Positions 1-64,000 of a stretch of DNA of 64,000 nt are shown here, in pieces; position 1 is the first letter of the stretch, and every line of letters begins with the position of its first letter. Position numbers and translations under genes: made by a program. The DNA is from a bacterium (lineage in GTDB: Bacteria > UBP4 > UBA4092 > JAOAEQ01): the NCBI GenBank assembly GCA_026416715.1, contig JAOAEQ010000017.1, positions 1 through 64,000 of the forward strand, in the 5' to 3' direction. The notes under the pieces are model-generated. The model did not search any database, had not been told where the DNA came from, and saw only the letters and a program-made list of their open reading frames with translations.

Positions 1-757
1 GTTCATCTACCGCACCACGGAATGGCATTAGATTCGTAGTCGGTGCAGTAGGAATCCAGACCCGTCCTGCAGCAAGTGCAGGATAATATATTTTCCAATA
101 TGCTTCGGTTATTGGAGTACCACCTAAATTGGTAGCAATTTGATTCCCATCGAAGTAAAATTTAACTTTATCGACATCAATGGGTTCAGATATATCATAA
201 ACCATAGCATAATGATGCCACTCATCATAAGTGAATCCGTCTTGTGGTCTAATCGAACAATAATCCCATTGGGGAGATCCAGACAATGTATATGCAACCA
301 ACTGCATATAGTGGTTACCCGAGGTATCTGCTGGAATTCCTGGATTACGTATTGATAATAGGAATCGGCCGGCCCCTAAATCAAGAACGCAATTTGAATA
401 TTCAAGCGTGCTATTTACGCTTGGTAAAATATACCATGCTTCAATAGTTATCGGTCCTTCAGTACGTGATATCGAGCCCGTAGTATCGATAATTAATCCG
501 TTGATATTTCCGCCGGCACCAAATAATGCTTTTCCAAAACCATACATTGAAGTTCCTATAGTAGGGTCACTATACCCCGCAATGGTTGACATACTCACCG
601 AAAAGGCATTCGGACTAAGGTCAATATAGGTAGTATCATCAAAATGAAGCAATAACACAGTATCACCATCCGGATTAAACGGCCCTGGTGGCGGTCCGCC
701 GTAGACAACAACTGCACTACATAAAAGCCATATCGCCAGCATAACATATTTGTTCAT
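1..757 (-). CDS. Secreted LamG/concanavalin-A-like domain protein, 3' end outside window
   Basis: The frame is open from the start codon at 757 to the window edge (252 codons), so the C-terminus is missing. A good ribosome site (AAGGAGAAGG) lies just before the ATG. Residues 1-20 form a Sec-type signal peptide. The next part reads like a laminin-G/pentraxin-type jelly roll: an LLLHFD motif near residue 35, then ITIEAWYILP, DEWHHYAMVYD and finally FRGAVDE, which matches the usual G-x-I-D-E-V end of LamG domains. Such modules bind carbohydrate or protein at the cell surface; the ligand here is unknown. It is separated from the LacI gene by about 96 bases and reads the same way, so it could share control with the carbohydrate genes, but that is inference. 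Confidence 0.8.
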   Translation of the reverse strand, partial: MNKYVMLAIWLLCSAVVVYGGPPPGPFNPDGDTVLLLHFDDTTYIDLSPNAFSVSMSTIAGYSDPTIGTSMYGFGKALFGAGGNINGLIIDTTGSISRTEGPITIEAWYILPSVNSTLEYSNCVLDLGAGRFLLSIRNPGIPADTSGNHYMQLVAYTLSGSPQWDYCSIRPQDGFTYDEWHHYAMVYDISEPIDVDKVKFYFDGNQIATNLGGTPITEAYWKIYYPALAAGRVWIPTAPTTNLMPFRGAVDE

Positions 758-853
758 AGCTACCTTCTCCTTCCTCTTATTATCCTTTTATTTCTTTCTG
801 TTTATTTTGTTGGAACAAAAATAGTTCACCGCTTTTTAAAATAATTAGAATTA

Positions 854-1927
854 CTATGCTGATACTCCATTTTGCACTTCAATTGCGCTTTTTACTTCCG
901 CTACTGATTCGCGAACAACTAACTCTACAGGAAAAAGAATTTTTCGTGGGACATTTTCCTGCTGGTTCACTTTTGCTTCAATCAATTCGAGTAACCGTTG
1001 CATTCCGGCTAATCCCATTTGCAATGTTGGAATATTCATCGTGGTTAGTCCTGGGGTTAAATGCGCTACCCAATCCATATTATCAAAACCAACAACGCTA
1101 ATTTCTTCTGGTACTCGATATCCTGCTTCGCGGATTGCTTTCATACATCCTGTAGCATAGTTATCAGTTACACAGAAAAAGGCGTCAATTTTCCCTTTGT
1201 ATCTTTTCAAAATATCTAGAGTTGCTTCGAGGCCAAGAATAATATTTGATTGCGGTAAATCGTCAACGATTATTTCAGGTATGAGCGGTAGTTGGGCTTG
1301 TGCTAATGCCATTCGATATCCTGCCATCCGTAATAATGGTGAGTAATGTTCCGGGACTCCACCAATTAATCCAATCGTTCTGTGTCCTTTTTCGATCAAA
1401 TAATTCACCGCAGTATATGCGCCTATAAAATTTTCACATTCAATACTATCTAACCTAAGATTAACGATATCATATCCCATTAATACTATCGGTACCTGCT
1501 GCCGTAATAGAAATCGAACATAGTCCGGAGGCATATATCCAGCGATTAAAATTCCTTTAATATCATTCTGAAAAAAATGCGGTTTCTCAAAATCGGATAT
1601 TTCTTGTTGTGAAACTGAATTCAATATTACATGATAATTACGTCGTTCGGCTTCTTCTTGCGCTGCATGCACCATCCGGGTATAAAACGCTTCACCACTT
1701 ACTAAAAACTCCTCACGCAATAATAAACCTACATTACCTCCGAACCCTTCATTTTGGTTAAATCGGTCAAGATTATATCCGAGCTCAAGACAGGTTTTAT
1801 AAATTTCTTTACGAAGTGAGTCTGAGATACCAGGTTTATTATTTAGTGCTAAGGATACACTCGAAACAGAAATATTCAATTTTTTTGCAATATCTTTTAA
1901 GGTAGTTTTTGGTTTCATATTGTTCAA
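854..1927 (-). CDS. LacI/GalR-family transcriptional regulator
   Basis: A full-length LacI-type repressor of 357 residues. The N-terminal helix-turn-helix (about residues 8-30, TTLKDIAKKLNISVSSVSLA) is followed by the hinge and a periplasmic-binding-protein-like effector domain from about 65 to 340. The start is a TTG at 1927 with AGAAGA eight bases upstream; an in-frame ATG at 1918 is the alternative and would remove only three residues. It is divergent from the large secreted protein at 2213, with well-formed back-to-back promoters between them, so it most likely represses that gene and itself. The effector is probably a sugar, which cannot be read from sequence. Confidence 0.95.
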   Translation of the reverse strand: MNNMKPKTTLKDIAKKLNISVSSVSLALNNKPGISDSLRKEIYKTCLELGYNLDRFNQNEGFGGNVGLLLREEFLVSGEAFYTRMVHAAQEEAERRNYHVILNSVSQQEISDFEKPHFFQNDIKGILIAGYMPPDYVRFLLRQQVPIVLMGYDIVNLRLDSIECENFIGAYTAVNYLIEKGHRTIGLIGGVPEHYSPLLRMAGYRMALAQAQLPLIPEIIVDDLPQSNIILGLEATLDILKRYKGKIDAFFCVTDNYATGCMKAIREAGYRVPEEISVVGFDNMDWVAHLTPGLTTMNIPTLQMGLAGMQRLLELIEAKVNQQENVPRKILFPVELVVRESVAEVKSAIEVQNGVSA

Positions 1928-1944
1928 AAATATAATCTTCTAAA

Positions 1945-1973
1945 AATATATCACATTTTTTATATATTGTCAA
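1945..1973 (-). promoter_or_regulatory. Sigma70-type promoter for the LacI gene
   Basis: On the minus strand TTGACA (1973-1968), a 17-base spacer and TATATT (1950-1945). Transcription would start near 1938, about ten bases before the TTG start codon, so the leader is very short. Confidence 0.65.
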
Positions 1974-2038
1974 GAAATATTTTATAAATTTTGAGTATTT
2001 TTTTATTAAATAATATTTAACAATTTACTATAATTTAC

Positions 2039-2067
2039 TTGAAACATTATTCTTAATGTTGTATAAT
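2039..2067 (+). promoter_or_regulatory. Sigma70-type promoter with an internal palindrome
   Basis: TTGAAA (2039-2044), 17 bases, TATAAT (2062-2067), pointing to the gene at 2213. The spacer contains a perfect interrupted palindrome AACATTA-TTCT-TAATGTT (2043-2060). A direct repeat of the type TAATTGAA follows at about 2064 and 2083. The palindrome lies where a repressor would block RNA polymerase, so it is a candidate operator for the divergent LacI protein, although it lacks the central CG common in LacI-family operators. Confidence 0.6.
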
Positions 2068-2212
2068 TGAACATTCATGGTGTAATTGAATAAGCTTAAA
2101 AAATTCGGTTAGAGAACAGTATTTGTGGTAATAAACATTTTTAAAATAATTTGAATATCGGCTTTCCTAGGTCAAAATCTAAACATCTCATTTTATAAGG
2201 AACCAACACTCT

Positions 2213-4408
2213 ATGAATCAAATTTTTAAAAAAATAGGTATCAACCTAACGTTAATCATTTCGGGGTACATAGTTATGAATCAACCTATATATAGTAGTT
2301 CTGTTGAATATTTAAAACGCGATAACCAAGGGTTTATTCTTCGTTCTGGTAAATTTACAGTATATTACAACCAGCCGGAAATAGAAGGTAGTAAAAATAT
2401 GATTATTATTTATACAGTTGAAACTGCGATTGATTCAAAAAATAACGGAATAGCAACCAGTATCGTTAATGGAACACAATTGATGCCAATACACACAACC
2501 CGAGATAAAAAAATATCTTATCGAGATACTATGACCGAGTTTCAAATAGAATTTTTAACGAAAACAACCTGGGGCACCATCGAATCGAGATTTATCGCAT
2601 ATCGAACGCATCCAGGATTATTCCGATGGTTTGCGTATATTGTTCCAGAACAACAATATTTAACTATTGCGGATAATCCACCAGAATGTGCATTTTATCC
2701 GAATTGGCATCGGATTAAAAAATATTGTGCTCAGATTGGACCTGCTTCTGGACTTATTTACTTTTACGACCGAGATATGGATGTTACCGCATTATATTTT
2801 GAAGATTATACTTCGTTGAATGACCTATATCGGTTAACCGGATTTGAAAATCCGTTTAATAGTGGACCTGACACTGGTTGGTCAGAAGGAGCGGTAACTC
2901 TTCCAATCTGGGGACACCCTGAACCGTATTCAGTTTATTTCACGAAAGCGCCTGCGCCTGTTCCCAAAGAGAAAATTTATCAAAAGTATGAAATTAGAGA
3001 TACAAGCGGAAGGTTCGGATACCAACGTCCGGTAAGATTAACCGTTCCCCGTGGTAAAAAAATCTGTATTAATGATGCTTATCTATATCTTACATCTGAA
3101 TTTGGCACTAATTCCGCTGCCGTTTGTAAGAAATTTGTCGAAATGCTAGCAGTGGTATATCAATATATCCCCAAACCACCGATGGAAACAATCGATTGGG
3201 CAAACGATATAGTTCCAAAACTGATTGAAAGTCTAAATGACCCAGGCAATTGGTCAAAACCAACTAACGGAGTAGAATATCTAACCGCGTATGTTAAAGA
3301 CCGTCGAGGTCCGTATGGAGAATTAATCACGCAATTAGAAATACTCGTTCCATTACTTCACTATCTAAAAAAGCATCCGGAACAGAAAACTGCGCAACAA
3401 ATTGTTTCGAAGCTCGAAAAAACTATTCCAACTTTTTGGGATGATAAACTAAAAACCTTCTCTGATGGCATTGCACCCGTTTCTTCAACTCAATCCGGCT
3501 GGTATTACTTTTTTCCTGGGATGCAGATGAGTGATTTAGCGAAACTGGGAAATCCGGATGCTATTCGGATGTTTCAAGGTACCCGCGATTTTTATCTTAA
3601 AGTTGGAAAACAATTTAACTATCAATTTGCATTTTTTAACTGGGAGACCGGAGAGGAATGGCATATGTATGAATATGATGTTACTGGTATGTTTATTAAT
3701 CTTATGATGGACTATTATGATATGAGTCACGGAAAAGATACCGAATGTCTGGAAGCAGCAAAAAAAGCTGCTGAAGTTGTGGCCGGATTAGAATTCCAGT
3801 ATGCTTATGAACTGAATTATACTGCGTCTGGCGCGGTTGGTTTATATCGGTTATATCAAGTTACCGGCGACGAACGATATCGGGACCTTGCTTATATCCC
3901 ATTAGCCAACACCTTACGTTGGGCGAGTTTATGGGAATGTGATTATGGTGTCGGCGAACACATCCGAACATTTTGGAGTTTCTGTCCTACTCCTGGAAAT
4001 CATTGTATGGCGGAATGCGAAAACCATCATTGTCGAAGATATCTAAAAGATTTTTACCGTCTTGCCAGTCAAGACCTTACTCCTGAAGTGAAACAGTTAT
4101 TATCGGATAGCTGGAAATATGGACCGATGCAGTCATATTATACCATGCCGCCTATTCTAATTAAATCCGGTGCAAAATGGTCTTTAGTGAAAGAAGGAAG
4201 TGAAGAAACCGGCGGAGATAGTCGGGGATTATGGTCAATAGACTATTCAAGTTATGTTCCCCTAGAAGATGCGCATATGGGTTGGTGCCGAGAACCGAAC
4301 TGGAATGATAAAAATCCGAAAAATGGTACCGTCGGTCAGGAGATTTACGGGGCTGGTGGTCCCATCTGGTATGCGCTCTGGCAGGACGAAAATTTAACGA
4401 AGTTCTAG
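2213..4408 (+). CDS. Large secreted protein, probably an (alpha/alpha)-barrel glycoside-active enzyme
   Basis: A 731-residue protein with a hydrophobic N-terminus (about residues 8-30) that looks like a signal peptide or uncleaved anchor. The first 290 residues are beta-rich. The rest has the aromatic-rich helical character of six-hairpin ((alpha/alpha)6) enzymes that act on polysaccharides, for example the stretch GWYYFFPGMQMSDLAKLG near 425 and a repeated pattern of GLYRLYQVTGDERYRDLA near 543. A cysteine/histidine cluster (CPTPGNHCMAECENHHC, about residues 592-608) is striking and could bind a metal. A ribosome site ATAAGGA sits 11 bases before the ATG. I cannot assign a CAZy family. Divergence from a LacI gene supports a role in carbohydrate use. 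Confidence 0.7.
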   Translation: MNQIFKKIGINLTLIISGYIVMNQPIYSSSVEYLKRDNQGFILRSGKFTVYYNQPEIEGSKNMIIIYTVETAIDSKNNGIATSIVNGTQLMPIHTTRDKKISYRDTMTEFQIEFLTKTTWGTIESRFIAYRTHPGLFRWFAYIVPEQQYLTIADNPPECAFYPNWHRIKKYCAQIGPASGLIYFYDRDMDVTALYFEDYTSLNDLYRLTGFENPFNSGPDTGWSEGAVTLPIWGHPEPYSVYFTKAPAPVPKEKIYQKYEIRDTSGRFGYQRPVRLTVPRGKKICINDAYLYLTSEFGTNSAAVCKKFVEMLAVVYQYIPKPPMETIDWANDIVPKLIESLNDPGNWSKPTNGVEYLTAYVKDRRGPYGELITQLEILVPLLHYLKKHPEQKTAQQIVSKLEKTIPTFWDDKLKTFSDGIAPVSSTQSGWYYFFPGMQMSDLAKLGNPDAIRMFQGTRDFYLKVGKQFNYQFAFFNWETGEEWHMYEYDVTGMFINLMMDYYDMSHGKDTECLEAAKKAAEVVAGLEFQYAYELNYTASGAVGLYRLYQVTGDERYRDLAYIPLANTLRWASLWECDYGVGEHIRTFWSFCPTPGNHCMAECENHHCRRYLKDFYRLASQDLTPEVKQLLSDSWKYGPMQSYYTMPPILIKSGAKWSLVKEGSEETGGDSRGLWSIDYSSYVPLEDAHMGWCREPNWNDKNPKNGTVGQEIYGAGGPIWYALWQDENLTKF

Positions 4409-4680
4409 AGAGATATAGTAAAAACTGATTCGGTTTTTAATGCCGATTCTCGCTCCTCATTCAATTTATTCCAATCGATGGCTAACATACCATCATATCG
4501 TTCAACAACTGGTAGACTATGATGATTGAAATTATTTCAACCGTTAACAGGTGATGCCGAACCATACCTACTATACCAGTATAATTAGTTCCACAAACAC
4601 ACTCCTCACCATCAGTATATGGTTTTCCTTGGATAAGTTGCAGTATGACATATAACTTTTCGGAATTAATATCCCTTTTT
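4405..4680 (-). pseudogene. Decayed 3' end of an unknown gene
   Basis: Two coding-like minus-strand stretches lie in different frames. One (about 4680-4535) includes GKPYTDGEECVCGTNYTGIV; after a frameshift the other (about 4530-4405) includes LPVVERYDGMLAIDWNKL and ends in TAG at 4405-4407, overlapping the stop codon of the convergent gene at 2213. Both have coding-like composition, but upstream stops and the frame change mean no intact protein. I do not recognise the family. The rest of 4409-4749 shows nothing else I can support. Confidence 0.4.
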
Positions 4681-4749
4681 TATAATTTCGGAAATTAAAT
4701 TTGGTGATTAGGCAAAATCTGGACTAAGTTCTAAACTGCTTAGTCAATG

Positions 4750-5233
4750 CTTACAGAAATAGATTTAATTATTCATGGTCAACGAGTTCCTCGCTGTCAC
4801 GGAAATCGGATATATCAATTGTAGAATCAACGCTATTAATGCGCGCGTTGCTTTTGAAAATCAACGTTTGAAATGGCAACGGGAAGCGTAGATATTGCAT
4901 TATTGTAGTCTGGAGATTCCGGCGTATAAAGCGGCCAAAGATTTGCACGTGAACTACCATACGCTGCATCGATAGTATCGCCTATCTCGACAAAAAATCA
5001 CACATTTTCTGGAACAAGAAGCGCACCAATTGTCTGGTTAAATCGTATGCGATTAAAGCTACTTTGGCGGCAAACAGAAAGGTTACCTCGGCCGTGGTGC
5101 GCCTGGCGAAGTCATTGGTTTTGGCATACTGGAACACCAAGGGTGAATTCTGACCACCATCGTCGCTAATGTTAGTGTGCGAACGTTGTTGAACCACATG
5201 AAAACCCATGCAGCGAAACCATTTCTGCTTGAT
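4750..5233 (+). pseudogene. IS1595-type (ISL/IS1016-like) transposase relic
   Basis: Translation with one frame change near 4850 gives a recognisable transposase of the IS1595 kind. A damaged zinc-ribbon start (VPRCHGNRIYQL, then CARC) is followed by the helical segment IPAYKAAKDLHVNYHTLHR. Next comes the first catalytic aspartate region read as CD-stop-SYFGGKQKGYLGRGAPGE, then VIGFGILEHQG and VRTLLNHMKTHA. At least five in-frame stops (for example at the codons after REA, LHR, LSG, CD and HQG) make it inactive. The C-terminal half with the remaining DDE residues is missing. No flanking inverted repeats or target duplication could be picked out by eye. Confidence 0.75.
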
Positions 5234-5608
5234 TTTGCTAACCAGGTTCTTAAAACACAAAAGGAACTGGATCCCTATACAGTCAAGGAAACATTGGTCT
5301 CACTGGAATCAGCGTATAAACGAACCAAAAGAGAGCCGGCGATATCCAAATCCGTTTTACGTAATGTAGCTTCTAATAAACATAAGAAAGAATACGAAAA
5401 CACAAATACCAATCCTCATGATTCAAAATCTTTACCCCGCAGGAGGTTAGAGCCTCTAGTAATCAAATCCCGGGTTCCAGGTCCCGATTCTAGACACTAT
5501 CCAATCGTAATAATTGATCAAACAACCGGGGAGGACTTGGTACCCAAACTAATGAACCGAGCTATTTTTAGCAATACCATTAAATTACCAACTATGTTGT
5601 GGAAGTAG
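5177..5608 (+). CDS. Chimeric open frame: transposase tail fused to unknown sequence
   Basis: This 143-codon frame opens with a GTG inside the transposase relic, in the relic's own frame; its first 19 or so residues (RTLLNHMKTHAAKPFLLDF) are transposase. From about residue 20 the sequence becomes a lysine- and serine-rich stretch with no relation I recognise, ending in PKLMNRAIFSNTIKLP. No ribosome site precedes the GTG. It is most likely a leftover from a deletion joining the relic to another decayed gene, rather than an expressed protein, but the length without a stop is worth noting. Confidence 0.3.
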   Translation: MRTLLNHMKTHAAKPFLLDFANQVLKTQKELDPYTVKETLVSLESAYKRTKREPAISKSVLRNVASNKHKKEYENTNTNPHDSKSLPRRRLEPLVIKSRVPGPDSRHYPIVIIDQTTGEDLVPKLMNRAIFSNTIKLPTMLWK

Positions 5609-5714
5609 GAACCAGATCATTAAATTAAATTTGATATGGTCAGCGGATATATCTACGATGATGAACCGTATTAATACTGGTTATCAAAGCGTGAAGATAA
5701 CTATTAATCAATAA

Positions 5715-5987
5715 ATGTTTATGGATGCCACTGAAGACCGCTATTTATCACTAAAAGAATTAAGTCGGTATTCCGGATTATCTGTGTCGTCCCTGAAAAG
5801 GCGGTTGCGTGAACCGGATGGAATTCCGCATTTCAAAACCGGTCATCGGGTCTTGGTTAAGAAATCGGAATTTGACCTCTGGATAGAACGAAACTGCCGT
5901 CCAAAAGTGGATCCAGGGCCAGAACGAGTTGCACAGTTAACCGCTGATATTATGAGATCAATCGCACATTATCAAAATGCAGCTTGA
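5715..5987 (+). CDS. Excisionase/AlpA-like helix-turn-helix protein
   Basis: A 90-residue protein whose central part (LSLKELSRYSGLSVSSLKRR, residues 10-29, continuing to the wing and the end FDLWIER near 58) is the MerR-like HTH_17 fold of phage excisionases and AlpA regulators. It lies 95 bases before the broken integrase on the same strand, the usual xis-int arrangement, so it probably served as recombination directionality factor or element regulator. Start may be residue 1 or 3; neither has a strong ribosome site. An imperfect inverted repeat (ATTAAT...TTATC at 5670-5685 against GATAA...ATTAAT at 5696-5708) just upstream could be its binding site. The frame itself is intact. Confidence 0.75.
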   Translation: MFMDATEDRYLSLKELSRYSGLSVSSLKRRLREPDGIPHFKTGHRVLVKKSEFDLWIERNCRPKVDPGPERVAQLTADIMRSIAHYQNAA

Positions 5988-6082
5988 CAGGTAGCGAAAT
6001 TATCGGGTAGACTCCGGTCCTGCAATAGCGGTTATGCAATCATTACATATCACACTTTTTAATAGAAGTAGGTGAACCAAAA

Positions 6083-7323
6083 ATGGCCGCAGTATGGGTA
6101 AAACAGCAGGATAAAAAATATAATAAAAAAGATAAATGGTCGGTGTTTATCAAGGTTCCTGGTAAAAAGAATCCGATTTTCCGAGCTATTGGTTATGATA
6201 AGAAGGAAGCGGAAAAAGTTGCGGCGGATAACCGGAAAAAATTAGCGCTTGAATTTCACCTACCGGATACCGGAAATAACCATATAAAGAAATCGACCAT
6301 AACCTTCAAAGAATATGCGGATAAATGGTATCAAACGCATTCGCCATTCGATAGGCATAATCAATTGATAAATCCAGCATGTCTACAGGATCAGCTCCAT
6401 TGGAAACCAACCACAGCGATCCGGAATGAAGAACTTATTCGGCTCTATCTGATACCAGTATTCGGTGAACTTCCGATGGAGAATATTAGTAAGACCAAAA
6501 TTAAAGATTATTTTATCAACTTATCTAAACAGGGTAAGATCAAACCTAGAACCGTTAGTTCGATTTTTTCGGCACTCCGGACTATACTCAATGAAGCGAT
6601 AGTAGATGAAATTATTAGCGCCAATCCGGTAAACGGTATCGCCAAATACCTGAAACAATATAGTAAGGGGAAAATACAAACAGTAGAAATCTTTTCGGAA
6701 GATGAAGTGCGGGCTATCTTACGCACCGCTAAAGAATCGTTCCCACATTATTATCCGTTTATTTTATGTGATGTGCTGCTCGGACTGGAATGAGAATAGG
6801 AGAATTAGTGGCGTTACGCTGGAAGGACATCGATTTTGCCCACAAACTCATTGAGGTTAATAAATCATTCTCACACGGATATGAAACGCCACCCAAAAAT
6901 GGTAAGCTACGAAAAGTTGATATCTCGCAGCAACTGGAAAAAACCCTCCTTCTCTGGAAAGCGAACCAGCAAGAATTATATGAATCATTAGGTAAGTCGA
7001 ATCCGGAGCTCGTATTTTGCACGATTAAAGGAAACCGCATTAATCCAAATCATTTCCGGGACTGGACCTGGCATGAATGTCTGAAAAAAGCCGGGGCCCG
7101 TTATCTTAAGTTCCATACTTGGCGTCATCAATATGCCGCGTTTTTATTAATGAATGGCGTCTCGCCAGTCTAGGTAAAAGAACAGCTCGGACACTACTCT
7201 ATCGATTTTACGATTCGGGTTTATGGACATTTCATTCCAGGGAAAAATCGGGAGTTTGTTAATGGGTTAGATGATAAAGATGATACCGAGTTGGTGTACA
7301 AATGGTGTACAAAAAAAAATTAG
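6083..7323 (+). pseudogene. int: Tyrosine recombinase (phage-type integrase), frameshifted and with an internal stop
   Basis: The N-terminal part (6083-6793) has a site-specific-integrase arm and SAM-like core-binding domain. It ends in a stop at LLGLE exactly where the catalytic R-box (LRIGELVALRW) should begin. That box continues in the next frame from 6790. The second part holds the HTWRH box near 7120 and then meets a TAG after NGVSPV, where integrases usually have a glutamine-like codon. Beyond it, KEQLGHYSIDFTIRVYGHF with the catalytic tyrosine runs on in frame to a TAG at 7321. All catalytic residues (R, HxxR, Y) are still readable, so the inactivation looks recent. A ribosome site (AGTAGGTGA) precedes 6083. 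The 3' end lies 30 bases from tRNA-Leu, the expected attachment site. Confidence 0.88.
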
Positions 7324-7353
7324 ACGTTTGATTCTATTGTAGCTAAAAAGGAG

Positions 7354-7442
7354 TGGTGCCGGAGACCGGAATTGAACCGGTACGGTCGTTGCCAACCGAG
7401 GGATTTTAAGTCCCTTGCGTCTGCCAGTTCCGCCACTCCGGC
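7354..7442 (-). tRNA. tRNA-Leu (anticodon UAA)
   Basis: Minus strand, 89 bases including an encoded CCA. Acceptor GCCGGAG pairs with CTCCGGC; the anticodon loop reads ACTTAAAA with UAA; a long variable arm typical of tRNA-Leu follows; GGTTCAATTCC is the T loop. Its 3' end faces the broken integrase 30 bases away, the classic position of an integration site at a tRNA gene. Confidence 0.95.
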
Positions 7443-7626
7443 ATAAGAACTAAATGTTGATTGTTTGAAACCGATACTTATAATTTGTGAAAATAATATA
7501 CCGTAATTTACCTGGTTTTGTAAAGAATAATTTCATCGAGTAAGTTTGCAAAATTCCACATCGTTAGCGGATGCGTAATACGAGGGGACTAAGAAAACGA
7601 TATCAAAGTTTGTGTATTATTTTCAG

Positions 7627-7660
7627 GCAGCGTTTAATCGACAATTAACCAAACGCTGCC
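7627..7660 (-). terminator. Hairpin 8 bases after the Spy-like gene
   Basis: GGCAGCGTTT (7627-7636) pairs with AAACGCTGCC (7651-7660), with further TTAAT/ATTAA pairing inside. It directly follows the stop of the minus-strand gene at 7668. The tract after it is A/T-rich but not a clean run of T, so termination is probable rather than certain. Confidence 0.55.
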
Positions 7661-7667
7661 GGATTAT

Positions 7668-8363
7668 TTAATCGTTTCCCGATTCTTCTTCTTGTAGCTG
7701 TTCTTTGTCTGGTTCACTCTCGTCAAAGGATTTAAATCCGCTCGGATACTGGGGAGTATATTCACGTGGCATCGAGCCCGGTGGTATGATTGGTGGATGT
7801 TGTCCTTGTCCCAGCATAGGCATGACACTGCGTCTTTGGATTAATCGCTGAATGAACTGTAAAGCTTTCTTCTGTTGTTCCGGAGTCAATACTTTTTTCG
7901 CTTGTAAAATACTGTCTATACCAGATTCAATCATTTCTGCTGTTAACCTTCCAATTTTTCTACTGATTTCTTTAATTTGCGCTTCGTCGATAGTAGTATC
8001 TCGTAACGCATTTAATAGGTCTATTTTCTGAACCTCTAGCTCGGCTTTCAATCGGATATTCTTCTTTTTCTGTTCAATAAAAATCGTTTCGATTTGTTTC
8101 TTCTGTTCAGGAGACAAATCTAACAATTTCGCCGCTTGTTCCCATAACATCAATTGGTCTATCGCATCAAATCGGAGCATCCCTGGTCCACCCGGATTTA
8201 CTCCTATATTCATGCTTGGATTCATCCCCGTATTCGGTATCGGATACAACGGATTTTCTCCCCATATACATTTATCTGCTTCCGGTTTATTTGGTTGCTC
8301 AGCAATACCAACCCCGGTAATCAGCAGAATTAAAACTAAAATAAGCCATCGATTTTTAATCAT
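7668..8363 (-). CDS. Exported Spy/CpxP-like (LTXXQ-type) protein
   Basis: The ATG at 8363 has AAAGGGGGGAA directly upstream and so is preferred to the in-frame ATG at 8381. The product is 231 residues: a signal peptide (WLILVLILLITGVGIA), a proline/asparagine-rich linker, then a helical region about 65-165 with two repeats of the type LSPEQKKQIETIF and LTPEQQKKALQF. These are hallmarks of the Spy/CpxP/ZraP periplasmic fold, which binds unfolded protein or metal. The acidic tail (EPDKEQLQEEESGND) is unusual. Gene neighbours are radical SAM and nucleic-acid genes 216 bases upstream, so it may be a separate transcription unit. Confidence 0.65.
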   Translation of the reverse strand: MIKNRWLILVLILLITGVGIAEQPNKPEADKCIWGENPLYPIPNTGMNPSMNIGVNPGGPGMLRFDAIDQLMLWEQAAKLLDLSPEQKKQIETIFIEQKKKNIRLKAELEVQKIDLLNALRDTTIDEAQIKEISRKIGRLTAEMIESGIDSILQAKKVLTPEQQKKALQFIQRLIQRRSVMPMLGQGQHPPIIPPGSMPREYTPQYPSGFKSFDESEPDKEQLQEEESGND

Positions 8364-8579
8364 GAATTTCCCCCCTTTCATCTTTTGAAAAAATAATTTT
8401 TATTTTTTCAAGAGTTTTATTTCTACTTCGCAGAATCTATGCCAGATTCACCTAGATTCCTAACTATCAGCAAATCAATCTTTTCTAAGCAAATTTTCCG
8501 CTAATTTCGTGAGCGCAACATCCCCATTCGTTCGCTATTGTTCCAGAAAGAACATCGTAACTAGTAATTATTTATGGAT

Positions 8580-9680
8580 TCACCCCGTTAAGAGATGGAT
8601 ATTTCCAATATTAACTCGATTAACCCCGGCATGTAATGCTGCCTGTTTACAATCTTCGGCGAGTTTTTTTGATGTTGGTGGTAGATCAGTCATATAAAAT
8701 TCCGGATGGAACGCAAGCAATGAATATGGTATATCCGGATTTAAACGAGCGATAAACTGAGCTAGTTTACTTACCTCATCAATTTCAACATACCCTGGAA
8801 TTAATAATGTACTTGCTATTACAAGTGGTGGAATTGGTCGTTCTGGAACGCGCTCTGCAGCAAGAGCGAAATTCGATAATGTGCGCTTATTGCTCGTACC
8901 ACATAATCCAATATGAACCGATTCCGTCCACGCTTTCAAATCAAATTTAATACATCCGCCAGATTCTAAACTTAACTCGAGCATCTCTCCTAATAATTCA
9001 GGATTCATTGACCCGTTTGTTTCCCAGCAGATACGGAGAATCCGATTTCGTTTTTTATGTTGTGCTAGTCGAGCAACTAAAATCGCATGGGGTAACTGTG
9101 CGGTTGGATCGCCGCCAAAATAACATATACATGCGGTTCTCCCGTCGACTACATCTGCAAGTTGTTCAGCGGTAACATAATTTTGGTTAAATGTTTGTTC
9201 TCGATAATGCCAGTTCTGGCAAAAAAGACAATCGAATGTACACGCATGGTAGAACACCGCCAAATTTTTATATCCATACTCTGCCCCATTGACATAAGCA
9301 TAGTCGGGATACCCACAACCCGTTCCGCCGGGACATACCCAATCGGCAACACAGTTAGTAGGTAATCGGTCGAAATACCACGATACATTCGCTTGCGTTG
9401 CTGAAACTCCGCTGAGTTGATTCTCACAGTTCAATCGCAATCCGCAATAACTGCGCATACCTATTCCCATCCTGCATTCGTGAACGCATATCCCGCACCG
9501 GATACCATCGGGTTGTTTGGGTGCATATTCCGGCAGACCAAATTCTGCACGTATTTTACAATGGACGTGTTCAACCTGCGCTCTCACGTTATCAAATTGA
9601 TCCCGCAAACAGGCTGAACAAATATTGAGTGGATAAGACACAAATTTTGAGATTACTCCACAGTTGATGCATCGACCCAT
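8580..9680 (-). CDS. Radical SAM enzyme with two extra cysteine clusters (PflA/AmmeMemoRadiSam-like)
   Basis: A 366-residue protein. The radical SAM site C147-x3-C151-x2-C154 (ACTFDCLFCQNW) binds the 4Fe-4S cluster and SAM. An N-terminal zinc-ribbon-like start (CINCG...CSAC) and a second cluster (CGICVHECRMG...SYCG, about residues 60-80) precede it, as in the pyruvate-formate-lyase-activating-enzyme-like group that includes AmmeMemoRadiSam proteins. FGGDPTAQ near 187 corresponds to the GGE motif that contacts SAM, with D replacing E. The substrate is unknown; no Memo or AMMECR1 gene is nearby, so the three-gene AmmeMemoRadiSam set is not complete here. The start codon lies one base after the stop of endonuclease V, so the two genes are co-translated or at least co-transcribed. 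Confidence 0.85.
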   Translation of the reverse strand: MGRCINCGVISKFVSYPLNICSACLRDQFDNVRAQVEHVHCKIRAEFGLPEYAPKQPDGIRCGICVHECRMGIGMRSYCGLRLNCENQLSGVSATQANVSWYFDRLPTNCVADWVCPGGTGCGYPDYAYVNGAEYGYKNLAVFYHACTFDCLFCQNWHYREQTFNQNYVTAEQLADVVDGRTACICYFGGDPTAQLPHAILVARLAQHKKRNRILRICWETNGSMNPELLGEMLELSLESGGCIKFDLKAWTESVHIGLCGTSNKRTLSNFALAAERVPERPIPPLVIASTLLIPGYVEIDEVSKLAQFIARLNPDIPYSLLAFHPEFYMTDLPPTSKKLAEDCKQAALHAGVNRVNIGNIHLLTG

Positions 9681-9681
9681 A

Positions 9682-10374
9682 TCATCGGTTCTTCTCTTTC
9701 TGTTTTATCAAAATATGCGCTAGCCGAATCGGTTCTGGAATCCGATATTTTTGAGTACACGTGAGAACAATTTCAATTGCTTGTTTTAAATCAATTTTAT
9801 GCCCGACAGATACATAAACCGGTCGTACCTGTGTTCTTGTCCTAACGATAGCTCCGATAATTTCATTGGACTCTTTTTCATCAAATAAATATGATATTTC
9901 TCCTCTTTTACTCCCTGGAGTTACCCCATGACCATAGAGTAAACTTTTCGCACAACCGATCGTCGGTTTATTTAACCAGAGTCCAAGATGCGTTGCAATT
10001 CCCATTCTCCGTGGATGAGCGATCCCTTGACCATCAAATAAGAAAACATCCGGCACGGTTTTAAGTTGTCTAACTGCTGACAGAATAACCGGTCCTTCAC
10101 GAAAGGTTAATAAACCGGGAACATAGGGAAATTGAATCCTTTTAGTTGCGGTAACGGATTCAACAATTTTTAACGTAGGATACTGTAAAACCACTACTCC
10201 AGCGGTTGCTTGATTTCGCGAAATAGAGTACCCCACATCAATACCAGCAATTACATCGCATTTGCTCCATGCTATATTTATCGAAATGTATCGAATCTGG
10301 TCTCGCAGTGCGTTCTGAATGGTTATAGCTTCTTGCGGAGTAACTGTCCAAGAATGGAGCGATGGATATTTCAT
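9682..10374 (-). CDS. nfi: Endonuclease V
   Basis: A 230-residue homologue of endonuclease V, which cuts DNA (and in some organisms RNA) one base 3' of a deaminated adenine. The metal-binding residues are visible: D46 in AGIDVGYS, E93 in PGLLTFREGP and D114 in LFDGQGIAHPRR. The wedge motif PYVPG (84-87) that senses the damaged base is intact. Length fits the family. No ribosome site precedes the ATG at 10374. It is followed after a single base by the radical SAM gene and preceded, 55 bases upstream, by the Mth938-like gene, all on the minus strand. Confidence 0.95.
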   Translation of the reverse strand: MKYPSLHSWTVTPQEAITIQNALRDQIRYISINIAWSKCDVIAGIDVGYSISRNQATAGVVVLQYPTLKIVESVTATKRIQFPYVPGLLTFREGPVILSAVRQLKTVPDVFLFDGQGIAHPRRMGIATHLGLWLNKPTIGCAKSLLYGHGVTPGSKRGEISYLFDEKESNEIIGAIVRTRTQVRPVYVSVGHKIDLKQAIEIVLTCTQKYRIPEPIRLAHILIKQKEKNR

Positions 10375-10429
10375 TTAATCAACGGGTTTGGGATTTCGGT
10401 TATTTTGTTTGATGATAGTCTTATCCTAT

Positions 10430-10774
10430 TCAACACGTTAGATGCATCATAGCAATAACCTGCGTTTTACATTCTGCAAGCTGGTTATATTCTTTACATA
10501 CGACTCCTGTTTTTCCAGCGAGTAATCGAATATGCCGTTCCTGCAGATATTTTTCAGTTTCCGGTAGGATGCGCATAAACCCGAAATATCCTGTTCCGAT
10601 AATAAGAATTTCAGGATTACGAGTTAAGACTTCTCCTACATCAACTATCCCGAGTTCATGGCCTATCTTTCTCCACCAATTACTGTCTACATAATCCGGA
10701 TAGATGATTACATCAGATCGAAACTCTTGCCCATTAATGACGATTTTACCAAAATCATACGAGTCGATATGCAT
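10430..10774 (-). CDS. Mth938/NDUFAF3-like small protein
   Basis: A 114-residue protein matching the Mth938 (DUF498/NDUFAF3) fold: a short N-terminal beta stretch (IVINGQEFRSDVIIYPD), then EILIIGTGYFGFMRILPET at about 54-72, which is the family's characteristic G-T-G motif, and a C-terminal half with RIRLLAGKTG-like sequence. Members act in assembly of respiratory complex I in mitochondria; in prokaryotes the function is unknown. It stands between the Clp1-like kinase and endonuclease V in a same-strand run. Confidence 0.85.
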   Translation of the reverse strand: MHIDSYDFGKIVINGQEFRSDVIIYPDYVDSNWWRKIGHELGIVDVGEVLTRNPEILIIGTGYFGFMRILPETEKYLQERHIRLLAGKTGVVCKEYNQLAECKTQVIAMMHLTC

Positions 10775-10837
10775 AGTTTTCCTTTGGTTTTTATTTGGAT
10801 AGCTCCATTTGGTTTCCCGCCCTACGCTAGGGTTAGA

Positions 10838-11983
10838 TTATTCGGAATCAGCGGTTCTACTCCATAGTTTTACATTATGGCTATTGGCATTATTTCGTCC
10901 CAGTTCTTTCCCCGAGTGGTCAATACGGATGAAACCAAATTCGAGCAAGTGAACAGATGTAATATCGACTAAAGGTGTAAATATTTTTATTTCTTTTGAC
11001 GGAAAATTGATATCGTCAATCAACCCGATACCAAGAGTCTCATTCTGTTCAGAGTTGAGTCCGATCATTAAATTCTGAAGTTGTCCGAATTCAGTAATGT
11101 GAAATTTCTTTATCCCAAAATGTGAACTGAGTTTATAAAATTCATCTCGGGTATATCCTCCGTCAATAACTAAACCAATACTATCACCGAATTTTTCACC
11201 ATAAAGTACCGTGGTCTCCAGTGTAGTTTCTATAAAGGCAACTTCATTTTGATGCAGCTTTCTCCCAAGATTAAACCACATGTTATGAAATCCAACTTGA
11301 CTTAACGGTATTTCAAGTAATTGTGCTGAACTAAAATATGCAGCAAATTTCTTTTCGCGATACATGCGTCGCATCTCTTGGGTTCGTGGGACAACTTTTT
11401 CAGAAACGAATAACCGGTATATCTTATTCCAACCGAGTTTCTCCTGCGGGGACAGTAGATGCTCGATTTCTTTATTCCGCTGAAATGCAACTAGATATTT
11501 CGGACGCAATAGTTCAATTTTACGAAATTTTAACTCTTGCGCTATATCGCCATAAACTAAGCCGGTAGTGTCAATCACAACCAGATTCGCGTTGTATACC
11601 ACTGCTTTTTCAACCAGTTTCTTTATTCCAACAAGCGTGGTCAACAGATGACCAACTGGCGTAGTATCTCCGATAAAGTGTAATACCACTTTTGATGTTT
11701 TGCTAAGTTCTTGCACGTCGAGAGTTAAATGATCTTTCGGAAAATCGGTTGGATGAGTAAAACATCTCATTCCAATCGTACCTGGTAAGCCCAATGTTGA
11801 CTGACCCATATCAGCATCAATTAACGCAACGGTTAATTTTTGTTCAAGTGCTTGCTGAATTAGATATTGCGCAAACGTACTTTTCCCCGTATCAATTGCA
11901 CCTAACAGCATGATTAGACCCGGTTGTTTGAACATTTCCGTTATCACTGATTTCCATTCAGGAGATGGGATTATCATAATCAA
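10838..11983 (-). CDS. Clp1/Grc3-like polynucleotide 5'-kinase-type P-loop protein
   Basis: A 381-residue protein with Walker A GAIDTGKST (28-36) and a following DADMGQSTLGLPG motif near 56-68. This pairing is typical of the Clp1/Grc3/NOL9 polynucleotide 5'-hydroxyl kinases known mainly from eukaryotes and archaea, where D in GxxDxGKS replaces the usual P-loop residue. LVVIDTTGLVYG near 133 is the Walker-B-like region. The C-terminal 130 residues are beta-rich. RNA or DNA 5'-phosphorylation is the family activity; the substrate here is inferred only. The start could be 11983 or the second ATG at 11977. Confidence 0.8.
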   Translation of the reverse strand: MIMIIPSPEWKSVITEMFKQPGLIMLLGAIDTGKSTFAQYLIQQALEQKLTVALIDADMGQSTLGLPGTIGMRCFTHPTDFPKDHLTLDVQELSKTSKVVLHFIGDTTPVGHLLTTLVGIKKLVEKAVVYNANLVVIDTTGLVYGDIAQELKFRKIELLRPKYLVAFQRNKEIEHLLSPQEKLGWNKIYRLFVSEKVVPRTQEMRRMYREKKFAAYFSSAQLLEIPLSQVGFHNMWFNLGRKLHQNEVAFIETTLETTVLYGEKFGDSIGLVIDGGYTRDEFYKLSSHFGIKKFHITEFGQLQNLMIGLNSEQNETLGIGLIDDINFPSKEIKIFTPLVDITSVHLLEFGFIRIDHSGKELGRNNANSHNVKLWSRTADSE

Positions 11984-12050
11984 AACGTCTCGTCAAGATT
12001 ACAGAGAATACGCTCTAGCTAGTCTATTAATTCTGCAAATTAACTCATGG

Positions 12051-12635
12051 TTAATGACATTGAATCTTCTGAATAAACTGAATTATTTCTTCACAATTAA
12101 ACTTATCCACTTCGGCAGAGCTGGTAATATAATAGCTCTTTTTTGTTATCGGACAATATACACAAGCAACTAGTCCGGTTTTAACCGGAGCAACATGGCG
12201 GTCTTCAACCAGAACATACGGAACGATATGGGTTGTAACGAGTGTATTTCCATGTTTAAGAATCAGCGGGTTTTTAAGTCGGGTAAATGTCGTACGGAAT
12301 GCAACAATTTTCCCCGGATGATTGAATCGAGCGATAAACCCTTGCGGGAGTCGGTCTTTTCTAGGCCAGAGCCGACGCTGAATTGAAATCCGTTGACCGG
12401 TACTAGAGTTATCGAGAACGATACTTTGCGCTAATGGTAAATTGGTAACTAAGGAAATCCGATAATTCTTAGGTACTTCAAATCGAATAATTTTCCGGCT
12501 ATCGGCTAACTTAACCTCATCTGAACTAAAATATCCGTACCGGATTGACCAAAGGAGATATATCAGAAGGAATATTACAATAACAATGAACAGTTTTCCA
12601 AAGAAAACCACATGTTTTCGTATTTGGTCAGTCAT
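12051..12635 (-). CDS. Membrane-anchored protein of unknown function
   Basis: 194 residues. One N-terminal membrane segment (LFIVIVIFLLIYLLW, about residues 14-30), then a beta-rich outside domain of about 160 residues without recognisable motifs. Two cysteines in the sequence ACVYCP near 156 and a C-terminal CEE are visible. It is first in the minus-strand run leading to the Clp1-like kinase (67-base gap), so it may be its membrane partner; this is inference from position alone. I know no family for it. Confidence 0.6.
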   Translation of the reverse strand: MTDQIRKHVVFFGKLFIVIVIFLLIYLLWSIRYGYFSSDEVKLADSRKIIRFEVPKNYRISLVTNLPLAQSIVLDNSSTGQRISIQRRLWPRKDRLPQGFIARFNHPGKIVAFRTTFTRLKNPLILKHGNTLVTTHIVPYVLVEDRHVAPVKTGLVACVYCPITKKSYYITSSAEVDKFNCEEIIQFIQKIQCH

Positions 12636-12797
12636 ATTTTAAGGTTCAATTTTATATTAGGAAAGAGTATCGTGTCATCGAAAACGGATAATCCCTCTTC
12701 CTTCCGAACGGTTACTCTCATTTACCGGTTATACATCATACCAAAAAAGATTTTGAAACTACAACCAGAATTCGCTCTCCTATGCTATAATAAATTT

Positions 12798-13481
12798 ATG
12801 TGTGGTAGGTTTATTCTCTTAGAGCCAGAACGTATCATCCAGCGATATGCAATTCAAGAAAAACCAGCATTTTCGGTAACCGCACGATATAACATCGCTC
12901 CTGGGCAACTCGTTCCAATTGTGATTCGAGAAAATCCGATTCGGTTAGAATTAATGAAATGGGGATTAATCCCATTCTGGGCGAAAGACCCTGCTATCGG
13001 TTACCAGATGATAAACGCTCGAGCTGAAACGATTGCGGAAAAACCGTCTTTTAAATCGGCGTTGCAATCGAAACGATGTCTAGTACCAGCATCTGGGTTT
13101 TATGAGTGGAAAGAAATCAACGGACAAAAAATGCCGTATTTAATTAAATTGAAAGAGGTTTCCTTATTTTCTTTTGCTGGGTTATACGACATTTGGTTGG
13201 ATGAATCGAAACAGGAAATTAAAACATTCACCATTATTACTACCGCAGCAAACGCATTCATTGCATCTATCCATAATCGAATGCCGGTGATTCTCCGACC
13301 ATCTGATGAAGAAGTCTGGATAGATGTTGCGCATAAAGATACTTCTCGTTTACTGTCTCTGCTAAAACCTTATCCTGATGAAGCGATGGAAATGTATCCC
13401 GTTTCAACCGCAGTTAATAATCCAAAAAATGATTCACCGGAATTAATCCAACCAATCTCCTCGCACATAATGGATAGCTAA
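12798..13481 (+). CDS. yedK: SRAP-domain protein (YedK/HMCES type)
   Basis: The family always starts Met-Cys because Cys2 is the catalytic nucleophile that crosslinks to abasic sites in single-stranded DNA; this fixes the start at the ATG of 12798 (MCGRF), 227 residues, although the frame is open further upstream. Other active-site motifs are in place: NARAET (about 73-78), SGFYEW with its glutamate (about 99-104) and HNRMP (about 157-161). The protein protects abasic sites in ssDNA. A TATAAT box (12786-12791) lies only six bases before the ATG, so translation may be leaderless. Endonuclease V lies 2.4 kb away in a divergent unit. Confidence 0.95.
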   Translation: MCGRFILLEPERIIQRYAIQEKPAFSVTARYNIAPGQLVPIVIRENPIRLELMKWGLIPFWAKDPAIGYQMINARAETIAEKPSFKSALQSKRCLVPASGFYEWKEINGQKMPYLIKLKEVSLFSFAGLYDIWLDESKQEIKTFTIITTAANAFIASIHNRMPVILRPSDEEVWIDVAHKDTSRLLSLLKPYPDEAMEMYPVSTAVNNPKNDSPELIQPISSHIMDS

Positions 13482-13533
13482 ATAATTTCACTATAGTCTG
13501 AATTGTACCTCGTTGTTGCATCTACAATATCAC

Positions 13534-13563
13534 TTGACAGTTTATTGTGGTATTATTTATCTT
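13534..13563 (+). promoter_or_regulatory. Possible sigma70-type promoter for the DUF362 gene
   Basis: TTGACA (13534-13539), 18 bases, TATCTT (13558-13563). The -35 box is perfect and the -10 weak. The position, about 35 bases before the ATG at 13600, suits the DUF362 gene. Confidence 0.4.
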
Positions 13564-13599
13564 TATATGATGTTTTATCGATAGAAAGGACGAAACGAT

Positions 13600-14772
13600 A
13601 TGGCTAACAAAGTATATTTTGGTTCCGCTAAACAGTATCAATTAAAAGCAGAAGAAACTTTACCAGCTAAATTAGATTTAATTCTCGATAAACTCGCGAT
13701 TCGCGACCGAGTAAAGAACGAAATCGTTGCCATCAAAATGCATCTGGGTGGTAATGTCGGCTATTCGACCATACATCCGGTTTTTGTCAGAAAGGTGGTT
13801 AAAGCGGTGAAAGATGGTGGCGGAAAACCATTTGTAACCGATACGACTCGGTCAGCAATTTCTGCAGCCGAACGCGGATATTCTACCGAAACTCTCGGAT
13901 GTCCGGTGTATCCAATCTCTGGTTTACAGGAAAAATATTTCTATACTTTCCAAAAAGTATATCGAAACATTCAAGAATGGAAAATGGGCGGATTTATTCA
14001 CGATGCCACGTTTCTTATAGATTTCGCGCATGTTAAAGGGCATCCTTCATGCAGTTATGGCGGCGCCATTAAAAACTTGGCTCTTGGAGGATTTATCGGT
14101 GAAACACGGGCGAACATACATGATGTCGTTCATTTCGAACCCTACTGGTTTCCAGAACAATGTTCGGATAGAAAAACGATGCAGAAAATAATTGACTCGT
14201 GCCCGATGCAAGCACTGGTTTTTGATAAGAAAGACTCGCATAAATTGCATTTGCATTTTGAACCGTGCAATCAATGTTTTGAATGTTTGAAAGTCGCACC
14301 GGATGGCGCATTGAAACTATCGCCGGAGTTATTTGCTTCGTTTCAGGTAGCGTGTGCTATTGCAGCGGGATTAGTTTTATCAACGTTCAGACCGGAAAAA
14401 CGGGTTTTCATTAATCTCATCAATAACGTTACGCCGGTTTGTGATTGTTTTGGATTCACTGGAATGCCAATTTTACCGGATATTGGTATTCTCGGTTCAG
14501 ATGATATCGTAGCAATTGAACAAGCATCGTTAGATTTATTAAAACCACATAAAATTTTAGCAGAAAATCTACCAGGTGAAATGCGATATCAACCGAGGGT
14601 TAAAGGTCACCCGTTACAGAAAATTCATGGGGTATATAAAGACCCGTATATTGTGGTGCAAGAATTAGAAAAACTGGGGTTTGGAAGTCGAAAATATGAA
14701 TTGGTTGATGTGTATCCGGTGAAACGACCGAAAGAATTCAAATCTGCGTATATTCCCGCAGATGAGAGATAG
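13600..14772 (+). CDS. DUF362 domain protein with a ferredoxin-like cysteine segment
   Basis: 390 residues. The N-terminal part with EIVAIKMHLGGNVGYSTIHP and KPFVTDTTRSA (about 40-88) is the DUF362 fold, which often occurs with iron-sulfur segments. Near residues 220-240 the sequence CNQCFECLKVAPDGALKL resembles half of a 4Fe-4S ferredoxin site. An upstream partner C (SCPMQAL, near 201) could complete it. No enzymatic activity is established for this family. Ribosome site AAAGGA, nine bases before the ATG. It ends against a hairpin shared with the convergent membrane-protein gene. Confidence 0.85.
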   Translation: MANKVYFGSAKQYQLKAEETLPAKLDLILDKLAIRDRVKNEIVAIKMHLGGNVGYSTIHPVFVRKVVKAVKDGGGKPFVTDTTRSAISAAERGYSTETLGCPVYPISGLQEKYFYTFQKVYRNIQEWKMGGFIHDATFLIDFAHVKGHPSCSYGGAIKNLALGGFIGETRANIHDVVHFEPYWFPEQCSDRKTMQKIIDSCPMQALVFDKKDSHKLHLHFEPCNQCFECLKVAPDGALKLSPELFASFQVACAIAAGLVLSTFRPEKRVFINLINNVTPVCDCFGFTGMPILPDIGILGSDDIVAIEQASLDLLKPHKILAENLPGEMRYQPRVKGHPLQKIHGVYKDPYIVVQELEKLGFGSRKYELVDVYPVKRPKEFKSAYIPADER

Positions 14773-14795
14773 GAAAACCAACAAAAAAAATCAAA

Positions 14796-14839
14796 AACGG
14801 AAGAACTCACGATACTACCTGGTTTTTTGTTCTTCCGTT
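14796..14839. terminator. Bidirectional hairpin between convergent genes; arms repeated elsewhere
   Basis: AACGGAAGAAC (14796-14806) pairs with GTTCTTCCGTT (14829-14839) around a 22-base T-containing loop. It lies between the DUF362 gene and the convergent membrane-protein gene. The same CGGAAGAAC/GTTCTTCCG arms recur at 31847-31905. Confidence 0.55.
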
Positions 14840-14867
14840 CTCACGATTCTTGGTATTACCCGATAAT

Positions 14868-15950
14868 CTAGCCTAATTCTTGTTGCGCTTTCAATTCTGC
14901 AATTCGTTTCTTTTCCGCTCTCGCTAAGAAGCCGACAGCGATAAAAATGAAAATTAACGATATCCAGTCTTCTTTTTTAGGATATTTACCGCCGAAAATA
15001 ACTGCAAATAACAACGTCGCGGTTGTCCCCGCAACCAATGAGGTTAGCCGATTTGATAGTCCAGCAAAAGTTGCGGTTCGTCCTTTAAACATAAACAAAA
15101 ATACTGAAAAGAACGCTAGAATTCCATAGGGTAAACCGGAAGCGATTTCCCAAGGCCAATATTTTGTTGGATTGCTAAGTGCTTGCTGATAGAGAACAAC
15201 TGCTTTCGCATCGGAACGTACCAGATAGAATAAAATTAATCCTACAATGAACATCGTAGATGAAGCAGCAATTTGTTCAATGGCAAAAAATCCTTTATTA
15301 TCTTGCGGGACACCTTTCCCGCGAGTATTCCGAAAGTAATTCATAATATAGAGACGGATGAAATATGCCGTTAAATAGCTGCCTAAAATTGCCATCGCTG
15401 CCGGCGAATGTAAAAAATCAAATCCACCAGCTTTTTTACCAAAAATAATATGGACACTTACCGCAATTATCGCAAAAATCACCGCTACTTCTTCCTCCCA
15501 ATAAACCTTCTTATGGAGGATACCCTGTTTAATTTGAATCGCATCAATAATTCGACTGATCACAATTATGCTTCCGCGCATAATTACCATCGCAACCATA
15601 ACCGAAATCGGCAACAGATACATCAAGGTAGTCGTGGGAATAACCACTGCGGTGCAGATTCCGGAAGGTATGATGTAATAAATCTCTACTGGAATTTTCC
15701 ATTTCCCGAATGGAACTAACTGATTCGATTTGAGCCGATACCAGCGGTAGAGAAATACTATCGCTAAACAAATTAAACTACCACCTATCGTGTTATATAC
15801 CAAGTATTCCATTTCGCCGACCCCAAGCAATCCTTTATCTGCTGGTCCGGTGAAATATTTTACGGCGACTCCCGTTATAACATACAAAAAGAAATACCAC
15901 GCACAAAATGTTATTAGTTGCCGAGTACTACCTTCTTGCACTTTACCCAT
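14868..15950 (-). CDS. Multipass inner-membrane protein, EamA-like in layout
   Basis: 360 residues with about nine or ten hydrophobic segments from residue 12 to 345, short loops and a charged C-terminus (RAEKKRIAELKAQQELG). The even spacing and length recall drug/metabolite (DMT/EamA) exporters, but I see no decisive family motif and the assignment is tentative. It lies 25 bases after the P-loop kinase gene on the same strand, so the two may form an operon. Confidence 0.6.
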   Translation of the reverse strand: MGKVQEGSTRQLITFCAWYFFLYVITGVAVKYFTGPADKGLLGVGEMEYLVYNTIGGSLICLAIVFLYRWYRLKSNQLVPFGKWKIPVEIYYIIPSGICTAVVIPTTTLMYLLPISVMVAMVIMRGSIIVISRIIDAIQIKQGILHKKVYWEEEVAVIFAIIAVSVHIIFGKKAGGFDFLHSPAAMAILGSYLTAYFIRLYIMNYFRNTRGKGVPQDNKGFFAIEQIAASSTMFIVGLILFYLVRSDAKAVVLYQQALSNPTKYWPWEIASGLPYGILAFFSVFLFMFKGRTATFAGLSNRLTSLVAGTTATLLFAVIFGGKYPKKEDWISLIFIFIAVGFLARAEKKRIAELKAQQELG

Positions 15951-15975
15951 ACATTTAATCCTCTTTTGAAAAAAG

Positions 15976-16689
15976 TTATTTTTTCATTAGGTTCCACAAC
16001 CGACCGAAAACATCTTCTAACGCCGGTCCAAGTTTTGCAGGGTCATCGGTTTTTTCCGGTTCGTTATCGAAAACGACATACGGAACTTTATATCCTTTAA
16101 TTTCGATGAAACCTTCATTACCAGGTGCAATCTTATCCCAATCGTTAATTTTATAGTAATATTCCATCTTATCATCTGGTAACGAATGGTATAAAACGCT
16201 ATCCTCTAGTCCTTTCCGGGCACGGCGCCGATTCTTGCGGCAGGATTCTTCATAAGATACTTTAATATAACAAATTCCCGCATGTTGTAAGATCGCTTCG
16301 GATAAATAGGAAAATGCTTCTGCAAATGCGTTTTCACCGCCGCGCGCGAATTCAATGATGGCGGTATTCTCTTCGAGGAAATTCGGATTATCGCGCAGTT
16401 TTTTAGCAAACGCATTGTTGATTTTTTCAATACAAACGTTCCATAAAAATTCATCTTTAAAATAATAATCCGACCGCGTATGTAATCGTTCTTTACCATA
16501 TTTTTCGAGAATATCATCTTCTTCAAACCAATCCCAGATATAAGGAAAATCATCGATTTCAACAAATGCCCCGATATGAAACCGTTGTTTGCGTTCTTCG
16601 ATCGGTGTCTTTTTCAGATAATCAATCACTTCACTTTTGCCAGCCGCTGGACGACCGATTAAGATTATGACTGGAAACGTATTTGCCAT
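15976..16689 (-). CDS. P-loop kinase-like protein of unknown substrate
   Basis: The start at 16689 (MANTF) has GGAGGAAAT directly before the ATG and is preferred over an ATG at 16740. The resulting 237-residue protein has a Walker A GRPAAGKSE near residues 11-19, a DDFPYIWDWF segment and a lid-like basic stretch (CRKNRRRARKG near 157). This looks like the nucleoside/nucleotide kinase superfamily. A glutamate/arginine-rich region IIEFARGGENAF is conserved-looking. The substrate cannot be read. It has a strong promoter upstream (16739-16768). Confidence 0.7.
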   Translation of the reverse strand: MANTFPVIILIGRPAAGKSEVIDYLKKTPIEERKQRFHIGAFVEIDDFPYIWDWFEEDDILEKYGKERLHTRSDYYFKDEFLWNVCIEKINNAFAKKLRDNPNFLEENTAIIEFARGGENAFAEAFSYLSEAILQHAGICYIKVSYEESCRKNRRRARKGLEDSVLYHSLPDDKMEYYYKINDWDKIAPGNEGFIEIKGYKVPYVVFDNEPEKTDDPAKLGPALEDVFGRLWNLMKK

Positions 16690-16738
16690 ATTTCCTCCTC
16701 CGTTAACCGCAGAAGATCGTATATAATTTAATGGTAGC

Positions 16739-16768
16739 ATTATAGCGAACTTTGAAAAGTAGTGTCAA
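16739..16768 (-). promoter_or_regulatory. Strong sigma70-type promoter for the P-loop kinase gene
   Basis: On the minus strand TTGACA (16768-16763), 18 bases, TATAAT (16744-16739): both boxes perfect. The start codon is about 50 bases downstream, with its own ribosome site. Confidence 0.75.
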
Positions 16769-16860
16769 TGATTTTCCGCTTGCTGAATCTATAAAATTCC
16801 AGTAGAATAATGTTGCAATTAGATACAATTAATGCTGTATAAAATGAAAGGTGGGATTTT

Positions 16861-17499
16861 ATGAAGGTTAGACTTATGCTGCTATGTTGGTTGAGTATAC
16901 TTTTTAGCATAGGAATTTGTTTTGCTGAACCAACTAATTATACCGCAATGATGGTTATGGATACCATGCAATCGAATTATGCACGCGATGGCAAGAAAAT
17001 CCGCACCGAAATGAATATAGGTGAAATGGGCAAAATGATTCATATCGTTCGCGCTGATGTAAAAAAGAATATTATGCTTAACCCTGCGACAAAGATGTAT
17101 TTTGAAAATGTCTGGGAAGAAAATAAGATGCAATCTGACCCGGCAATGTTCGAGAGTGATCCCAACTATAAAATAGATAAGGTGAAGGTTGGTACAGAAA
17201 CAATCGATAAACATCCGTGCGTCAAATATACCGTAACGATTACTAATAAAAAAACTGGCGAAAAACATACCGGCACGATTTGGGAAGCAACCGATTTACA
17301 GAATCTGGTAATTAAATATGAAATGATACAGGATAATAAAAAGATGACGATAGAATGGAAAAATATTAAGTTGAATGCGGCAACCACGGATATGTTTGAA
17401 GTTCCTGCTGGATACAAAAAAGCGAACAGTATGATGGAATTGATGGGTATGGGAGCTATGGGTGGAATGCCAGGACGGTCACGGGGGAAAATGCCATAG
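16861..17499 (+). CDS. Secreted DUF4412-like protein
   Basis: 212 residues with a clear signal peptide (LMLLCWLSILFSIGICFAEP). The mature part has the layout of DUF4412 and LolA-like proteins: an early YTAMMVMDTM beta strand, KIRTEMNIG and NIMLNPATKMYFE near 75-90, then HPCVKYTVTITNKKTGEKHT and ATDLQNLVIKYEM. The methionine- and glycine-rich tail (MMELMGMGAMGGMPG) is unusual and could bind copper or simply be disordered. A ribosome site AAAGGTGGG precedes the ATG. A perfect terminator hairpin follows. Confidence 0.7.
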   Translation: MKVRLMLLCWLSILFSIGICFAEPTNYTAMMVMDTMQSNYARDGKKIRTEMNIGEMGKMIHIVRADVKKNIMLNPATKMYFENVWEENKMQSDPAMFESDPNYKIDKVKVGTETIDKHPCVKYTVTITNKKTGEKHTGTIWEATDLQNLVIKYEMIQDNKKMTIEWKNIKLNAATTDMFEVPAGYKKANSMMELMGMGAMGGMPGRSRGKMP

Positions 17500-17554
17500 T
17501 AAGGATACTTACTATCTTGCGGAGAATAGGGATATCGAGTAAAATAATATTGAG

Positions 17555-17590
17555 ATGCCGTTCCAATATTGCTATTGGAACGGCATTTTA
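17555..17590 (+). terminator. Rho-independent terminator
   Basis: A perfect 14-base-pair stem (ATGCCGTTCCAATA with TATTGGAACGGCAT, loop TTGC, 17555-17586) followed by TTTTATT. It ends the DUF4412 gene and separates it from the tRNA pair. Confidence 0.9.
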
Positions 17591-17602
17591 TTCGCAATAT
17601 CA

Positions 17603-17678
17603 GCCGGCGTAACTCAGATGGTAGAGTAGCTGATTTGTAATCAGCCTGTCGGGGGTTCGAGTCCCTCCGCCGGCTCCA
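17603..17678 (+). tRNA. tRNA-Thr (anticodon UGU)
   Basis: 76 bases with encoded CCA. Acceptor GCCGGCG/CGCCGGC, anticodon loop TTTGTAA with UGU between CTGAT/ATCAG, T loop GGTTCGAGTCC. First of a two-tRNA pair with tRNA-Tyr 50 bases on. Confidence 0.95.
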
Positions 17679-17728
17679 TCATTTTAAATTTTTGTTGTTT
17701 CGTGGTACAATAATACGCTAAATATCGA

Positions 17729-17813
17729 GGACAGGTTCCCGAGCGGTCAAAGGGAGCAGACTGTAAATCTGCCGGCGATGCCTTCGGAGGTTCGAATCCT
17801 CCCCTGTCCACCA
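17729..17813 (+). tRNA. tRNA-Tyr (anticodon GUA)
   Basis: 85 bases with encoded CCA. Acceptor GGACAGG/CCTGTCC, anticodon loop CTGTAAA with GUA, a long variable arm as expected for bacterial tRNA-Tyr, T loop GGTTCGAATCC. Confidence 0.95.
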
Positions 17814-17994
17814 TTCTTCATAGCTATCGTATAGGGAATATATAGTAACAGTGCTTAATTTTGATTTAAAGAAATATCATCGTATAATCAACCTCTACCA
17901 TAGTTTTATCTTAAGTTAATTGGTTAATCATCTATCTATTTAAGCGAGTATTTATAGCATAAAAATATTTGCGAAGATTAGCATAATTCTATAG

Positions 17995-18038
17995 TATAAT
18001 GCTGAATAGTCAATGAGAAGACATTGGCATTCAGCATT
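17995..18038 (+). promoter_or_regulatory. Palindrome overlapping a -10 box upstream of alaS
   Basis: TATAAT at 17995-18000 overlaps a long imperfect palindrome: AATGCTGAAT...CAATG (17998-18015), loop AGAAGA, CATTG...ATTCAGCATT (18022-18038). It ends 27 bases before the alaS ATG, just ahead of the CAGGAG ribosome site. In E. coli alanyl-tRNA synthetase represses its own gene by binding a palindrome around the transcription start, so an analogous autoregulatory site is plausible. The -35 region is weak. Confidence 0.5.
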
Positions 18039-18065
18039 ATGTGTTTATAGCGCCAGGAGCGTTTT

Positions 18066-20702
18066 ATGCTTACGAAAGAAATCCGGTTACGTTTCTTAGA
18101 GTTTTTTCAACGGTATGGACATACGTTAGTACCCAGCGATGGGTTAATTCCAAAGCATGACCCAACGTTATTATTTACCAGTGCTGGAATGGTGCAGTTT
18201 AAAGACCATTTTCTGCAGAAGATTAACCTCGAATATACCCGTGCTGTTTCGTGTCAAAAATGTTTACGAACCTCTGATATAGAAAATGTTGGTCGTACCG
18301 CTCGCCATCACACCTTTTTTGAAATGCTCGGTAACTTTTCATTTGGCGATTATTTTAAACAGGAAGCAATTCGCTGGGCATGGCAGTTTGTTACCGAAGA
18401 ATTGCATCTGCCTAAAGAAAAATTATGGATTTCAATTTATACCGATGACGATGAATCGTTTAATTTCTGGCATACAGAAGCTGGTGTAGCGGCAAATCGG
18501 ATTGTCCGATTAGGGAAGGAAAGCAACTTCTGGCAGATGGGTGAAACAGGTCCTTGTGGACCCTGTTCTGAGATTCTGATTGACCAAGGAGAAAATGTAG
18601 GGTGTCGGAAACCGAATTGTTCTCCAGCATGTGATTGCGATCGGTTCCTTGAGTTCTGGAATTTGGTTTTCACTCAATTTGACCGTCAAGCGGATGGAAC
18701 TTTACTTCCCTTACCCAAGAAAAATATTGATACTGGCATGGGATTAGAACGAACCGCAGCAATTGTTCAAGGAGTACGGAGCAACTTCGAGATAGATTTA
18801 TTTCGACCGCTAATTCATTACATTCATGAGTTTACGGATATCCGCTATGGAAGTGATGCGAAATCCGATATATCGTTTCGGGTTATCGCTGACCATAGTC
18901 GTGCGTTAACCTTTGCTATCAGTGAAGGTATTCTCCCTTCGAACGAAGGACGCGGGTATGTTATCCGTCGGATTCTTCGTCGCGCCTATCGCCATGGAAA
19001 ATTATTGGGAATAGAAGAACCGTTCTTATATCGAGTAGCCGGCGAAGTGGTTGAGTTGATGCAGGATACGTATCCGGACTTGCGAACGCGCTGGCAACAT
19101 ACTTCAAACATTATTCTTACGGAAGAGAAACGGTTCGAAACCACACTCAACCAAGGATTAGCGCTACTGGATGAATGGATCAATAAATTAAAACAAACTG
19201 GGGATACCGTTATTCCTGGAGAAATTGCGTTTAAACTCTACGATACGTATGGGTTCCCATTAGATTTAACTATGGATATTGCTGCAGAAAATCAACTTAC
19301 CGTTGACCAATCCGGATTTAACGCTGAATTATCTCTGCAGCAGGAACGAGCTCGAGCTGCATGGGTTGGTTCCGGTGAACAGAAAGTATCTGATGTCTAT
19401 CATCAGATACAGAAACAATTCGGGGATACGGAATTTCTTGGGTATAAAAAAGAAAAGCTTCATGCAAAACTACTCGCGATAATTAAAAACGGACAAATTG
19501 TTGAATCGGCTGAACCCCACGAGACGGTTGAACTTGTGTTTGACCGAACCCCGTTTTATGCAGAATCCGGCGGACAGGTTGGAGACACCGGATGTATCAC
19601 TAAAGGAAAAGGGACTAAAGCTGAAGTTTCTACTACGGTCAAAAAAGTTGGGAATTCAATTATCCATCAGGTGAACATTCAAAAAGGAAAAGTTAACGTT
19701 GGAGAAAACTATCTTTTAACCGTTGATAGTGAAAAACGGTATAACACCGCACGAAACCATACGGCTACGCATCTCCTGCATACTGCATTACGTCGCGTGC
19801 TCGGTGACCATGTGCATCAATCTGGCTCGTTAGTCGCTGCAGACCGACTCCGATTCGATTTTACTCACTATCAAGCGCTAACCGAAGAAGAACTTAATCG
19901 CGTTGAAGAAATTGTTAATCAACAAATTCAAAACAATCTCCCAGTTAAAGCACTGATTTCGTCGGTTGAGGAAGCGAACCGGCTTGGTGCAATCGCTTTA
20001 TTTGGTGAGAAATATGGGAAATTGGTTCGCGTGATTAAAGTTGCGGATTTTTCGATTGAACTGTGCGGTGGAATCCATGTAGCGCGGACTGGTGATATTG
20101 GTTTATTTGTTATTGTAAGCAGTGGTGCTGTTGCCGCCGGAGTTCGCCGAATTGAGGCGGTTACCGGAAAAACCGCATTTCACTATCTGAAAAAAATGCA
20201 ACGGATACTATTTGATACCGCAGAATTAGTTAAATCTGAGCCAGATAAACTATATTCACGAATTGAATCGCTAGTCGCTGAAACTAAACAACTACATAAA
20301 GAAATTGAAAAACTTAAAACGCAGAAGACCTCAATTAATTTAGAATCAATCCTGCAATCAGCTGTTGAAACTAATGGTATCAAAGTTATTGCTCAGAAAA
20401 TAAAAGATGGTGACCAGAAAACATTATTGAGTATAACTGACCAGTTAAAAGCCAGACTGCATAATTCGGTAGCTGTTCTCGGGTCGAGTTTAGCGGATAA
20501 AGTTTACTTAATTGCGCTGGTTACTAAAGATTTAACCAATCGGGTTCATGCGGGAAAATTAATCCAGCGAATTGCAGCGATAGTTGATGGTGGCGGCGGT
20601 GGTCGGCCTGACCTTGCTCAGGCAGGCGGGAAAAATCCAGCGAAATTAGATGAGGCGTTATCCCAGGTTCCTGAATTCGTTAAACAGATGATGCAGAGAT
20701 AA
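18066..20702 (+). CDS. alaS: Alanyl-tRNA synthetase
   Basis: 878 residues, normal length. Class II catalytic core with PTLLFTSAGMVQFK (about 36-49), RHHTFFEMLGNFSFGDYF near 79-96 and GMGLERTAAIVQG near 220. The editing domain carries the zinc ligands and editing motif HTATHLL (from residue 564) and CGGIHV (from 667), so mischarged Ser- and Gly-tRNA should be cleared. The C-terminal DHHA1 domain is present, with GGGGGRPDLAQAGG near 840. Ribosome site CAGGAG eight bases upstream. The first gene of an alaS-ruvX-mltG order. Confidence 0.98.
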   Translation: MLTKEIRLRFLEFFQRYGHTLVPSDGLIPKHDPTLLFTSAGMVQFKDHFLQKINLEYTRAVSCQKCLRTSDIENVGRTARHHTFFEMLGNFSFGDYFKQEAIRWAWQFVTEELHLPKEKLWISIYTDDDESFNFWHTEAGVAANRIVRLGKESNFWQMGETGPCGPCSEILIDQGENVGCRKPNCSPACDCDRFLEFWNLVFTQFDRQADGTLLPLPKKNIDTGMGLERTAAIVQGVRSNFEIDLFRPLIHYIHEFTDIRYGSDAKSDISFRVIADHSRALTFAISEGILPSNEGRGYVIRRILRRAYRHGKLLGIEEPFLYRVAGEVVELMQDTYPDLRTRWQHTSNIILTEEKRFETTLNQGLALLDEWINKLKQTGDTVIPGEIAFKLYDTYGFPLDLTMDIAAENQLTVDQSGFNAELSLQQERARAAWVGSGEQKVSDVYHQIQKQFGDTEFLGYKKEKLHAKLLAIIKNGQIVESAEPHETVELVFDRTPFYAESGGQVGDTGCITKGKGTKAEVSTTVKKVGNSIIHQVNIQKGKVNVGENYLLTVDSEKRYNTARNHTATHLLHTALRRVLGDHVHQSGSLVAADRLRFDFTHYQALTEEELNRVEEIVNQQIQNNLPVKALISSVEEANRLGAIALFGEKYGKLVRVIKVADFSIELCGGIHVARTGDIGLFVIVSSGAVAAGVRRIEAVTGKTAFHYLKKMQRILFDTAELVKSEPDKLYSRIESLVAETKQLHKEIEKLKTQKTSINLESILQSAVETNGIKVIAQKIKDGDQKTLLSITDQLKARLHNSVAVLGSSLADKVYLIALVTKDLTNRVHAGKLIQRIAAIVDGGGGGRPDLAQAGGKNPAKLDEALSQVPEFVKQMMQR

Positions 20703-20814
20703 TGTCAATGCGAAATGTTAAATTAAAACCCAATTTGACACATTGCAACATGAGATACTTTGGGATTAAACCATTTGACACTGATTAATCTTATACTACT
20801 TTCTACGTTTCATT

Positions 20815-21234
20815 ATGTCTATTCTCGGTCTTGATGTTGGGGAAAAACGTATCGGCGTGGCTATTTCAGCTGGCGATGGAAATATTGCGGTTCCGTTAAA
20901 AGTTCTCCATCGGATGTCAAAAGAAAAAGATATTCGAGAAATTAAAAATATTATTGCAGAAAATAAGGTTACTGAAATTGTGGTTGGGTTACCTCGACGG
21001 CTTGATGGAACACTCCAGATTCAAGCGGATAAAGTTCAACGGTTCATCCAGCTGTTGCAAGAACATATTGATATCCCAATTCATACCTGGAACGAATGGC
21101 TGACCTCCAAAGAAGCGGAACGAACCCTTATTACAGCTGATGTATCCCGGCAAAAAAGGAAACAGGTGATCGATAAACTCGCAGCGGTATTAATCCTACA
21201 GGGGTATCTTGATGCGCATGAAACGAAAAAATAA
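20815..21234 (+). CDS. ruvX: Putative pre-16S rRNA nuclease / Holliday-junction-resolvase-like YqgF
   Basis: 139 residues of the RuvC-like RNase H fold. Catalytic D7 lies in LGLDVGEKRIGVA, the motif EIVVGLP comes near 60, and KQVIDKLAAVLIL gives the last acidic residue. The middle acidic motif, usually DERLTT, reads NEWLTS here, so the first D is N and R is W while the E is kept. The protein is known to mature the 5' end of 16S rRNA. The next gene, mltG, starts inside its end. Confidence 0.92.
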   Translation: MSILGLDVGEKRIGVAISAGDGNIAVPLKVLHRMSKEKDIREIKNIIAENKVTEIVVGLPRRLDGTLQIQADKVQRFIQLLQEHIDIPIHTWNEWLTSKEAERTLITADVSRQKRKQVIDKLAAVLILQGYLDAHETKK

Positions 21235-22273
21235 AATCATTTTAGCTATCATTATATTTCTGCTCCTTGATATTCTGATTATTCTCTACATCAATATTTA
21301 TACCCCTTACGATAGTAAATACTATTCGCGCACGGTTATTATCCCCCCGAAAACCAGCACCTACGGAATAGCGTTATTATTGGAGCGAGCAGAATTAATC
21401 AATTCACCGCTGTTATTCGTTTTGTATGTTAAACTCGGCGGCGCCTCGAAAAGTCTGAAAGCCGGAAACTATCAGCTCGATTCGCAGATGAGTTTAGCTG
21501 AGATCGTCAATCGGTTACAGGTTGGAGCAGAAGCTACCGGTTCAATGGTAACTATTCCGGAAGGATATAATCTCGAACAAATTGCTAATCTTTTGCAATC
21601 TCGGGCGATTGTAACCGCAACAGATTTCATTGCCGCAGCGCAGTCCCCGGAATATTTAGCTCGATATCGAATCTCGCGCAATAATCTGGAAGGATACTTA
21701 TTTCCGGATACCTACCGTTTCTATCCGAATATTCCGGCAAAAAAAGCTATCGATTTGATGCTCGTTGAATTCGATAAACAGGTTATCCCGCTTTATGAAA
21801 ATGCTAAGAAACATACGAAATTTTCTCTCGACCAGATAATCACGTTAGCGTCATTAATCGAAAAAGAGACTGGCGGTGAAAGCGAGAAAAAACTTATTTC
21901 CGCAGTATTCCATAATCGGCTTAAACGCGGCATGCCACTCCAATGCGACCCGACCATACGATATATTGTTAAAAAACCGACAGAGCTGTTAACGAAAGAA
22001 GATATGCAGGTCGAATCACCGTATAATACGTATTTACATCGAGGATTACCTCCGGGACCAATCTGTAATCCGGGATTATCATCGATCGAAGCGGCGTTAC
22101 ATCCAGACCCGAGCGGATATCTCTATTTCGTTTCCCGCAACGATGGCACGCACGAATTTAGTTACACGCTGCAACAGCATAATATAGCTGTGCTCAAATA
22201 TCAGAGAAACAATAAGGATAAAAACGGAGAAAGCGTAGGAGCGCTTGATACGGCAACCACGACAGCCCAATAG
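21212..22273 (+). CDS. mltG: Endolytic murein transglycosylase
   Basis: A YceG/MltG-type enzyme that cuts nascent peptidoglycan glycan strands. I choose the ATG at 21212, eight bases after ACAGGGG; it overlaps ruvX by 23 bases. One N-terminal membrane helix (about residues 7-27) is followed by a LysM-like region and the catalytic domain: VTIPEGYNLEQIANLL, NLEGYLFPDTYRF, then the active-site glutamate E217 in ASLIEKETGGESEK and VFHNRLKRGMPLQCDPTIRY. The C-terminal GPICNPGLSSIEAALHP motif is intact. Confidence 0.95.
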   Translation: MRMKRKNKIILAIIIFLLLDILIILYINIYTPYDSKYYSRTVIIPPKTSTYGIALLLERAELINSPLLFVLYVKLGGASKSLKAGNYQLDSQMSLAEIVNRLQVGAEATGSMVTIPEGYNLEQIANLLQSRAIVTATDFIAAAQSPEYLARYRISRNNLEGYLFPDTYRFYPNIPAKKAIDLMLVEFDKQVIPLYENAKKHTKFSLDQIITLASLIEKETGGESEKKLISAVFHNRLKRGMPLQCDPTIRYIVKKPTELLTKEDMQVESPYNTYLHRGLPPGPICNPGLSSIEAALHPDPSGYLYFVSRNDGTHEFSYTLQQHNIAVLKYQRNNKDKNGESVGALDTATTTAQ

Positions 22274-22353
22274 CGGGATTCAATATTCATTGGCAAAGTT
22301 CAAATACCAAATTCGTAAAGTGTAAAGGAACAGGTTAAGGTGTTGTGGTTGCG

Positions 22354-23118
22354 CTATACGATTCCTTTGCTTTTCAAGAACTCTAAACTCATCTTGATAC
22401 TTTCAAATACTGACCGTTGACACACATCCTGTTCAACGATATACCATTGCATTTTCGCTTCTTGGCACGCAGCGAAAATATCATCCCAATCGAGAATGCC
22501 ATATCCAACTTCAGCGAACGATTGCTTTTCATCATTCGCCATATCTTTCAGATGCACTAACGGGCTACGATCCGCATATTTCCGAATATATTCTGCTGGG
22601 TTTTCTCCGCCATGGTGTACCCAATAAACATCTATTTCGGTTTTAACCAAATCCGGAGCACAGGTTTCGAATAAAATATCATACGCATATTTCCCACTAA
22701 ATTTAACGAATTCAAAACTATGGTTATGATATGCGAATTCAAATCCGTGCGCTTTACATCGAGAACCGATTTGATTAAAAATCTCTCCTATTTTCTTCCA
22801 ATCATCAACCGTTTGCCGTCTTTCAACCGGAATCCATGGACAAACAAGATAATTGTTGCCAATAAGGTTATGAAATTCTAAAACACTTTCCAGTTCATTT
22901 TCTAATTTATCGAGTGGGACATGTGCTCCCGCAGGGGTTAAGCCGAAATCAGCTAAAACAGATTTCAATTCTTGCGCGGATAAATTCCCGCTCCATGAAC
23001 CGGAAATCTGGACTGCCGGATACCCGATTTCCGCAACTTTTTTTAATGTTCCGATATAATCTTTTGCCAGTTCATCGCGAACGGTATAAAGCGCTAAAGC
23101 TACTCGTTCTTTAGGCAT
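22354..23118 (-). CDS. Sugar phosphate isomerase/epimerase-like TIM-barrel protein
   Basis: 254 residues of the xylose-isomerase-like (AP endonuclease 2) TIM-barrel family. Visible features are ALALYTVRDELAKD at the start, VQISGSW, PAGAHVPLDKL, FAYHNHSFEF and the metal-site region KTEIDVYWVHHGGENP, with VHLKDMAN and EVGYGILDWDDIF near the end. The conserved His, Glu and Asp suggest a divalent-metal sugar isomerase or epimerase; the substrate is unknown. It is divergent from the glycosyltransferase at 23236. Confidence 0.88.
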   Translation of the reverse strand: MPKERVALALYTVRDELAKDYIGTLKKVAEIGYPAVQISGSWSGNLSAQELKSVLADFGLTPAGAHVPLDKLENELESVLEFHNLIGNNYLVCPWIPVERRQTVDDWKKIGEIFNQIGSRCKAHGFEFAYHNHSFEFVKFSGKYAYDILFETCAPDLVKTEIDVYWVHHGGENPAEYIRKYADRSPLVHLKDMANDEKQSFAEVGYGILDWDDIFAACQEAKMQWYIVEQDVCQRSVFESIKMSLEFLKSKGIV

Positions 23119-23235
23119 AACTCTACTCCTTCTTGATATAATATTTATTACATAATTATACCGTATGACTTAAGGACGTAAAAACTTAGGAACGAAAGAA
23201 CTGTTGGTTATTCCGTTTTTTCGTTATTAATAAAA

Positions 23236-23919
23236 ATGAAACTATCAGTCATAGTTCCGGTATATAACGAAAAAAATACGATTCGTGAAATTTTGCAAAA
23301 GGTTCGCAATGTTCCAATTGAGAAAGAAATCATCGTGGTTGATGGCAATTCAACTGATGGAACCAAAGAGATTCTCGCAGAAGAAGCGAACCAACCGGAT
23401 ACGAAAGTTATCTACGAACCGGCACCGCGCGGGCGGGGAGCAGCATTAAAACTCGGGATGCAACATGCTACCGGCGATATCTATATTTTTCAGGATGGCG
23501 ATTTGGAGCTTGACCCTGCAGATTATCCGGCGTTAATCCAACCGATTGAATCGAATGCGGCGAAAGTAGTTTTCGGTTCTCGGTTCCTTGGCAAATCGAC
23601 CGGATACATGAATCCGTTACAACTATTCGGGAATAAGTTTTTAACCTGGTTAGTGAATCTACTGTACGGTAGTAAATTAACTGATGTCGAAACCTGCTAC
23701 CAGGTATTTCGCGCAGAAGCTGTGAAAGATATTGAAATTAAAAGTAACGATTTTAATTTCACGGTTGAACTTGCGGTGAAATTGATTAAAAAAGGATTTC
23801 AGATAACCGAGATTCCGATAAAATATACGCCACGAAGTCGCGATGAAGGGAAAAAAGTCCGGTGGAAAGACGGGTTTACTTCACTCTATACACTGATTAA
23901 ATACCGATTTGTTAAATAA
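23236..23919 (+). CDS. Family 2 glycosyltransferase (dolichyl-phosphate-sugar synthase-like)
   Basis: 227 residues with the GT2 nucleotide-sugar site (SVIVPVYNEKNTIREIL at the start, IIVVDGNSTDGTKEIL at about 33-48) and the DXD-like FQDGDLELDP near 90. GSRFLGKS and DVETCYQVFRAEAV resemble dolichyl-phosphate mannose or undecaprenyl-phosphate sugar synthases. No C-terminal membrane helices are seen, so it is the soluble form. No ribosome site precedes the ATG. Confidence 0.92.
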   Translation: MKLSVIVPVYNEKNTIREILQKVRNVPIEKEIIVVDGNSTDGTKEILAEEANQPDTKVIYEPAPRGRGAALKLGMQHATGDIYIFQDGDLELDPADYPALIQPIESNAAKVVFGSRFLGKSTGYMNPLQLFGNKFLTWLVNLLYGSKLTDVETCYQVFRAEAVKDIEIKSNDFNFTVELAVKLIKKGFQITEIPIKYTPRSRDEGKKVRWKDGFTSLYTLIKYRFVK

Positions 23920-23981
23920 CCTCTTAACCAAGACACAAAGAGACCAAAAGTTGAGTTGATAAAATTTGGTTTCGTTTTCAT

Positions 23982-24011
23982 TTGACATCAGATGCTTTTT
24001 TTAGCGATAAT
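23982..24011 (+). promoter_or_regulatory. Promoter giving a leaderless or near-leaderless GHL10 transcript
   Basis: TTGACA (23982-23987), 18 bases, GATAAT (24006-24011). The predicted start site is about five bases before the ATG at 24023, and no ribosome site is present, which fits leaderless translation. Confidence 0.6.
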
Positions 24012-24022
24012 GGTTACTCGTT

Positions 24023-25549
24023 ATGCGAACAATTATTTTCGGATTATTGCTGGTTATTCTTCTTTTTCCTGATATGGCAAGAAAAAGCAAAGCACAAGAG
24101 CAAGTTACGTTCCCGCAACGCGAATTTCGCGGTGTATGGATAGCTACGGTTAATAATATCGATTGGCCATCGCGAAAAGGGTTACCAGTTCAGGAACAAC
24201 AGCAGGAGTTAATCAAACTATTCGATTTATGTACTGCACTAAATTTAAATGCGGTAATCTTCCAAGTTCGTCCGGCAGGAGATGCGTTTTATGCATCGAA
24301 ACTCGAACCATGGTCGGTCTGGTTAACCGGAGAACAGGGAAAAGCGCCCGATCCCTATTACGACCCGCTAGAATTCGCAGTTGCTGAATGTCATAAACGT
24401 GGATTAGAACTCCATGCATGGTTTAATCCATATCGTGCCGGGTTTACTTCGCAAGCTTCTTTCGCATCAAATCATATTTCGAAGACTCACCCTGAATATG
24501 TTCATCGGTATGGGCAGAATTATTGGATGGATCCCGGCGAACCGGAAATCAAACAGCATACCGTGAATGTTATTCTTGATGTGGTTCGTCGTTATGATAT
24601 TGACGGCGTACATTTTGACGATTATTTTTATCCGTATGCGGTTCCGGGAGAAGCATTTCCGGATAGCAATTCGTATAGCAAATATACGAGCGCAGGTGGA
24701 AAACTCAAATTAGATGATTGGCGCCGAGAGAATGTCAATTCGATGGTTCAGCAGGTATATCTCGGGATTCTAAAAGAGAAACCGTGGGTAAAATTCGGGA
24801 TTAGCCCGTTCGGAATCTGGCAACCGGGATATCCGCCGGGAATAACCGGATTGAATGCTTATGCGACGTTATATGCTGATTCGCGAAAATGGCTGCAAGA
24901 AGGCTGGGTAGATTATTTCACCCCGCAACTCTATTGGCGGATTGATTCGCCTGGGCAGAGTTATCCGAAACTACTCGAATGGTGGTTACAGCAGAACATT
25001 CGTGCGCGGCATATCTATGCGGGGAACATTCTCGGGGGTGGCGGGTCACGGGCGGCAAGTTCAACCGCAACGACTGCAGCGAATCGCGAAATCGTCAATC
25101 AGGTTAAAATTACTCGAGAACAAAAAGCGCTTGGAAATATCTTCTTTAGCATAAAAGGATTAGTTCGGAATCGCGGAAAAATCCAAGAAGTATTCCAACA
25201 AGAAATATATCCGCAAAAAGCGCTGGTTCCAGCAATGGAATGGAAACGGAATTATTATCCCGAGCAACCCGCACAGGTTACCGCAGTTTCAAAAGGAAAT
25301 ACTATCATGCAGCTCGAATGGAAACCAGTAAGATCCGCTCGAGACGATCGCGCATTATGGCGGTGGGCGATATATCGCCAAATCGGAACGGCAAATTGGG
25401 AACTTATCGCGATTCTGCCTGCTTCGTTAACGAGTTTTGCTGATACCCTACCATCGGATATCAAAATAGCTGATATTCGGTATGCAATAACAGCAGTAGA
25501 CCGTGTATCGAATGAAAGCAAACCGACTATAACCTCGGTTTCTAAATAA
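24023..25549 (+). CDS. Secreted GHL10-family (DUF187) glycosyl-hydrolase-like protein
   Basis: 508 residues. A signal peptide (residues 1-25, cut near KAQEQ) is followed by the GHL10 (DUF187) TIM barrel: FRGVWIATVNNIDWPS at about 36-51, NAVIFQVRPAGDAFY, LELHAWFNPYRAGF, DIDGVHFDDYFYPY near 195-208 and WVKFGISPFGIWQPG. These match the conserved core of the family, in which the acidic residues of FDDYFYP are probable catalytic ones. The last 85 residues look like a fibronectin type III module (VTAVSKGNTIMQLEW, RYAITAVDRVSNES). A role in cell-envelope glycan or surface polysaccharide turnover is likely but unproven. Confidence 0.9.
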   Translation: MRTIIFGLLLVILLFPDMARKSKAQEQVTFPQREFRGVWIATVNNIDWPSRKGLPVQEQQQELIKLFDLCTALNLNAVIFQVRPAGDAFYASKLEPWSVWLTGEQGKAPDPYYDPLEFAVAECHKRGLELHAWFNPYRAGFTSQASFASNHISKTHPEYVHRYGQNYWMDPGEPEIKQHTVNVILDVVRRYDIDGVHFDDYFYPYAVPGEAFPDSNSYSKYTSAGGKLKLDDWRRENVNSMVQQVYLGILKEKPWVKFGISPFGIWQPGYPPGITGLNAYATLYADSRKWLQEGWVDYFTPQLYWRIDSPGQSYPKLLEWWLQQNIRARHIYAGNILGGGGSRAASSTATTAANREIVNQVKITREQKALGNIFFSIKGLVRNRGKIQEVFQQEIYPQKALVPAMEWKRNYYPEQPAQVTAVSKGNTIMQLEWKPVRSARDDRALWRWAIYRQIGTANWELIAILPASLTSFADTLPSDIKIADIRYAITAVDRVSNESKPTITSVSK

Positions 25550-25586
25550 CCCCATTTTCTAGCAAAATACAATACAAATTCAACCT

Positions 25587-25634
25587 ACCGCAGCACAAAG
25601 ACACCAAAATATATTACCGTTTTGATGTCTTAAT
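25587..25634. repeat. Imperfect palindromic intergenic repeat (CACAAAGACACC type)
   Basis: AAAGACACCAAAA (about 25597-25609) pairs with TTTTGATGTCTT (about 25620-25631). The same CACAAAG-type core appears at 23925-23950, as TGTGTATCTTTATGCC at 28844-28862 and as a related arm pair at 33819-33890. Confidence 0.45.
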
Positions 25635-25679
25635 GTACCTATTTATCTATCTCTTTTCGGTTGGGTTATCCCGTAGAGG

Positions 25680-25715
25680 AACAAGAGCGGCTTTAACCCG
25701 CTCTTGTTTTTATCC
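25680..25715 (+). terminator. Rho-independent terminator
   Basis: AACAAGAGCGG (25680-25690), loop CTTTAAC, CCGCTCTTGTT (25698-25708), then TTTAT. A perfect 11-base-pair stem between the convergent GHL10 and Rieske genes; it should work in either direction. Confidence 0.85.
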
Positions 25716-25762
25716 GTATCTCCAAGGGTTTTAAGATACTGGGGTAATGTATTAAACCTCAA

Positions 25763-26092
25763 TTATATTTCAATTTGAATAGAATCGTTATCTATCTTAA
25801 CTGGGTAAGTAGTTAGATTATGAGTTTCTAGGTTGGGGGTATTGCGGAGCATCGGGAAGCATAATGCTTCTCCAGTTCGGATATCGAACTGGGCGAAATG
25901 CAATGGACAGGTGAGTATATATCCATCAAGGGTTCCGCCGGTATGGAACGGTGCACCGATATGTCCGCAGCGATTTTCAACTGCATAAATCCTGCCCTGT
26001 AGATTCCCGAGCAGGATTCGTTTCCCCTGGACTTCAACGGCAATCAATCCACCGGGCGCAATATCCGATAATTTCGCTACTTCAATGAACAT
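25763..26092 (-). CDS. Rieske 2Fe-2S protein (NirD/ferredoxin-like), second in the cassette
   Basis: 109 residues that consist of a stand-alone Rieske domain. Cluster ligands C-x-H (NRCGHIGAPFH) and C-x2-H (LTCPLHFAQFD) are both present, with the intervening GG turn of the soluble NirD/biphenyl-ferredoxin type. It lacks any membrane segment, so it acts as a small electron carrier. Its start overlaps the end of the FTR-like gene by 11 bases, indicating tight coupling. It is last in a five-gene minus-strand run. Confidence 0.93.
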   Translation of the reverse strand: MFIEVAKLSDIAPGGLIAVEVQGKRILLGNLQGRIYAVENRCGHIGAPFHTGGTLDGYILTCPLHFAQFDIRTGEALCFPMLRNTPNLETHNLTTYPVKIDNDSIQIEI

Positions 26093-26432
26093 CAGCTATT
26101 CTCCTTTTCGCTTCTTCAGCCGAAATCTGCTCTAATTGCTCCGGATTGGTCACATCTTGATGAACGAACAACCCGCACCAACATCGTTTCATCACATCAA
26201 AATGTTCCCGATGATATGGAATACATGGGCAAATAATCCGTAGATTCCGTTCTCGGTCTTTGGTTAACCCTTGGCAGGGACAATAGGGACTACCATGTTT
26301 CTGTTCTAATTTTACTTCCTGTTCGAGCAGAAATTCAACTAATTCCGTATCCGGACTGAATTTATATCCTAACGGTTCAACCACTCTCTGATAGAAATAA
26401 CGCAACGCTTTTTTCCGAGATTCAGAATTCAT
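26082..26432 (-). CDS. Ferredoxin:thioredoxin reductase catalytic-chain-like protein
   Basis: 116 residues. Three cysteine pairs, C51-P-C53, C68-P-C70 and C84-W-C86, reproduce the order CPC, CPC, C-x-C of the FTR catalytic subunit, which passes electrons from a 4Fe-4S cluster to a disulfide. There is no gene for the plant-type variable chain here; stand-alone FTR catalytic proteins are known from anaerobes and archaea and use other partners. Neighbouring Rieske and glutaredoxin proteins are candidate donors and acceptors. Confidence 0.9.
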   Translation of the reverse strand: MNSESRKKALRYFYQRVVEPLGYKFSPDTELVEFLLEQEVKLEQKHGSPYCPCQGLTKDRERNLRIICPCIPYHREHFDVMKRCWCGLFVHQDVTNPEQLEQISAEEAKRRIADVH

Positions 26433-26525
26433 TCGGTTATGTTATAGTCGGCAGTTACCGGTGGTTAGTCTCAAAACAAAAAACCGACAACTGTTTTACC
26501 ATTTGAATTTACATCGTTGAATGTA

Positions 26526-26780
26526 TTATGACGTTAATCCTAACGCTTCTAGGAATTGGTCTGGATGATAACCAATGATAACCTTATCCCCGATGAGTAC
26601 AACCGGAGTTGCGGTTGACCCAGAAATATCCAACATTTTCTGAAACGTTTGCTCCTGTTCATCTTCATCCAACAAGTCGCAATCTACATAGTCAAATGGA
26701 ATGTTCCGTTCTTCAAAAAACTGTTTGGTCTTCTCACACCATGGACAAGTACTTAACGCATAAATAAATACTTTTTTCAT
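26526..26780 (-). CDS. Glutaredoxin
   Basis: 84 residues, a complete glutaredoxin with the active-site C12-P-W-C15 and the cis-proline loop TATPVVLIGDKVIIGY near 55-71 (TVP-like). The CPWC rather than CPYC motif is seen in several stand-alone bacterial glutaredoxins. It lies 5 bases after the first Rieske gene and 93 before the FTR-like gene, so a thiol-disulfide partner of the FTR-like protein is likely. Confidence 0.93.
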   Translation of the reverse strand: MKKVFIYALSTCPWCEKTKQFFEERNIPFDYVDCDLLDEDEQEQTFQKMLDISGSTATPVVLIGDKVIIGYHPDQFLEALGLTS

Positions 26781-26785
26781 AGTAT

Positions 26786-27097
26786 TTAATCCTTCAAATT
26801 AATATATATTTTCCCAGCTTCTCGTTTCAATGCATAGATTGGGATTTTGATTTCTTTCGCTTCGACCATTTGTCCTGTGCGGATATCGAATTTCCATGCA
26901 TGGCAAGGACAGGCGAGAATAAATCCATCGAGTTTCCCGGTGTGAAGCGGACACCCCATATGGGCGCAGATATTCGATATCGCATACATCCGCTCGCGCT
27001 GTTTAATCAATAAAATCGGGATACCTTTCGGAGAAACCAAATGTATCCGATTTTCGGCTATCTTATTTTCATCTATAACATAATGCCAAGACGACAT
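26786..27097 (-). CDS. Rieske 2Fe-2S protein, first in the cassette
   Basis: 103 residues forming a stand-alone Rieske domain: C-x-H in CAHMGCPLHTG and C-x2-H in CPCHAWKFDIRTGQ. It resembles the second Rieske protein (25763-26092) closely enough to be a paralogue; an additional C in GCP and in CPC is not shared. It starts 30 bases after the transporter gene on the same strand. Like its partner it has no membrane helix. Confidence 0.93.
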   Translation of the reverse strand: MSSWHYVIDENKIAENRIHLVSPKGIPILLIKQRERMYAISNICAHMGCPLHTGKLDGFILACPCHAWKFDIRTGQMVEAKEIKIPIYALKREAGKIYINLKD

Positions 27098-27127
27098 AGT
27101 ATTGAAATCCGAAATCCAACGGTTCCA

Positions 27128-28753
27128 TTATAAATAACTCATTGCAGAAATGACTAACCCAATCGCTGCAAGAACCCAGATATATGGAATGAGCTTTTTC
27201 GTTATCGCGATAACATCTACTCCGAGATAACTGGCAATCCAGACATTATGGGTATTGGTTGGGTCGCAAACTCCTTGAATTGCACCGACGGATATAAATA
27301 ATCCCATAATCGCTGGCGGAGGTAACGTTCCCGTCGCTAGCATTATCCCCGCAAGTCCAGAACCCATCCCCCAGACATTTAACGGACCGCGATATAACGC
27401 TAACGGTGCGAGTAGAGTGAATACTACAAGATATCCGAGTCTACTACTGGGAATAATGCTCGATAACAGCGGTTGTAAATATCCTTTAACGGTCTCCAAG
27501 GTAACCGATTTTAATAGCATCCCGATGCCAATCATTAACAATACTGCGGGAAGAACACTTTCTGCGCCTTCAAACAGCGCTTGCGTAAACGATTTGATAG
27601 CTCCTTTCTCCCAAGTAGTGATTAACCCCCAGATTAATCCGGCAATAAACGCAGCAAAAAATGGTACCTTGAATAATAAAACTAAAATGATCGGTACGAG
27701 CGGAGTCAGGAGCGCTAGAATACTGATTTTCTTTTTCGTCGGTTCCTCCGTTTGAATTTCTTCTGCCCAATAATGCACCATATTTTTTTTGCGTAATCCG
27801 ATAAGAATAAAAATTAATCCGATAAGAATGTATAATCCGGCAATTTTGATTGCAAAAGCACGGGTGATATCGGTTGGAACCCCGAGCGTATTTTCATAGA
27901 ACACCCAGCTACCAGGGAATAATGAGCCGCCAGCACAAACTCCAATTAACATTACCCCTGCAGCGATTAACGGCGGCGTCCCGAGCGAAAGCATAATCGG
28001 GAAGATAATACTGCCGACCATAATAATCGCACCTAATCCCCCGAGCGTGATAAACAATCCGGCAGTAACCAGCATCATAACAATAGCGACAACGACCGGT
28101 TTATCTCCCGCAAGCTCTGCTGCGATTCGGATGATCGCTTCTGCGATTCCTTTTTTCCGAACGAAAAGCGCGAGCATCCCGCCGAATAATGCTAACGTAT
28201 ACGCTTCATGCAAACGCAATGACCCTTCGCCGATAACTACTTTCAATACATCATTATTCGCTGCTAAATCGCGTAGGTAACTGAACGATTTACTCAATCC
28301 ACTCGTCGTCAATTTCGTCCAGATTTGCGAGCCGTATGAAGTCAAAATGATTACTTCCCGTTCGGTAAGTTCAGCCGATTTACCATATTGGATCCCAAGA
28401 TAATAGGTTTGGCCATCAAATAGCCGCCGAGGAATAGTCCTACTATTCCCTAGGATAACTGAATACGACCTATTCGTTACTTTAACCGACTGCGTTTCCG
28501 ACCATAACGGTGTTCCGCCGGTTGATTCACTATAGAGACTAAACGTTATGTTTTGCGATTCTGCTGGTGCTAGCTGAACTGTCTCCGGAACTATACCTTG
28601 ATAGCTACTGCCAAGAAAAAGTAACGGAATACTGCCGATAATCGCAAATAGAATCGCCATAAGCGGTAACGCTAACAACGCAGAAATTTTATTCAGATAC
28701 ATTAATACCATCATGATTAAAAAGATTACTATTAATACTATTCCGATAACCAT
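27128..28753 (-). CDS. Ion-transporter-superfamily (CitMHS/GntP-like) permease with an inserted surface-type beta domain
   Basis: 541 residues. Two N-terminal membrane helices (3-21 and 25-48) and about ten more from 185 onward, with the hairpin-type segments GLGAIIMVGSIIFPIMLS and VCAGGSLFPGSWVFYEN of the ion-transporter superfamily. Between them, residues about 55-150 form a soluble beta-rich insert (TFSLYSESTGGTPLW, VILGNSRTIP, LFDGQTYYLGIQYG). The insert resembles the repeat found in secreted surface proteins of the type LYDAxTGG...LFDGxxxYLGIxVG. I know no transporter family with this module. A strong ribosome site (AGGAGGATACCC) fixes the start. The substrate is unknown. Confidence 0.8.
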   Translation of the reverse strand: MVIGIVLIVIFLIMMVLMYLNKISALLALPLMAILFAIIGSIPLLFLGSSYQGIVPETVQLAPAESQNITFSLYSESTGGTPLWSETQSVKVTNRSYSVILGNSRTIPRRLFDGQTYYLGIQYGKSAELTEREVIILTSYGSQIWTKLTTSGLSKSFSYLRDLAANNDVLKVVIGEGSLRLHEAYTLALFGGMLALFVRKKGIAEAIIRIAAELAGDKPVVVAIVMMLVTAGLFITLGGLGAIIMVGSIIFPIMLSLGTPPLIAAGVMLIGVCAGGSLFPGSWVFYENTLGVPTDITRAFAIKIAGLYILIGLIFILIGLRKKNMVHYWAEEIQTEEPTKKKISILALLTPLVPIILVLLFKVPFFAAFIAGLIWGLITTWEKGAIKSFTQALFEGAESVLPAVLLMIGIGMLLKSVTLETVKGYLQPLLSSIIPSSRLGYLVVFTLLAPLALYRGPLNVWGMGSGLAGIMLATGTLPPPAIMGLFISVGAIQGVCDPTNTHNVWIASYLGVDVIAITKKLIPYIWVLAAIGLVISAMSYL

Positions 28754-28884
28754 GGGTATCCTCCTGTTAAATAGTTAAATAGTTAAGTTTAATAGATTCA
28801 ATTCACCATAGACATAAAAATCACTACTATTTACCTCCATTATATTCTGTGTATCTTTATGCCTTAGCGGTTAGGTGCAGAAGT

Positions 28885-30099
28885 TTATTTCATATTTCCA
28901 AGATCGATAAAAATATTGGGGAACGTAGTCATCCAACTATAACAGAAAACGACTACGCCGTTACAGCCCATATCTCGCGCAAGTTGAATCTGCTGGGTTA
29001 ACTCCGGATGTTTCGTTCCTGCACGAACTGCTAATCCCGGATACACCGGAACAACTCCAGAGTTTGATTGCGATATTTTTATCTCTTCTTGAATCCCATC
29101 AAGGGAATAACGATAACACATCGGAGTTAAAAAATCTAAATATCCTTCCTGACACCAGGTCGCCCAATCCTGCAATCGGCTATCATGAAATCGGTTTTTA
29201 TAATAATCTGGGAAAACGGCGGCTGATAATTTCACCGATTTATTCTTCTGCTTAATCTCTTGGTTAATCATCGCTACGACATCCGTCACCTGTTGTTCTC
29301 GGAATCGCGACCATTCTAGCCATTTAACGGTATCTTTAGTTCGGTCAATCGTTCTCGGGTCATAAGCATATAATCGTTTAAATTTATCGAGTGCATAAGC
29401 ATTATAACCGAATTGGCTGGTTCCCGCAGCGTAGCGGATATAATCGAGATTAATCCCAGCGATCGCATAGGTTGAGCAGAGTTCAGCAACTAATTCTTTT
29501 AATTTCTGCTGAACCGCAGGCACTGATGGATTAACAAAATAATGGTTCGATTCGAATTTTTCAGTCGTTATACCATTTATATCCAAATCTAACCAATCCG
29601 GATGTTCATCGAGAAGCGGCGTTTGCGGATTATCCGTTTCCGGGCTTGGTCGCCAATAAAATATTTCCAGCCAACAATGGATTTCAAGATCCCGTTTCTT
29701 AGCTTCGTTAATAAATGTCTGAAGAACATTTTTTCCGATATACTCCGGCCGTTGTGGAAAAACTCTGCTCGGATAGATAGTAAATCCATGGTAGAACGTT
29801 TCAACAAACGCCATGGTAAACCGTGCGGTGGTTAAATCATCCAGAATTTTCGGTATTTCATTTATATCTTTCGGAGGACGAATCCATACCCCACGGTGTT
29901 CAATCAGTTTCGGCTGAGTATACTGAGTTCCTTTGTTTTTTGAAAAAACGGTGATACAACTATTTACCGTAAACAATAAAACGAGAGTGAAAATTATGGA
30001 AAGAAAACCAACGTGAATCTGAACGGGTTGATGCCTTTTCGGTCTTCTATTCTTCGGTTTTTTCGTCAATCCAGATAATCCCATATGCAATGCATACAA
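28885..30099 (-). CDS. GHL10-family (DUF187-like) glycosyl-hydrolase-like membrane-anchored protein
   Basis: 404 residues. A basic N-terminus (KKPKNRRPKRH) and one membrane helix (about 31-52) anchor the GHL10 barrel outside. Core motifs: HRGVWIRPP, FAFVETFYHG-like segment, LEIHCWLEIFYWRP and AGINLDYIRYAAG, then KLSAAVFPDY and LDFLTPMCYRYS. It is a paralogue of the secreted GHL10 protein at 24023 but shorter and without the fibronectin module. The TTG at 30099 abuts the LacI stop; an ATG at 30084 is as likely a start. Confidence 0.87.
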   Translation of the reverse strand: MYALHMGLSGLTKKPKNRRPKRHQPVQIHVGFLSIIFTLVLLFTVNSCITVFSKNKGTQYTQPKLIEHRGVWIRPPKDINEIPKILDDLTTARFTMAFVETFYHGFTIYPSRVFPQRPEYIGKNVLQTFINEAKKRDLEIHCWLEIFYWRPSPETDNPQTPLLDEHPDWLDLDINGITTEKFESNHYFVNPSVPAVQQKLKELVAELCSTYAIAGINLDYIRYAAGTSQFGYNAYALDKFKRLYAYDPRTIDRTKDTVKWLEWSRFREQQVTDVVAMINQEIKQKNKSVKLSAAVFPDYYKNRFHDSRLQDWATWCQEGYLDFLTPMCYRYSLDGIQEEIKISQSNSGVVPVYPGLAVRAGTKHPELTQQIQLARDMGCNGVVVFCYSWMTTFPNIFIDLGNMK

Positions 30100-31107
30100 C
30101 TACTTTTTCTTCGCACCACAGGATTCGCGAATAACTAATTCCGTTTCCAACAGTGAATCTTTAACTGGTTTCCCGCTAATTTTCTGAATGAGTTTCTCAG
30201 CGGCTATCGCGCCCATCTGATATTTCGGTTGTGATACCGTGGTTAACGGTATTTCAACCAATTCACAGATACTCAAATCATCTGTGCCAACTAGCGCGAT
30301 ATCTTTAGGAATAGTTAATTTCGCGTTTCGAATAACCTGCATCGCACCAACCGCTACCGTATCACAAACTGCATACACTGCCGTCGGACGTGGTGACATT
30401 TGCAGGACTTTTTCCATCGCTTGTGCGCCGGCTGAAATCGTAAATCCGCTTTGGATAATTCTTTTTCCATTTGGGTCAAGTTTATATTCACATAACGCTT
30501 TCTGAAATCCAGCCAGCCGATGCCGGCTCAACATCGCATGCGGGTTTCCTGCTAAATGAACAATATCCCGATGCCCAAGTTGTAATAAATGCTTCGTTGC
30601 AGTATATCCGATTTTTTCATCATCGACACTAACAAACAATCCTTTTACTCCTTGAACCCGTGAACCGATATAGACTACGGGTTTCTTCTCTCGATAAATA
30701 ATTTCATCTAAGTCAATCACATCACTCCCGAAAACCGGTGAAATAATCAACCCGTCAACGCCCTTACTTAACAACAATTCAACATACTTTATTTCTCGTT
30801 CTGTATCGCCTTCTGAAGTATTTAAAATAATACTATACCCTTCTTTTGCAGCAACTTCTTCTATCCCTTGAATAATTTCCGGGAAAAATGATGACATGAT
30901 ATCCGGAACCACTAACCCGATAAGAAACGTCTGTTTTTTAACCAAACCTCGCGCCATGATATTCGGGCGGTAGTTTAACTGTTTTGCGATGCGAAGCACC
31001 CGTTTTTTCGTCGACTCACTTATTCTCGGGTCTTGATGGAATACGCGAGAAACAGTCGTATGCGATACATTTGCACGTTTCGCAATATGTTTGATAGTTA
31101 CGCGCAT
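30100..31107 (-). CDS. LacI/GalR-family transcriptional regulator
   Basis: 335 residues. Helix-turn-helix at 3-26 (TIKHIAKRANVSHTTVSRVF), hinge KQLNYRPNIMARGL, then the effector domain with IGLVVPDIMSSFFPEIIQG and DGLIISPVFGSD. Conserved VGTDDLSICELVEIPLTTV near 275 closes the binding cleft. It directly precedes the GHL10 gene without a gap, so the repressor likely controls its own operon and the hydrolase. An imperfect palindrome at 31137-31155 is a possible operator. Confidence 0.95.
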   Translation of the reverse strand: MRVTIKHIAKRANVSHTTVSRVFHQDPRISESTKKRVLRIAKQLNYRPNIMARGLVKKQTFLIGLVVPDIMSSFFPEIIQGIEEVAAKEGYSIILNTSEGDTEREIKYVELLLSKGVDGLIISPVFGSDVIDLDEIIYREKKPVVYIGSRVQGVKGLFVSVDDEKIGYTATKHLLQLGHRDIVHLAGNPHAMLSRHRLAGFQKALCEYKLDPNGKRIIQSGFTISAGAQAMEKVLQMSPRPTAVYAVCDTVAVGAMQVIRNAKLTIPKDIALVGTDDLSICELVEIPLTTVSQPKYQMGAIAAEKLIQKISGKPVKDSLLETELVIRESCGAKKK

Positions 31108-31136
31108 AACCTCATCATTAATAAAACAATTTTAGA

Positions 31137-31155
31137 TTGATCGGAACCGATTCAA
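31137..31155 (-). promoter_or_regulatory. Possible LacI operator
   Basis: TTGATCGG-AA-CCGATTCAA, an imperfect palindrome 30 bases before the LacI start codon. Position and ATCGG/CCGAT symmetry suit autorepression; the symmetry is broken by one extra base. Confidence 0.3.
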
Positions 31156-31250
31156 ACGGATGAAATCTCTCCAATGAAATCCACACATTACGTTGAAAAT
31201 TATAACGTAATCTGTCTCTATTAACAATAAATTGATTGTGATAGTTGCGT

Positions 31251-31832
31251 TCATTGTCTTCTCTGTCGAATAAGATAGATTAACGGTATGCTAATAAAAG
31301 TGACCGCCATTTTAACCATATATTGTCCAGTAATCAATGGAACAACCGGAAGGACACCGATAAAAGCGATGCTAATAAATAATACACTATCGATCAAGGT
31401 TGATACAGCATTACTTATCAGCACTCGCGCCCATTTATGTTTTCCGACGTTTTGCCGCCACCAAGCGAATACTTCCGTATCAATCAGCGAACTGATAAGA
31501 TAAGCAACTAAACTTGCGAAAACGATTCGCGGCGTTGACCCCAACACACTGGAAAACGCAACGTTATGAGGATAAAATTTCGCTGGCGGTAGAAGGATAA
31601 CCAGCTGAATATATGCTGCTAAGATGATATTCGCAACGAAAGCGGCATATACTACCTGCTGCGCACCTTTTTTCCCAAGTTTCTCATTTATCAAATCTAT
31701 CAGAGTGAAGGTTAACGCATAAATGAATACCGCTGCTGGCACAACGATATTCCCCATAGCAATCGGTTTAGATGCAGTGACATTGGCTATCAACTCACAG
31801 GCGATATAGAGTCCAATTAATAGAATCGGCAT
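31251..31832 (-). CDS. yhhQ: Queuosine-precursor transporter (YhhQ/VUT family)
   Basis: I choose the ATG at 31832 (MPILLIGLYIACELIANV, 193 residues) because the upstream GTG frame from 31871 runs through a palindromic repeat (31847-31905). Six membrane helices, and family motifs ANVTASKPI near the start, FTLIDLINEKLGKKGAQ, SLIDTEVFAWWRQ and NAVSTLIDSVLFI are visible. Members import the queuosine precursors preQ0/preQ1 or queuine. It sits next to mnmG, another gene that modifies tRNA wobble bases. Confidence 0.93.
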   Translation of the reverse strand: MPILLIGLYIACELIANVTASKPIAMGNIVVPAAVFIYALTFTLIDLINEKLGKKGAQQVVYAAFVANIILAAYIQLVILLPPAKFYPHNVAFSSVLGSTPRIVFASLVAYLISSLIDTEVFAWWRQNVGKHKWARVLISNAVSTLIDSVLFISIAFIGVLPVVPLITGQYMVKMAVTFISIPLIYLIRQRRQ

Positions 31833-31846
31833 AACTAAAAATACCT

Positions 31847-31905
31847 CGGAAGAACTTAAAAACGAAAGCACGGAAAAATTTTTCTGATGTTGTTTAGTTC
31901 TTCCG
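31847..31905. repeat. Palindromic repeat with CGGAAGAAC arms
   Basis: CGGAAGAACTTAAA (31847-31860) pairs with TTTAGTTCTTCCG (31893-31905) with one bulge. The nine-base arms match those of the hairpin at 14796-14839. Confidence 0.5.
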
Positions 31906-31927
31906 TTCCTTTCTTCTTCCGAGAATA

Positions 31928-33796
31928 TTACTTTTTTGCTTGGAGATGGATTAAAAGTACGGTGATATCGCTCGGTGAAACTCCAGCAATTCGCGATGCT
32001 TGTCCCACAGAAATTGGTTTGATTTTGTTTAATTTTTCTTTCGCTTCATTACTCAACCCTGATACCGATGAATAATCTAAATCCGACGGTAGTATTCTCT
32101 GTTCCAACTCTTGAAATCGAGCGACTTGCGCTAACTGGCGGTCGATATATCCCTGATATTTCGTCATAATCGTTACCTGTTCTGCAACCGGCGCAGGAAC
32201 CTGCGCTGATTCCGGATTCAGCTGGATTAATTCCGCATATCGAATTTCCGGCCGTTTCAATAATTGCTCTAAACTCGCTACTTCAAACTCCGGAGTCTGG
32301 AGTTTGGTATTTTGAATTTTAACATACGTTTTTTTCAGTCGTTCTCGTTCTTTCTCAATTGCAGACCGATATTCATTAAACGCTTGATATTGTTCTTCTG
32401 GTATCAATCCGAATTTATATCCATAGTCCATCAACCGTAAATCCGCATTATCCTGCCGTAATAATAACCGATATTCTGCCTGGGAAGTAAACATCCGATA
32501 CGGTTCCTGAGTCCCTTTCGTTACCAAATCATCAATTAAAACCCCGATATACGCTTGTGACCGGTCAAGAATAAACGGCGGTTCACCGCGCAATTTCAAT
32601 ACCGCATTAATCCCCGCCATCAACCCTTGCGCCGCTGCTTCTTCATATCCGGAGGTACCGTTAATCTGTCCAGCGAAATATAAGTTCTGAATAAGTTTCG
32701 TCTCCAATGTTGGCAGAAGTTGGGTCGGTGGAACGAAGTCGTATTCGATTGCATAGCCCGGTCGCATAACTTCGACTTTTTCTAAACCGGGGATTGTTCG
32801 CAAGTATGCTATCTGCACGTCTTCTGGTAAGCTGGTAGATAATCCGTTCGGATAAATCGAAACGGTATTTCTCCCTTCCGGTTCTAAGAAAACTTGGTGC
32901 CGATCGCGGTCTGGAAACCGCATAACTTTATCCTCAATTGACGGGCAATATCGCGGTCCCCGCCCTTTAATTACTCCGCAATATAACGGTGAACGGTCAA
33001 GATTATTCCGAATCAATTCATGGGTTTGCGGCGTGGTAAAAGTTATATAACATGGAACCTGAACAACGTTAATTTCTTTTGTAGAAAACGAAAATTTCGG
33101 CGGAGGAACATCGCCATCCTGCCGAGCTAATCTCGAAACATCTATCGTTCGTCCATCTAACCTTGGGCAAGTGCCAGTTTTCAATCTCGCTAATTCGAAT
33201 CCCAGCGACCGTAAACTATCAGATAACCCGATAGCAGGAAACTCGCCTGCTCTCCCTGCGGGATACTGTGATAACCCGATATGGATAAGCCCATTTAGAA
33301 AGGTGCCAGTTGAAACGATTACAGCTTCAGCATAATATTCCCGACCGGTTTGCGTGCTAATACCACGTACCCGATTATCTTCAACGAGTAAAGAATCTAC
33401 CATCGCTTGTTTGATTGTCAATCGCGGCTGGGATTGGAGAACTCGCGTCATTTCCAGCCGATATGCTTCTTTATCCGCTTGCGCCCGTGGTGCCCGAACT
33501 GCTGGTCCTTTCGCTGTATTCAGCATCCGAAACTGGATTCCGGTTTTATCGATAGCTTTCCCCATTTCGCCACCTAGCGCATCTATTTCCCGCACCAAAT
33601 GCCCTTTCGCTAGACCACCAATTGCAGGATTGCATGGCATTAACGCGATGGTATCCAGATTGATGGTTAGAAGCAAGGTTTCGCAACCCATCCGCGCAGC
33701 AGCTAACGCCGCTTCTATGCCAGCATGTCCCGCACCAACGACTATGATATCAAATTTTTTGGATTCTATATTCTTTTTCTGTTCAATAGCTTCCAT
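31928..33796 (-). CDS. mnmG: tRNA uridine-5-carboxymethylaminomethyl modification enzyme MnmG
   Basis: 622 residues, full length. FAD site VVGAGHAGIEAALAAARMG (19-37), the CNPAIGGLAKGHLVREIDALGG block, the GTFLNG region, CPRLDGRTID and CPSIEDKV, and the YDFVPPTQL and FAGQINGTSGYEEAA motifs are all present. With MnmE (not in this window) it adds carboxymethylaminomethyl to U34 of certain tRNAs. Minus strand, 90 bases downstream of the ROK gene. Confidence 0.98.
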   Translation of the reverse strand: MEAIEQKKNIESKKFDIIVVGAGHAGIEAALAAARMGCETLLLTINLDTIALMPCNPAIGGLAKGHLVREIDALGGEMGKAIDKTGIQFRMLNTAKGPAVRAPRAQADKEAYRLEMTRVLQSQPRLTIKQAMVDSLLVEDNRVRGISTQTGREYYAEAVIVSTGTFLNGLIHIGLSQYPAGRAGEFPAIGLSDSLRSLGFELARLKTGTCPRLDGRTIDVSRLARQDGDVPPPKFSFSTKEINVVQVPCYITFTTPQTHELIRNNLDRSPLYCGVIKGRGPRYCPSIEDKVMRFPDRDRHQVFLEPEGRNTVSIYPNGLSTSLPEDVQIAYLRTIPGLEKVEVMRPGYAIEYDFVPPTQLLPTLETKLIQNLYFAGQINGTSGYEEAAAQGLMAGINAVLKLRGEPPFILDRSQAYIGVLIDDLVTKGTQEPYRMFTSQAEYRLLLRQDNADLRLMDYGYKFGLIPEEQYQAFNEYRSAIEKERERLKKTYVKIQNTKLQTPEFEVASLEQLLKRPEIRYAELIQLNPESAQVPAPVAEQVTIMTKYQGYIDRQLAQVARFQELEQRILPSDLDYSSVSGLSNEAKEKLNKIKPISVGQASRIAGVSPSDITVLLIHLQAKK

Positions 33797-33818
33797 ATCC
33801 TAGCTACAGGGATAAAAA

Positions 33819-33890
33819 AATAACCGCTAAGTACGCTACGATAATTCCAAAAATTCACTCAAGAGAACTTTTTTGCGTTTTTGCGGTTAG
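33819..33890. repeat. Inverted repeat overlapping the ROK stop codon
   Basis: AACCGCTAAGTACGC (about 33820-33834) pairs imperfectly with GCGTTTTTGCGGTTAG (about 33875-33890). The right arm supplies the TAA stop of the ROK kinase. The pattern is one of the imperfect palindromes built on accgc...caaag-type words seen in several gaps. Confidence 0.45.
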
Positions 33891-34876
33891 CCTATAAGTT
33901 CTTTCAATGCAATTCCAGCGGCGCCAATTGCTCCGGCATATTCGCCGAGTTTCGCCGGAAGAATTTTAACCCGTTTCGCTGGTTGTGGGAACGCGCGTTT
34001 TTTCACTTCTTCCCGAATCGGATTAAATAGATATTCTCCAGCATTAATCATTCCACCGGAGAACACTATCATCTCCGGATTGAAGATATTTACCAGACTC
34101 GCTGCCGCAATCCCAATATACCGCCCGGTCTCTCGCATAATATCTTTCGCTAACGTATCACCTTTCAACACCGCATCATATATCATCTTTGCAGTAACCT
34201 TATTCAAATCATTCTCTGCCAGTTCCCGGAGTATACTTTTCCTACCGAGCCGTAACGCATCTACCGCACGATTAACCATTCCGGTTGCCGAGGCGATGGC
34301 TTCTAGACAACCATGATTCCCGCAATTACAAACCGGTCCGTTCGGGAAAACCGATATATGTCCAAGTTCACCGGCGGTATCATCCGGTCCGCGATAGAGT
34401 TTTTTATCAATAATAATTCCGCCGCCGATACCAGTTCCGAGTGTTAACATAATCAAATTCGAAACCTTTTTCCCTGCACCAACCCAGAATTCGCCATACG
34501 CTGCCGCATTCGCATCGTTATCTAAGAAAACTGGGATTGTATTTCTAAACGCTTTTTTCACCATATCACGTAAAGGAACATTCACCCAGCCATCCAAATT
34601 CGGTGCATCGATAATAACGCCGGTTTTAGTACTCAACGGACCCGGCGCACCAACTCCAATAGCGATAATCTGATTAATTTGAATTTTCGCTTTCGCTACG
34701 GTCGCATAAATGGTATCAACAATACGGTTGACTACCGCATCTACACCTTGTTTCACTTCACTTAAACATTTAACTGATGCGATAACTTTCCCGTTGATAT
34801 CAGTAACCACGGTTATAATCGTCGTCCCACCTAAATCTACACCAATAAGATATTTCGCTTTTTTTGATTTATCCAT
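33887..34876 (-). CDS. ROK-family sugar kinase (glucokinase-like)
   Basis: 329 residues. ATP-binding DLGGTT at 14-19, catalytic base region DNDANAAAYGEFW, GTGIGGGIIIDKKLYRG, and the ROK zinc motif GHISVFPNGPVCNCGNHGCLEA-like segment spanning about 172-194 with its His and three Cys. There is no N-terminal DNA-binding domain, so this is a kinase and not an NagC/XylR repressor. Glucose or another hexose or amino sugar is the probable substrate. Confidence 0.95.
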   Translation of the reverse strand: MDKSKKAKYLIGVDLGGTTIITVVTDINGKVIASVKCLSEVKQGVDAVVNRIVDTIYATVAKAKIQINQIIAIGVGAPGPLSTKTGVIIDAPNLDGWVNVPLRDMVKKAFRNTIPVFLDNDANAAAYGEFWVGAGKKVSNLIMLTLGTGIGGGIIIDKKLYRGPDDTAGELGHISVFPNGPVCNCGNHGCLEAIASATGMVNRAVDALRLGRKSILRELAENDLNKVTAKMIYDAVLKGDTLAKDIMRETGRYIGIAAASLVNIFNPEMIVFSGGMINAGEYLFNPIREEVKKRAFPQPAKRVKILPAKLGEYAGAIGAAGIALKELIG

Positions 34877-35412
34877 ATTGATCTAACAGCTTGTAAAATA
34901 AGTCATGGAGTTAGGTAAAGAGTAAGTAGTGAGTTATGGTGTTGGTCTTAAGTGTTACTCTTATACCTACTTTACTTCACTTAGATACCTAACTCCTTGA
35001 CCATAACCATACTACTAAAACGAAGTTTGATTTACCCATTTTGGGGCATTATTTAATTTTATCCTAAACTCGTTTGGTTTAGCTAGAGTATCGCAGGCTG
35101 TCAGCCAGCTTGATTATACAATATAAGTTTTGTGTAAAATTCAAAATGAACGGATAACTCTCGTTCTTTCAATTGGAAATGAAAATTATGACCATCGGTT
35201 AGAATTAGCTGAACTTGCATTGAGCTCCGGCAGAGTTCAATGCAACCCTACTGTAATTGCAGGCGTTCATCTTTTTATTTGTTCAAGAACAACGGTAATC
35301 TGGTAATACCTAATTTTGATTCGTCACGAAAGTTGAAGTATACCGGTTTAATAAAGGTTGTAGAAGATACTACTCTCTTCTGATTTTAAGGGGATTTAGA
35401 ATCGGATTGCTG
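34877..35412. other. Gene-free stretch with a long inverted repeat
   Basis: About 536 bases. An inverted repeat fills 34905-35003: GGAGTTAGGTA (34907-34917) pairs with TACCTAACTCC. Further on I see only a 58-codon plus-strand frame (35130-35306) with no ribosome site or recognisable motif. No promoter or RNA gene could be supported. Confidence 0.5.
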
Positions 35413-35770
35413 CTAATCCACCTGTTTATCATATATCTGCGGAAGTTGAGCGAAAATCAAATGCATACTGTCTTTATCTAGATAATCTTTTTTAATTAAA
35501 ATTATCGCTGCATTGGTTTTCGCCCGAGAATTCCCTTCGTTAAGCAGTGCAACTAATTCCGATTTACCAAGAGGTTTTCTTTGATTACTTTATTTATTAA
35601 TCCTTGAGTAGGTTCTCCACCACCAATATGAGATAGTTTATATGCTACTCCGCCCTGAATAAACCGGGGCTGAAAGTATATCGCAGTTATAATCAACGCG
35701 ATTGCGGCAATATGATTGATGTATAAATTACTTTATCATATTCTTTAAACGTATTAAATCCAAATTGCAT
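35413..35770 (-). pseudogene. Decayed small membrane protein gene
   Basis: Three minus-strand reading pieces join into one protein only if two frameshifts are allowed. They are a start at 35770 (MQFGFNTFKEYDKVIYTS), a hydrophobic piece (HIAAIALIITAIYFQP...GGVAYKLSHIGGG) and a helical end (GKSELVALLNEGNSRAKTNA...LPQIYDKQVD) closing with TAG at 35413. The last piece resembles a HEAT-like repeat. No intact reading exists. I do not recognise the family. Confidence 0.55.
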
Positions 35771-35798
35771 AGTTATTTTTCTTACCAATCTAAATAAA

Positions 35799-37886
35799 TC
35801 ACATCATCTGAATCGGGTCAACGTCGATAGTGATTGAAGTATTGCCTATTTTCGTTCGTTGCGGAAGTTGGAGAATACTGGTTTGGTAGAGTTCACGGAG
35901 TGCGCTCGTTTCTTTCGCTTTCAAGAGGATTTGGAACCGGTATTTCTTCTGCAATTTCGGGATCGGCGCAACCGCAGGACCGTATATTTCAACTATCGGT
36001 GATTTCGTGGTTTCATCAATCTGAACATTCTCACGTAACAAATCCGCTAGGTTCACTACGACCGAGCGCGCAGTTTCGAGTTTCCGATGTGAAACCACAA
36101 TTAATCCGAGATGCCGGAACGGTGGATAAACCAGTTTCTTCCGATTATTCAATTCGAATTGATAGAATTCATGCCGAGTATTCTGTTTAGCAGCAATAAT
36201 CGCCGGATGATTCGGATAAAAGGTCTGAACGATAACTTCGCCCGGAATATTCCCGCGACCAGCACGACCAGCAACCTGGGTTAATAAGGCATAGGTTCGT
36301 TCCGCCCCGCGAAAATCCGGCGCGGTTAACGAGGTATCCGCATTAATCACGCCGACTAAGGTTACATTCGGAACATCAATTCCTTTCGCTATCATCTGGG
36401 TTCCGACTAATATATCGGTTTTCCCAAGGATAAAATTTTCGAGTACGGTTTCATATAATCCTGGTGATTTCCGGATATCCATATCTAACCGCGCGATGTT
36501 CGCTTCTGGAAATAACTGGCGCATTTCAGTTTCAACCTGTTCGGTTCCAACCCCAAGATACCGTATCAATTTTCCACCGCATTCCGGACAGAGTTTCGGT
36601 ATCGGATATGTTTTCCCGCAATAATGGCACTGCAGCTGGTTAGTGGTTAAATGATAGGTGACGGTTGTCGAACAATCTTCGCAGAGTTCTCGATGCCCGC
36701 AAACGCGACAGAGAACGATTCGCGCATATCCCCGCTGATTCAAGAATAAAATCGTCTGCTCTTTTTTTGCTAATCGGTCAGAAATCGCTTCTCGTAATCG
36801 CCGACATACGATTTTCGCTTCCGGGTCAGCTAGAACTTCATCTTTTATATCAATTATGGTAAATTTCGGCATTAACCGATTATCAATTCGATTCGGTAAT
36901 TCAGCTAATTGATATTTATTTATTTTCGCATTGTAATAACTTTCAAGCGAAGGCGTTGCGCTCCCGAGAACGACGGTCGCATTCAGCATTTTCCCACGGA
37001 GCACCGCTACATCGCGGGCGTTATATCGTGGGGTATTCCCTTGTTTATAGCTGGTTTCATGTTCTTCATCAACAATAATGAGTCCAAGGTTGTATAATGG
37101 AGCGAATACGGCTGAGCGCACGCCAACGACGATCCGAATATCGCCGCGTTTAACTGATTTCCATTGCTCATATCGTTCGGATGGTGTTAATCCACTATGG
37201 AGCACTGCAACCTTATTTCCGAACCGGTCTTTAAACCGTTTAACGATTTGATAGGTTATCGCTATTTCCGGAACCAGCACCAATGCGGATTTCCCTTGTT
37301 TCAAGCATTCTGCAATTGATTGCAGGTATATTTCAGTTTTCCCGCTGCCAGTAACACCATACACCAGAATGGTTTTAAATTGATTTACGTGCAAGCTTTG
37401 AACAATTAAATCGAGTGCTCTCTGCTGCTCTCTCGTCGGTAGTTGCGGTTCGCGCGGGATAACCTCAATGCGGGAAAATAAATCTGAATGCGAACTTAGA
37501 AAACTATACGGCAGTAGCGACGAGTCAGTTAACGTTTTTTTCGATCTCGCTTTTCTAGCCGGGGGAGTAACTAATTTCAACACTTCACCCCAAGCGCAAG
37601 CATAATAATCCGCAACCCATTTGGTTAACGAGAGTAAATGTTCATCGATAACCGGTGCTGCATCAATCAACCGTTCGAGCGATTTAAGTTCTCGCACTTT
37701 CGGAACATCCGGAAATGCAACGATATATCCGATTTTTTTTCGCTTTCCGAACGGAACCCGAACCCGCATCCCAATTCGAACCTGTGATTTCATATTTTCC
37801 GGAATCAAATAATGGAATAATTCCGGTATCGGAAGGTTTAACGCAACGGCTGCATAGTTCGGTAACCTCTGATTATTTTTTTGCAT
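35799..37886 (-). CDS. priA: Primosomal protein N' (replication restart helicase)
   Basis: About 695 residues from the preferred ATG at 37886; a TTG at 37925 without a ribosome site would add 13. Order: 3'-end-binding domain (PNYAAVALNLPIPELFHYL), Walker A GVTGSGKTE (about 178-186), DEEH (about 270), the zinc region with CRVCGHRELCEDC and CHYCGKTYPIPKLCPECG (about 390-445), then helicase motifs with TQMIAKGIDVPNVTLVGV and QVAGRAGRG. It reloads DnaB at stalled forks. Divergent from the FHA gene. Confidence 0.97.
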   Translation of the reverse strand: MQKNNQRLPNYAAVALNLPIPELFHYLIPENMKSQVRIGMRVRVPFGKRKKIGYIVAFPDVPKVRELKSLERLIDAAPVIDEHLLSLTKWVADYYACAWGEVLKLVTPPARKARSKKTLTDSSLLPYSFLSSHSDLFSRIEVIPREPQLPTREQQRALDLIVQSLHVNQFKTILVYGVTGSGKTEIYLQSIAECLKQGKSALVLVPEIAITYQIVKRFKDRFGNKVAVLHSGLTPSERYEQWKSVKRGDIRIVVGVRSAVFAPLYNLGLIIVDEEHETSYKQGNTPRYNARDVAVLRGKMLNATVVLGSATPSLESYYNAKINKYQLAELPNRIDNRLMPKFTIIDIKDEVLADPEAKIVCRRLREAISDRLAKKEQTILFLNQRGYARIVLCRVCGHRELCEDCSTTVTYHLTTNQLQCHYCGKTYPIPKLCPECGGKLIRYLGVGTEQVETEMRQLFPEANIARLDMDIRKSPGLYETVLENFILGKTDILVGTQMIAKGIDVPNVTLVGVINADTSLTAPDFRGAERTYALLTQVAGRAGRGNIPGEVIVQTFYPNHPAIIAAKQNTRHEFYQFELNNRKKLVYPPFRHLGLIVVSHRKLETARSVVVNLADLLRENVQIDETTKSPIVEIYGPAVAPIPKLQKKYRFQILLKAKETSALRELYQTSILQLPQRTKIGNTSITIDVDPIQMM

Positions 37887-38368
37887 AGACAATTTATGGT
37901 TATCCAGAATCAATAACTTCAGCAAGAGAAAATAATATTTCTAAACAAATGTAGCATACCATACATTCCAGTAAACTCCAATTACATTTTGGTAATCGAT
38001 GGTAACTTTTTTACCCATTGTTAACGGTTGCGACCGGCTCGGTACAGCTTAACCGCAATACATCACTTAAAATCTACCTTCTGATAACTTACCATCCTGA
38101 TTTGATTAACCTTAACGGAATTTAACGGTTTCGAAGTGATACCCGAATTGATCGGTTCAATTCGGGTTCTACCCCGCTTTCGGTTCAGATTATATTTCGG
38201 GGTATTCGCTGATTTAATTTCGGTATAGTTTTCGCATAGTAAATTATGGTGTAGCCGCTGGTTTTCAATGATAAACATTAACCATTATTGTATCTGACTA
38301 GTTGACGAAATACTTTAGTCAGAGATACAATGGTATAGATATTGGAAGAACTTATTGGAGGAGATATT
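37887..38368. other. Divergent intergenic region with a repeated hairpin
   Basis: About 480 bases between priA and the FHA gene. The only clear structure is the hairpin at 38141-38167. Several minus-strand frames end inside without ribosome sites or recognisable motifs. A promoter for each gene must lie here but none is convincing by eye. Confidence 0.5.
38141..38167. repeat. Repeated hairpin, copy 1
   Basis: ACCCGAATTGA (38141-38151), loop TCGGT, TCAATTCGGGT (38157-38167). The same stem occurs at 56247-56275. This copy lies between divergent genes, so it is not a terminator. Confidence 0.6.
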
Positions 38369-39433
38369 ATGCCACAACTGATTATTAAACTCGGCGAACA
38401 AGTGGTGCAAAAATATTCGTTTGATAAAGAGTTAATCAGTATCGGTCGGGCAATAGATAATGAGGTGGTAATTGACAATTTAGCGGTATCACGTCGCCAT
38501 TGTCAAATAACGAAAGAAGAAGGGAAATTTATCATCACCGATTTAAAAAGCGCTAACGGAACTTTTGTCAATGGTGAACGGGTTAACCGCCGGATTTTGA
38601 AACATAACGATGTGATTTCTATTGGTAAACATAAAATCTTTTATCTGGAAGATGTACGGTTTACTGGCGCTGACCCGCATCGTGAGTTCGATTTCGACCG
38701 GACAATAATCGTTGCTGAGCCGGAGCCGAGTTTTCTGGTTCTGCTGCAAGGGAAAGCAGAGAAATCAAATTTCAAACTTGATAAAGCGGAACTCTATATC
38801 GGTCGCGATGCTGGTTGTGATGTGGTTCTTGCGGACTGGATGATTGCAAAACAGCATGCAAAATTAACACGACAGGGTAAAAATTATTATATTACCGACC
38901 TTGGAACCTGGAAAGGAACAAAGGTGAACGGTGAGCCGATTAAAGGTGATCGGTTGTTATTCCATAAAGATATCATCGAAATCGGAACTGCACGATTGCA
39001 ATTTCTCGTCTCTGATATAGAAGAAATGGACCATCTCGGAATTCCATTAGCTGGTCCGATAGAATTAGAACCTGAAATCGGTCCTGCAGTGCCGGCAACA
39101 GAAGCAGCAGATAAAGTTTCGAAATTCTCAACCACATTTTCAGCTCCGAAAGGGGAATATGTTGCTAGCGTTAGTTCCCCGATATTTCACTTTCTCGATT
39201 GCAACTGGGCTAAGGGTATTGCAGAAAAAAATCGGATTTATTTTGCTACCGTCGGCGATGCGATACTGTCCCGCCGTCGGTCGTGTCGAACCTGTAATCC
39301 CGGAATGCAAAATAAAGATATTGAATTCTGGTTGAAAATGCTCTCTGATCGCGATGCTTCGGTGCGTCGTCATGCAGTAGCAAACCTGAAAAAACTAACC
39401 GGTAAGGATTATTCAAAAGAAACGGAATTATAA
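38369..39433 (+). CDS. Two-FHA protein with an Ada-type zinc segment and a HEAT-like tail
   Basis: 354 residues starting at the ATG at 38369, which follows GGAGGAG; the frame's earlier TTG is rejected. FHA domain 1 (about residues 20-90) has ISIGRAIDNEVVIDN and SRRHCQI; FHA domain 2 (about 120-190) has LYIGRDAGCDVVLADW and KQHAKLT; both keep the phosphothreonine-binding R and S/K-H residues. Near 265-300, FHFLDCNWAKGI...SCRTCNP has the spacing of an Ada-like zinc-binding domain. The last 30 residues (DRDASVRRHAVANLKKL) form one HEAT-like repeat. The combination suggests a phosphoprotein-sensing adaptor. Confidence 0.85.
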   Translation: MPQLIIKLGEQVVQKYSFDKELISIGRAIDNEVVIDNLAVSRRHCQITKEEGKFIITDLKSANGTFVNGERVNRRILKHNDVISIGKHKIFYLEDVRFTGADPHREFDFDRTIIVAEPEPSFLVLLQGKAEKSNFKLDKAELYIGRDAGCDVVLADWMIAKQHAKLTRQGKNYYITDLGTWKGTKVNGEPIKGDRLLFHKDIIEIGTARLQFLVSDIEEMDHLGIPLAGPIELEPEIGPAVPATEAADKVSKFSTTFSAPKGEYVASVSSPIFHFLDCNWAKGIAEKNRIYFATVGDAILSRRRSCRTCNPGMQNKDIEFWLKMLSDRDASVRRHAVANLKKLTGKDYSKETEL

Positions 39434-39492
39434 CTAGAAATATAGCGATTTGAATCCGCTTGCTCATTCATTGAAATTTTGCGTGTTGGATT

Positions 39493-40230
39493 GTGAGTGT
39501 GTTCATCATGTTGAGTGGTTTTCGCGACCTGCTATTCCCTAATGTTTGTCGGATTTGTCAGACGAAATTAGCGGCAACTGAACTCGCTCCCGGAAAAATC
39601 TGTTCAATCTGCTGGAATAAACTCGAATATATTTTCCCGCCATATTGTCTACGGTGTGGACATCCGTCCGGTGATGGACATACTGCGTCGTGCAACCATT
39701 GTATAGCACTCAATCCATGGTTTGCGTTTGCACGCAGTATCGGAAAATACACTGGGGTGTTGCGGGAAGCAATCCAACTATTTAAATTGCACTATAAAGA
39801 AGATTTAGCGGAACCGCTCGCGAATCTGCTGATCCAATATCTGAAGAAAAGTCGGGATTTGGCTGATTATCAAACTTATGATTATCTTATACCCGTTCCA
39901 TTGCATCCAGCGAAACAGCGTGACCGAGAATTCAATCAGGTTGAAGTCCTTGCGCGTATTATATCCGAACAACTCAATATTCCACTCTCTACCGATAATC
40001 TTTATCGGAAACGATATACAACCCCGCAAATGGCAATATCTCGCGAAAAACGGTTGACCAACGTTTCGCAAGCGTTTGCAGTTCGCAATCCGCATCTATT
40101 AACCCGGAAAAAAATCATCCTGCTTGATGATATTATGACCACTGGCGCTACGGTTAACGAATGTAGCCATATGTTAAAACAAGCAGGATGTGATAAAGTA
40201 GCGGTATTGGTTTTAGCGCGTGGCGGATGA
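39493..40230 (+). CDS. comF: ComF-family phosphoribosyltransferase
   Basis: 245 residues. An N-terminal zinc ribbon (CRICQTKL...CSICWNKL...CLRCGHPSG...CNHC, about 19-65) is followed by the type I phosphoribosyltransferase domain with PVPLHPAKQRDREFNQ near 138 and the PRPP motif ILLDDIMTTGAT near 216. ComF proteins take part in DNA uptake in competent species; in others the role is open. The start could be the GTG at 39493 or the ATG at 39508; neither has a clear ribosome site. Confidence 0.9.
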   Translation: MSVFIMLSGFRDLLFPNVCRICQTKLAATELAPGKICSICWNKLEYIFPPYCLRCGHPSGDGHTASCNHCIALNPWFAFARSIGKYTGVLREAIQLFKLHYKEDLAEPLANLLIQYLKKSRDLADYQTYDYLIPVPLHPAKQRDREFNQVEVLARIISEQLNIPLSTDNLYRKRYTTPQMAISREKRLTNVSQAFAVRNPHLLTRKKIILLDDIMTTGATVNECSHMLKQAGCDKVAVLVLARGG

Positions 40231-40303
40231 TAGATTGCAGAAACGAAGAACTATCTCCGAATAAATATTGTATTCTTTCCCCCTACAATTCAACCGCAGG
40301 AGG

Positions 40304-40567
40304 TTATATGGTATCCGGATTTGATTCTAATGGTATCATCGTGATAATTGACCCACGGTTGATTTCCATAAACTCACAGGTATAAAGTTTGCGGCTTCCA
40401 TCAGAGCTATAAACCTGCGCTTCGGTAACCGGAATAAACTGACGCGCAGTATTAACAAATTCGGATAACCGCATTTTCGGTAACATATGAATTTTCCCTT
40501 CAACCCGAAATCCAGGAACGATAATCGCTACTCGACGTTGTTCTCGTTCAATTTTTTGCGTCGGCAT
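40304..40567 (-). CDS. Small conserved-looking protein of unknown function
   Basis: 87 residues with a strong ribosome site (GAGGAGGAAT) before the ATG at 40567. The sequence is beta-rich and basic at the start (MPTQKIEREQRRVAIIVPG), with GKIHMLPKMRLSEFVNTARQF in the middle and a region that looks like a small beta barrel. No motif allows a function. It precedes a convergent 25-codon frame with its own ribosome site (40308-40385) on the other strand. Confidence 0.65.
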   Translation of the reverse strand: MPTQKIEREQRRVAIIVPGFRVEGKIHMLPKMRLSEFVNTARQFIPVTEAQVYSSDGSRKLYTCEFMEINRGSIITMIPLESNPDTI

Positions 40568-40683
40568 ATTTTATTCCTCCTCGATGAATTAATTATAGCG
40601 CAAAAACCAGAATGATACCCGTTGCTATAATACGGTGATCCAGTTAATACTAAGTTGTTCACCCGATATCTGATATGGAAATG

Positions 40684-41724
40684 TTAAATAAATACTTTTG
40701 CTTCTTCCGGTATACCATATTTATATCGGGAAAGAAACGCTTCAACTACTTTCGGTGCAAACTGACTTCCGGAACAATTGGTTATTTCCTGGATTGCTTC
40801 GTGATGTGTATAACTTCTCCGATACGGGCGGTCGGAAGTCATTGCGTCATAGGCATCAGCGACAGCAATAATCTGTGCACCGAGTGGAATATCGTCTCCC
40901 TGTAATCCGTCTGGATATCCTTTCCCATTATACCATTCATGATGATGCTTGAGATATAAGCTAACCTCTTGTAAATAAGGAACATCTCGTAGCATATCAT
41001 ATCCGAGCAACGGATGCTGTTTCATCACCGAATATTCTTCCGGAGTATATTTCCCTTCTTTTTTGAGAATATGATCCGGAATCCCAATTTTCCCAATATC
41101 ATGAATCATCGCCGCATATTGGAAATGACGAATTAACCGTTCGGTCATAGCTACATTTTGCTCTAACGCTTCTGCAATTTGTGTCGAATATTTCATTACT
41201 CGGTCGGAATGACCCCGCGTATATCGGTCTTTTGCATCAATTGCTGCGGCTAACGCGCGAACAGTTAAAAAATAGGCACGTTCAAGTTCATCGCGAAGTT
41301 GCTCGTTTTCAATTCCCTGTCTCCTAATTTCCAAACACCGTTTAACTGTATGCTTTAAATCGTCAACATTGCACGGTTTAACCAAATAATCATACGCACC
41401 GCGGCGTAACGCCGCAATTGCGGATTCTACACTGGCATAGGCGGTAAGGAGAATCACCAATGTCTTCGGATAATATTGTTTAACATGTTCAATAATATCC
41501 AATCCGGATTCGCCATTAAGCCGTAAATCGGTCAGCACCAGCGAATATTGCATTTGATGCAAACATTGCACCGCTTCTTTTACCGTAGCAACCGCCGTTA
41601 CTTGATATCCAACATTTTCTAAGATGGTTGAAAGACTGCGGCGGATAATTTCCTGGTCATCAACAATGAGAATCGCATCCGGTTGCTGAGTTCGAAATAG
41701 TTGATGCTGCTTGTGGTGATTCAC
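40684..41724 (-). CDS. Response regulator with HD-GYP domain
   Basis: 346 residues. Receiver domain 15-130 with DD22-23, phosphoacceptor D66 in LVLTDLRLNG and YLVKPC near 115. A short helical linker leads to the HD-GYP domain: catalytic H208-D209 in HDIGKIGIP, then HHEWYNGKGYPDG near 262-275 and ADAYDAMTSDRPYR. Such proteins hydrolyse cyclic-di-GMP when the GYP triad is intact, as here. Its start overlaps the end of the histidine kinase gene by four bases, so the two form a unit. Confidence 0.95.
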   Translation of the reverse strand: MNHHKQHQLFRTQQPDAILIVDDQEIIRRSLSTILENVGYQVTAVATVKEAVQCLHQMQYSLVLTDLRLNGESGLDIIEHVKQYYPKTLVILLTAYASVESAIAALRRGAYDYLVKPCNVDDLKHTVKRCLEIRRQGIENEQLRDELERAYFLTVRALAAAIDAKDRYTRGHSDRVMKYSTQIAEALEQNVAMTERLIRHFQYAAMIHDIGKIGIPDHILKKEGKYTPEEYSVMKQHPLLGYDMLRDVPYLQEVSLYLKHHHEWYNGKGYPDGLQGDDIPLGAQIIAVADAYDAMTSDRPYRRSYTHHEAIQEITNCSGSQFAPKVVEAFLSRYKYGIPEEAKVFI

Positions 41725-43154
41725 AATCTTGAATTCTCCTTTGCATTCGATGGCAAAATGGGTAGATTATCTGCCCCCGATGCGGAATCAGTAAATATTG
41801 GGATGTCTAATTTATCCGCTGGTTGCCAGATGGGAATATAAACATGAAATGTAGTACCGGTATGTAATTTCGATTCAACGATGATTTCCCCTTGATGCTC
41901 TTGAATAATCTGTTTGCAGACCGTTAACCCGAGTCCGGTTCCGCCTGGTTTCGTGGTATAAAATGGTTCGAATATATGCGGTAATTTATCTTCCGGAATT
42001 CCACTGCCAGTGTCTATAACAGAAAGTTGGATTCGGCTCGGTATATTCGGGTCAATTCGTGTCGAGAGTTTCAACTCTCCACCATTCGGCATTGCTTGCA
42101 GTGCGTTAAAGCAAAGATTCAATAGCACCTGTTTCAATTGGTCTGGACTTCCCTTAACCGCTGGTAATGATGGCGATAAATCGAGTGTAACCGTATATTT
42201 CTTTTCTCGGAGAGGTTTCCCCAGTAATAGGAGAGTCTGCTCAATGAGTTCGTTAATATTTACTTCCTGATAAGGCGCTTTTGTAGGTTTATAGAGGTCG
42301 AGGAGTTGCCGAATAATTTTGCCGGTTCGTTCTAGTTCAGCGTTTACGAGTTTCAGATATTCTTTATGCGGATGATCAGCTGCGGTCTCCGATGAAATCA
42401 AATAGAGATAATTCTTTATTCCGTCAATACTATTATTGACTTCGTGTGAAACCGATGCCGCAAGCATTCCGATATTAGCTAACGATTCAAATTGTTTTAA
42501 ATGCTGGACGATTTCATCTGCAGGTAATGTATTGATGTTAAGGATATCTTTTTTTCTAGCGGTAGCGCTCGGTTTATTTGCTGCCGCTGATACCGCAGCA
42601 TAATTTCGCGCATTTTCAATAGCGATTCCCGCTTCCCGAGCAAACGTTGCAATAGCGGATAATTCTGGTTTCGTCAACGTTTTCACCGTTGAATAATAAA
42701 GTACGAGACATACCAGCAGTTCACTTTTACCGAGAATCGGCACAACGACAAATGACCGAAATCCATAATCGAGATAGATTTGCCTATCAAATCCGGTCGC
42801 CGCAGTTGCCGTATCTAAAACATCGGAAACGACATGAACTCGAAATCCTTGTACTAACTTTGCAACCGCACTCTGATTGATTGCGCTACCGGTAGCAGAA
42901 GGAGTGGCGGTAACCGTTTCGATGAACCCTTCCGGAGTATCGGTTGCGGATAAGAGAGACCCTATCGGTTTCGTTGGTTCGGATGGATTTAGCGCGAACA
43001 ATAGCGCTGCATCAGCGGCTAGTAACTGCGCTCCTAATACAACCGTTGAATGATATACCCGGGTTGGTTCTAAACTACTAAACAATCCGGAAATATAACT
43101 TAACAACGTTGGACTGGAATATGAATTTAATCCATCCGACATACAACGGTACAC
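41721..43154 (-). CDS. Soluble GAF-type sensor histidine kinase
   Basis: 477 residues. GAF-type sensing domain about 20-180 (ending ATFAREAGIAIENARNYAAV), HisKA with H237 in SVSHEVNNSIDGIKNYLYL-type context, and an HATPase with NLCFNALQAMPNGG, DTGSGIPEDKL, FEPFYTTKPGGTGLGL. No membrane segment, so the sensor is cytoplasmic. A strong promoter sits 47-75 bases upstream. Cognate regulator is the HD-GYP protein downstream. Confidence 0.95.
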   Translation of the reverse strand: MYRCMSDGLNSYSSPTLLSYISGLFSSLEPTRVYHSTVVLGAQLLAADAALLFALNPSEPTKPIGSLLSATDTPEGFIETVTATPSATGSAINQSAVAKLVQGFRVHVVSDVLDTATAATGFDRQIYLDYGFRSFVVVPILGKSELLVCLVLYYSTVKTLTKPELSAIATFAREAGIAIENARNYAAVSAAANKPSATARKKDILNINTLPADEIVQHLKQFESLANIGMLAASVSHEVNNSIDGIKNYLYLISSETAADHPHKEYLKLVNAELERTGKIIRQLLDLYKPTKAPYQEVNINELIEQTLLLLGKPLREKKYTVTLDLSPSLPAVKGSPDQLKQVLLNLCFNALQAMPNGGELKLSTRIDPNIPSRIQLSVIDTGSGIPEDKLPHIFEPFYTTKPGGTGLGLTVCKQIIQEHQGEIIVESKLHTGTTFHVYIPIWQPADKLDIPIFTDSASGADNLPILPSNAKENSRL

Positions 43155-43468
43155 TAAAAATACTAAAACGAGATTTAAACAACCAAATTTAGATTAATTA
43201 TTTATATCATAGTTCAACTCTATTTGCAACAAATTAATGCACGTTTTTTTGAACAAATAACCTATTTCGCCTAAAAATGCTATATTATGCTAACTCAAAT
43301 TAAACCGAAGACATCTATAAATAGTCTATGCAACTATATTTTTGTTTTATTTAAGTGTTCTTTACTGGAGCTCAATTTGCATAATTTATTCTTGACAGCA
43401 ACTTGCAGTTTACACTACTATAATTTACAATTTTCCTAGCACAATAATGAGGTATTGACATTGAATTT
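43155..43468. other. Intergenic region between histidine kinase and tRNA-Cys
   Basis: 314 bases, A/T-rich. It holds the kinase promoter at 43201-43229 and, before the tRNA, a TTGACA (about 43393) and a TATAAT (about 43419) that are 21 bases apart and so too far for a standard promoter. Confidence 0.5.
43201..43229 (-). promoter_or_regulatory. Sigma70-type promoter for the histidine kinase-HD-GYP operon
   Basis: On the minus strand TTGCAA (43229-43224), 17 bases, TATAAA (43206-43201), about 47 bases before the kinase start. Confidence 0.6.
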
Positions 43469-43544
43469 GGCGGGATAGCCAAGCGGCTAAGGCGGAGGTC
43501 TGCAAAACCTCTATTCATCGGTTCGAATCCGATTCCCGCCTCCA
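43469..43544 (+). tRNA. tRNA-Cys (anticodon GCA)
   Basis: 76 bases with encoded CCA. Acceptor GGCGGGA/TCCCGCC, anticodon loop TCTGCAAAA with GCA, T loop GGTTCGAATCC. Confidence 0.95.
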
Positions 43545-43596
43545 TTTATTTTTTTATTTGTTTATCGTCGGAAATAAATCCGATTGTTAAAGCATT

Positions 43597-44508
43597 ATGG
43601 ATAAAAAAAAGAAAACGACTACATTATCCCAGCATTTATATCGGCCAGAACCAAACTTTTTAGGGTTACCAAAAGAATATACCCGGTTCGAATCAGCATC
43701 GGTTGTTATTCTCCCTATACCGTATGAAGCAACAACTTCGTATCGTAGCGGGACTAAATTTGGACCGCAAGCAATACTCGATGCTTCACGATATGTTGAA
43801 ACTTATGACGACGAACTGGATTGCGAAGTATATCACGTCGGAATTCATACCTTACCAGAACTAGACTCGAATCTAGATACAGTTGAAAAAAATATTAACC
43901 GAATTGAACAAGCAGCTCGTGAACTTATCCAGCAGAACAAATTTTTGGTTAGTCTCGGCGGTGAACATTCGATTACGTTAGGATTAGTTCGCGCATTCAA
44001 GCGGAAATATCCGAAGTTAACTGTTGTGCAACTTGATGCGCATGCGGATCTCCGCCCTCAGTTTGAAGGAACGAAATTTAGCCACGCTTGTGTAATGCGA
44101 CAGATCCGGAATTTAGGAATACCAACCGTCGGGCTTGGAATTCGAAGTTATAGTCAAGAAGAAGCAGTATATATCAAAAAGCAACGGAATCGATGTATTT
44201 ATTCTGCTCGTGACCTGAAACAGAACCCAGAATTATTTTCAGAGATTATCGCAGCTTTATCCAGTCCGATTTATGTTACGATAGATGTAGATGTATTTGA
44301 CCCGGCGTATGTCCCTGGCACGGGTACCCCTGAACCTGATGGGTTAGATTGGGAAACCATAACCGGATTTTTACGGCAATTAACGAATTCAGTTGACATC
44401 ATCGGGTTTGATGTAGTAGAATTATCTCCTATAGGAGGGCAGGTAACTTCAGAATTTTTAGTCGCAAAACTTATCTATAAGTTTATCAGTTATATTTTTG
44501 CAAAATAA
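43597..44508 (+). CDS. speB: Agmatinase
   Basis: 303 residues of the ureohydrolase fold. The manganese ligands are visible: GGEHSIT near 127-133, D147-A-H149-A-D151 in QLDAHADLR, and D230-V-D232 in TIDVDVFDPAYVPGTG. The substrate loop GTPEPDGLDWE is intact. The enzyme makes putrescine from agmatine; no arginine decarboxylase is in this window. A hairpin follows. Confidence 0.95.
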   Translation: MDKKKKTTTLSQHLYRPEPNFLGLPKEYTRFESASVVILPIPYEATTSYRSGTKFGPQAILDASRYVETYDDELDCEVYHVGIHTLPELDSNLDTVEKNINRIEQAARELIQQNKFLVSLGGEHSITLGLVRAFKRKYPKLTVVQLDAHADLRPQFEGTKFSHACVMRQIRNLGIPTVGLGIRSYSQEEAVYIKKQRNRCIYSARDLKQNPELFSEIIAALSSPIYVTIDVDVFDPAYVPGTGTPEPDGLDWETITGFLRQLTNSVDIIGFDVVELSPIGGQVTSEFLVAKLIYKFISYIFAK

Positions 44509-44516
44509 AACTACCC

Positions 44517-44552
44517 CAGTAGTTTCTTAAAAAAGAGAAACTACTGAATTTA
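44517..44552 (+). terminator. Hairpin after speB
   Basis: CAGTAGTTTCT (44517-44527) pairs with AGAAACTACTG (44536-44546) around a TAAAAAAG loop, followed by AATTTATTTT. A terminator between speB and the DksA-type gene. Confidence 0.75.
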
Positions 44553-44580
44553 TTTTATAAGTAAGGAGTGGTAATAGGAA

Positions 44581-44976
44581 ATGGCAACTAAAGCTGAAAA
44601 AGGGTTGAAATATTCAAAACGAGACCGAAAAAAAATCCCACGGAAAGAACTCCAGATGTTTTATGACCGATTAATTGCTGAACGCGAGCGAATTCTACAA
44701 GGACTCAATGCGGGATATGGTGAAATTGCTTCGTCAGAACTTCCTGATTGGGTAGATTTAGCTTCTGCGTCTCACGAACGAGAACTATCTATTATTCTTA
44801 ATGGAAATAATGAAGAAGCCCTCGACCGAATTGATGAAGCATTACGTTTGATTGAAGAAGGGACTTTTGGAATTTGTCAAGAATGTAAAAAACCAATTAG
44901 TAAAGAACGGTTGGCTGTAGTCCCGTTTGCACGATATTGTGTTTCCTGCCAAGAGAAAAAAGAACGCTCCGGATAA
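44581..44976 (+). CDS. DksA/TraR-family zinc-finger protein
   Basis: 131 residues. A coiled-coil N-terminal half (ELQMFYDRLIAERERILQG...ASHERELSIILNGNNEEALDRIDEALRLIEEG) leads to the C4 zinc finger C-x2-C...C-x2-C (CQECKKPI...RYCVSCQ). This layout is that of DksA/TraR regulators, which enter the RNA polymerase secondary channel. The coiled-coil tip has no DxxDxA motif I can place, so a YocK-type accessory role is possible. Ribosome site GTAAGGAG upstream. Confidence 0.9.
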   Translation: MATKAEKGLKYSKRDRKKIPRKELQMFYDRLIAERERILQGLNAGYGEIASSELPDWVDLASASHERELSIILNGNNEEALDRIDEALRLIEEGTFGICQECKKPISKERLAVVPFARYCVSCQEKKERSG

Positions 44977-44999
44977 ATTCTAACCTGAATAAAATTTAG

Positions 45000-45045
45000 A
45001 AGGCAGTAAACCAGAGTCTATATGGTTTACTGCCTTTGTATTTTG
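45000..45045 (+). terminator. Rho-independent terminator
   Basis: AAGGCAGTAAACC (45000-45012), loop, GGTTTACTGCCTT (45024-45036), then TGTATTTTGG. A 13-base-pair perfect stem between the DksA-type gene and a convergent small gene. Confidence 0.9.
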
Positions 45046-45053
45046 GTTATTTG

Positions 45054-45371
45054 TTATTCTTCAACTTGGGAAAATGTTTGTTCCAGTTGGGTTAAAAGAT
45101 TCTGGCCTCCAACCTTGATAATCGCTTGCTTAATTTCCGGATGATAAAATAGATCCAGCGCACTCCATTTTCGCATATCCACATAGGTATCCTTGAATCC
45201 AAAATGTACTTTTCGGACGACATACATTTTTGCGTTCGTCTGAAGGAAATGATAACTGCCTAGGATGTACACAATAACCGTTGCTGATAGCAAAACAATC
45301 AGAGGGGCAATCAACCGCCTCGTTTTATTTCTTCGTGTCCCGGCAGATCTTGCTGGTTTCTTTTTCGCCAT
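45054..45371 (-). CDS. Small membrane-anchored protein of unknown function
   Basis: 105 residues. A basic N-terminus (KKKPARSAGTRRNKTRR) and one membrane helix (LIAPLIVLLSATVIVYILG, about 20-38), then an outside region of about 65 residues with a helical character (LDLFYHPEIKQAIIKVGGQN). No motif allows a function. It lies 109 bases after another single-helix gene on the same strand. Confidence 0.55.
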   Translation of the reverse strand: MAKKKPARSAGTRRNKTRRLIAPLIVLLSATVIVYILGSYHFLQTNAKMYVVRKVHFGFKDTYVDMRKWSALDLFYHPEIKQAIIKVGGQNLLTQLEQTFSQVEE

Positions 45372-45480
45372 AATCGGTTAATTCGGGATAAAAATTATGA
45401 TAAAATTTATCCTGATTCTGGTTCAGTGTTATTTCTTTCGGTTATAGGATGTTGCGCGCCGCGCAACGAATTTATTTTCA

Positions 45481-45774
45481 TCATCCGGTACCCGGAGAAG
45501 GCAGTGAAACTGTACCCCCAGGTGTAACAGGGATAGTATGTTGAGGTAAGCTAGCATCTACCGTAAGTAATCTGCCAGAGTTATCAAGATAGATGGTTCC
45601 ATCACGCATTGCGGGTATTAAGTTTGGTTCTCGAGCTTCGCCACGGAATGTTTCTATAACTTTCCCATCAACAACTCGGTCATAATATACCGTATGCGGA
45701 TATAAAAATCCTAGTAAAATCAAGATTAATCCCAATAACGCTACTCTGATTGCTTTTTGATCATACGTCCACAT
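45481..45774 (-). CDS. Small membrane-anchored protein of unknown function
   Basis: 97 residues with one hydrophobic segment (RVALLGLILILLGFLYP, about 9-25) and an exposed beta-rich tail with GTIYLDNSGRLLTVDASLP. Ends in a proline/glycine-rich stretch (VTPGGTVSLPSPGTG). Possibly paired with the neighbouring small membrane protein. No known family. Confidence 0.5.
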   Translation of the reverse strand: MWTYDQKAIRVALLGLILILLGFLYPHTVYYDRVVDGKVIETFRGEAREPNLIPAMRDGTIYLDNSGRLLTVDASLPQHTIPVTPGGTVSLPSPGTG

Positions 45775-46149
45775 ATTTCAATGTTATATATTAGACGAAT
45801 AATCGCTGATTTTGGTTTATTGCTGATCGCTAATAATAATATAACGCATGTTCTGGTTGTTGTCAAATACTTTTAAGATTTTGTTGTTACCGTATATCAA
45901 TTGGTGATAAACTATATTGTTTAAGCATAAAAACTTTGAGTAATAACATTTACGCTCTGTATAATTAAATTTACAAAATTATATTTCTTAACATTTAATT
46001 GATCAATAGTAAACCAGACCTATGTAATTTTAGTATAAGTATGCATCATAGCTATTGGCTAATTCTTGATATTAAATGGCATAGATATTGCTCATTCTTG
46101 TTCCATTTGAATAATACCAATTTTCATTCTCTAACTGTTCATAAAAAAC
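45775..46149. other. A/T-rich gap before the acyl-CoA synthetase
   Basis: 375 bases with no recognisable gene, RNA or repeat. The downstream ATG has no ribosome site. Nothing supportable was seen. Confidence 0.5.
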
Positions 46150-47706
46150 ATGATTAAACTAGACGAACAATTAGCTTACCATGCGCAAAATTCTCCCGAA
46201 CGAACCGCGATTATTTATCATCAGGAGCGAATCACGTTTCGGCAGCTCCAGCGAGAGGTAAATAAATTCGCTAACTGGTTGGTTGCAATGGGAGTTAACA
46301 AGGGCGACCCTGTTGCGGTTCTTTGTGGCAAAATTCCGCAGTTGGTAACCGTTTTCCTCGGCACTGTTAAAGTCGGTGGTATTTTTACTCCATTAAATTA
46401 TAAATTTACCATTCCGGAAATGAAACAAATGCTGCAGATTGCTCCTCCGAAAGTTATTATTGGCAATTATCACTATGTCTATGAATATTTTGCACTGTTA
46501 GAACAGTTGGTGCCGAAAAAGCGGATTGTGATTATTGAACCGCCAGAATCAACTCCAGTACAACTTGGTGAATCATGGAACAGGATCATTGCTTCTTTTC
46601 CCGATACAAATTTTAAAACTGATGTTTCTACCAAAGATACAATCTATTTAAATTTTACCTCTGGAACTACCGGTTTTCCAAAAGCTGCGGCGACAAACCA
46701 GAATAATCTGTATTGGAATACGCTCGCGTCAATTGAAACATTACAATTAACTCCGAACGATATCCATCTGTGTATGTTTCCATCCTATGGTCATCCACAC
46801 GAGTTATTCTGTCGGGCACTATTTTTAGGTGGAACATTCGTTTTACAGGATTATATCTCCCCGAAATCAATTGCAGAATCAATGAGTCGGCATAAAGTTA
46901 CGGCTTTAATGGCACCGCCAACGTTTATGGAAATGCTGGTTCCTACTCTAGAAAATAACGAATATGATTTGCGTATGCTTCGGATTATGGAAGCTGGCGG
47001 GATGCATACCGTTGATGGATTAGCATATCGTATCGAACATGCTATCCAAAATTCTGATAGTGTTCGCAAGAAAACCTGCTATTTCCTTCCTGTGTGGGGA
47101 AGCACTGAAACCTCCGGTATCGCGTTAGCTGTTCGTACTTCCATTGACCGCCCGTCAGGTTCTATGGGTCAACCGTGTAACTACTATGAAGTTAAGGTGG
47201 TTGATGAACAGGGGAAAGAATGTCCGCCAGGAGAAATCGGAGAAATGTATATCCGGGGTCCTGCGGTAGTTTCAGGTTATTATAGAAATCCAGAAGAAAC
47301 AACTCGTGCATTTAGCGACGGTTGGTATCGTACTGGAGATTTAGTTCGGAAAGATTCGGATGGATATTATTATTTTGTTTCCCGTCGTGCAGGGTTAATG
47401 AAAGTTGCAGGAATGAAAGTATATCCGCTCGAAATAGACAATGTGTTATCCCAGCATCCGAAAATTAAAGAAGCGGTTTGTGTCTCCGGTCATGATAAAA
47501 TCCGCGGTGAGGTTCCGTTAGCAATCATAGTCCCGCGTGATGGCGAAACCATCACTCCGGACGAAATTAAACACTTCTGCCGGAACTATTTAGCTGATTA
47601 TAAAATTCCGCGCCAGTTTGAGTTCTGGCACGAACTACCGAAAACCGCTAGTGGGAAACTCAATTTACAAGCGATAAAAGAGAAAGTCAAATCTACCAGA
47701 AAATAA
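46150..47706 (+). CDS. AMP-forming acyl-CoA synthetase/ligase
   Basis: 518 residues of the class I adenylate-forming family. The P-loop-like motif TSGTTGFPKAAATN (about 175-188), the A8-type region GWYRTGDLVRKDSDGYYYFVSRRAGLMKVAG (about 395-425) and C-terminal lysine in KTASGKLN are intact. Substrate pockets differ among subgroups, so fatty acid, aryl acid or another carboxylate is possible; the length suits a medium/long-chain acyl-CoA synthetase. Isolated gene, no ribosome site. Confidence 0.93.
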   Translation: MIKLDEQLAYHAQNSPERTAIIYHQERITFRQLQREVNKFANWLVAMGVNKGDPVAVLCGKIPQLVTVFLGTVKVGGIFTPLNYKFTIPEMKQMLQIAPPKVIIGNYHYVYEYFALLEQLVPKKRIVIIEPPESTPVQLGESWNRIIASFPDTNFKTDVSTKDTIYLNFTSGTTGFPKAAATNQNNLYWNTLASIETLQLTPNDIHLCMFPSYGHPHELFCRALFLGGTFVLQDYISPKSIAESMSRHKVTALMAPPTFMEMLVPTLENNEYDLRMLRIMEAGGMHTVDGLAYRIEHAIQNSDSVRKKTCYFLPVWGSTETSGIALAVRTSIDRPSGSMGQPCNYYEVKVVDEQGKECPPGEIGEMYIRGPAVVSGYYRNPEETTRAFSDGWYRTGDLVRKDSDGYYYFVSRRAGLMKVAGMKVYPLEIDNVLSQHPKIKEAVCVSGHDKIRGEVPLAIIVPRDGETITPDEIKHFCRNYLADYKIPRQFEFWHELPKTASGKLNLQAIKEKVKSTRK

Positions 47707-47792
47707 GTGCGAATAATTTCGATTAATCCCCAAAATTGAAACGGTTGAACTGCGAGATCTATCATTATTCAGCATATCGGGTATGTGAGCAA

Positions 47793-47868
47793 TGGAGCGG
47801 GAGACGGGATTCGAACCCGCGACACCTAGCTTGGGAAGCTAGTATTCTACCAACTGAACTACTCCCGC
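47793..47868 (-). tRNA. tRNA-Gly (anticodon CCC)
   Basis: Minus strand, 76 bases with encoded CCA. Acceptor GCGGGAG/CTCCCGC, anticodon loop TTCCCAA between CTAGC and GCTAG gives CCC, T loop GGTTCGAATCC. Confidence 0.92.
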
Positions 47869-47957
47869 GTAACCTCTATCATTGTCTACTCTAGCATTTC
47901 AATGCTGGCTATACTTCTACGTAAAGAAAACCTACCTCTTGTTAGCTAACCATAATA

Positions 47958-47987
47958 ATCTTAAGCGACGATAGACCTTTCTGTCAA
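47958..47987 (-). promoter_or_regulatory. Promoter for tRNA-Gly
   Basis: On the minus strand TTGACA (47987-47982), 18 bases, TAAGAT (47963-47958), about 90 bases before the tRNA. A short palindrome GTTAGCTAAC follows at 47941-47950. Confidence 0.55.
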
Positions 47988-48066
47988 GATTTTTGATATA
48001 ATATAGCATCTGATTCCAACGATGGATACGATGTATATTGAATATAATTATATATTCACCTAAAAC

Positions 48067-48801
48067 ATGAACGATTCAGTTTTTTTATCTATTATCATTC
48101 CGGCATACAATGAATCCGCCAGAATTAGGCAGACCATAGAAAAAATTATTGCTTATCTAGCGACGAAATCCTATTCTTCAGAAGTAATTGTGGTTGATGA
48201 TGGCAGTTCAGACGGTACCCAATCCGTTATCCATCCTTTTATTCAGGAATACAAAACACTCAAATTCATTCGATATACACCGAATCGCGGGAAAGGTTAT
48301 GCAGTCAAAACCGGCATGCTCGAAGCGAAAGGAAAATATTGTCTTTTTTCCGATGCGGATTTATCTACACCGATTGAAGAGCTGGATAGATTTCTCCAGA
48401 TTATGGAATCGGAAAACTGTCATATTGTCATTGGTTCCCGTGGTCTACCTACATCTCAGGTATTGAAACATCAGCCATGGTTTCGTGAACGAATGGGGAA
48501 AATTTTCAATTGGTTCGTACAAAAGTTAGTATTCCCAGGAATCAAAGATACACAGTGCGGGTTTAAGTTATTTCGTGCTGAAGTTATTCAACCACTTTTC
48601 TCTAGACAAACTATTAACCGATTCAGCTTCGATGTCGAACTATTGTATCTCGCACGAAGGTTAGGATATAAAATCGTTGAAGAACCAGTCCGGTGGGTCA
48701 ATTCTCCAGCAACTAAAGTTAATCCGATTACCGATGCAACTCGAATGCTGTTCGATTTATTTCGTATCCGATGGAAACATCGGACATTAAAAGCTAATTG
48801 A
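48067..48801 (+). CDS. Family 2 glycosyltransferase (dolichyl-phosphate glucose synthase-like)
   Basis: 244 residues. GT2 start SIIIPAYNESARIRQTIE, EVIVVDDGSSDGTQSV near 41, metal site FSDADLSTPIEE near 98-109, GSRGLP and DTQCGFKLFRAEVI, FDVELLYLARRLGYKIVEEPV. It is a close paralogue of the glycosyltransferase at 23236 and soluble. Its TGA overlaps the ATG of the YfhO-like gene, so a polyprenyl-phosphate sugar could be supplied to that membrane protein. Confidence 0.93.
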   Translation: MNDSVFLSIIIPAYNESARIRQTIEKIIAYLATKSYSSEVIVVDDGSSDGTQSVIHPFIQEYKTLKFIRYTPNRGKGYAVKTGMLEAKGKYCLFSDADLSTPIEELDRFLQIMESENCHIVIGSRGLPTSQVLKHQPWFRERMGKIFNWFVQKLVFPGIKDTQCGFKLFRAEVIQPLFSRQTINRFSFDVELLYLARRLGYKIVEEPVRWVNSPATKVNPITDATRMLFDLFRIRWKHRTLKAN

Positions 48802-51800
48802 TGAATGGGAATAAAGCTATTCCTGTTCGTGGAACCATGATATGTTCTAAACTTATGCCTTTGAAGTTTTATCTGCGTGAACTGGGAGTAATACTATTAT
48901 TTATTGTTGCCGTATGTTTTTTCTTCCCGCAATTAATTTTGCTCCACCAAATTCCCAATTGCGGTGATGTAAACTTGCAGTTCTATCCGCAATTCAATTT
49001 TTTATCCTATTGGTTAAAACAAGGTATATTCCCGCTATGGAATCCTTATTCTTTCTCAGGAACACCGATTTTTGCTGATCCGCAATCCGGCTTCTGTTAC
49101 CCGATTCATATTATCTTGTTCGGATTGTTCAATCCCGGAGTTGCGTTTGGTCTCGATTTAGCATTCCACTTTCTGCTTGCAGGATGGTTTACCTATTTAT
49201 ATCTGCGGCAACTTGGACTCCTTCGTTCAGCGGCGATTCTCGGCGGATGTTGTTTTATGTTCAGTGGATTTCTCGTTCCCAAAATTCTTATTCCAGCGTT
49301 AGTGTTTTCTGCGGTCTATCTTCCATTACTATTATTTGCTATCGAACGATTATTATATAACCTATCCTATGCCAATATTTCGCTCACTATAATTAGCATA
49401 AGCTTATTACTACTTAGCGGATACCCACAATATATTGCAATCATATTAACTTTTGCTGCGTTATATATTGCGTGTAGATGTATCCAATTAAGTTGTAAAA
49501 TTGAAAAAAGGATTGATTCAACGCTATTCGTTCGAACTATTGCGGTTATTCTATTAATCTTTTTCGTTATTATTTCGATGAGTTTAATTATTCTCATTGC
49601 TATCGCTCAGATTGAACATTTATCACAACTCACGAATATTATCGTGATAGGGATATTTTTGCTGATCGCTAGCAGTATGCTCATCTGGATACTTTCTCTA
49701 TCGAAATTTCAACTCGATAAAAAGCTGATTATATCTCGGGTCGGTGGATTATGCTTGGCTCTGGTTATTGCGACTTTACTCTGTGCACTCTATCTTCTCC
49801 CGGCGTATGAGTTTTACCAGCATTCAACTCGTGCCGGAATGCCCTTATCCAACCAGGTTCGTGGAATATTCTTCTGGCAGAATCTCCCGATAATTGTTCG
49901 TGACCTTTTCGCTGGCGGCGGTATAAATGACTTCGAAATCAGTGGGTTTATTGGCAGCACCGCAGTATTGCTCATCTTATTTTCGTTAGGGTTTAACATT
50001 ATACACCAACAATATAAAAAATATACCTTGATATTCTGGTTATTCATTCTATTATCCGGTGCCATTGTCTTTCTTGAACCGCATATGGTTACTCTCATGA
50101 TGCGGGTTCCCGCACTGAACCATTTTTTTGTTTTCCATCGATATCTATTGATTTTCGTTTTCGCATTATCTGCGCTTGCAGGACTAGCACTGCATAATAT
50201 TACGGAATATTTTGAACGACAAACCCCGGCACAAATTGCGCGCATAAACTATTCATTTTTCATTCCTTTAGTTAGTATTGTGGTTATTCTCGGATTGCTT
50301 TTCGGATTGTTAAACCAACTACCGCTCCTTATCCGATTACTGCCTGGATTCGGTATCTTATGCATCTATTGGATTATGAACGGATTCGGTATATTTCGCC
50401 AGTTATTCCCGATACTTGCGATCGTAGTAACCCTAATCGAGCTCCATCCGCAAATCGTTCAATATCCATTGGAGTATATCTATCCGAATCAGCTCTATCC
50501 AGAAAAAACGATTTATACAACCCTGCATCAAAAAGACCCGGGATTCTATCGCATACTTACAATTGAAGACGAACAGAACCCGGTGCAACCTTCTACACCC
50601 GCAATATCATATTACTTAATTCCAAATGTCAGTATGGTGTATCATGCGTTCGATGTCCAGGGATACAACCCAATCATGCTTCGGTCGTATCGGGATTATA
50701 TTGATTATGTAAATGGTGGAAATCCGCAACGGAAACCATACGAAGATACCACCCATTTCGCCGTGGTTAACACCGGCGAATCGAAATTACTTAATGGATT
50801 ACGGGTTAAATATCTCTTTTCGCCTCTCCTATTACAATCAGAAAAATGGTTGTTGTCTTTTCAGGTGAACCTCAATATTAACCATCGGTTGTCGGTGCTG
50901 AATATTTATCAGAATACCGAGTATTTCCCTCAGCCGTATATTGTTCACCGTGCGCGAGTCTGTAAAAATCTCCGAACTACGTTACGCTATCTATCCGACG
51001 CTACCGTTGACCCAAGAACTACGATTATCCTTAACGAAAGTTTTGGAACAATGGTTGAAAAGCAAGAGAATTTAATCGGCCAGACGAACCTGCGTGCTCC
51101 ACGACCGTTTATGGTAATTAGCTCTCCGGAGAAAGCGAGTATCCAGATCGATAATCAGGAAATAAATGATAACCTACCGGGATATAATGTTGTGGTATTC
51201 AATCCGGATACTCGGGAATTAGACGATGTATCCACATTTGGAATAGAAGCTTGTATCGACACAACGACCACGTGTCGGTTTGTCCAATATTTAACAACTA
51301 TCCCGGATAACCGAATTGTTCTCATCGCCTGGAAAGGAAACGAAACTCCTTATCTAACTTCGGACATCAGTTCTAGCTTACGATTGCTTGGTGGTAAACC
51401 GGAAGATATCACAGGAAATACGTTTGCACTTATTGGCGTTAAAGGAAGCAAACCTGGCACAGCGATGCAAAATACTAATGTTCCTATAGCAGAACTAACC
51501 ATCCCCTATCCGCTGGATATACTCTATCGCTATGATGAAGAAAAACCGGTTTTACCAGAACCGGAAACTGCGGATGATACGACTCAACCGAACCCAACTA
51601 CTTCTCCTGAAATTCAAATTATTAAATCGCACGTGAATGTGTCCAGCTATACTCCAAATAAAATAGTTTATCAAGCGGTATTATTTCGCCCGGGGTTTCT
51701 GGTTACTGGTGAACTCTATTATCCTGGTTGGCGAGCGTATGTTGACGGGAAACCGACTCGTATCTTGAAAGCGAACGGTATTTTCCGAACTGTTTTTCTC

Positions 51801-51938
51801 CCACCGGGAAACTACCAGGTTGAATTCCGATATTTTCCCATGAGTTTATTCTATGGAATAATTATTTCAAGTTTGACTGCGGTAGGATTAGTTATTTTCG
51901 CTGGAGTAAGTTTCAAACGGAAGAAATTCAAACAATGA
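48801..51938 (+). CDS. YfhO-family membrane glycosyltransferase-like protein
   Basis: 1,045 residues. About a dozen membrane helices in the first 600 residues, with QFYPQFNFLSYWLKQGIFPLWNP-type lumenal loop near 80 that matches the YfhO family (GT-C-like), followed by a large outside domain. The last 100 residues contain LVTGELYYPGWRAYVDGKPTRI, a motif typical of YfhO C-termini. YfhO glycosylates lipoteichoic acid in Firmicutes; here the acceptor is unknown. I use the ATG at 48801, overlapping the upstream stop (TGATGA). Confidence 0.88.
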   Translation: MNGNKAIPVRGTMICSKLMPLKFYLRELGVILLFIVAVCFFFPQLILLHQIPNCGDVNLQFYPQFNFLSYWLKQGIFPLWNPYSFSGTPIFADPQSGFCYPIHIILFGLFNPGVAFGLDLAFHFLLAGWFTYLYLRQLGLLRSAAILGGCCFMFSGFLVPKILIPALVFSAVYLPLLLFAIERLLYNLSYANISLTIISISLLLLSGYPQYIAIILTFAALYIACRCIQLSCKIEKRIDSTLFVRTIAVILLIFFVIISMSLIILIAIAQIEHLSQLTNIIVIGIFLLIASSMLIWILSLSKFQLDKKLIISRVGGLCLALVIATLLCALYLLPAYEFYQHSTRAGMPLSNQVRGIFFWQNLPIIVRDLFAGGGINDFEISGFIGSTAVLLILFSLGFNIIHQQYKKYTLIFWLFILLSGAIVFLEPHMVTLMMRVPALNHFFVFHRYLLIFVFALSALAGLALHNITEYFERQTPAQIARINYSFFIPLVSIVVILGLLFGLLNQLPLLIRLLPGFGILCIYWIMNGFGIFRQLFPILAIVVTLIELHPQIVQYPLEYIYPNQLYPEKTIYTTLHQKDPGFYRILTIEDEQNPVQPSTPAISYYLIPNVSMVYHAFDVQGYNPIMLRSYRDYIDYVNGGNPQRKPYEDTTHFAVVNTGESKLLNGLRVKYLFSPLLLQSEKWLLSFQVNLNINHRLSVLNIYQNTEYFPQPYIVHRARVCKNLRTTLRYLSDATVDPRTTIILNESFGTMVEKQENLIGQTNLRAPRPFMVISSPEKASIQIDNQEINDNLPGYNVVVFNPDTRELDDVSTFGIEACIDTTTTCRFVQYLTTIPDNRIVLIAWKGNETPYLTSDISSSLRLLGGKPEDITGNTFALIGVKGSKPGTAMQNTNVPIAELTIPYPLDILYRYDEEKPVLPEPETADDTTQPNPTTSPEIQIIKSHVNVSSYTPNKIVYQAVLFRPGFLVTGELYYPGWRAYVDGKPTRILKANGIFRTVFLPPGNYQVEFRYFPMSLFYGIIISSLTAVGLVIFAGVSFKRKKFKQ

Positions 51939-52058
51939 TGTTACAGCGAGCAAATTTCTCTTTTTCTGTATGGAATTTGAAATTTGCATTTCACTTCGAA
52001 TAGCGAAATGTGCATTTGCGTTGTTTTTAATAATTCGGATTTTGGATTGTAAAATTTC

Positions 52059-52085
52059 CCCCTCGGTTCGATTCGAACAGAGGGG
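52059..52085 (-). terminator. Terminator hairpin at the RNase P RNA 3' end
   Basis: On the minus strand CCCCTCTGTTCGA pairs with TCGAACCGAGGGG, followed by GAAATTTT. It overlaps the last bases of the RNA. Confidence 0.6.
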
Positions 52086-52545
52086 AGCTGGTCTATAAGC
52101 CGGATTCTGTTGTCTGATTGAATATCAGACAGATGACCATTTCTCTAGGTTCGATATTACTACCGAACTCAAGCGACCTTACCCGAGAAAGCGAACTTAA
52201 CCTGCGTTACGTTCATCGAGCGGGCAACTCGAACTTTCTCCTATTTGGTCTTGCTTCAGGTGGGGTTTACCTTGCCAGTCTTGTCACCAAGACTGCGGTG
52301 AGCTCTTACCTCGCCATTTCACCCTTACCGACTGACTGACGTCAACCGGCGGTATATTTTCTGTGGCACTTTCCCTTGGGTTTCCCCAGGTCGCGGTTAG
52401 CGACCACCTTGCCCTATGAAGTCCGGACTTTCCTCCTCTCAGAAACAAAGTACAAAGTACCAAGAGTTTGTATTCACATATAGATATTTAGCACTTAGCA
52501 CTTGGTACTTTATACTTTTATGAGCGGCGGTCATCCGACCAGCAC
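52079..52545 (-). ncRNA. rnpB: RNase P RNA (bacterial type A) with an enlarged P3 arm
   Basis: Minus strand. Helix P1 is GCTGGTC near 52543 with GACCAGC near 52089. The core is canonical: GAGGAAAGTCCGGAC, CATAGGGCAAGGTGG, GGTGAAATGGCGAGGTAAGAGCTCACC, AAACCCCACCTG and the 3' part ACAGAATCCGGCTTATAGACC. Between the CGCTC after P2 and the GAG before GGAGGAAAGTCC, the P3 arm is about 95 bases long and contains the inverted repeat 52447-52518, more than twice the usual length. Ends are approximate. Any translated frame here is spurious. Confidence 0.95.
52447..52518. repeat. Palindromic element inside the P3 arm of RNase P RNA
   Basis: AAAGTACAAAGTACCAAG (52447-52464) and CTTGGTACTTTATACTTT (52501-52518) form a 17/18 inverted repeat around an A/T-rich centre with TAGCACTTAGCACTTGG words. 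This fits an intergenic palindromic repeat inserted in, or grown from, the P3 arm. Confidence 0.7.
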
Positions 52546-52587
52546 AATTTATCTTTCTAAATATTATTATCGCTCTTTTATATGATT

Positions 52588-52616
52588 TTGTCAACTCTTG
52601 TATGGTATTATATAAA
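52588..52616 (+). promoter_or_regulatory. Promoter for tspO, near-leaderless
   Basis: TTGTCA (52588-52593), 17 bases, TATAAA (52611-52616). The predicted start site coincides with the ATG at 52624, with no ribosome site, so the transcript should be leaderless. Confidence 0.6.
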
Positions 52617-52623
52617 TACTTTT

Positions 52624-53109
52624 ATGAAGATATATACCGTTAATGCTATTAAATTGTTTACCTGTATTGTCCTTTGCCTATTAGCTGGAGTTATCGGTTC
52701 GTTTTTTACCCAACCAGCTATTCCAGGCTGGTATGCAACCTTAAACAAACCTACGTTTACTCCACCGAATTGGGTTTTCCAGCCGGTATGGACGTTCCTC
52801 TATATTACGATGGGTATCGCAGCGTTTCTAATCTGGAAAAAAGGATTAAACCATAAACCGGTAAAAATTGCTCTAAGTATTTTTCTCATTCAGCTTTTTT
52901 TAAACAGCATCTGGTCAATTGCATTTTTTGGATTTCAATCGCCACTAGCTGGTTTGATGATCATTGTTTTCCTTTGGATAGCGATACTTGCCACAATGAT
53001 TAGTTTCTATAAAATATCAAAATTAGCCGTGGTTCTTTTAATACCCTATATATTTTGGGTAAGTTTCGCTGCGGTATTAAACTATTATCTGTATATACTC
53101 AATAGATGA
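52624..53109 (+). CDS. tspO: TspO/MBR-family membrane protein
   Basis: 161 residues from the ATG at 52624, the normal size; the earlier ATG at 52582 lies before the promoter and is rejected. Five membrane helices. Conserved family features are PAIPGWYATLNKPTFTPPNW, VFQPVWTFLYITMGIAAFLIW and LNSIWSIAFFG. Bacterial TspO binds and degrades or moves porphyrins and responds to oxygen. No ribosome site. Confidence 0.95.
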   Translation: MKIYTVNAIKLFTCIVLCLLAGVIGSFFTQPAIPGWYATLNKPTFTPPNWVFQPVWTFLYITMGIAAFLIWKKGLNHKPVKIALSIFLIQLFLNSIWSIAFFGFQSPLAGLMIIVFLWIAILATMISFYKISKLAVVLLIPYIFWVSFAAVLNYYLYILNR

Positions 53110-53127
53110 TAACGGCAAATTTCTCTA

Positions 53128-54081
53128 ATGCTAAAACCGAGGATAGTCATAAGTAAATGTTTGACTGGCGCATATTGCCGATACAACGGTGAGATAATTT
53201 TCGATAGATTCATCAATCGGTTACAAGAATATGCGGAATTCAATCCGGTCTGTCCTGAGCTAGAAATCGGGTTAGGTGTTCCTCGCGACCCGATTCGACT
53301 TATTCTGCAGCGAGGTAAACTATCTTTGATTCAGCCTGCTACCGGCCGAGATGTCACCCAAGAGATGATTCGATTTGCGGAATCGTATCTCAACTCAATT
53401 CATGATATTGACGGATTCATTCTCAAATCGCGCTCGCCTTCTTGTGGGATTAAAGATGTTAAAGTTTATCCGGGAATAGATAAACATAATATTATCGAAA
53501 AAAGTATCGGATATTTTGGGCAAGCGGTTATCACTCAGTTCCCTTATTTACCGGTGGAAGATGAAGGGCGATTGACGAATTTTAAAATTCGTGAACATTT
53601 TCTAACTCGGGTATATACTCTCGCCTCATTTCGAAACCTAGCTAAATCGATGAAAGAGTTGGTTCGATTTCATACCGCAAATAAATATCTTTTAATGCTC
53701 TATAACCAGAAATCGTTACGGACGTTAGGGAAACTCGTTGCAAATCAGAAAAAGTTACCCCTTGATAAGATTTGGACTGAATATCAACAAGAATTATATA
53801 CCGCATTGCGCAGAATCCCACGATATACTTCCGTTATCAACGTTCTTATGCATGGACTCGGGTATTTCTCAAAACAATTGACCGCAAGAGAGAAATCATT
53901 TTTTCTGGATGCCATACAAAAATATCGACTGGAAAAAGTTCCGTTAAGTGTCCCATTGAACATATTAAATTCCTGGATAGTGCGGTTCGATGAACCTTAT
54001 TTAAAAGGGCAAACGTTTCTCAGTCCATATCCGGAAGAACTGATGCAGATTACTGATTCTGGAAAAGGGCGAGATGGATAA
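53128..54081 (+). CDS. DUF523-DUF1722 (YbgA-type) fusion protein
   Basis: 317 residues. Residues 1-150 are DUF523: VISKCLTGAYCRYNG with its cysteines, NPVCPELEIGLGVPRDPIRL, SRSPSCGIKDVKVYP. From about 165 to 300 follows DUF1722 (YbgA): REHFLTRVYTLASFR, LVRFHTANKYLLMLYNQK, GYFSKQLTAREKSFFLDAI, WIVRFDEPYLKGQTFLSPYPEEL. The fusion is well known in Bacteria; the function of either part is unclear, though such proteins are often near photolyase or stress genes. No ribosome site precedes the ATG. Confidence 0.93.
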   Translation: MLKPRIVISKCLTGAYCRYNGEIIFDRFINRLQEYAEFNPVCPELEIGLGVPRDPIRLILQRGKLSLIQPATGRDVTQEMIRFAESYLNSIHDIDGFILKSRSPSCGIKDVKVYPGIDKHNIIEKSIGYFGQAVITQFPYLPVEDEGRLTNFKIREHFLTRVYTLASFRNLAKSMKELVRFHTANKYLLMLYNQKSLRTLGKLVANQKKLPLDKIWTEYQQELYTALRRIPRYTSVINVLMHGLGYFSKQLTAREKSFFLDAIQKYRLEKVPLSVPLNILNSWIVRFDEPYLKGQTFLSPYPEELMQITDSGKGRDG

Positions 54082-54126
54082 TGTTCTGTTCCGTTATAGG
54101 CGGAGAAATGAATAGGAGAGAATGCC

Positions 54127-56088
54127 ATGAACGTTAGATATGGTTTATTCGTATTATTGCTCTTGAGTTTTGTAATTTCACAGGGGTATGCTGGAGACCG
54201 ATTCTGGTCGCAGCTCGGTCCAGAAGGGGGAAGTATTCGGTCGTTGGCAATAGACCAAACGAATCCGAATAATATCTATCTCGGTGCCGATGCTGGTGGT
54301 GGCGTATATAAATCTACTGACGGCGGGACGTCCTGGCGATTGATAATAATCGGGTTAGGGGCAAAAGAAGTTTATGCGCTAGCAATTGACCCTATCCATT
54401 CGAATATTATCTATGCAGGAACTGGTTCTTCCGGAGTATATAAAAGTTATGATTTCGGAGAGACTTGGTCGCGAATCTCGACCGGAATGCAAGCGCTAAC
54501 AATAAACGCACTCGTTATCCATCCGACGAATCCGAATATTATTTATGCCGGCACCTATTACTACGGAGTATATCGCAGCGATAATGCTGGAGTTACTTGG
54601 ACGCAGGTTATTAATGGTATGGGAAATCAGGAAGTTTATGCACTTGCGATTGACCCGAAAAATCCGACGACGATATACGCTGGAACGGATTATTACGGTG
54701 TATTTAAATCAACGAATAGCGGAAATAATTGGACGCAAATAACGAACGGAATGGGCAATAAAACTGTTTTATCGTTAGCGATTGACCCTGTTGATTCAAA
54801 TATTGTTTATGCAGGAACCTATAGTAACGGAGTATATATTTCAACTGATGGCGGCGGGTATTGGACGCAATCGAATACTGGAATGGGCTCGAAAGATGTC
54901 GCCGCATTAAAAATTGACCCGAATAATAATAAAACTATTTATGCCGGAACTTGGCAAAGTGGAATGTATAAAAGCACGAATAGTGGAGCTAGTTGGAGTT
55001 GGATTTATTCTGGAATGGGAACGACCCGATGGACGGATTGCGTGGCAATCCATCCAACGAATCCGAATATTGTCTTTGCTGGAACCTGGCTTGCTGGACT
55101 CTATAAATCAACGAATGCTGGCAGCAGTTGGTCGCTTTCAAACACTGGCATTTCTGCGCGTGAAATAACTTCTCTAGCCATAGATGCAACGAATCCAAAT
55201 ATTCTCTATTGCGGATTATGGGGTGCTTCCGGCGTATTCAAAACGTTGAATGCAGGAACAACGTGGTCACAGGTTACGGTCGGGATGGGATATAAATATA
55301 TCGAATGTTTAACCGCTGACCCGATACAATCGAATATCGTCTATGCAGGAACCAGCGGATATGGAATATATAAGACTATTAATGGTGGCGCATCTTGGTC
55401 GAATAAAACCACCGGAATCGGACAACCCAGCGTGTATGCACTTGCGGTTGCTCAGAATAATTCAAATATTATCTATGCAGGAACAGGTGGATATGGCGTT
55501 TATAAAAGCGTTAATGCCGGAGATACTTGGTCATCTGTAACAACGGGTCTCGATGAATCATATATCTATTCACTTGCAATCCATCCTTCAAATAACAATA
55601 TTGTTTATGCTGGAACCGCAGGTTCAGGAGTATATAAAACAAGTAACGGTGGGATAACTTGGTCAGCTAGTAATACCGGTATCGAATCGGAATATATCTA
55701 TTGTTTAACATTCCATCCAACGAATACAACTATTATTTACGCCGGAACCGCCGGGAGTGGAGTATATAAATCTGAAAATGCAGGGATATTCTGGACTCCG
55801 CTTAACTCCGGTTTGGAAGAGAAATATGTTGTTTCTATCGCTATCGATTCATCGAATCCGAACCTACTCTATGCAGCAACTGATGATTCCGGCGTTTATT
55901 TCAGTAATAATGCCGGCACTTCGTGGCAACCGTTCAATACCCGATTGGCGAATCTCCGTATTAACCAAATTCTGCTAAACCAACGCATACCGCAAACCAT
56001 CTACGCTGCTACCGACGGCACCGGCGTCTGGGCGCATACCGTTATTCCCACTCAAGTTGAACCTGTTTATTGGGAAATTCTTAATTAA
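54127..56088 (+). CDS. Secreted beta-propeller protein with fourteen BNR/Ycf48-like repeats
   Basis: 653 residues. Signal peptide (residues 1-22). The rest is thirteen full copies and one partial copy of a repeat of about 45 residues with the consensus N-x-I-I-Y-A-G-T-x-G-V-Y-K-S-x-x-G-G-x-T-W, as in sortilin-like, BNR/Asp-box and Ycf48 propellers. Fourteen blades correspond to two seven-bladed propellers. The individual copies differ, so this is old expansion, not recent slippage. A short tail ends with EPVYWEILN. It is probably a surface or extracellular binding protein. Confidence 0.88.
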   Translation: MNVRYGLFVLLLLSFVISQGYAGDRFWSQLGPEGGSIRSLAIDQTNPNNIYLGADAGGGVYKSTDGGTSWRLIIIGLGAKEVYALAIDPIHSNIIYAGTGSSGVYKSYDFGETWSRISTGMQALTINALVIHPTNPNIIYAGTYYYGVYRSDNAGVTWTQVINGMGNQEVYALAIDPKNPTTIYAGTDYYGVFKSTNSGNNWTQITNGMGNKTVLSLAIDPVDSNIVYAGTYSNGVYISTDGGGYWTQSNTGMGSKDVAALKIDPNNNKTIYAGTWQSGMYKSTNSGASWSWIYSGMGTTRWTDCVAIHPTNPNIVFAGTWLAGLYKSTNAGSSWSLSNTGISAREITSLAIDATNPNILYCGLWGASGVFKTLNAGTTWSQVTVGMGYKYIECLTADPIQSNIVYAGTSGYGIYKTINGGASWSNKTTGIGQPSVYALAVAQNNSNIIYAGTGGYGVYKSVNAGDTWSSVTTGLDESYIYSLAIHPSNNNIVYAGTAGSGVYKTSNGGITWSASNTGIESEYIYCLTFHPTNTTIIYAGTAGSGVYKSENAGIFWTPLNSGLEEKYVVSIAIDSSNPNLLYAATDDSGVYFSNNAGTSWQPFNTRLANLRINQILLNQRIPQTIYAATDGTGVWAHTVIPTQVEPVYWEILN

Positions 56089-56246
56089 CATCAATTCAAA
56101 AAGATAAAGCTTGAACGTTAAAAGTTAAAAAATTATGTTGCCACAACAATTAGATTTTCCATTAGATATTTTGACTTTTACACTGATTTTCTTAGAGTTA
56201 CTATACTTGCTGAGTTTTGTTTGTTCCTGGAGTCTATCTGGAGCGG

Positions 56247-56275
56247 AACCCGAATTGATTCGATCAATTCGGGTT
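56247..56275. repeat. Repeated hairpin, copy 2, between convergent genes
   Basis: AACCCGAATTGAT (56247-56259), loop TCG, ATCAATTCGGGTT (56263-56275): a perfect 13-base-pair stem. The same stem core occurs at 38141-38167. Here it lies between two convergent genes and could also act as a terminator, but no T-run follows. Confidence 0.65.
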
Positions 56276-56301
56276 TCTCGCCCTATATGGTATGATGTTT
56301 A

Positions 56302-57669
56302 CTACCAGAGGAAAGAAATTTCTGTTCCGAGATAATAATGGAAGAGGATCGTTTTATAATCGAATCCTTTCGTTGCCATAACTGCGGCGCCGATTTGGCA
56401 TAATCCGACTCCGTGACCCCAGCCTGCGCCAAGGAGAGTAAATTGTATCGGAATACCATTGTTCCCTTTTTCAACATCAACGACAAACGCTGAACTATAG
56501 AGATGGCTCGGAGATAACGCGCTGCGGATCTTGAGCTCTTTTCCAATACGAAGCGTTTTTTTGCTGCCTACTATATCTAGATAAATCAGCCGACCGGATA
56601 TACCTCGTTTTATCGGAACTAAATCGAGTAATGTACCAATATCTTCTTGGGTTTTCTGCTGAATCAACTGCTCTAATTCTTCCCGTGGATAGACTACTTT
56701 CCAGCGGAATAAATCCGGTATCTCGCGGTCGTATTCATTTAATAACGATTCTAACACTTCCGGAGAAGCATTGCAATATGCCGGAGGACGGTGTGTAATC
56801 CATTCACGAACGGTTATTTCATCAGTTAAATCTGGAATTTGTTTTCTGTTCGAGCCGAATTGGATTTTTTTCCCATCAATTGTTTTTAACCAGTCCTGAA
56901 ATTCATTTTCTGGCGCATCAATTATATACGATAAATATGGAAAAGGTGTATCTTGCCAGACATTTTCGAAGTTTTCGGATATCCCGCCGCAACTTTTTGA
57001 ATATCGGGTATCGCAGATTGTATTCTGATAGGTTAAGACTTGCCCACGAGTATCGTTTACCGCTTGCACGGCGGTTGCGGTCATCCGTTTGAGCCCTTGA
57101 TATCGCTGGCAATGGTCATCAGCGCAAACATCGAAATCAATATGCGGAGGATTATCCATCTGCGCTAATAACCAACTTCGCGCAATTACCGTATGCGCTT
57201 GTAGTAACGCTATCGGACTAGTTCCGCTCATTTCAGAAGAGATAACACTCTGGAGATACGATTCTATTGGTAATTCGTTGATAACCGAAATGGTATCATC
57301 CTTATTTCGTCGGAACTCAATAACGCCTGGAAATGTTTGGTCTTCTTTTCGCTGCCAGTGGAATTGGATTCCAATGGTTACATCATGCACGATAATTTTT
57401 GCGCTCTGCGGTTCAATCGGTTCAACTCGGATATATTTTGCAGGATATCGATGGAGTTCGCCGGTATGGATATTTTGCACCTGCAGTTCCGACCCAAACA
57501 ACGCGATATGCCATTTATCTCGACCACTTGGCGTTAACCGAACTGTAACCCCTTTTTCGGGAACCAGTTCAACGGGCGATGAAATGGTAAAATATGCTTC
57601 TGGTGCACGTTCGATTATTCCAACCCGAACGATAGGTTCACGGGTATATTTCTTGATTCCTTTTACCAT
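56302..57669 (-). CDS. SpoIID/LytB-type amidase-enhancer-like protein
   Basis: 455 residues of the SpoIID/LytB family. SpoIID cleaves denuded glycan strands in sporulating bacteria, and relatives occur widely in non-sporulating ones. Visible motifs: YPGVIEFRRNKDD-like segment, VINELPIESYLQSVISSEMSGTSP near 135-155, LQAHTVIARSWLLAQM, CDDHCQRYQGLKRMT, DTRYSKSCGGISENFENVW near 235 and the end with GAGWGHGVGLCQIGAAVMATKG and HYYLGTEI. The cysteine residues of the DTRYSKSCGG loop are present. No signal peptide is seen, so it may act from a cytoplasmic start or a longer upstream frame. Confidence 0.9.
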   Translation of the reverse strand: MVKGIKKYTREPIVRVGIIERAPEAYFTISSPVELVPEKGVTVRLTPSGRDKWHIALFGSELQVQNIHTGELHRYPAKYIRVEPIEPQSAKIIVHDVTIGIQFHWQRKEDQTFPGVIEFRRNKDDTISVINELPIESYLQSVISSEMSGTSPIALLQAHTVIARSWLLAQMDNPPHIDFDVCADDHCQRYQGLKRMTATAVQAVNDTRGQVLTYQNTICDTRYSKSCGGISENFENVWQDTPFPYLSYIIDAPENEFQDWLKTIDGKKIQFGSNRKQIPDLTDEITVREWITHRPPAYCNASPEVLESLLNEYDREIPDLFRWKVVYPREELEQLIQQKTQEDIGTLLDLVPIKRGISGRLIYLDIVGSKKTLRIGKELKIRSALSPSHLYSSAFVVDVEKGNNGIPIQFTLLGAGWGHGVGLCQIGAAVMATKGFDYKTILFHYYLGTEISFLW

Positions 57670-57742
57670 ACAATGCTCAAATGTTCATTTCTGATTCAAC
57701 CTAACCTACAGTTGAAGGTTGATCATCCTTTTTAGGGTTAAA

Positions 57743-58729
57743 TTAACTGATAACTTTTGTCCAGCTCTGTTCGATATTCGATAAAATTTCTGGCGTAACG
57801 TTGATACCGCAATCTTTCATCGCTAGCAGAATTGCGCCGATAACCGGTTCATATTTCGGAAGAACCACTTCTGCATGGGGAGCGACTTTTGCTAGTCTTG
57901 GTTTGAGTTTTTCAACATACACCGGCTGATGGCTAAAGGTGCCGCCGCTCAGCACAATTTTAAATGTATCGTTTTTCATTTTCAATCCTTTAACCGTCGC
58001 TTTCACCATTTGCGCTACCCCTCGACAAGCTAAATCAATTATTTTCTCAGCAACTTTATCTCCTTCATTATACGCTTCAAAAACGAGCGGCGCTAGCTCC
58101 GCTACCACCGGTTTCGATAACCCGCCATTCTCAGATAACGACCATTTCACGAGATTATCCTGATGTTTCAAATTTAATGCGGTTAGTATTTTTTTGGTTA
58201 ATTTCGTTTTCGGTCCGCGTTTATCATACGCGCGCATAACCGCTTTCAACGCTTCCTGACCGAACTGATATGCCGCACCTTCATCAGCAAGAATATGTCC
58301 CCAACCGCCAGTCCGTTTTGTCTCTCCAGCTTTATTGATTCCAAAAACGACCGACCCGGTACCGGAAATAACAATTATCCCCGGTTCAGATAGGGTTCCG
58401 GCAGCTAATCCAATTAAGAAATCCGGCACGATTTGCAATCGGGTCATTAACCCGCCGAAACGTAACGCTTGGGTTATCGTTTCCCTATCTTCTTGTCGTC
58501 CGGCTCCGGCAAGGCCTAAACAAACTGATTCAACCCTGTTTTTATCAATATTCTGCGACGCGGCGAGTTCGTCTAAAATTGAAAGTAAGTTTTCACGGGC
58601 TTTATCAATCCCGACCTGCAGATAATTACTGGAATCTCGTTTCGTCGCTTTTAATAGATTCCCTTGGATATCAGCGATAATCCCTAAAGTTTTGGTACCG
58701 CCTCCATCTACTCCAATAACATATGGCAT
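57743..58729 (-). CDS. BadF/BadG/BcrA/BcrD ATPase-family kinase (N-acetylglucosamine-kinase-like)
   Basis: 328 residues of the ASKHA fold. GVDGGGTKTLGIIAD (5-19) is the phosphate-1 motif, VCLGLAGAGRQEDRE near 70, IVISGTGSVVFGI near 120-132, WGHILADEGAAYQFGQ near 145, and IVLSGGTFSHQP near 265. The single-chain form without cysteine-rich 4Fe-4S ligands fits N-acetylglucosamine/N-acetylmuramate kinases, not benzoyl-CoA-reductase activators. It lies between the SpoIID-like gene and the pilus ATPases, so cell-wall amino sugar recycling is plausible. Confidence 0.92.
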   Translation of the reverse strand: MPYVIGVDGGGTKTLGIIADIQGNLLKATKRDSSNYLQVGIDKARENLLSILDELAASQNIDKNRVESVCLGLAGAGRQEDRETITQALRFGGLMTRLQIVPDFLIGLAAGTLSEPGIIVISGTGSVVFGINKAGETKRTGGWGHILADEGAAYQFGQEALKAVMRAYDKRGPKTKLTKKILTALNLKHQDNLVKWSLSENGGLSKPVVAELAPLVFEAYNEGDKVAEKIIDLACRGVAQMVKATVKGLKMKNDTFKIVLSGGTFSHQPVYVEKLKPRLAKVAPHAEVVLPKYEPVIGAILLAMKDCGINVTPEILSNIEQSWTKVIS

Positions 58730-58816
58730 AATACAATCCTTTCTTATGGCATTAGAATTTTGGATTTTAAAGTTATAGTTTTTTTCTCGCTATTTCGTCC
58801 GCCCTTTCAGACGTAG

Positions 58817-59890
58817 TTAGCCTGATGTCATCCCGCGAATCCGAAGTTTTAAGTCGTTCGGACTATCCGCAGCAAGTAATGCATCATCGAGCGTGATAAT
58901 TTTATTTTTATATAATTCAAATATTGCCTGATCGAAAGTTTGCATTCCGTCTTTTGTTCCCGCAGCAATGGTCGCTTTAAGCTGCAAAATTTCTCCTTTA
59001 CGTAAGATATCTGCAATTCGCGGTGTATTCAGCATAATCTCAATTGCCACTACTCGCCCTGACCCATCACCTTTAGGTATAAGCCGTTGGGAAAGTATCG
59101 CTTTTAAATTATAGGATAACTGGGTGTATACGCGACCATGCTCGTGCGGTGGGAAAAATTGTAAAATCCGTTCCATCGTCTGATTTGCATTGGTTGAATG
59201 GAGTGTGCTCAGAACTAAATGACCGGTTTCAGCATAATTAATCGCAGCAGTTACCGTTTCAACGTTCCGCATTTCACCAATGAGAATAACATCCGGACTC
59301 TGCCGCAGAACAGATAATAATGCTTTTTCAAACGACACGGTATCCGTTCCGACCTCTCGTTGGGAAACTAGACTCTTTTTATTAGTATGTAAGAATTCGA
59401 TGGGATCTTCCAGCGTAATAATATGCCCGGTTTTCTCCTGGTTCCGATACTCAATCATTGCCGCAAGCGTCGTTGATTTGCCGGAACCTGCCGCACCGGT
59501 TACTAAAATCAATCCACGCGGTTCTAATGCTAATTGCTTTAATATTGGCGGTAACCCCAGTTCATCTATCGTGGGAATAACGGTTCGGACTTGACGAAAT
59601 ACCAACGCTACAGTACCCCGCTGCTTATAGATATTTCCGCGAAACCGAGCGATTCCAGGCAGAGAATACGCTAGATTGATTTCCGGATCGATGGAAAACG
59701 TTCGTTTCTGCTCAGCGGTCATAATCGAGTCCGCTATTCCCTGCGTATCTTGAGGCATCAACTCCGGCATATCTAACGGCTGATTTATCCCCTGGATCCG
59801 AATTACCGGCGGACTCCCGACAATCAGATATAAATCTGATGCTTGTCGTTCCGCAGTGATTTTTAATAATTCTTCAATATTAAACGCCAT
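58817..59890 (-). CDS. pilU: PilT/PilU-type retraction ATPase, paralogue 2
   Basis: 357 residues. The GspE/PilT fold: N-terminal PAS-like half (LYLIVGSPPVIRIQG), Walker A GAAGSGKSTT near 132-140, Asp and His boxes with HIITLEDPIEF, VSQREVGTDTVSFEKALLSVL and DVILIGEMRNVET, LVLSTLHSTNA. The sequence VTGAAGSGKS departs from the PilT consensus GPTGSGKS and, together with the changed His-box, fits a PilU-like member. It is last in a four-gene run with pilT upstream. Confidence 0.88.
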   Translation of the reverse strand: MAFNIEELLKITAERQASDLYLIVGSPPVIRIQGINQPLDMPELMPQDTQGIADSIMTAEQKRTFSIDPEINLAYSLPGIARFRGNIYKQRGTVALVFRQVRTVIPTIDELGLPPILKQLALEPRGLILVTGAAGSGKSTTLAAMIEYRNQEKTGHIITLEDPIEFLHTNKKSLVSQREVGTDTVSFEKALLSVLRQSPDVILIGEMRNVETVTAAINYAETGHLVLSTLHSTNANQTMERILQFFPPHEHGRVYTQLSYNLKAILSQRLIPKGDGSGRVVAIEIMLNTPRIADILRKGEILQLKATIAAGTKDGMQTFDQAIFELYKNKIITLDDALLAADSPNDLKLRIRGMTSG

Positions 59891-59920
59891 ATCGTATGTT
59901 TCAGATTTCGCTGTCCGCCT

Positions 59921-60991
59921 CTATTTCATTGGAGCATATTGCGCAAACGCTTCTTTATTAATCGCGCGTTCATACGCATCTACCCCTTTAATTTTCCCTT
60001 GCATTACCAACGTTTTCAGATGCTGGTCAAGACTTTGCATCCCGAATTTAGCGCTGGTCTGAATGATTGACGGTAATTGATGCGTTTTTCCTTCGCGAAT
60101 TAATGCTCGTACCGCTGGCGTACCCACCATAATCTCTAGCGCACAAACCCGACCCATACCATCCACGGTCGGGATTAAGGTCTGACAAACCACCCCAGCT
60201 AACGATTCACTCAATTGCGCGCGAATTTGCGCTTGTTGATGCGTCGGAAAAATATCAATGATCCGGTCAATCGTTTGCGGAGCAGAGTTGGTATGTAACG
60301 TAGCAAAAACTAAATGACCGGTTTCCGCTGCAGAAATCGCCATTGCGGTTGTTTCTAAATCCCGCATTTCACCAACTAAAATAACATCCGGGTCCTCTCG
60401 TAACGCAGCGCGTAACGCATTCGCAAACGATTTGGTATGGGAACCTACTTCGCGCTGGTTAACCATACATCGTTTATTATGATGGACAAACTCTATCGGG
60501 TCTTCGATAGTAATAATATGGTCTTCTCGTTCTTCATTCACCGCATCAATTAACGCAGCTAACGTCGTTGATTTCCCGGAACCAGTCGGCCCGGTAACTA
60601 AAACGAGACCGCGATGGAGATGCGTGAACTGTAATAATGTTTCCGGTAATCCGAGTTCAGCAATTGTTTTAATTTTGGTTGGAATGATACGAAATACAAC
60701 CCCTTCTCCACGCCGCTGATAAAACGTATTTACTCGGAATCGAGCAATATTCTCCAGTTCTATCGAGAAATCCATTTCTAGATTCGCTTCGAATTTCGCT
60801 TTCTGGTCATCGGTTAAAATATCATATAACAGGATATGCAGGTCTTCTTTCGATAATGGTTTTTCATCAATCAGCTGGAGTTTTCCATGAACGCGCATCA
60901 TCGGCGGGACGCCAGCAGAAAGATGAAGGTCAGACCCCGATTCTTCTTTCAACTTAGTTAACATTGTAGCAATATCCATAGCTATACTCAA
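59921..60991 (-). CDS. pilT: Twitching-motility/pilus-retraction ATPase PilT
   Basis: 356 residues. DLHLSAGVPPMMRVHGKLQ, Walker A GPTGSGKSTT near 132-140, HIITIEDPIEFVH, the Walker-B-like DPDVILVGEMRDLET, and LVFATLHTNSA with the C-terminal RALIREGKTHQLPSIIQT and GMQSLDQHL motifs of PilT. It powers disassembly of type IV pili. 30 bases separate it from the second ATPase. No major pilin, PilB, PilC or secretin gene lies in this window. Confidence 0.96.
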   Translation of the reverse strand: MSIAMDIATMLTKLKEESGSDLHLSAGVPPMMRVHGKLQLIDEKPLSKEDLHILLYDILTDDQKAKFEANLEMDFSIELENIARFRVNTFYQRRGEGVVFRIIPTKIKTIAELGLPETLLQFTHLHRGLVLVTGPTGSGKSTTLAALIDAVNEEREDHIITIEDPIEFVHHNKRCMVNQREVGSHTKSFANALRAALREDPDVILVGEMRDLETTAMAISAAETGHLVFATLHTNSAPQTIDRIIDIFPTHQQAQIRAQLSESLAGVVCQTLIPTVDGMGRVCALEIMVGTPAVRALIREGKTHQLPSIIQTSAKFGMQSLDQHLKTLVMQGKIKGVDAYERAINKEAFAQYAPMK

Positions 60992-61012
60992 TCCTAATTT
61001 CGCTGGGTAACA

Positions 61013-61822
61013 CTACACCATGGCAATTCCAGAAATTGTTGAACTTTCTAATTGATTATATATGGTTAAACATCGATTCCGTAATTCAGTAAAGATTGAT
61101 TCGTCAATGAGTTGATGTTTTTTCGCAAGCAACAATAGCGGGATATATTTTCGAATCTGATTTTGTGCGGCTTGGTCATCGTTTTGCGCCGTATACGTTA
61201 GTAGGGTTACTACGGCGGCGCGCATTTCATCGCCTAACGTCCGCTGAAGTTCTGCTGGAAAACCATTCGTTATCTTCAGAATCTGGTCAGCTAAATCTAA
61301 CGCCGCTTGAAATACTTCGCGCTGTTCGAAATCAAACTGGTGGATAGGTTGTTTTTTCGCCCGATGCCGACCTCCGTTTTTCTTAAATACTACTTCAATA
61401 ACATTACGAATTGCACTGCTTAATCCAATTGCTGGTTTAATTTTACAACCGGTTTGCACGACAAAGACCGTTATGGCTTCCTGGTCAGTCGGGTCAACCA
61501 TAACCATCGTTAATTCATCATTCACTTTCAATAAGGGAACCGCTTGATATTTCTCTAAAACCTCTACGGGGATTAACGAGATTACCGCCGGATCTACCAT
61601 ATCCGGCGAAAGCTGAACATACGGTAGCTGCAGTTGTTCGCTTAGCACATAGTTTACCGCATCTTCGCTTACGATCTGCCGGTCGATGAGAATTGCCCCA
61701 AGCCGTTTTTTCGTTGTTTTCTGTTCTTCTAATGCAGCCGCAAGTTGCTCTCTAGAAATCAGGTTATATCGAAGTAGTAAATCACCTAATCGCGGTGGAG
61801 TTGATGTGTTAGTTCCTGCCAT
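61013..61822 (-). CDS. Stand-alone MshEN (GspE N-terminal) domain protein
   Basis: 269 residues. Residues 8-150 are the type II secretion/pilus ATPase N-terminal domain (MshEN): LGDLLLRYNLISREQLAAALEEQ, KRLGAILIDRQIVSEDAVNYVL, LPYVQLSPDMVDPAVISLIP and VEVLEKYQAVPLLKVNDELTM-type segments. Such domains bind c-di-GMP. The following helical part (about 165-269) has no ATPase motifs, so the gene stands alone upstream of pilT with a 21-base gap. A regulator of pilus retraction that senses c-di-GMP is plausible. Confidence 0.88.
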   Translation of the reverse strand: MAGTNTSTPPRLGDLLLRYNLISREQLAAALEEQKTTKKRLGAILIDRQIVSEDAVNYVLSEQLQLPYVQLSPDMVDPAVISLIPVEVLEKYQAVPLLKVNDELTMVMVDPTDQEAITVFVVQTGCKIKPAIGLSSAIRNVIEVVFKKNGGRHRAKKQPIHQFDFEQREVFQAALDLADQILKITNGFPAELQRTLGDEMRAAVVTLLTYTAQNDDQAAQNQIRKYIPLLLLAKKHQLIDESIFTELRNRCLTIYNQLESSTISGIAMV

Positions 61823-61885
61823 ACGATAAAATAGTTTGTTGTTTCATTGAGGGGTATATGCTCGGTTCTCGTTCAAGGTAATGAC

Positions 61886-62611
61886 CTATTTTTGTACCAC
61901 ATTATCCTCTTCATTCCAATAGAGAATCCGCGCACAGTTCTCGCATTTAATAATTCGCTCATTCTTTTTCACCTCATTCACCACTTGCGGCGGAAGACGA
62001 AGAAAACATCCTTGACAAACATCACCTTTAATTGAAACGAGCGCTAAGCCATTATATCGCTTACTAATTCGTTGATAGACGTTTAATAGACTCGGTTCGA
62101 TATTGTTCGCTAACGTTGCCCGTTCTGTTTCATAGCGTGCTATTTGCTCTTTTAATTCTGCCTCCTCGCGGTGGATTTTCTTTTCTTCTTCAGCGAACCT
62201 CTGTTTTCCTTCTTCAACTTTTTTCTTTTCTTCATCCCAGACACGTTTGATATTATCAATTTTATCCATCAATTCAAGAATTTTATCTTCTGTTTTTGAA
62301 ATTTTTTCTTTCGCTAGAGCAATTTCATGTTTCAGCGCATTATATTGTTCATTCGTTTTAACTGCATAAAGCTGGACACTGAATTTTTTAACGTTCTCTT
62401 CGTCTTCTTTAAGGTTCATTTCGCAGGTATGCCGGTCTTTGGAAAGCTGCTCAAACGTTTGGCGAGCTGCGTCACATTTCGCAATTAACGTATTCAGCGC
62501 TTGTTTTTGTTCATTCAATTTTTTCGGTAATTCATCCAATTTCGTTCGAAGCGATATGATTTGGGTATCAATTTTTTGTAATTCGATAAGTTGGTTTAGA
62601 CTTGTATTCAA
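61886..62611 (-). CDS. Coiled-coil C4 zinc-ribbon protein (DUF164-like)
   Basis: 241 residues. A long coiled coil (about 10-180, starting LIELQKIDTQIISLRTKLDEL) ends in a C4 zinc ribbon C-x2-C...C-x2-C (CQGCFLRLPPQVV...IKCENCARILYW). This is the zf-RING_7/DUF164 layout found in many bacteria next to pilus, YqfO or cell-wall genes; no activity is known. A perfect promoter lies 47-75 bases upstream; it begins the minus-strand run to pilT and pilU. Confidence 0.93.
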   Translation of the reverse strand: MNTSLNQLIELQKIDTQIISLRTKLDELPKKLNEQKQALNTLIAKCDAARQTFEQLSKDRHTCEMNLKEDEENVKKFSVQLYAVKTNEQYNALKHEIALAKEKISKTEDKILELMDKIDNIKRVWDEEKKKVEEGKQRFAEEEKKIHREEAELKEQIARYETERATLANNIEPSLLNVYQRISKRYNGLALVSIKGDVCQGCFLRLPPQVVNEVKKNERIIKCENCARILYWNEEDNVVQK

Positions 62612-62657
62612 AACGAATATTCCTCCAGTACGTTCAATACGGTTATCATAACTATAT

Positions 62658-62686
62658 TTTATAGCATTGAATGCGAATTATGTCAA
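62658..62686 (-). promoter_or_regulatory. Strong promoter for the zinc-ribbon/pilT run
   Basis: On the minus strand TTGACA (62686-62681), 17 bases, TATAAA (62663-62658), about 50 bases before the zinc-ribbon start codon. Confidence 0.7.
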
Positions 62687-62760
62687 AATGAATTTGCGTA
62701 TTTCCTTTACTATACTGATAAGACAATGCTACAATAATTTTATACGAGCATTGAAAAACT

Positions 62761-63666
62761 ATGCTGGATTATTGTAGATATATATTATATATCAGTTTAC
62801 TATCATTTAGCATATCGCTAGCTATCGCTGAAGAAATCGGATTCGGCGGGTTAGGAATTCAAATATCGCAAGACGGTAACCGATTTACTATCCTTGGGGT
62901 ACTTCCCAATACTCCTGCGGAGAAAGCAGAGTTACCTACCGGGGCGAGTATCGTTGCGATTAATGGGGAACCTACTGCCGGAAAAACACTCGAAGAAATT
63001 GTCGCTCAACTGCGGGGAGAAGTCGGTACCTCAGTTAGGTTAACCATCACTATTCCGCGAACCGACCCAGCTTCGGCGGAAACTCGCGAAATCGAACTCC
63101 GCCGTGAATTCATTAAGGTACCGCCAGGATTATTCGCTCCGGATACAACACCTCGTGCTCCATCTCCTTCAGCATCAGGTATCCCGATACGCGGGTCGGT
63201 AACCTTCTATATTATTACTATACCAAAATCTGGCGAAATTAAAATCGGAACGACAACGTTAATTCGATTAATGCTTGAAAATCCGAAAGGCGTTTATGCA
63301 GATAAAATCGCTATGTACCTTAAATATGACCCGCACATTTTTCATGGATATACTCCGCTATTCGATATTAACACAGTATTACTTGCTGGATGGACTCAAG
63401 AGACAGTCGCGCAAGATACGACTTCCGGTAGCATCTATTTTGCGTTTCGAACACCTACGGCACAACTTATAAAATCCGGTTGTCTTGCGGAAATTCGGTT
63501 AATCCCGCACCAAGCGACGTTCGACACCCAAATCCAGTATCTGTTTAACGAATGGGAACGAGAACCTAATACCGTATTCATCTATCGTGGAAAAGATTTG
63601 TTGGGTAGTGAACTCGACCATAACGATGGCACAATGGGAGTTAGATTAAGAATCAATAAAGATTAA
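62761..63666 (+). CDS. Secreted PDZ protein with a cohesin-like domain
   Basis: 301 residues. Signal peptide (about 1-22). PDZ domain about 25-115 with GFGGLGIQI, VLPNTPAEKAELPTGASIVAINGE and LTITIPRTD. After a proline-rich linker (PPGLFAPDTTPRAPSP) residues about 155-300 form a cohesin-like beta sandwich: ITIPKSGEIKIGTTTLIRLM, MYLKYDPHIF and SGCLAEIRLIP resemble the start and body of cohesins that bind dockerins. A PDZ-cohesin pairing is not a standard architecture. No dockerin is visible in the window. No ribosome site. Confidence 0.82.
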   Translation: MLDYCRYILYISLLSFSISLAIAEEIGFGGLGIQISQDGNRFTILGVLPNTPAEKAELPTGASIVAINGEPTAGKTLEEIVAQLRGEVGTSVRLTITIPRTDPASAETREIELRREFIKVPPGLFAPDTTPRAPSPSASGIPIRGSVTFYIITIPKSGEIKIGTTTLIRLMLENPKGVYADKIAMYLKYDPHIFHGYTPLFDINTVLLAGWTQETVAQDTTSGSIYFAFRTPTAQLIKSGCLAEIRLIPHQATFDTQIQYLFNEWEREPNTVFIYRGKDLLGSELDHNDGTMGVRLRINKD

Positions 63667-63721
63667 ATATAGAGAAATCCAAATGTCCCATCGTAAATGT
63701 CAAATACAGCATACATCAAAA

Positions 63722-64000
63722 ATGCAAATCATAATCCCGCTACGATTTTGGCGTTTGCCCGTTCCATCGTTCCGGTTAAAGCTTTTAGAACTTTCATTCG
63801 GAATTTGGATTTTGGTGTTTGGCCTTTGTTTTCTAACCGGCTGTGGTTCTTCCAAAAAAGGAATAGGAAATGAACTAGAGAGAGTCACGTTACGGTTGAA
63901 TGGAGAACTCGGAGTCCAATATGCTGGATATTATACCGCACTAACGAAAGGATTTTATCTTCAGGAAGGGTTAGAGGTTAAAATCAATCCGAGCGATTGG
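63722..64000 (+). CDS. NMT1/THI5-like ABC-transporter substrate-binding lipoprotein, 3' end outside window
   Basis: The frame runs from the ATG at 63722 (or 63683) to the window edge. A lipobox LTGC follows a hydrophobic stretch LELSFGIWILVFGLCFLTGC, so it is a lipoprotein. The mature start VTLRLNGELGVQYAGYYTAL and GFYLQEGLEVKINPS is the opening of NMT1/THI5 periplasmic binding proteins for pyrimidines, nitrate/taurine or thiamine precursors. The signal-peptide DNA (for example ATTCGGAATTTGGATTTTGG) is similar to simple words in other gaps. The C-terminal part lies beyond the window. Confidence 0.8.
   Translation, partial: MQIIIPLRFWRLPVPSFRLKLLELSFGIWILVFGLCFLTGCGSSKKGIGNELERVTLRLNGELGVQYAGYYTALTKGFYLQEGLEVKINPSDW

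Follow-up and report, generated by a model that had tools for sequence, protein, structure and literature searches.

A domain of the secreted fibre-protein kind inserted between membrane helices 2 and 3 of a bacterial ion-transporter-superfamily permease

We found that a permease encoded in the window, by which we mean the whole 64,000-nucleotide stretch of DNA that was analysed, carries within its chain a beta-sandwich domain of the kind that heads secreted fibre-like proteins. The insert is about 93 residues long, lies in frame and occupies the loop between membrane helices 2 and 3. The architecture is real, well supported and so far unique, and it is built from two known kinds of part. Taken as a whole, the best explanation is that the permease gained the beta sandwich as an external contact module, a reading to which we give about an even chance of being right.

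The open reading frame lies intact on the minus strand exactly where the original prediction had placed it (Table 1). It opens with an ATG that has a strong ribosome-binding site, AGGAGG, 6 nt to its 5' side (28760-28765, minus strand), and it runs without an internal stop to a single terminal stop. All three of the motifs that had been quoted for it, TFSLYSESTGGTPLW, VILGNSRTIP and LFDGQTYYLGIQYG, are present. Because the first two membrane helices precede the insert and the next one spans residues 182-200 in the AlphaFold2 model, the domain does sit between helices 2 and 3. It had been described as soluble and the hydropathy agrees: the peak 19-residue value within residues 55-150 is 0.51, compared with 3.23 for helix 1 and 2.50 for helix 2. 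The predicted domain limits of 55-150 captured a real stretch but are better moved to about 48-140, the residues from about 152 to 178 being linker helices (152-166 and 168-178 in the AlphaFold2 model). Residues 156-170 of this linker (SYLRDLAANNDVLKV) are similar to the FFLRDTFAASNLLKV of the nearest relative.

Table 1. Positions of the permease, its parts, the adjoining genes and the other copy of the domain in the same genome
Feature	Position	Strand	Basis or remark
Whole permease ORF	27128..28753	-	541 aa
Membrane helix 1, residues 2-19	28697..28750	-	AlphaFold2 model, pLDDT about 90; alignable in homologues
Membrane helix 2, residues 25-40, conserved SALLALPLMA motif	28634..28681	-	Homologue alignment and AlphaFold2 model
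Inserted beta-sandwich domain, residues 48-140	28334..28612	-	Profile match, shuffle control, model
Linker helices, residues 141-178	28220..28333	-	Model and alignment
Remaining transporter core, residues 182-541, motifs LALYRGPLNVWGMG and CDPTNTHNVWIA	27131..28210	-	Model pLDDT > 90 for most helices
GHL10 glycosyl-hydrolase-like gene, directly upstream of the permease	28885..30099	-	Pfam PF02638, E = 2.8e-31
LacI-family regulator adjoining GHL10	30100..31107	-	Pfam LacI and Peripla_BP_3
Other domain copy (L106), start of a 626-aa secreted repeat protein without a Pfam match	G000:C9:48976-49344		

The likeness of the insert to a module of secreted and surface proteins, proposed originally from short motifs, was borne out by profile searches. 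A whole-permease search of 41 genomes returned permeases and, in addition, secreted proteins that matched only about residues 20-157; one of the latter is encoded in the window's own genome. These secreted proteins start with a signal-like stretch, continue into the domain and in many cases go on into collagen-like or fibre-like repeats. The hydrophobic signal-like stretch is directly ahead of the domain in 31 of 33 domain-bearing ORFs. A profile made from 14 secreted proteins, with the window sequence left out, was scored against 5371 ORFs, where it matched the window permease at residues 50-140 (E = 4.4e-18, 63.6 bits) and no other permease. The real insert scored 68.1 bits in a shuffle control, while the best of 2000 shuffles scored 9.9 bits. 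Domain and permease were modelled separately since a joint MAFFT alignment put fragments of the domain in the wrong place. When used alone as the query, the insert found secreted fibre-like proteins only and the permease without its insert found permeases only, the window protein being the sole overlap between the two lists. The insert is, by these sequence criteria, homologous to the N-terminal domain of secreted fibre-like proteins. Its identity to those relatives is 21-35%. In the aligned family it retains the hallmarks Q-G, T-G-G, L-W-x-E, L-G and Y-L-G. Of the PR motif it keeps the R but not the proline (P-R to E-R), and the glycine of the turn is likewise lost (N-G to N-R). The retention of most family-conserved positions and a match of 64-68 bits despite such low identity suggest that the fold has been kept under selection.

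The domain has no family in Pfam. In NCBIfam, 26 of the 28 members of the aligned domain family match NF053851 (Bdello_MAT_N) at E <= 0.01, with scores in the members seen of 24-37 bits that are under the curated 60-bit cut-off. The window insert itself gave no direct match to NF053851, and so lies below the same 60-bit cut-off; it is tied to the matching members through the profile described above. With no Pfam or NCBIfam match of its own, it does not correspond to a known extracellular domain of transporters. On this evidence from sequence, and at a level sub-threshold to NF053851, the insert and the N-terminal, cell-proximal domain of the Bdellovibrio mosaic adhesive trimer (MAT) fibres are related. 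All 21 Bdellovibrio MAT proteins have a beta-rich domain of about 130 residues directly after the signal peptide; it is thought to be cell-proximal, forming the base of a fibre whose ligand-binding site is at the tip, it is presumed to bind an unidentified surface element and it is without a structural homologue in the PDB (PMC10769870). When modelled alone the insert formed a six-strand sandwich with a mean pLDDT of 82.8 and a core above 90, while the single full-length model left the domain unfolded, with residues 45-129 under pLDDT 50. A PDB fold search with the domain gave no confident match (best E 0.047), in agreement with the MAT paper (PMC10769870). There were weak fold matches to small phage proteins (best E 0.003). 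Phage and plasmid records contained no match to the domain and PHROGs gave nothing useful, so a phage origin is not supported.

The carrier had been called an otherwise ordinary permease of the ion-transporter superfamily. Its superfamily membership stands, but the word ordinary needs qualifying: the window permease has no Pfam match up to E = 1, with or without the insert, and no NCBIfam match, and as a single sequence it has no PDB match. A profile of 28 permease homologues had a weak link to the TRAP permease IseQM (E = 5.3e-7), and four of the 28 homologues weakly matched CitMHS. Foldseek with the permease model returned SiaM, NaCT, VcINDY and ArsB, at E = 5e-6 to 1e-3 and TM-scores of about 0.5-0.66. 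Given the IseQM link and these fold matches, without a Pfam or NCBIfam match, the carrier is an unnamed branch of the superfamily with a TRAP-M/DASS-like fold. The family to which it belongs, likewise without a Pfam or NCBIfam model, has the near-invariant motifs LALYRGPLNVWG and CDPTNTHNVWIA (27128-28753 and homologues, L001-L056) and is spread among Sumerlaeota, KSB1, Acidobacteria, Obscuribacterales, Spirosoma and others. Among the homologues, the loop at residues 20-24 has conserved K/R (mean 1.8) and no acidic residues, and the loop at 198-203 also has conserved K/R. Because these positive loops bracket the insert, its loop faces outside the cytoplasm, on the same side where the domain works in its secreted relatives. 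The original prediction had suggested an extracytoplasmic loop, and the secretion of the domain in other hosts (31/33) accords with that suggestion too.

The loop between helices 2 and 3 has 1-24 residues in 47 of the 52 distinct homologues that cover it. In four Sumerlaeota (L002, L003, L042, L001) it reaches 85 residues and includes two additional predicted membrane helices, and in the one phylum-mate compared (UBP4_UBA6127) it has 65 residues of unrelated helical sequence; the domain was absent in all homologues. Such a loop may simply be tolerant of insertion and have taken in a functionless domain as a neutral passenger. This is a serious rival, favoured by the extension of the loop in other ways in five relatives, by the presence of the fusion in one genome only and by the long branch on which the permease copy lies in the domain tree. 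We nevertheless consider it unlikely, since the conserved positions and the strong match at low identity suggest that selection has acted on the fold. The single genome and the long branch, together with the two lost hallmarks, count also against the contact-module reading, and selection on the insert is not measurable because the fusion is in one genome only.

No second fusion was found in about 980 genome searches. It was not found in 40 Sumerlaeota, 82 KSB1 and 248 Elusimicrobiota-phylum genomes, in 386 genomes drawn as relatives (at a strict E of 1e-20) or in 148 genomes from the phylum of G060 (at the same strict E of 1e-20 and without a positive control), nor by a pattern scan of 84,980 species that needs short peptide matches. 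A further search of seven genomes missed even the known permease at its threshold. Given the strict E, the missing control, the missed permease and the limits of the pattern scan, the absence of the fusion elsewhere is likely but not proven. Longer matches in KSB1 and Elusimicrobiota-phylum genomes (e.g. G098, G121, G122, G755, G835 and G795) were secreted proteins and not fusions.

The fusion comes from a single draft assembly and no second genome shares it, as would be expected if it were an artefact of assembly or gene prediction. We find that explanation barely credible. The reading frame is kept across both junctions, which lie within a 68.9-kb contig, an internal stop is absent, the insert is typical of the window in GC and GC3 (z 0.65 and 0.16) and the linker behind it is similar to that of a relative. 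Moreover, a source sequence is not found elsewhere in the genome, in which the sole other copy of the domain is 39% identical. The in-frame junctions, the typical composition and the distance of this other copy make a chimera unlikely, and no frameshift or assembly error was seen. Flanking repeats at the insert junctions amounted only to chance matches of 7-8 nt. An origin of the insert from the fibre protein of its own genome is not supported: the two copies do not group in the tree, although the branch is a long one and support is low. Most likely, the external interaction domain was a lineage-specific gain on the transporter scaffold.

By Pfam, the neighbours of the permease are GHL10, LacI, YhhQ, Rieske, glutaredoxin and FTR-beta genes; a TRAP Q subunit and a periplasmic binding protein were not found among the neighbouring genes scanned. 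The GHL10 neighbour is likely to be a lipoprotein, with a lipobox (LLFTVNSC) that was judged by eye. The one phylum-mate genome compared also has a GHL10 gene, 47% identical, immediately upstream of its permease, and the keeping of this neighbour makes the phylum-mate permease very probably an ortholog. The GHL10 product is a peptidoglycan-hydrolase-like protein, and E. coli DigH belongs to the GHL10 family. DigH cuts denuded peptidoglycan strands (PMC12288456). A promoter-like site ahead of the LacI gene overlaps a 12-nt inverted repeat (ACACATTACGTT / AACGTAATCTGT, 31183-31215), which is possibly the operator of the lacI-GHL10-permease group. In the same region, two Rieske ferredoxin-like genes, one glutaredoxin gene and one ferredoxin-thioredoxin reductase beta-like gene form a compact cluster (25763-27097, minus strand), and a second GHL10 gene lies nearby (24023-25549, plus strand). 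Of the 58 loci compared, 28 have a Hydantoinase_A/oxoprolinase gene near the permease, and one copy of such a gene is present in each of the six genomes checked, among them the window's own (G000:C23:32819-33742). From gene neighbours alone we infer that the substrate may be a small carboxylate or a cyclic amide.

The domain might serve in substrate capture or gating, acting on the outer face as a tethered binding protein would, by binding the substrate or funnelling it. The nearest solved folds are those of TRAP transporters, which use a periplasmic binding protein, and the adjacent hydrolase could release a substrate. Yet the domain is an Ig-like sandwich without a confident PDB match, a conserved pocket is not demonstrated, 47 of the 52 homologues manage without any extension and in fibres the domain sits at the base and not at the ligand-binding tip (PMC10769870), all of which leaves capture distinctly improbable.

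Less probable still is like-with-like docking, in which the permease would hold a secreted fibre protein that bears the same head domain. We know of no demonstration of this head domain binding its own kind. The genome has exactly one other copy, which heads the 626-aa secreted repeat protein (G000:C9:48976), and for MAT heads the presumed binding partner is a surface element (PMC10769870). Against this, the tree does not place the genome's two copies together, and the partners may sit on different membranes if the cell has an outer membrane. Marginally fainter again is the prospect of a membrane-bound docking site through which the permease would draw in surface proteins that share its head, or be drawn in by them, so that nutrient uptake is coupled to a surface fibre or adhesin. 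If true, docking of this sort would offer a first candidate for the way in which these heads are anchored to the cell.

In the contact-module reading that we prefer, the conserved helical core would transport by the elevator mechanism usual in the superfamily, while the domain would be an external contact module borne by the early part of the scaffold, apart from the transport step. This placement on the scaffold is suggested by the general layout of the superfamily. In the transporter dimer the domain may pack against the other copy of itself, or it may hold on to an envelope protein nearby; it is not yet possible to tell docking, dimer contact and substrate capture from one another or from a neutral passenger. 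Whichever applies, the permease is a clear-cut instance of a domain moving from secreted fibre proteins to a transporter, and the loop that took it in is one that relatives have lengthened by other means. A membrane-tethered head is also a handy probe for the head's binding partner, which the MAT paper leaves unnamed (PMC10769870).

The insert resembles Bdello_MAT_N in being beta-rich, extracytoplasmic and related in sequence, but it does not follow a signal peptide: two membrane helices come before it and the transporter core after it, both of its ends lead into membrane helices and the MAT fibre and tip are absent. The carrier resembles TRAP SiaM/SiaQM and DASS/CitMHS, its best fold matches among solved structures, and differs from them in its beta insert and in having no TRAP partner genes adjacent. 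Its closest relatives, the permeases of Sumerlaeota and UBP4_UBA6127 (46-57% overall identity), also have an extended loop, although the extension is a pair of predicted membrane helices in the former and a soluble, helical stretch in the latter, and in neither a beta domain. A parallel in architecture is offered by human Oca2, a eukaryotic protein of the ion-transporter superfamily that has been modelled with a luminal beta sandwich near its N-terminus; this enlarges the modelled dimer interface, and Oca2 was the only superfamily member with a beta sandwich in a comparison with solved structures (PMC10372470). The Oca2 domain is an eight-stranded, GOLD-like domain of 130 residues ahead of the first helix of the transporter fold, whereas the sandwich in the window permease lies between helices 2 and 3. 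The window permease is a bacterial member of the superfamily with an external beta sandwich, a feature that the Oca2 study described for no other protein among those it compared (PMC10372470).
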